Source of the DNA: a virus
IMG/VR virus record: IMGVR_UViG_3300047444_000202
Coordinates: 1 to 20,965 of that record
Reading direction: 5' to 3' (one strand)
DNA length: 20,965 bases
The notes below the pieces were generated by a model. The model saw nothing but the letters and a program-made list of their open reading frames with translations, made no database searches and was not told where the DNA came from. Of the stretch, positions 1-20,965 are shown piece by piece (position 1 is the first letter of the stretch; each line of letters begins with the position of its first letter). The translations under genes and the position numbers were made by a program.

Positions 1-35
1 CCTGTTCCGCCATCAGAACATCATCATCACTGACA

Positions 36-959
36 ATGTCAGTCCTCACTATGCCACTCACGTTTACTTCTGCGTGGAACAGTGGTGCTCCAGCCGGGGC
101 AACTGCGTGTGTTACACAGGCGCGTGACGATATTGTATCACTTCTAGCCCCAATGAGCACCTTCGATGTCAATCAATTGGTTACAGTTGATTGGCAGAAT
201 CTGGGGGGTGCCGCAGCAAGCAGCAATCCGTCAGTCTCTGCTACATCATATACAGCACTCAGGAATGCCTATCTTGCTCTAACTGGTCTTAACAGTCTGC
301 AAGCGCAGGCGTACACGCCTACAAATATTCCAGCATCGGACCCATTTCTTGCTGCAAATCCTTCTGCTGCTGTGTGGTGTACAGCAGCATTGGCTCTCTC
401 ACTTAACTTGTTCAACACATCTGGTTGTACCGTTACATTTAGTTCTGTCGCTGGTTGGGACACCAACTTACATGGAACGTCCTGCGGTAATGCATTCTCG
501 ATGTATGCAACAGCGTGGCACGAAATGACAGAATGTCTCGGCAGGTTTATGAGTTCTGGGATATGGGTAAGTAATGTCTATTTGCCGGGTGACCTATGGA
601 CATGGGACGTAACAGGCACTTCAAGGAATTTCACTAATTCAGGAACTAGGCTTTTACAACCAACTTCAGGAGCTACTGCAATATTCAACATGTCGCAGAA
701 TAATGGTGATCAAGGCGATGTGGTGAATTCCGGTTCCGGAAGTGCTTTCAATACCACTGATCAGGTTTTTCTGACGGACCCGATTGGGACCGTCCCGCCA
801 CCGGCAGGTAACAACATCGCTGGCGTTAGCTTCGCAGCACAGATTGCGGCTGATCTTCAGTATATGACTTTGATGGGTTGGCGTCTGTTGAACCTGAACC
901 AAGCTGGTCTTGGTACTGGCGGCAATTCAGGTGTTAGCCTTATGCAGTTCAGGAGATAG
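36..959 (+). CDS. Metalloprotease-like phage protein with an HExxE site, possibly 5'-partial
   Basis: The protein carries H162-E163-M-T-E166-C-L-G169-R170, a metzincin-like helix in which the usual third His is Glu. Downstream it shows F-N-M-S-Q-N-N-G-D-Q-G-D (about 229-240), then a D-L-Q-Y-M-T-L-M-G-W block near residue 280 that looks like the end of the protease fold. I recognise this order from a bacterial metalloprotease-like family whose members have HEIxEVMGR-type sites; this is recall, not a search. The reading frame is open to base 3 without a stop and neither ATG36 nor ATG51 has a clear Shine-Dalgarno sequence, so the true start may lie left of the window. It sits directly before the head-tail connector gene, so it may be a virion component (wall or surface protein digestion) or a catalytically dead structural domain. 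Substrate unknown. It ends with AGGAG that serves the next gene. Confidence 0.6.
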   Translation: MSVLTMPLTFTSAWNSGAPAGATACVTQARDDIVSLLAPMSTFDVNQLVTVDWQNLGGAAASSNPSVSATSYTALRNAYLALTGLNSLQAQAYTPTNIPASDPFLAANPSAAVWCTAALALSLNLFNTSGCTVTFSSVAGWDTNLHGTSCGNAFSMYATAWHEMTECLGRFMSSGIWVSNVYLPGDLWTWDVTGTSRNFTNSGTRLLQPTSGATAIFNMSQNNGDQGDVVNSGSGSAFNTTDQVFLTDPIGTVPPPAGNNIAGVSFAAQIAADLQYMTLMGWRLLNLNQAGLGTGGNSGVSLMQFRR

Positions 960-961
960 GT

Positions 962-1651
962 ATGACATCATCGGGCACATACGATTTTTCTCTGTCGAAT
1001 GGCGAAGGCGTCATATCGGCATTCGAGAGAATTCAGGTCCGCGCTCCGTCTTTGCGTCAGGAGCATTTTCGCACGGCAAGAAATGAAATAAATCTGATGT
1101 TTTCGGAGTGGTCTAACAAACAGGTCAATATCTGGAAGACGGAATTAATCCCTTTGACGCTCGTTTCTGGTACTGCCGTATATGACGTTCCTACTCGAGT
1201 TGTAATGATTCTCGATGCCTACCTCACTCAGAATAACGGACTTACGACACAGACCGATATTTATCTAACGCCTATCAGCAGGACTGATTATGCCAGCTAT
1301 TCTTCCAAGTTCACGTCTGGAAATCCGACTACGTATTATTTTCTGCGGCAGCTTTCTCCAACCATAACGATATGGCCAGTCATCAATACAAGCGGGTATG
1401 TCCTCAACTATTATGCATGTTCTCAGGTTCAGGATGCCGATATCCCGTCAGGAGAAAATCCGGATATTCCTTATCTATGGAGTGATGCATTCGTGGCCGG
1501 GTTAGCCCACAGACTGGCCCGCACCTATGCTCCAGCCCTTGAGCAGCAGCGAAAGGCAGATGCCATGGAGGCTTGGACGACGGCTGCAACCCAGAATACA
1601 GAAAATGTCCCCGTCAGAATGCCGGTCAATCTGGGGAGATACTACAGATAA
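962..1651 (+). CDS. Head-tail connector / tail accessory protein, P22 gp4-like
   Basis: A 229-residue protein. The N-terminal block with I-S-A-F-E-R-I-Q-V-R (about 18-27), then R-T-A-R-N-E-I-N-L and E-W-S-N-K-Q-V-N-I-W, is typical of the P22 gp4-like packaged-DNA stabilisation family, which assembles under the portal and continues the DNA channel toward the tail. A middle segment N-P-T-T-Y-Y-F-L followed by T-I-T-I-W-P is a beta-rich stretch, and a C-terminal helix (A-H-R-L-A-R-T-Y-A-P) follows. The start is supported by AGGAG at 951-955, six bases before ATG962. The stop overlaps the next start (TAATG). Function is inferred from family resemblance and position. Confidence 0.75.
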   Translation: MTSSGTYDFSLSNGEGVISAFERIQVRAPSLRQEHFRTARNEINLMFSEWSNKQVNIWKTELIPLTLVSGTAVYDVPTRVVMILDAYLTQNNGLTTQTDIYLTPISRTDYASYSSKFTSGNPTTYYFLRQLSPTITIWPVINTSGYVLNYYACSQVQDADIPSGENPDIPYLWSDAFVAGLAHRLARTYAPALEQQRKADAMEAWTTAATQNTENVPVRMPVNLGRYYR

Positions 1652-2010
1652 TGAGAAAGCACCCACGCAGAGCGGCAGTCGATTCCTCCAGTCCAAGGGC
1701 ATGGGGTACTTCCGATCGCAATGGCATGATCTCAAATCTTGAGAACATGCAATGGCAATGGGATTGGCGTGGTACGGCTCTATCCAACCTGAGAATTCTT
1801 GTCTCGGAAGACGAACTGGATGAGCCACAAAGGCAGCTGGGGGCCATTATTCTTCCTCCAGATCCGCCTCCGATCATGAATGCAAGGCCAGAGCCGTATG
1901 CGATCGACGAGGAGTCGCCCGGTCCATATGTTGCAGAGGACGGGGTTTCAACGTACGTTACCGAGAATAGTGCCGTGCTTGCCACCGAATATGAATCATC
2001 GGGAAATTAG
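1651..2010 (+). CDS. Small phage structural protein, cysteine-less relative of a zinc-ribbon-like family
   Basis: A 119-residue protein. ATG1651 is preferred because it overlaps the preceding stop as TAATG and GGGGAG lies at 1633-1638; a longer frame from 1573 would run deep into the connector gene. Residues 18-60 contain W-G-T-S21-D-R-N24-G and, after W-Q-W-D-W-R-G, the stretch L-V-S52-E-D-E55-L-D-E-P-Q, followed by I-I-L-P-P-D-P-P-P-I-M-N-A-R-P. In related phage proteins that I recall, these positions read C-D-R-C-G and V-C-x-x-C-x-D, giving four zinc-binding cysteines; here all four are replaced (Ser, Asn, Ser, Glu). The Pro-rich segment is kept. It lies between connector and fibre genes, so a virion or assembly role is likely; the exact job is unknown. 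The C-terminus (about 80-119) is acidic and Ser/Thr-rich. Confidence 0.65.
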   Translation: MRKHPRRAAVDSSSPRAWGTSDRNGMISNLENMQWQWDWRGTALSNLRILVSEDELDEPQRQLGAIILPPDPPPIMNARPEPYAIDEESPGPYVAEDGVSTYVTENSAVLATEYESSGN

Positions 2011-2013
2011 AGC

Positions 2014-3189
2014 ATGGCTCCATCACTGAAATTCACACAGATAACGGCGGCTGGCGTAAATCTCGCCAGCACAGACTCTCTTATTGGAGTTCAGAACTCA
2101 ACGTCTGACAGGACTTGGACGTTGGCGCAGATTGCCTCCGGTGTTTTGTCGACGGCAACCCTCAATACAGCGACAATCAATAATGCCACCATCAATACTG
2201 CGACCATCAACAATTCAATTCTTGGTACTGCGACCATCAACAATTCTACGTTGAATACAGCAGTCATAAGCAGGTCGACATTAAGCACAGCTACGATAAA
2301 CACGGCTACGATCAATAATGCCACCATCAATACTGCGACCATCAACAATTCCACGTTGAATACAGCAACGCTCAATACAGCCACGCTGGTTAGCCCGACA
2401 AGCAGCAATGCTGTTCTTAATTCTCCGACGATCAACAGTCCGGTTCTTTCAACGGCTACGATCAACACGGGGACGCTGTCAAACGTAACGATCAATACGG
2501 CCACGCTTAATAATCCGACATCCAATACAGCCACTATAAATAATCCCACCATTAATACGGCTACTATCGGCACATCGACGATCAACAATTCTACGCTGAA
2601 CACCACAACCATAAATACAGCAACAATTACCAATGCGACGATCGCAAGCAGCAGCATTAATCTTCTGAGGACACTATCTCTCTCTCAGGTTGGGTCAGCT
2701 GTAGACACTACAAGCTTTACATCCCGGTTTGTGAAATACAGGGTTACGTTCGACAACGTATGCCCTGTATCGACGGCAACTCTGACATGCTCTTTGAATA
2801 TGCAGGTAGCAACTAGCGGAACGGCATTTGTTAGCGCCAGCTATTTGTCTAACCTGACAGGGTTTGCCGTAACCACGACTTTTATCGTTGGCACAACGAG
2901 CCTGTTCTATTTGTCTGGAATTACGGCAACTACATGTGTGGGAACGTCGACGTCATACGGTGTTAATGGATGGGTCGAGATCGTTAATCCGTCGAATGCC
3001 GTGTTCCGAAAAAGCATCAATGGCCAACTTAATTATCTGACACCCGGTGCAGTGAGTACGCTGACAAATGCCATGGTGTTTCCGTCTGGCTTCTGGGATG
3101 GGGCGGCTAGTGCCATCACTGGCATGGCCATAGCCTTCCAGACTGGTAACATCTCTACTGGCACAATCAGAATATACGGGATCGTCTGA
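2014..3189 (+). CDS. Tail fibre with a pentapeptide-repeat shaft
   Basis: A 391-residue protein. Residues 1-42 form a conserved-looking fibre N-terminus (K-F-T-Q-I-T-A-A-G-V, then T-W-T-L-A-Q-I) probably used for attachment to the tail. Residues about 44-213 are an almost unbroken run of five-residue units of the form [A/S]-T-[I/L]-N-[N/T], which fits the pentapeptide-repeat pattern (small-polar-hydrophobic-x-x) and so a right-handed quadrilateral beta-helix. Roughly 34 units would make a stiff rod. The C-terminal 175 residues (from T-L-S-L-S-Q-V-G) are non-repetitive, beta-rich and end in T-I-R-I-Y-G-I-V, and would form the distal or trimerising domain. The gene sits between two adaptor genes. 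The stop overlaps the next start (TGATG). The receptor cannot be predicted. Confidence 0.72.
   Translation: MAPSLKFTQITAAGVNLASTDSLIGVQNSTSDRTWTLAQIASGVLSTATLNTATINNATINTATINNSILGTATINNSTLNTAVISRSTLSTATINTATINNATINTATINNSTLNTATLNTATLVSPTSSNAVLNSPTINSPVLSTATINTGTLSNVTINTATLNNPTSNTATINNPTINTATIGTSTINNSTLNTTTINTATITNATIASSSINLLRTLSLSQVGSAVDTTSFTSRFVKYRVTFDNVCPVSTATLTCSLNMQVATSGTAFVSASYLSNLTGFAVTTTFIVGTTSLFYLSGITATTCVGTSTSYGVNGWVEIVNPSNAVFRKSINGQLNYLTPGAVSTLTNAMVFPSGFWDGAASAITGMAIAFQTGNISTGTIRIYGIV
2145..2655 (+). repeat. Coding 15-bp repeats (pentapeptide shaft), with a 41-bp exact direct repeat
   Basis: The shaft part of the fibre gene is built from degenerate 15-bp units. A 41-base segment at 2176-2216 recurs exactly at 2311-2351, an offset of 135 bases (nine pentapeptides), and part of it appears a third time near 2229-2246. 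Such identity above the background degeneracy points to recent duplication or to homologous recombination between units, which would change shaft length in steps of five residues without breaking frame. Confidence 0.85.
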
Positions 3190-3905
3190 TGAGTTTGACA
3201 TACGCAACGTTCGTTAGCTCGATTGCCAACCTTATGCCTGTCCCGGCGTCAGATCCGGGATACGTTCAGGTAATTCCCAATATTATTGATGATGCGGAAC
3301 AGAGGCTATATCGCGAACTGGATTTTCTGCACACCAATACGCAAGACAGTTCGTCTGCGTTTACAGCAGGTATTCGTACGTTTCATATTCCGACACCGGC
3401 AACCGGTATGTTTGTTGTCGTTGAGGAGATAAACGTAATAACTCCTGCGGGAACAGCAGCTGATTCAGGAACTCGAAATCCACTCGTTCCCGCATCTACA
3501 GAAATGATCAACCAGATGTGGCCTAGTGTATCCGGGTCAACGGTTCCGACATATTTTGCTCTGCTAAATCCTGACGACATTATTGTCGGTCCATGGCCTG
3601 ATGCCGCATATCAGGTAGAGGTAGTGGGGGAGATAAGGCCAAATCCTCTTTCGTCGACCAACGTGACGACAATCCTTTCCGTCTTCTTTCCTGATCTTCT
3701 TATCGCCGCTGGAATGGTGTTTGCCTGCGCCTATCAGAAAAACTTCGGAGCGCAGACAGATAATCCGCAGTCTGCAGTATCTTGGGAAAGCCATTTGCAG
3801 ACACTTCTGAAGTCGGCAGATCTGGAAGAAAACCGCAAGGCATTCTTTGCGGAAGGCTGGTCAAGCGAGCAACCATCGAACATCGTGACCCCGCCAAGGA
3901 CATAA
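3189..3905 (+). CDS. Phage adaptor protein, SU10-adaptor type
   Basis: A 238-residue protein. The N-terminal helical region with I-I-D-D-A-E-Q-R-L-Y-R-E-L-D resembles adaptor proteins of SU10-like podoviruses, which join the portal to the tail nozzle. The centre has L-V-P-A-S-T-E-M-I-N-Q-M-W, then V-P-T-Y-F-A-L-L-N-P-D-D-I-I-V-G-P-W-P-D, followed by a helical stretch (F-F-P-D-L-L-I-A-A-G-M-V) and a charged tail. The same order of elements (helix, P-T-x-Y-F, x-I-x-W/G-P, helix) is seen in the connector encoded at 962-1651, suggesting a shared fold. It starts on a TGATG overlap with the fibre gene. A tail accessory role is likely; which ring it forms cannot be told from sequence. Confidence 0.65.
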   Translation: MSLTYATFVSSIANLMPVPASDPGYVQVIPNIIDDAEQRLYRELDFLHTNTQDSSSAFTAGIRTFHIPTPATGMFVVVEEINVITPAGTAADSGTRNPLVPASTEMINQMWPSVSGSTVPTYFALLNPDDIIVGPWPDAAYQVEVVGEIRPNPLSSTNVTTILSVFFPDLLIAAGMVFACAYQKNFGAQTDNPQSAVSWESHLQTLLKSADLEENRKAFFAEGWSSEQPSNIVTPPRT

Positions 3906-3909
3906 GAAA

Positions 3910-4911
3910 ATGCCCAATACAGTTAACAGGTTTCTCAATGTTCCTAATACGGGCGATTTGCCCGGTGCGTGGGGAACCACGGCAGTCAATTACAACATGT
4001 CTGCGCTTGACGGAACGCTTGGCGGATTTGCAACACTTGCTCTGTCCAGCGCGACAACAATTATTTTGGGACTACCGGCAGGTGCGGCGTTCACGCCCGG
4101 TTCCGGTCCAACACAGAGTGAAAACGCTCTTCTTAAGTTTTCCGGAACACTAACTGGCCATGCCGTTATAAAGGTTACGATGCCGGGATATTTCATCGTA
4201 CATAACACTTGTTCCGGTACTAACACATTTGTTGTGCAACTGGCTCCAGCGTCAGGAACAGGTACTGCTGTTTGTGCCCCGCCGGGTAGAAAATGCCATA
4301 TGTTTTTTGATGGCACCAATGTTGATTATGTTAATATGCCTGAAGTAGGTTCCGCTCTCGATCTTCACCAATCTTCAGTTGGATATCCGGTGTGGATGTC
4401 CAGCTGTTCAGTTATTCCATATCTTCTCAAAGATGGAACCGTATACTCTGCGGCGACATATCCGGCATTGGCGCAGGTTCTTGGATCGACATTCGGTGGA
4501 AACGGATCAACAACATTCGGCGTACCAGATGAACGAAACCGTATGAGAATTGCCGTAGATCCTAGCGGCAGCACTGGTCGTATAACGTCTGGAGTAAGTG
4601 GAATTGCCGGTGCCACAATGGGTGCTGCTGGCGGCAGTCAATCCCTTACAGCACATACTCATACGATTAATTTTGTTTCCGGAACCGAAAACCAGCAGCA
4701 TACGCACCAATATTTTGCTTCAGCGAATAATAACTCAGCCACTGCTGGTGGCGGGTTTCCATGCAATGCTGGTGGAGGGGGTACTTCGACAGGGACAGAA
4801 GATGAGCAGCACAATCATAATATTACTGGAACGTCAGACAGTTCCGGTGCTGGTGGATCTCAAAATATGCCGCCATCCATCGTCAGCTTTGCTGCATTCA
4901 TAAAGACCTGA
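3910..4911 (+). CDS. Tail fibre with phage tail-collar domain and HxH metal-binding motifs
   Basis: A 333-residue protein. Residues 1-150 form a beta-rich base (N-V-P-N-T-G-D-L-P-G-A-W-G-T near the start). Residues about 161-215 match a tail-collar domain (L-L-K-D-G-T-V-Y, Y-P-A-L-A-Q-V-L-G, G-N-G-S-T-T-F-G-V-P-D). The C-terminal part has three His-x-His pairs, at 249/251, 264/266 and 301/303, in Gly/Ser-rich loops; T4 gp12-type short fibres coordinate metal ions with such pairs in an intertwined trimer. The protein closes with N-M-P-P-S-I-V-S-F-A-A-F-I-K, a usual ending of this family. It lies between an adaptor gene and the tail hub gene. Likely role: receptor-binding short fibre. Confidence 0.82.
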   Translation: MPNTVNRFLNVPNTGDLPGAWGTTAVNYNMSALDGTLGGFATLALSSATTIILGLPAGAAFTPGSGPTQSENALLKFSGTLTGHAVIKVTMPGYFIVHNTCSGTNTFVVQLAPASGTGTAVCAPPGRKCHMFFDGTNVDYVNMPEVGSALDLHQSSVGYPVWMSSCSVIPYLLKDGTVYSAATYPALAQVLGSTFGGNGSTTFGVPDERNRMRIAVDPSGSTGRITSGVSGIAGATMGAAGGSQSLTAHTHTINFVSGTENQQHTHQYFASANNNSATAGGGFPCNAGGGGTSTGTEDEQHNHNITGTSDSSGAGGSQNMPPSIVSFAAFIKT

Positions 4912-4912
4912 C

Positions 4913-6958
4913 ATGCCGTTTGGCGAAGTCAAATTAGTTCCCGGCGTCAATGTCGAGAGAACACCGACACTGCTTGAAGCGTCGATCAGCCAGAGCCAAT
5001 TGATCCGTTTCAAGGATGGTCTGGCTCAAAAATACGGAGGATGGAGCAAGTATTATCAGTTTGCCGTTAATGGTGTGCCGCGAGATATGCATGCTTGGCA
5101 GGATTTGAATTCCGTCAAGAGGCTTCTTGTGGGAACGACAACACAGCTTTCGATCATTGATACTTCCGGAATATTTACCGATATATCTCCACAGCAATTG
5201 ACGACAAATCCTGCGGTTAATTTTACAACCACGAGTGGGAGCAATGTTGTTGAAATCGTCGACACCGGCATTTCCAATGTGACCGTTCTCGACTCGATTA
5301 TGCTCAATACCCCGGTTGCTATCGGCGGTCTTGTTCTTTTTGGCCCATACCAGATTACGCTTATTACCGGAGCGACAAGTTACAAGATTGCTGCTGCGAC
5401 AAATGCCGCATCCGGCGCAAGCAATAGCGGTGCTGTTCCGGTTTTCACGACGAATTCAGGGTCTGCTAGCGTTTCAGCCCTGATTACCGGGCATGGTCTT
5501 GCTGTCGGGGACACTGTAGTATTTCAGGCAACTACGACAGGAAACGGCGTAACCATTTTTGGCCACTACACAGCGGCTACCATAACAGACGCCAATAATT
5601 TTATTTTTACTGCTGCGCAATTAGCTAGTGCCAGCGGTTCGTTTTCCATGAATGGCGGTCTGGCACAGATTGTATACAATATTGCAATAGGGCCTTCTGC
5701 GACAGGTTCTGGATATGGTCTTGGGCCCTACGGTGCTGGCGGATATGGGACTGGCGTTACGCCTACAAGCCAGACAGGAACGCCTATTACAGCTACTGAC
5801 TGGACATCGGATAACTGGGGCGAAATTGCTCTGGCTTGTCCATATGGTGGTGGCGTCTACCAATACGATCCTACAGCAGGATTTTCCAATGCGCAGCTTG
5901 TAGCGACAGCACCTCCATTCAATGGTGGCATATTTGTATCGACTACATTGCAGATTTTATTCTGCTGGGGATCGTCGCAAGTAGAGAAAGTTGGTGTCGA
6001 GCGCGATCCCATGCTCGTTAGCTGGTCAGATCAGGGGGACTATACGTCCTTCATTCCTCTGACAACTAATCAGGCCGGATCGTTTCGTATTCCAATCGGT
6101 TCAATTATTCGCGGAGGGATGGCCGTTTCCAATCAGAGCCTGTTCTGGACCGATCTTGATTTGTGGGCTGCTAACTACGCAGGATTTCCCCTTGTATTTG
6201 GTTTCAACAAGATCGGTGCTGGCGCAGGTGCGATATCCTCACATTCCATGCAACAGTTGCGGAATGGAGTTTATTGGATGGGGCCGACGAATTTCTATTC
6301 CTACAGCGGAGACGGTGTGAAGGTCATACCGTGTAACGTGTGGGACTTTGTGTTTCAGAATATGAATACGTCGTTTGGCCAGAATGTACGATCGATGCCG
6401 AATACAGGCTTTAACGAAGCTGGTTGGCTGTTTCCTTCTGCTGCATCGACAAACGGAGAGTGTGATTCTTACGTCAAGATGAACATCACCGATCCGGGTC
6501 AGCCTTGGGATTATGGCTCTCTTCCTCGATCGGCATGGATTGATCAGTCTCTTCTGGGAAATCCTATAGGAGCAACGCCTACAGGTGTCATCTACAATCA
6601 GGAGATGACGAGAGATGCTGACGGCGCTCCTCTCATATCATCATTCACAACGGGATATTTCTATATCGCGGAGGGCCAGCAGTATTCCTTTGTCGACCAG
6701 ATTCTTCCGGATATGAAGTGGGATTTTTATGGTGGCTCATCCAGTGCGCAGGTAACGATCTCGGTCAATGCGATAAATTTCCCCGGAGATACGCCAACTG
6801 TGTACGGCCCATACACCATGAATTCATCAACACAGAATATAACCACCAGAATTTCTGCACGGCAAATGTCGATTTCTATCATGTCGGCTGATGCAGGAAG
6901 CTTCTGGCGTCTCGGCAAGATACGATATCAGTATGCACCTCTAGGACGCAGGCCGTAA
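4913..6958 (+). CDS. Tail hub / packaged-DNA stabilisation protein, P22 gp10-like
   Basis: A 681-residue beta-rich protein beginning V-K-L-V-P-G-V-N-V-E-R-T-P-T-L, a start seen in phage stabilisation proteins. Repeated short strands with Gly/Ala/Thr turns and segments such as R-L-L-V-G-T-T-T-Q-L and N-E-A-G-W-L-F-P-S-A suggest a propeller-like body. A Gly/Tyr-rich loop (Y-G-L-G-P-Y-G-A-G-G-Y-G-T-G) lies near residues 265-280. In P22 this class closes the channel below the gp4 ring. The length exceeds P22 gp10 (about 470 residues), and the region of about 170-250 looks like an inserted Ala/Ser/Gly-rich repeat domain. It could also be a nozzle protein; the order connector, adaptor, collar fibre, hub supports a core tail part either way. 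Confidence 0.58.
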   Translation: MPFGEVKLVPGVNVERTPTLLEASISQSQLIRFKDGLAQKYGGWSKYYQFAVNGVPRDMHAWQDLNSVKRLLVGTTTQLSIIDTSGIFTDISPQQLTTNPAVNFTTTSGSNVVEIVDTGISNVTVLDSIMLNTPVAIGGLVLFGPYQITLITGATSYKIAAATNAASGASNSGAVPVFTTNSGSASVSALITGHGLAVGDTVVFQATTTGNGVTIFGHYTAATITDANNFIFTAAQLASASGSFSMNGGLAQIVYNIAIGPSATGSGYGLGPYGAGGYGTGVTPTSQTGTPITATDWTSDNWGEIALACPYGGGVYQYDPTAGFSNAQLVATAPPFNGGIFVSTTLQILFCWGSSQVEKVGVERDPMLVSWSDQGDYTSFIPLTTNQAGSFRIPIGSIIRGGMAVSNQSLFWTDLDLWAANYAGFPLVFGFNKIGAGAGAISSHSMQQLRNGVYWMGPTNFYSYSGDGVKVIPCNVWDFVFQNMNTSFGQNVRSMPNTGFNEAGWLFPSAASTNGECDSYVKMNITDPGQPWDYGSLPRSAWIDQSLLGNPIGATPTGVIYNQEMTRDADGAPLISSFTTGYFYIAEGQQYSFVDQILPDMKWDFYGGSSSAQVTISVNAINFPGDTPTVYGPYTMNSSTQNITTRISARQMSISIMSADAGSFWRLGKIRYQYAPLGRRP

Positions 6959-6959
6959 C

Positions 6960-7127
6960 ATGGAAAATAAAGAAAAAAAACACTCTCAAAACAAGAGATG
7001 GGTTGCCAGAATTAAGGTAAGGGGAGACAGAATATCTCTCGGTCTTTACGATGACGTATCATCCGCACATCGTGCATATGCAGCGGCAGCCAAAAAGTAT
7101 TTTGGCGAATTTGCCAAGACGGAGTAA
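6960..7127 (+). CDS. Orphan AP2-type DNA-binding domain protein (55 residues)
   Basis: A short gene beginning two bases after the hub gene stop. The product contains R-W-V-A-R-I-K-V-R-G-D-R-I-S-L-G-L-Y-D, then S-A-H-R-A-Y-A-A-A-A-K-K-Y-F-G-E-F-A. This is the three-strand plus helix pattern of AP2-like domains usually fused to HNH homing endonucleases or found in phage DNA-binding proteins. No HNH nuclease residues (His-Asn-His) are present before or after it, so this is either a stand-alone DNA-binding protein or the leftover of a homing endonuclease. The N-terminus is Lys-rich (K-E-K-K-H-S-Q-N-K-R), which suits DNA contact. Its stop overlaps the probable start of the next gene (TAACG). Confidence 0.8.
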   Translation: MENKEKKHSQNKRWVARIKVRGDRISLGLYDDVSSAHRAYAAAAKKYFGEFAKTE

Positions 7128-7543
7128 CGGCCACGGCTACATTAGACGACATCAACTCGACATTACAGAACATTGCGCGACAGCTTGGTCAATACAACCA
7201 GTCGCAGCAAAATGCTGTGCCGTTTGCTACCGCATCCTCCTCGCCAATTTCATATGCATTCAATAATATAGGTACGGCTACTGCCACCAATATTGTATCG
7301 GCAAACCAGAACAGATCAGGACTGATATTCCACAATCCGGGCGCTACGGCCAGCATCTACATCTATCCCACAAACATAACTGCTGCAGTTCCAACAACTA
7401 CGACAGTTGGCGGATGTTTTGTTATTTATCCGGGATCGACACTGTCACTTCCCTCTCCATTGTTTGCCAATGTTAATGGCACATGGGCCGCTTTCACGCA
7501 GACCGGGTCTAACCAGCCATTTACGGTTGTGGAGTTTCTCTAA
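7127..7543 (+). CDS. Small virion beta-domain protein with a probable ACG start codon
   Basis: Reading back in frame from the body of this protein gives A-T-A-T-L-D-D-I-N-S-T-L-Q-N-I-A-R-Q-L-G, a natural-looking helical N-terminus for a phage protein, but no ATG, GTG or TTG exists between the in-frame TGA at 7052 and GTG7217. The codon at the expected start is ACG (7127-7129), overlapping the previous stop as TAACG exactly where neighbouring genes have TAATG. With ACG the product is 138 residues; with GTG7217 only 108, losing the helix. The rest (N-R-S-G-L-I-F-H-N-P-G-A, Y-P-G-S-T-L-S-L-P-S-P) looks like a small beta sandwich as in decoration or fibre proteins. GGAG at 7121-7124 is very close to the start. 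Function is inferred; the stop overlaps the next ATG. Confidence 0.62.
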   Translation, partial: TATATLDDINSTLQNIARQLGQYNQSQQNAVPFATASSSPISYAFNNIGTATATNIVSANQNRSGLIFHNPGATASIYIYPTNITAAVPTTTTVGGCFVIYPGSTLSLPSPLFANVNGTWAAFTQTGSNQPFTVVEFL

Positions 7544-7992
7544 TGGCAATGGAATTGATACCGGGGCCTAATCCTGTCTTCGGGACGCTTACTGCTAACA
7601 CGCTTACTGCTAACACCGTTAATGGTGCGACGATTGATAATCTTCCATGGACGACATGGACGCCAGTGGTGACGGCTTCAGTAGGAACATTCACTGCTAC
7701 GAGCGCAGTAGGTCGCTATAAACAGATTGGTAAAACAATAAGTTTTGGAGTTGCTGTCAGATGTATTACGGTTGGTTCAGCATCAGTCGCTGTTGTGTTT
7801 ACCCTTCCAGTATCGGCCAATACTAGTGTAATTAGTATTGCTTCTGGTGGAAGGGAAGCTTTAATAAATGGATCTGCGCTTAATTGTCAAATTAATGGTT
7901 CGACGACGGCGTTTATTCAATATTACAACACTACCTTTCCCGGTGCGGATGGCAGTCTATTAAATGTTAGCGGGACTTACGAGGCACTATGA
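7543..7992 (+). CDS. Small tail fibre / receptor-tip-like protein
   Basis: A 149-residue protein. The N-terminus (G-P-N-P-V-F-G-T-L-T-A-N-T-L-T-A-N) carries a short repeat similar in style to the fibre at 2014. Then W-T-T-W-T-P-V-V-T-A-S-V-G-T-F-T and G-R-Y-K-Q-I-G-K-T-I-S-F-G-V appear, a signature common in C-terminal beta-sandwich domains of tail fibres. It lacks any enzymatic motif. It probably binds another fibre or the host surface. It starts inside the TAATG overlap with the preceding gene and ends 10 bases before the next start, where GAGGA forms the next ribosome site. Confidence 0.62.
   Translation: MAMELIPGPNPVFGTLTANTLTANTVNGATIDNLPWTTWTPVVTASVGTFTATSAVGRYKQIGKTISFGVAVRCITVGSASVAVVFTLPVSANTSVISIASGGREALINGSALNCQINGSTTAFIQYYNTTFPGADGSLLNVSGTYEAL
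7585..7614 (+). repeat. Perfect tandem 2 x 15 bp repeat in the small fibre gene
   Basis: Two identical 15-base units, 7585-7599 and 7600-7614, encode T-L-T-A-N twice. The unit length is the same as in the pentapeptide shaft of the fibre at 2014, so this may be a minimal version of the same kind of repeat. Confidence 0.85.
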
Positions 7993-7995
7993 GGA
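7991..7995 (+). promoter_or_regulatory. Ribosome binding site that fixes the start at 8003
   Basis: GAGGA lies seven bases before ATG8003 and directly after the end of the previous gene. It favours ATG8003 over the in-frame upstream start at 7964, which would overlap the fibre gene by 29 bases and has no such site. Confidence 0.65.
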
Positions 7996-8002
7996 AAACA
8001 AA

Positions 8003-8578
8003 ATGCCACTAGCAAAATCATCCTCACCTGAAGCTTTCAAGTCAAACGTCAAGACACTCATGGGAGAGGTTGGTACTTCTCCTCATGTTCAGTCTCGCGC
8101 ACAAGCATTGGCAATTGCTTACAGCCTGAAGAGACGTAATCGCGCAGATGGTGGCGGCATGCATGTCGGGCCGATCAAATCCACGGTTCCGGGCCGTACT
8201 GACAAACATGATATGGATGTTCCGTCTGGGGCATATGTTATCCCAGCCGAATGCGTATCCAATCTCGGTGAGAATAATACCGATGCAGGAATGGAAAAAC
8301 TGCGTCAGGTGTTCTCCGGATCTCAGGATAGCATTCGCAAATACTTTGATGCCAAGCCCCCTTCAGGAAGGGCAATGGGCGGGCGAAGTGAGCATGATGG
8401 AAGTCCGGTTCCCATACGTGCAGCAGGGGGAGAGTACGTTGTTCCTCCTCACATGATTTCTGTTATCGGACATGGAAACATCAAACACGGTCACGAGACA
8501 CTCGATAAATGGGTTCTGAAAAAGAGAAAAGAACACATCAAGACGCTTAAGGGTTTAGCCCCTCCCGCCAAGGATTAA
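8003..8578 (+). CDS. Conserved phage protein of unknown function with Gly-Gly punctuated modules
   Basis: A 191-residue protein, starting M-P-L-A-K-S-S-S-P-E-A-F-K-S-N-V. The first 50 residues (K-T-L-M-G-E-V-G, then A-Q-A-L-A-I-A-Y-S-L-K-R-R) look like a short conserved helical module seen in phages of Alphaproteobacteria, in my recollection. It ends at R-A-D-G-G, after which a second module contains V-P-G-R-T-D and V-P-S-G-A-Y-V-I-P-A-E. A similar third piece follows (V-P-I-R-A-A-G-G-E-Y-V-V-P-P), so the middle and end appear to be diverged copies of one S/G-x-Y-V-[I/V]-P-[A/P] element. The C-terminus is Lys-rich. It lies upstream of the ejection-type proteins and shares their punctuation motif; a virion or packaging role is possible but unproven. 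Confidence 0.6.
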   Translation: MPLAKSSSPEAFKSNVKTLMGEVGTSPHVQSRAQALAIAYSLKRRNRADGGGMHVGPIKSTVPGRTDKHDMDVPSGAYVIPAECVSNLGENNTDAGMEKLRQVFSGSQDSIRKYFDAKPPSGRAMGGRSEHDGSPVPIRAAGGEYVVPPHMISVIGHGNIKHGHETLDKWVLKKRKEHIKTLKGLAPPAKD

Positions 8579-8579
8579 A

Positions 8580-9176
8580 ATGACAGAAGACGTTCGCATC
8601 GCTACCCGTAATGATGAGCAGGAGATCATTGATCTTCTGCATGTAATGCATTTCGAGAATGGCATGATGCCGCTCGACGAGACAGTCTCAAAGGAATTCT
8701 TCTCGCTAGCCTTCGATCGTAAGGGTGGAATTATAGGCGTGATTGGTCCTCCGGGTGATATTAGGGCCATGATTTATCTGCTTCTGACGAGGTTCTGGTA
8801 CACAAGTTCGATGCATATCGAGGAGTGCTTTAATTTCATTCGTCCTGATAGCCGCAGGAATACCGGTCGATATGCTCCGACGCTGATCAACTTTGCCAAG
8901 AAATGCGCCGATGAAATCAAGGTTCCTTTGCTGATCGGTGTTCTCACCAATCATCGGATGGAAGCGAAAGTCAGGCTGTACAGGCGCTCACTTGGGACAC
9001 CATCTGGTGCGTTCTTTGTGTATGGTGCCAACTGGTCATTGTGTCACCCGTCAAGTGAGGATTTCTGGCACGAGCCTCGTGAGGGTGTTGACGGCTGGTT
9101 CAAGGAAAAGAAGAAGTTCGACACGAGAGGCCAGAATGTTGCGCGAGAAAAATTAAAAACAGCAGCAGGCAGATAA
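8580..9176 (+). CDS. GNAT-family N-acetyltransferase-like phage protein
   Basis: A 198-residue protein. The N-terminus V-R-I-A-T-R-N-D-E-Q-E-I-I-D-L-L is the typical first strand and helix of GNAT enzymes. The presumed acetyl-CoA site is F-I-R-P-D-S-R-R93-N-T-G96-R-Y-A, a variant of the R/Q-x-x-G-x-G/A loop, followed by a long helix (A-P-T-L-I-N-F-A-K-K-C-A). The following strand and helix (L-L-I-G-V-L-T-N-H-R-M-E-A-K-V-R-L-Y-R-R) and a last strand (S-G-A-F-F-V-Y-G) fit the fold. The acceptor substrate cannot be told. It is placed between virion genes, so it may modify a structural or host protein during late infection. It starts two bases after the upstream stop with AAGGA at 8570-8574. Confidence 0.68.
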   Translation: MTEDVRIATRNDEQEIIDLLHVMHFENGMMPLDETVSKEFFSLAFDRKGGIIGVIGPPGDIRAMIYLLLTRFWYTSSMHIEECFNFIRPDSRRNTGRYAPTLINFAKKCADEIKVPLLIGVLTNHRMEAKVRLYRRSLGTPSGAFFVYGANWSLCHPSSEDFWHEPREGVDGWFKEKKKFDTRGQNVAREKLKTAAGR

Positions 9177-12100
9177 ATGTCAAAAGGAAGCAACAAGACA
9201 ACTCAGAACTCTGCGACGTCGTCTTCTGTCGCGCCTGATCCGCAGGCAATGGCTGCATACAGTGCGCTGTTGTCCCGCGCGACGAATGTGTCGAATACGC
9301 CATTTGCGCCATACACGGGTCAGGAAGTAGCACCGACTAATTCTCAGCAGTTAATGGGTGTTGACAATACCAACATGGCTGCAATGGGGTTTGCTCCATA
9401 TGCTGGTGAGGCAGGGTACAATATCTCACAAGCTGGAACGGCTGTAAGTCCTTCAGACATTAGTCAGTACATGGACCCGTATACGAGTAGCGTTATCAAT
9501 GCCACGCAGGCTGATTTCGATACACAGAATAAACGGGCGCAGTCTGCCACTACTGGAAATGCAGCAGCGCAAGGTGCTCTCGGAGGAAACCGTGTTGGTG
9601 TTGCGCAAGCATTAACACAGGAAGGACAAGAGCGTGTTCAAGCTCCAGTTATTGCCGGGTTACAGAGTGCTGGTTTCCAGTCTGCAGAGCAGATGGCAAA
9701 TCAGCAGAAGGCCAGACAGCTGCAATCCGGTCAGGTTATGGATGCGGCACAATTAGCGAATGCACAGCAGCAATTTGCTTTTGGCACACAAGAGCAGCAG
9801 ACATCGCAGGCTGCAGATACCCAGCAGATGACGGATTACTATACGCAGCAGGGATATCCTTTTGCTACGGCTCAATGGCTTGCGGCTATTACGCTTGGCA
9901 CGGGATCGCAAATGGGATCGACATCGACCGGTGTTGGGCAGCAGACTACGCAGGGTCCAACGCCAAACCAGTTTGCGCAGATTGGCGGCCTTGGTCTTTC
10001 TGCACTGGCTGCATTCTCCGACAAGCGTCTCAAGGAAAATATCAAGGAGATTGGCCGTCTTCACGACGGGCAGAAGATCTATCGATATAACTTCAAGGGA
10101 GATCCGCAGGTTCATGTCGGCATGATCTCGCAAGAGGTTGCAAAGAAGCATCCGGAGGCAGTCGGCAAGGTGTCTGGTTTTGGTACCGTCGACTACGACA
10201 TGGCGACCAAAGATGCCATCAAGAAATGGAGTGGCGGATCTATCAGCGGCTTTGCAGATGGCGGCACACCATACGGACCTAATAGTCAAGGATGGGTGCC
10301 TACGATCGGCAAGATCGGTGGTGCCACATTGAATAATCCCGGCCTCCAGATGAGTTCGCCAAAGACAGATCAGCAGAAACAGCCTGATTATTCCGGCATG
10401 GGCAAAAATTTAGGATCTATCGGAAAGAGCCTTTACGACAAGTTTGGTTCATCGGATTCCGGGGATTCCGGGGATTCCGGGGATTCCGGATTTGACTGGG
10501 ACTCTGATCCTACCGGTGGCTATGGCGGTGCAGGCCCCGACGTCACAAGCGGATTTGCATTCGGTGGTCGCATAGGGATGGAAGACGGTGGAGATCCTGT
10601 AGCGGCTGGATTTTCCGGAAGTATTATTCCAAGTTTTGACGACAGGTTTTCTGCCATCAGTGACGAGCCGGGAATGCCGCGTGAGCCGATCAGGCTTCCC
10701 AAGAGCGCAGGTTTTGACAAGACGGTTACGCCGACATTGACTGGTGTTGAGCCGTCGCCCACGGGGGATGACACTCCTCCGGATTTTCCCGGCGGCTTGC
10801 CTCCGTTGCCAAGAGGTAAGCCGGATACGGTTGGTGGTGTTCGATCGACAATGGCGAATGAAATGTCTCGCGCTGGCGGTCCTCCGGTTGCCATTGCTGG
10901 ACTCAATATGGCTGTCAAGGATGAGAGCAATTTCAATCCCGGCAATGTGACGCTTAATGACCAGCACAATCCTAAGTTTTCCGGAACGGATGCCATGCAT
11001 GCACATGGTCTGTTTCAGGAGGGTGGCGACGAATGGAATAAATACAAAAGTTGGTTGCAGCAGAAAGCACCTGACGCTGACTGGCGAGATCCTGCCTTGC
11101 AGACAAAATTCCTCGCAGAGAATTTGCGCGAGAACTATCCGTACGTCTGGGCCAACATGGTCAATGCAAAAACACCGGGTGAAGCAGCAGCAATATTCAC
11201 ATCAGGATATCTGAAACCTGCAAAGCAACATGAGGTTGCCCGCGTCAATAAGTATCTAGGAAGCGAGGGAGATACGACTGACAGTACTAACCCAGATCTT
11301 ATGAAGGCTTCATTCCGATCAGGTGTTAGCGGCGGTCCATCATTGATGGGAGGGCCATCTTTCGGTGTTCCTCGTGGTCAGCCTCCGTACGTTCCCGGTG
11401 TAGCCGGTAAGGAGGGAGCGCCAGCGCGACCCGGCATGGGAGGTTTCAATCCGTTCGGCCTGTCGGACGAGGCTCGCCAAGGCATGATCAGCATGGGTCT
11501 TGGCATGATGTCCAATCGCATGGGCGGTCCCGGAAGCTTCCTCAATGCCGTTGGCACTGGCGGCGAGCAGGGCATGACGACGTATGCCAGTGCCAAGGCT
11601 GCGACGGCTGCGCAGGATGCGTTGGCAAGACATGAATCATTCGAGCGGGAGAAGTTTGAGCGTCCGTATTCGACGCCGACCATAGACCAGAAAATGCGTC
11701 TGCAAGAATTGCAGCAGCAGCACAGGTTCTCAGAGGCGGCTCGAGTTGCTGACATTCAGGAAAAGACACGTCAGCATAATCTGGCAATGCGTACGCCTGT
11801 AAAATACTTCACTGACGAGGATGGTGTATCGCATTATGCGATTCCGCGTCCTGCGCCGGATGGGCAAGTTGATTTCTATCCGATCGACAAGGATGGAAAC
11901 ATCAGTAAATCACCTCTCGGTGGATCGCTCAAGGATGCTGCACAGCAGAGCGCACCTTCTGAACTAAAGGCAGCACCTCCAAAGCTTCAGCAGGCTGGAT
12001 ACAATCCGGACGAGGGTCTTGTTGTTGCCAACAGCAAGATGGAGGCATCTGGACAGACATTCGACTACGCAAAAAATACCCCTGTCGTAGAAAAGGGAAT

Positions 12101-12902
12101 GTACGTTCCAAAACCCAATCCTGTTGCTGGCCATTCTACACAGTCCATTGAAGCAGATGCCGAAAGATACCTACAGACGGGAGCATTGCCGCCAACCAGA
12201 AGCGGCATGAGCCCGACAGCTATTGCACAGCAGAAATATCGCACGACAGTGCAAAATTATGCCCTCGCAAAGGCTGCGGCTGCAGGGCTTGATGAAAAGC
12301 AGATCGTTACTGCACAACGTACTGCTCCCGGCATGCTTCGTTTTGTTCTTGGTGCAGACGGGCGGTCGACGGTTGCTCTTGGCACTGCCGTCAGGCATCT
12401 CGACACAGTTCAGGAACTGGCCAAGGCTTGGGCTGCAAATGATGTACAGGCACTTAACCGCGTTCGTGCAATGATCTCTCGCCAGTTTGGCGACAGTGCC
12501 GCGACCAATCTGGATGTGGCTGGCAGCATTGTCGGTCCAGAAATCATCAAGGCTATCGGTGTTGCTGGTGCCGGTACTGCAGAGGAACGCGAGACTGCAG
12601 CACGAGCATTCAGCACGGCACGAAGTCCCAAACAGCTTATGGATGCCGTGACGGTTACTCAGAAACTTCTCGGTGGTCAGCTGGAAGGCAAAAAGCGTCA
12701 GGCTTCAAATGCTGGCGTTTCAGAAGATCAGTTCAAGAGCCTTATTGGCGAACGTCCATATGAAATACTTCAGGGCGTTGACCATCCGAAGAAGGAGGGC
12801 GCTGCAGCTACTAGTGCAGTTCCACCGGGATCAATCCCCGGCACCAAGGCAGGCAAGAAGGTCTGGAAGACACCAGACGGCTCGTTTATTTCGCGAGAAT
12901 AA
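9177..12902 (+). CDS. Large internal virion protein with an S74 chaperone domain and a tail-lysozyme domain
   Basis: A 1241-residue protein. Residues 1-280 are Gln/Ala-rich and helical. At 281 comes S281-D-K-R-L-K286 followed by Y-R-Y-N-F-K-G-D and H-V-G-M-I-S-Q-E-V (to about 345), the intramolecular chaperone/S74 peptidase pattern with its Ser-Lys pair intact. F-A-D-G-G (359-363) and F-A-F-G-G (460-464) bracket a Gly-rich linker containing G-D-S repeats. Residues about 555-698 fit a phage tail lysozyme domain, with K-D-E583-S-N-F-N-P-G as the likely catalytic acid region. A charged coiled-coil stretch follows, and the C-terminal 200 residues (helical, A-V-R-H-L-D-T-V-Q-E-L) resemble ejected internal proteins of other podoviruses. 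Expected role: released with DNA and locally digesting peptidoglycan to let the genome in. Confidence 0.72.
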   Translation: MSKGSNKTTQNSATSSSVAPDPQAMAAYSALLSRATNVSNTPFAPYTGQEVAPTNSQQLMGVDNTNMAAMGFAPYAGEAGYNISQAGTAVSPSDISQYMDPYTSSVINATQADFDTQNKRAQSATTGNAAAQGALGGNRVGVAQALTQEGQERVQAPVIAGLQSAGFQSAEQMANQQKARQLQSGQVMDAAQLANAQQQFAFGTQEQQTSQAADTQQMTDYYTQQGYPFATAQWLAAITLGTGSQMGSTSTGVGQQTTQGPTPNQFAQIGGLGLSALAAFSDKRLKENIKEIGRLHDGQKIYRYNFKGDPQVHVGMISQEVAKKHPEAVGKVSGFGTVDYDMATKDAIKKWSGGSISGFADGGTPYGPNSQGWVPTIGKIGGATLNNPGLQMSSPKTDQQKQPDYSGMGKNLGSIGKSLYDKFGSSDSGDSGDSGDSGFDWDSDPTGGYGGAGPDVTSGFAFGGRIGMEDGGDPVAAGFSGSIIPSFDDRFSAISDEPGMPREPIRLPKSAGFDKTVTPTLTGVEPSPTGDDTPPDFPGGLPPLPRGKPDTVGGVRSTMANEMSRAGGPPVAIAGLNMAVKDESNFNPGNVTLNDQHNPKFSGTDAMHAHGLFQEGGDEWNKYKSWLQQKAPDADWRDPALQTKFLAENLRENYPYVWANMVNAKTPGEAAAIFTSGYLKPAKQHEVARVNKYLGSEGDTTDSTNPDLMKASFRSGVSGGPSLMGGPSFGVPRGQPPYVPGVAGKEGAPARPGMGGFNPFGLSDEARQGMISMGLGMMSNRMGGPGSFLNAVGTGGEQGMTTYASAKAATAAQDALARHESFEREKFERPYSTPTIDQKMRLQELQQQHRFSEAARVADIQEKTRQHNLAMRTPVKYFTDEDGVSHYAIPRPAPDGQVDFYPIDKDGNISKSPLGGSLKDAAQQSAPSELKAAPPKLQQAGYNPDEGLVVANSKMEASGQTFDYAKNTPVVEKGMYVPKPNPVAGHSTQSIEADAERYLQTGALPPTRSGMSPTAIAQQKYRTTVQNYALAKAAAAGLDEKQIVTAQRTAPGMLRFVLGADGRSTVALGTAVRHLDTVQELAKAWAANDVQALNRVRAMISRQFGDSAATNLDVAGSIVGPEIIKAIGVAGAGTAEERETAARAFSTARSPKQLMDAVTVTQKLLGGQLEGKKRQASNAGVSEDQFKSLIGERPYEILQGVDHPKKEGAAATSAVPPGSIPGTKAGKKVWKTPDGSFISRE
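10454..10489 (+). repeat. Four exact tandem 9-bp units encoding G-D-S repeats
   Basis: The 9-base unit GGATTCCGG occurs four times without a gap and encodes S-D-S-G-D-S-G-D-S-G. It lies in the flexible linker between the S74 and lysozyme domains. Polymerase slippage would change copy number in frame. Confidence 0.9.
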
Positions 12903-12904
12903 AA

Positions 12905-15016
12905 ATGGCTGACGATGATTTCGTTCCCAGCGATGACTTTGTCGCAGAGCCGGATTTCAAGCCGGATGTTCGTCCTACAGGGCGCGAGCGTGAACATGCG
13001 TATAGATCATCATTGCGCGAAGGATCGCCTGAATTGCCTGCCGGTCAGGGCACAGCTGGGCCGGATTTATCAGCCGAGAGTGAAACACCCGGAAAGATGG
13101 CTAGTGAGTACGGTCAGATAGCCAAGGGTGCCATTAAGGGTATTCCGGCGGCAGTGTCTGGTGGGTTGGCTGGTGATGTCGAGTCGATGGGTCGAGGTTT
13201 CATCAATTCATTTGTAGATCCGAATAAGCCTGCGGTTTCCAAAGACACGGCAATCCCTACGACAACGGAGAGTGGATACCTTGGGCCGAAAGGCCTCAAC
13301 GTCATGGCACCAGCGGCTAATCCGCTTGAGGCATTTGGCATGGGGGCGAGTTCGGCTGCTGTTCCGTTTTTTCCGAAGGCAGTAAAATCATTCAGGGGAA
13401 GACTGCCACCGATCGACAATCTTCCTCCCGGGCCTCCCGGCGGATCAATGGCTACGGTGCGTCCTGACACCAATGTTCGGCTACTTCCGCCGGAAGTTCC
13501 GCACACACCAATGGTTGCCAGTGGAAGTCGGGATCTTGGTGCTGCTGGTGTGAGTCCACTGGAAGGCGTCAGTCCAGAGACGATCACGCAATTGCGCAAG
13601 GTATTCTCTGAGGAAGGTGTGACACCATACACGGTCGACCAGCGTCTTGAGGAGATGTCTCCACACCAGTTTTTGGGAGAATTCTCGCCGAATACAGAAG
13701 CGCATATGGGTGCTGCGGCTGCGCCTCCGGGTCAGGGAAAACTGGATATTATCAACTCTCTGAGCCAGAGAGCGAATGAAGCAAAGGACCGGTTGCGATC
13801 GACGTTCGATACGGCATTTGGCGAGAATGAAAATCTAGCGCAATTGAAACGTACGCGAGAGATAGATCAGAAGAAAGCATCAGATCCTCTCTACAAGGCT
13901 TTCAAGGAATTACCGATACCGCCAACTCCGGAACTACAAGAATTGATGCCTCGCCTGCAGGCTGCCGATGCATTCGGCATTGCTAAACACAAAGCAGCAG
14001 TAGAAGGCATTAAGTGGGATAAGGATTTTGGCAGTGGTTATGGTCCTATCGAAGGCGGGTCTATGCCGACTGCACAGTCATGGGATTATGTAAAGCGGGC
14101 ACTAGATCAGAAGATAGCAGACTCGTTTGATCAGTATGGGAGGGCAACTGACTACACCAGAATATATACCGGTCTGAAAAGCGAACTGCTCAATGCGATC
14201 GATAACCATCCTAATCCGCAAGTAGCTGGAGTGTGGAAGCAGGCAAGGCAAGCGTATGCTGGACCAGCACAGATATCAGAAGCGGAGAGGCTAGGAAAAA
14301 AGATTTTCACGCTCGACCACGATGAGTTGCCGTTTCTGACTGCCGGGTATTCCGATGGGCAGATGGCGGCATTCCGCAGTTCAGTTCGTAAGGAATTGGA
14401 GAATAGGCTTGGTAGACCGGGTAAACAGGAACTGCGTACGATCAATGAGGTACTGGCTCCAAATAACATACAGAAGTTTCGCTGGATCATTGGTGATGAG
14501 GCTACAGATAATCTGGTACGAAGCGTTGATCATGAATTCAATATGCATGGAGCGCCTACGAGAATACATGGTGGCTCTCAGACCGCATTGCGTACAGAAG
14601 CAAATAAGATGTGGACACCACAGGGCGCATCTGCACTGGAGCATGCAGGTAACCTGATCGATACCGGTGTTGGTTTGGTAACGCATCCTGCTGGCACAAT
14701 CATCAAGGCAGGCAGGAAGCTTGGCATAACCAAGATGGATACTGCGCGAGAGGCTCGATCCGCAAAGATTCGCGACGAAGCAGCCCGTATATTTACGCTA
14801 CAGGGTCCGGAGCGAGATGCTGTTATACGCTATCTTGCAAATCCGCAACCGCCGCGATTGACAGGAGGGCGCGTCCTTCATCGAGCCACTGGTGGACGAG
14901 CAGTAGGCCACAAGCCGTCGCGTCCGCTACTTATTGATGCCCGCAAGGCTCCTGACGGAAAGTTTTATATTCCTGATCCGAAGCGTCCCGGAAAATATCT
15001 ACGGGTCGAGCAATGA
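12905..15016 (+). CDS. Large virion-associated protein of unknown function (703 residues)
   Basis: The N-terminus is very acidic (M-A-D-D-D-F-V-P-S-D-D-F-V), followed by a Pro/Gly-rich region and a helical, small-residue stretch (A-I-K-G-I-P-A-A-V-S-G-G-L-A-G, about 77-91) that could interact with membranes. Residues about 260-560 are strongly helical with many charged residues (R-A-N-E-A-K-D-R-L-R, then F-K-E-L-P-I-P-P-T-P-E-L-Q-E-L). Near the C-terminus are R-A-T-G-G (660-664) and an ending K-A-P-D-G-K-F-Y-I-P-D-P, a pattern echoed in the end of the upstream lysozyme protein (K-T-P-D-G-S-F-I). No enzyme motif is recognisable. The size, helical content and place between two probable ejection proteins suggest an internal virion protein. 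The stop overlaps the next start as ATGA, implying coupled translation. Confidence 0.55.
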   Translation: MADDDFVPSDDFVAEPDFKPDVRPTGREREHAYRSSLREGSPELPAGQGTAGPDLSAESETPGKMASEYGQIAKGAIKGIPAAVSGGLAGDVESMGRGFINSFVDPNKPAVSKDTAIPTTTESGYLGPKGLNVMAPAANPLEAFGMGASSAAVPFFPKAVKSFRGRLPPIDNLPPGPPGGSMATVRPDTNVRLLPPEVPHTPMVASGSRDLGAAGVSPLEGVSPETITQLRKVFSEEGVTPYTVDQRLEEMSPHQFLGEFSPNTEAHMGAAAAPPGQGKLDIINSLSQRANEAKDRLRSTFDTAFGENENLAQLKRTREIDQKKASDPLYKAFKELPIPPTPELQELMPRLQAADAFGIAKHKAAVEGIKWDKDFGSGYGPIEGGSMPTAQSWDYVKRALDQKIADSFDQYGRATDYTRIYTGLKSELLNAIDNHPNPQVAGVWKQARQAYAGPAQISEAERLGKKIFTLDHDELPFLTAGYSDGQMAAFRSSVRKELENRLGRPGKQELRTINEVLAPNNIQKFRWIIGDEATDNLVRSVDHEFNMHGAPTRIHGGSQTALRTEANKMWTPQGASALEHAGNLIDTGVGLVTHPAGTIIKAGRKLGITKMDTAREARSAKIRDEAARIFTLQGPERDAVIRYLANPQPPRLTGGRVLHRATGGRAVGHKPSRPLLIDARKAPDGKFYIPDPKRPGKYLRVEQ

Positions 15017-18000
15017 AACTAACGCCTGTCGGATATAATCCATTCGACAATCCTGCGCGACGTGTAGCGCGGGCTGAAGGCGGCATGACACTGCAGCATA
15101 CTGATCCGTTCCCGGAGAAACCGGAGGGGTACGAGTTTTACGGACCATCCGATGAGCCACCAAAGGATGCTGGAGTTGCTCCACCATCCAATGATTTTGC
15201 GCCAGATTTTTCCGGAACTGGTTATGGCACTACCGCAGGTATTGGTCCCGGAAACGCTATTGCCGGTGCTGCTCAAGGTGCTGCCGATTGGTACAAGAAT
15301 CAGCCAAGCTGGATGGAGCAGGCTGGACAGCAAACACAGAAAGACATCGACGCCTACACCCAAGGCGGTCCAGAGGCGATGTTTGCCGACACACAGGGCA
15401 CTCAGGATCTTGCTGGTGGATTTGTCGGAAGCACGACGCCTGCAGTAGGTGCCGCTTCTGTTGCAAAACCATTCTACTCTGCGATCGAACGCGCCATTGC
15501 TGAGACACCACAACCGAAAGCATCAGGTGAGCAGTGGGCTGCGACACTACGCAATCGACCGGGTGTCAAGCCTGAAGAGATGGAATGGACCGGCCTCGAT
15601 GATTGGCTGTCACAGCAAAAAGGCCCGGTCACCAAGCAGCAGGTTGCCGACTATGTGCGCGACAATCAGGTGCAAGTGAATGAGGTGATGAAGGGCGGCG
15701 TCAAAGAAGAAGATATTCTTGCGCACCACGATTTCAGCCCTGAATTTTGGAACGATCTTGGCGATCGCGATCGATTAGACCTAACGCAGCAATTCTATCG
15801 TGACACAGGAATTACTCCAGAAGGTCCAACCAAATTCTCCCAATACACCCTCCCCGGCGGGGAGAACTACCGGGAGATGCTGCTGACGTTGCCGACCAAA
15901 GGTGAGGTTTCAAACGATGTATTTGGCCGCCCAGTCGTCTATCAGGCACCGGGCGAACAGGTTTTCAAATCCTCCCACTACGACGAACCCAACATCCTCG
16001 CGCATGTCCGCTTCAATGATCGTATGATTGACGGAAAGAAAACCCTGTTCGTCGAGGAGGTGCAGAGCGACTGGCATCAGAAGGGCAAGCGGGAGGGGTA
16101 TGCTGATCCAGAAGTTGAGGCATACCGCAAAGACCTGAATGATGAATGGAGCCAGCTAGTAGATGCTGGTCAGCAGAATGGCCCGCGAGGACAAAATGTT
16201 CTCTCTGAGCTTAGGCGAGTAAATCAAGAAAGTCCTCGTAGCAGCGTCCCCGACGCCCCGTTCAAAACCACATGGCCGGATCTCGCCATGAAGCGGATCA
16301 TCCGCTACGCCGCCGAGAACGGCTACGACAAGGTGGCATGGACGCCCGGCGACGTGCAGGCGGCGCGGTATGATCTGAGCAAGCACATTGATCGTATTGG
16401 ATACACTGCACACAGGGACGGAGATTACTCATTCTCAGCAGAAAAGAACGGTCAATCACTTTTACAGGAAGACCATGTCGATCTAAAACGCATAGAAGAG
16501 GTTCTTGGCAAAGAGATGGCTGACAAGATTAAAAATCAGCAAGGGATTCGTTATGACAATTACGGAGGCAATCAGACATTTGAATTGAGTAATCTCGACC
16601 TCAAAGTTGGCGGCGAGGGCATGCGCGGCTTCTACGATCAAATGCTGCCAGTTGCAGTCAACAAGCTGGTGAAGAAGCATGGGGTGAAGGTTGGGAAGGA
16701 ACAAATATCATACGGCGGCAATGAGTATGGAAATAAATATGGAATACAAAAAGGCGATGATGGGAGATTTCACATAACAACTCCTGATGGTCGCACCGGA
16801 GAATCCTTCTCAACTAGAGAGGAAGCTACGAGCAGAATGACCGGCCTGATGCATCCGGCAACTACGCATCAGGTCCACTCCCTCGACATCACCCCATCCC
16901 TCCGCAAGTCAGTCATGGAGCAAGGCTTCCCGCAGTTTGCCAGCGGTGGTGCAGTCAAGGTCACCAAGGCATCTGTGAATTACTCCGGAGGAATGCCCGC
17001 TCGCCACTGTGGCATCTGCACATTCTACAGCAATAAAACATGCAGCAAGGTTCAGGGCACCATTTCTCCGCAGATGTGGTGCAGGCTGTTCAAGAAGAAA
17101 ATAGGACGGGCAGAGGGTGGCGGTATTTTTGATCAGGCGACGCGCGACTATCCTGTACTAAAAAACTACGACATCGGATACAAGGAAAACATTGGGGGCG
17201 GCCAAGGTTATATGGAATCGTATCCCCCCGGCGAGGAAGGTACGCGAGAATTTCCACGTCCGAAAGAATTTCCGATTAGCGGATTTGGCGTTGAGAATTA
17301 TCGATCAGATACACGGCCTATAGATGTTCTTGGTGATGTGGCATCGCATCATCTAGTCAATGTTGATCCTACAATTAAAAAAACGTATCAAGACTTTACG
17401 CAGTCTCTGGAGCCGTGGCAGGAAGATATTCTTCGAGATCAATATCAACACGCCACACAGAATGAAGGCGAGACTCGGCCTTACGAGCAGTGGCGAGATG
17501 TGTCAGGACTTCCGGCATACTTTCGTGGCTACACATTTCAGCAGTGGCCGGATGAATTCAATCAGAGAGTCTATACGCCAGAACAGCGTCGAATGCTCGA
17601 CGGTGCAATGAAGTACATGCAGAGCGGGAGAGAGGGCTTTGCAGACGGCGGGGCACCAACACTGCAGCACACGGCCCCATTTCCTGATGCACCTGAAGGA
17701 TATGAATTCTATGGTCCTGAAGATAGGCCTGACGACAAATTTATTCCCGGTGTGGGTGCGGAAGGTATTCCGTCCTATGAGGCTCCAGAAGTAAAGCGCA
17801 AGCCAACATTCTTTGACCGACTAGCTACTCCTTCCAAATACGAGACAGAGCCGGATCTGCAGGAAACCCAGATGGGCGTTGCACCTCCCAAGGGTGCTGT
17901 GGGTATGAATGATGCCGGTCAGTACACCGATGAAAAGGGCGATCCGATCGAGGAGGGGCCCAAGACCTACCGCCCCGGCGTTTTACCCCTCACTTTCGAC

Positions 18001-19887
18001 CCCTCTGGCAAGCCCACACTGGCCATGCCGAAGCTCGCTGACGTGATTAGCAACATCATGGGAGGGAATGTACCCGGAGGGGGTGCATTTCTCGGTTCTG
18101 GCCTCGCTAGGGCCGCCAAGCCATCAGCCTTGGACAAGGTGCATACCCTCTCGGGAGTGCCCCGTGCAGAGGCAGAGGCCGTTATGGAGGCTAATGCCGG
18201 TAAGGGGCTCTCTCCTCTTGAGGGCGCAGCCGATGAAATGAGGCTCAAGCTTGAGAGGTCACAAAAGCTAAAACCGGGTCAGGAGCCAATCGGCACTCCG
18301 CAGGAAAGAACCGTTGTCAAAGCACCCATAGCAAAGGAAGGAGAAAAACAACTTCCTGACTTTGTGGTTGGCAAGGTAACACCGGAAGATTGGGTCGCAA
18401 GACACGAACAAATTCTTTCAAAAGATGAGATAGCAGAAGCGGCAAAATGGTATGACAAGATTTTCAATGAATTCCTGACGCAAACGAAGGGTGACGTTCC
18501 GAAGGCAAAGCAGTACATGCGCGGATGGCTAGTCGCACAGCAGAATGTCGATGTCAGTGGTGCGATGGGTAATGTTCTTCTTCAGGCAGAGCAACTCAAT
18601 CGCGGCATGTCACCAGACAAAATGCGAGCCGCTGGAATGCCAAATCCAACGCAAGCGGCTCGAGCCGTCATGAGTGGTGAACCTATCAAAGGTGGTGTTG
18701 GTCAGAAGATATATGACTTTGTGGATTCGGCAGAAGACAAGTCTGTTCGATCTTGGATGGCAAATCATCCAGCTGGCGGCGAGCCATTTGTGGTCGACGT
18801 CCACACTGGAAGAGATACAGGTCTTGTAGACGATAAACTGATCAATCATCTGAAGCGACTTGGATACGACAAGGACGATCTCGCTAAATTAAAAATGGAT
18901 CTCAAGGGTTCGCCGACTGCTGCGCAGTACGAAGGAAGAGCAGATTTTGGCAGAGAACTTACGGCATACCTGAACAAAACTAAGTGGCAGGGAAGATCGG
19001 ACTGGAAGCCGAAGGAGGTTCAGGCTGTAGGTTGGATGGGAATGACGAAACTTACGGCAAATCAGGCCGATGATGTTGTCTCCGGTCTTTCGCAAAACAT
19101 GCGCCATCTCTCGATGGAATTGTCTCCGGGAGAAGGATCGCCATGGCATGCAAAGTACGGCGAGAGGTTTGGATCTTTAGCTTCGGAAGATCAATATTCT
19201 CTCACGCATAGCATGGCAAATGATGCGATCGATCATGCATCTAAATTGGCAGGAATAGATGTTCGCGACATTGTTCATGGCACAGGAGGTTGGCAGAATT
19301 TCCAGAACCCATCGACGATCGCACAATCATTCGCGACAAAAGAAGGTGCAGAGATTGCGGCCAATGCTCTCGGACACATGCTGCAGCAGACGGAAGTCTG
19401 GTCAAACAAGGTCAAGGGACTGACGGCTAATCCGAAAGGCTTCGCAGTCGATTTCATTGCGAGCGGCAACCACAACCTAAATACAGATGCAGGATTAAGA
19501 GATTTCTGGTCGAAGATCATGGAAGCCGATCCCATGAAGGGGACGAGCAAGCCATTATTCGAGGGATATCAGCCTATTGTCACGAGGGATGGAAAGTCTG
19601 GTATCCGCGTTTTGATTGATCGCGGCGGCACAGGAACGCAAAAAAACATCGATAAGGCACTATCCGGACCCATCAATGATGTGGTAAAATCCCTACCGTA
19701 TGACATGAGTGCATCTCTGCGTGAGGCAGAGATCACTAAAGCTAGGAATGACTGGAAGGCACAGAAAAATGGGCAAACTTACCTATCACGGCTCCGCGAC
19801 CTCATCGGACGAGATCCCACAGCCGATCTCAATTCTGCTGGGAAAGAACTTGAGGAAAAGTTCCGACAAGGAATCGAAGCACAATAA
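15013..19887 (+). CDS. Giant mosaic polyvalent protein (1624 residues)
   Basis: Modules in order: an N-terminal tag (1-50) with T-P-V-G-Y-N-P-F, R-A-E-G-G (20-24) and T-L-Q-H-T...Y-E-F-Y-G-P (26-45); a linker; a polyvalent-protein module (about 165-640) starting G-E-Q-W175 and M-E-W-T-G-L-D-D-W-L, with F346-V-E-E-V-Q-S-D-W-H-Q and W-T-P-G-D-V-Q-A-A-R-Y-D-L-S-K, ending at F-A-S-G-G (642-646); a four-Cys cluster C666-x2-C669-x7-C677-x12-C690; R-A-E-G-G (699-703); a separate module (705-870, L-G-D-V-A-S-H-H, P-Y-E-Q-W); F-A-D-G-G (876-880) with a second copy of the N-terminal tag (883-902); a long C-terminal domain (about 1090-1600) that I do not recognise. Polyvalent proteins are known as multi-effector proteins delivered with phage or plasmid DNA. 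The specific activities here are unknown. Confidence 0.68.
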   Translation: MKLTPVGYNPFDNPARRVARAEGGMTLQHTDPFPEKPEGYEFYGPSDEPPKDAGVAPPSNDFAPDFSGTGYGTTAGIGPGNAIAGAAQGAADWYKNQPSWMEQAGQQTQKDIDAYTQGGPEAMFADTQGTQDLAGGFVGSTTPAVGAASVAKPFYSAIERAIAETPQPKASGEQWAATLRNRPGVKPEEMEWTGLDDWLSQQKGPVTKQQVADYVRDNQVQVNEVMKGGVKEEDILAHHDFSPEFWNDLGDRDRLDLTQQFYRDTGITPEGPTKFSQYTLPGGENYREMLLTLPTKGEVSNDVFGRPVVYQAPGEQVFKSSHYDEPNILAHVRFNDRMIDGKKTLFVEEVQSDWHQKGKREGYADPEVEAYRKDLNDEWSQLVDAGQQNGPRGQNVLSELRRVNQESPRSSVPDAPFKTTWPDLAMKRIIRYAAENGYDKVAWTPGDVQAARYDLSKHIDRIGYTAHRDGDYSFSAEKNGQSLLQEDHVDLKRIEEVLGKEMADKIKNQQGIRYDNYGGNQTFELSNLDLKVGGEGMRGFYDQMLPVAVNKLVKKHGVKVGKEQISYGGNEYGNKYGIQKGDDGRFHITTPDGRTGESFSTREEATSRMTGLMHPATTHQVHSLDITPSLRKSVMEQGFPQFASGGAVKVTKASVNYSGGMPARHCGICTFYSNKTCSKVQGTISPQMWCRLFKKKIGRAEGGGIFDQATRDYPVLKNYDIGYKENIGGGQGYMESYPPGEEGTREFPRPKEFPISGFGVENYRSDTRPIDVLGDVASHHLVNVDPTIKKTYQDFTQSLEPWQEDILRDQYQHATQNEGETRPYEQWRDVSGLPAYFRGYTFQQWPDEFNQRVYTPEQRRMLDGAMKYMQSGREGFADGGAPTLQHTAPFPDAPEGYEFYGPEDRPDDKFIPGVGAEGIPSYEAPEVKRKPTFFDRLATPSKYETEPDLQETQMGVAPPKGAVGMNDAGQYTDEKGDPIEEGPKTYRPGVLPLTFDPSGKPTLAMPKLADVISNIMGGNVPGGGAFLGSGLARAAKPSALDKVHTLSGVPRAEAEAVMEANAGKGLSPLEGAADEMRLKLERSQKLKPGQEPIGTPQERTVVKAPIAKEGEKQLPDFVVGKVTPEDWVARHEQILSKDEIAEAAKWYDKIFNEFLTQTKGDVPKAKQYMRGWLVAQQNVDVSGAMGNVLLQAEQLNRGMSPDKMRAAGMPNPTQAARAVMSGEPIKGGVGQKIYDFVDSAEDKSVRSWMANHPAGGEPFVVDVHTGRDTGLVDDKLINHLKRLGYDKDDLAKLKMDLKGSPTAAQYEGRADFGRELTAYLNKTKWQGRSDWKPKEVQAVGWMGMTKLTANQADDVVSGLSQNMRHLSMELSPGEGSPWHAKYGERFGSLASEDQYSLTHSMANDAIDHASKLAGIDVRDIVHGTGGWQNFQNPSTIAQSFATKEGAEIAANALGHMLQQTEVWSNKVKGLTANPKGFAVDFIASGNHNLNTDAGLRDFWSKIMEADPMKGTSKPLFEGYQPIVTRDGKSGIRVLIDRGGTGTQKNIDKALSGPINDVVKSLPYDMSASLREAEITKARNDWKAQKNGQTYLSRLRDLIGRDPTADLNSAGKELEEKFRQGIEAQ
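15085..15147 (+). repeat. Tag duplication, copy 1 (N-terminal peptide of polyvalent protein)
   Basis: This encodes M25-T-L-Q-H-T-D-P-F-P to Y40-E-F-Y-G-P45. A second copy lies at 17656-17718. The peptides agree closely but the DNA differs at many third positions, so the duplication is old and kept at protein level. Confidence 0.85.
17008..17091 (+). other. Four-cysteine cluster module in the polyvalent protein
   Basis: Residues H-C666-G-I-C669-T-F, then C677, and finally I-S-P-Q-M-W-C690-R-L-F. The spacing is compatible with a [4Fe-4S] site of high-potential iron-sulfur type or a zinc site. It lies between F-A-S-G-G and R-A-E-G-G, so it is an independent cassette. Confidence 0.6.
17656..17718 (+). 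repeat. Tag duplication, copy 2 (internal)
   Basis: This encodes P882-T-L-Q-H-T-A-P-F-P to Y897-E-F-Y-G-P902, directly after F-A-D-G-G. It mirrors the arrangement at the N-terminus, where R-A-E-G-G precedes the first copy, suggesting that the gene arose by fusion of two related genes. Confidence 0.85.
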
Positions 19888-20004
19888 AAAACAACAAACA
19901 CGCCCGCCAGAATAATAGGCGGTGCAGTAAGGCGTCTTGTTCCAGTAGCCCACAATCCGTTTGAGACAAGTAACGCCATAAGGAGGGCTATCCATGGCCA
20001 TTAA
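19888..20004 (+). pseudogene. Remnant of a gene related to the N-terminus of the polyvalent protein
   Basis: After the stop at 19885-19887 the same frame stays open for 38 codons to TAA 20002-20004. It encodes R-R-L-V-P-V-A-H-N-P-F-E-T-S-N-A-I-R-R-A (19930-19989), similar to L-T-P-V-G-Y-N-P-F-D-N-P-A-R-R-V-A-R-A at the start of the polyvalent protein. No ATG, GTG or TTG is available in this frame and the continuation is lost where the next gene begins. This looks like a scar left when another gene of this family was replaced. Stop-codon readthrough of the upstream gene is a less likely alternative. Confidence 0.55.
19980..19986 (+). promoter_or_regulatory. Strong Shine-Dalgarno sequence for the gene at 19994
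   Basis: AAGGAGG, near perfect, seven bases before ATG19994. It is the strongest ribosome site in the window and follows the only intergenic gap over 100 bases. Confidence 0.8.
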
Positions 20005-20239
20005 CGTGCCGGGTCAGAACCTAGCAGCGGGCGATCTGGCTCGCGTTACGTCTCATGAGGCAAACGACGACTGGCCTACATCGATCGAGATCGTTGCCTA
20101 TTACGGCTCAGACCGTAGGGGAAAACGCAAGTCTGTCATCGTATCTGCTGATCAGTTCTTTGGCAGGAACGGGTATAACGCCCCCATGACAGGCGATCAG
20201 TTGATTCTCATTATGGAGCGGCTCAGAAGGGCTGGATAG
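19994..20239 (+). CDS. Small conserved-looking phage protein, function unknown
   Basis: An 81-residue soluble protein beginning M-A-I-N-V-P-G-Q-N-L-A-A-G-D, with E-I-V-A-Y-Y-G and a C-terminal helix (L-I-L-I-M-E-R-L-R-R-A-G). It has no membrane segment, so it is not a holin by sequence. It ends one base before the endolysin start, with which it is probably co-translated. It may belong to the lysis module or be a minor virion protein; I do not recognise a family. Confidence 0.6.
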   Translation: MAINVPGQNLAAGDLARVTSHEANDDWPTSIEIVAYYGSDRRGKRKSVIVSADQFFGRNGYNAPMTGDQLILIMERLRRAG

Positions 20240-20962
20240 ATGGCAACGATCAATCCACTTGCAGTCGACTTAAGCCATTATGACCCGGCTCAGAATTACG
20301 CAAATGTAAAGGCAGCTGGAATTGTCGGAGTCATATACAAGGCCACCGATTCAATTTCGTATAACGATCCTACATTTAAATCGCAGAAGGCTCTTGCAAA
20401 GTCAGCTGGTCTGAAATGGGGATCGTATCACTTCTCCCATCCCGGAAATATTCAGGCACAGGCTGACAATTATCTCAAGTTTGCAGCGCCGGAATCTGAC
20501 GAGATTTTCTGTCTCGATTGGGAATCGACAAACACAGGTACCATGACTGTCGCAGAAGCGCAGGCATGGATCACCATAGTCGAGAATGCTCTACAGCGTC
20601 CGCGTCAATGCCTGATCTATTCCGGTAATGTTGCGAAGGAGCAATTAAGCGGAAAGAACGAGTTTTTCAGCCAGCGGCGTTTGTGGCTTGCGCATTATTC
20701 GTCGACTCCATCTGTTCAGGTTAGCTGGTCGACATACTGGCTATGGCAATTTACGGATGGTCAGGTTGGCCCGATGCCGCATTCCATTCCCGGCGTTGGA
20801 CCGTGCGATATCAATAGCTATTCAGGGACGGCTACTCAGTTGGCAGCAGAGTGGGCGACAGGTGCCGCAGCGCCAGTGCCTGTGCCGGAAGAGTTGGTAG
20901 TGACCATAACTATTGAAGCCCCACCGGGCATTAAAGTGAATGTAAGGACAACAAATGGCTGA
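20240..20962 (+). CDS. GH25 lysozyme (endolysin)
   Basis: A 240-residue enzyme cleaving the beta-1,4 bond between N-acetylmuramic acid and N-acetylglucosamine. The GH25 pattern is clear: V-D10-L-S-H-Y-D at the first strand, I-Y-K-A-T, W-G-S-Y-H-F, and the catalytic pair in F-C-L-D93-W-E95-S. Later strands show Q-C-L-I-Y-S-G and W-L-A-H-Y-S, then Y-W-L-W-Q-F-T-D-G near the end of the barrel and C-D-I-N. The catalytic domain ends around residue 205; the rest is a Pro/Ala linker and a short Val/Ile-rich tail, not a recognisable wall-binding domain. There is no signal peptide, so release would need a holin, perhaps encoded just beyond the window. The start directly follows the stop of the preceding gene. 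Confidence 0.9.
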   Translation: MATINPLAVDLSHYDPAQNYANVKAAGIVGVIYKATDSISYNDPTFKSQKALAKSAGLKWGSYHFSHPGNIQAQADNYLKFAAPESDEIFCLDWESTNTGTMTVAEAQAWITIVENALQRPRQCLIYSGNVAKEQLSGKNEFFSQRRLWLAHYSSTPSVQVSWSTYWLWQFTDGQVGPMPHSIPGVGPCDINSYSGTATQLAAEWATGAAAPVPVPEELVVTITIEAPPGIKVNVRTTNG

Positions 20963-20965
20963 TCT
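20955..20965 (+). CDS. Start of a further gene, truncated by the window edge
   Basis: ATG20955 lies within the last codons of the endolysin gene in another frame (8-base overlap), with AAGGA at 20944-20948 six bases before it. Only M-A-D is visible. A holin or spanin would fit the position, but that is a guess. Confidence 0.5.

Follow-up and report, generated by a model that had tools for sequence, protein, structure and literature searches.

A small viral tail-protein gene without its usual ATG start, behind a putative HNH-AP2 relic

The window analysed here is a 20,965-nucleotide stretch of DNA from the IMG/VR virus record IMGVR_UViG_3300047444_000202. Its small tail-protein gene (7133..7543) is a real gene without its usual ATG, which normally overlaps or abuts the stop codon of the preceding gp10 gene. 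On balance, and by a narrow preference, the full-length protein is taken to be made by weak, probably coupled initiation at the ACG at 7133 (or that at 7127). We infer the use of ACG, the choice of ACG and the reduced output. The case is real and unusual, yet of an ordinary kind, the erosion of a start codon at a hotspot of homing endonucleases.

The tail gene and its homologues

On the plus strand, to which all junction features of the window given below belong, the tail gene frame is closed by TGA at 7052-7054 and then open up to TAA at 7541-7543. The initial annotation had stated that no ATG, GTG or TTG occurs in this frame until 7217, and re-reading confirmed it: the first is GTG at 7217-7219, and none lies between the upstream in-frame stop and the conserved N-terminus. 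The gene encodes 136 aa from 7133 (138 from 7127). By simple arithmetic a random stretch would lack all three codons in about 22% of cases if it is 30 codons long and in about 7% if it is 54 codons long, and their absence, taken alone, is evidence of little weight. It becomes meaningful because 55 of the 58 distinct homologous viral loci have ATG at that point, in almost all cases no more than 6 nt from the preceding stop.

Homologues of the small protein were found in four viral-contig loci (L001, identical; L002, 76%; L003, 69%; L004, 61-62%), while a direct tblastn search of annotated phages gave no match. The upstream P22 gp10-like protein, used as query, added 80 further loci. When only ORFs next to the gp10 stop were admitted, under limits on position and length, the small gene was present directly or closely after gp10 in 63 loci, which reduce to the 58 distinct ones. 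The usual junction reads TGATG, TAATG, ATGA or a stop followed by ATG, with a GGGAG-type sequence in the last gp10 codons. In six loci GTG or TTG matches at -1 were disregarded, as each of these loci has an in-frame ATG at +2.

The three exceptions to ATG are the window (ACG), L003 (ATT) and L004 (TTG). Together with L002 (ATG) they form one clade with a support of 99 in a quick gp10 tree. The clustering of non-ATG starts has a hypergeometric probability of about 1.3e-4 by our own arithmetic on loci that are related, and a single shared cause therefore suffices for it. L003 carries no AP2 insert, and a TAG 9 nt before the ATT closes its frame. This ATT is the only near-cognate codon and stands 5 nt after AGGAGG (duplex energy -11.2 kcal/mol; single contig), and no canonical-start ORF of at least 60 aa was found for the small tail gene in that same contig. 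With no ATG, GTG or TTG available, the gene in L003 is, judged from its sequence, evidently expressed from another start. Since L003 lacks a canonical start without having the insert, the AP2 insert of the window is not the whole story.

The initial annotation had also claimed that the codons upstream of 7217 encode a good N-terminal helix, and homologues, selection and structure prediction all bear this out. The AlphaFold2 model (mean pLDDT 84.8) folds residues 3-30 of the 138-aa frame (codons 7133..7216) into a helix, followed by a beta domain; the block pLDDT values over residues 1-30 are 72, 91 and 83. The N-terminus A-T-[LI]-D-D-I-N-S-T-L-Q is kept throughout the clade, and homologues do carry the residues encoded by 7127-7216, whose absence had been named as grounds for rejection. 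Between the window and L002, the 27 N-terminal codons differ by 16 synonymous and 5 non-synonymous changes, a pattern that indicates purifying selection. The helix module is kept even in homologues with an unrelated C-terminal domain; in the alignment of the small tail gene homologues (A4), at least two unrelated types of C-terminal domain replace each other behind a constant helix. This would be as expected for a virion anchor with a variable head.

The position after gp10 and the N-terminal helix module place the window protein in this tail family. Nine of the 31 family members match PHROG 34100 ("tail protein"), the window copy not among them. A fold search with the small protein gave no significant solved structure (best E 2.5e-3), and in the viral library it matched uncharacterised phage proteins only, so the function of the protein is not fixed by fold search. 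Elsewhere in the window, 2014-3189 encodes a protein rich in T-A-T-I-N-N repeats, and a long open antisense frame within it (2091-2657) is probably a by-product of these repeats.

The gp10/tail junction and its AP2 relic

The upstream gene (4913..6958) encodes a P22 gp10-like packaged-DNA stabilisation or tail hub protein of 681 aa (PHROG 3287, E=3.8e-51), a relative of which is annotated as "phage stabilization protein" in MW202675. The window protein ends in GRRP*, its relatives in GRR*. It is followed by a 55-aa ORF (6960..7127, ATG to TAA) that matches Pfam AP2 with E=1.5e-5 and 25.6 bits (cut-off 33.3) over profile positions 11-53 of 54, the first strand being missing. The ORF also matches the C-terminal part of the HNH endonucleases of PHROG 99 (E=1.5e-12) and is 59% identical to the end of L096, a full HNH-AP2 protein. 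The HNH catalytic domain is absent from the ORF, which holds AP2 residues only. The AP2 gene of the initial annotation is thus present as an ORF, and its matches identify it as a putative truncated C-terminal relic of an HNH-AP2 homing endonuclease lying in the gp10/tail junction. A 5-bp repeat, GTAAC, flanks the relic (6955..6959 and 7124..7128) and may be due to chance. The flanks joined at the two copies would still have no ATG; if that were the ancestral junction, the relic would not be the sole cause of the loss.

Other loci also carry extra sequence in the gap between gp10 and the small gene. Reverse-strand HNH homing endonucleases are found in L024 (5463-6100) and L049 (5534-6060); L040 holds an AP2 fragment, likewise on the reverse strand, and L023, L033 and L055 have other small ORFs there. 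From the HNH genes, AP2 fragments and other ORFs it follows that the junction is an insertion hotspot. In L024 and L049 no small gene was found immediately behind gp10. In L021 (5541-5650) and L025 (4114-4236), a conserved non-coding insert of about 100 nt (GGGTGACCGCGCTG, GGAAGCGAAGATGCGNGAATGAGACA) lies between gp10 and the small tail gene; exact copies of its motif occur in these two contigs only, both from one metagenome. Rfam gave no match to this insert, and none at the junction.

The window junction reads TAACG; TAATG is found at 1649-1653 and 7541-7545, in agreement with the contrast drawn by the initial annotation. ACG initiation or a lost start codon was the right pair of options, but the better-placed ACG is that at 7133..7135 rather than the proposed 7127. 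In the protein alignment, in which the relatives begin M-A-T-[LI]-D-D-I-N-S-T-L-Q and the window T-A-T-A-T-L-D-D, the ACG at 7133 falls on the initiator Met of the relatives. The conserved N-terminus thus does lie upstream of 7217, though by this alignment it begins at 7133 and not with the M-A-T-A-T-L-D-D considered earlier. The Shine-Dalgarno-like GGAG at 7121..7124 precedes ACG 7133 by 8 nt, which is the usual spacing and also that of the GGAG before the ATG of the next gene (7543); it precedes ACG 7127 by only 2 nt. In favour of ACG 7127..7129 are its overlap with the AP2 ORF stop and its likeness to TGATGGCCAC: as DNA, TAACGGCCAC (7125-7134) resembles TGATGGCCAC and TAATGGCCAC of L002 and L034, and 7127 may for this reason be the start instead. 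Spacing and homology point to 7133, with 7127 as the alternative; the two cannot be separated.

Readings of the missing start

In the reading preferred here, the relic at 6960-7127 now separates the tail gene from gp10. Ribosomes would end its translation at TAA 7125-7127 and, helped by GGAG 7121-7124, re-initiate with initiator tRNA at ACG 7133 (or 7127), the outcome being full-length tail protein at a lower level. The short distance from stop to start and the Shine-Dalgarno sequence inside the upstream ORF form the layout of a coupled pair, and it is from this layout that coupled re-initiation is proposed. Against it, the relic itself may not be translated, and the second base of ACG does not pair with the initiator anticodon. 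In vitro, one survey saw initiation accept nothing but Watson-Crick pairing at the first two bases (PMC10158994). Among 61,358 ancestral AUG starts, only one is listed as having changed to AUU and not one to ACG, a count that may depend on annotation (PMC5622118). ACG starts are very rare in bacteria and their viruses.

As the literature describes such a poor start, low output or outright loss is a serious rival. If the relic destroyed the start, the protein would be made in traces or not at all, the phage would tolerate this, and the gene would be a young pseudogene. This is rather unlikely, although ACG initiates extremely poorly, three of the four clade members have non-ATG starts, which may mean relaxed selection, and the gp10 C-terminus has been altered too (GRRP*). 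The frame runs for 136 codons without a stop or frameshift and with a clear synonymous excess, though a recent loss would leave no trace; allele and intact frame are kept in both contigs that cover the junction. The ATT of L003, with its near-perfect ribosome site, looks like compensation and not decay. A broader version of the preferred reading, in which the start codon of the clade drifted over ATG, TTG, ATT and ACG, termination-coupled weak initiation sets a low copy number and the ACG of the window is a naturally occurring, working start of a structural phage gene, is put forward tentatively, as a possibility.

The other readings have less in their favour. A truncated protein from GTG 7217, consisting of the beta domain only, is improbable: no other canonical start comes before this codon in the frame, and the protein would be cut exactly where the predicted helix ends, but no Shine-Dalgarno sequence precedes it, it is absent in L002, L003 and L004, and the most conserved module would be deleted. 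That the virus really has ATG, an error of sequencing or assembly having changed 7128 or 7134, is very improbable, even if one base at either position would suffice. The contig IMGVR_UViG_3300046529_000151 overlaps the window by 15,630 bp with an identical junction, yet has 17 mismatches and one gap, and a sequencing error is unlikely because this contig was assembled independently. It was also the only match in a scan that allowed C or T at 7128, and it has C. The comparison of base 7128 in related DNA, which had been suggested at the outset, thus found C in a second contig and no T, but both contigs represent a single lineage, assembled twice. Fifteen of the 17 mismatches are crowded into 13018-13069, a run of 52 bases inside the 12905-15016 ORF.

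A frameshift joining the AP2 domain to the tail protein had been offered as a further option; as a -1 ribosomal event somewhere in 7055-7125 it is hardly probable at all. The -1 frame is open over 7055-7125, and a small hairpin follows the C-AAA-AAG at 7091-7097. This stretch holds no strict X-XXY-YYZ heptamer, so that the combination of slippery site and structure is not found, and shuffled versions of it fold just as well (z=0.58). At the longer A run near the beginning of the AP2 ORF, slippage would lead to stops, and the AP2 part is a degenerate relic. Comparison gives the proposal no support either: L023 and L033, with other ORFs in the same junction, start the tail gene at its own ATG.

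Meaning and comparison with known systems

Gene callers limited to ATG, GTG and TTG would drop or truncate the tail protein of the window, and likewise its homologue that starts with ATT. Should ACG work here, re-initiating ribosomes would be accepting a codon nearly excluded in de novo initiation; with ATG, TTG, ATT and ACG all at one junction, the clade is a natural series for testing ACG re-initiation. The junction also suggests a cost of homing-endonuclease traffic, in that relics can damage the start signals of adjoining structural genes.

HNH-AP2 (IPA-HNH) homing endonuclease genes sit beside phage structural genes and can be split, and split or broken copies with separate AP2 ORFs are known, as in ICP1 gp115-gp116 (PMC10448857). 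The window relic resembles them in its AP2 C-terminal domain, its K-Y-F-G-E-F-A-K ending and its place at a junction of structural genes (PMC10448857). It differs in having neither the HNH part nor the first AP2 strand, and in occupying the usual place of the start signals of the next gene. Coupling by termination and re-initiation is known with TGATG, ATGA and TAATG overlaps (PMC6728339, PMC12548453). As in these systems, the upstream stop of the window lies at or a few nucleotides from the candidate start and GGAG lies inside the upstream ORF; unlike them, the start is ACG, and coupling is putative. Non-canonical starts are described for infC (ATT) and Streptomyces sigR (GTC), the translation of sigR being repressed by IF3 (PMC5472188). 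The window gene is like these in having no ATG, GTG or TTG and a conserved N-terminus upstream, and the ATT of L003 is that of infC. In contrast to infC and sigR, the window gene is a putative virion gene known from sequence alone, with no sign of IF3 feedback, and its ACG differs from AUG at the second base.
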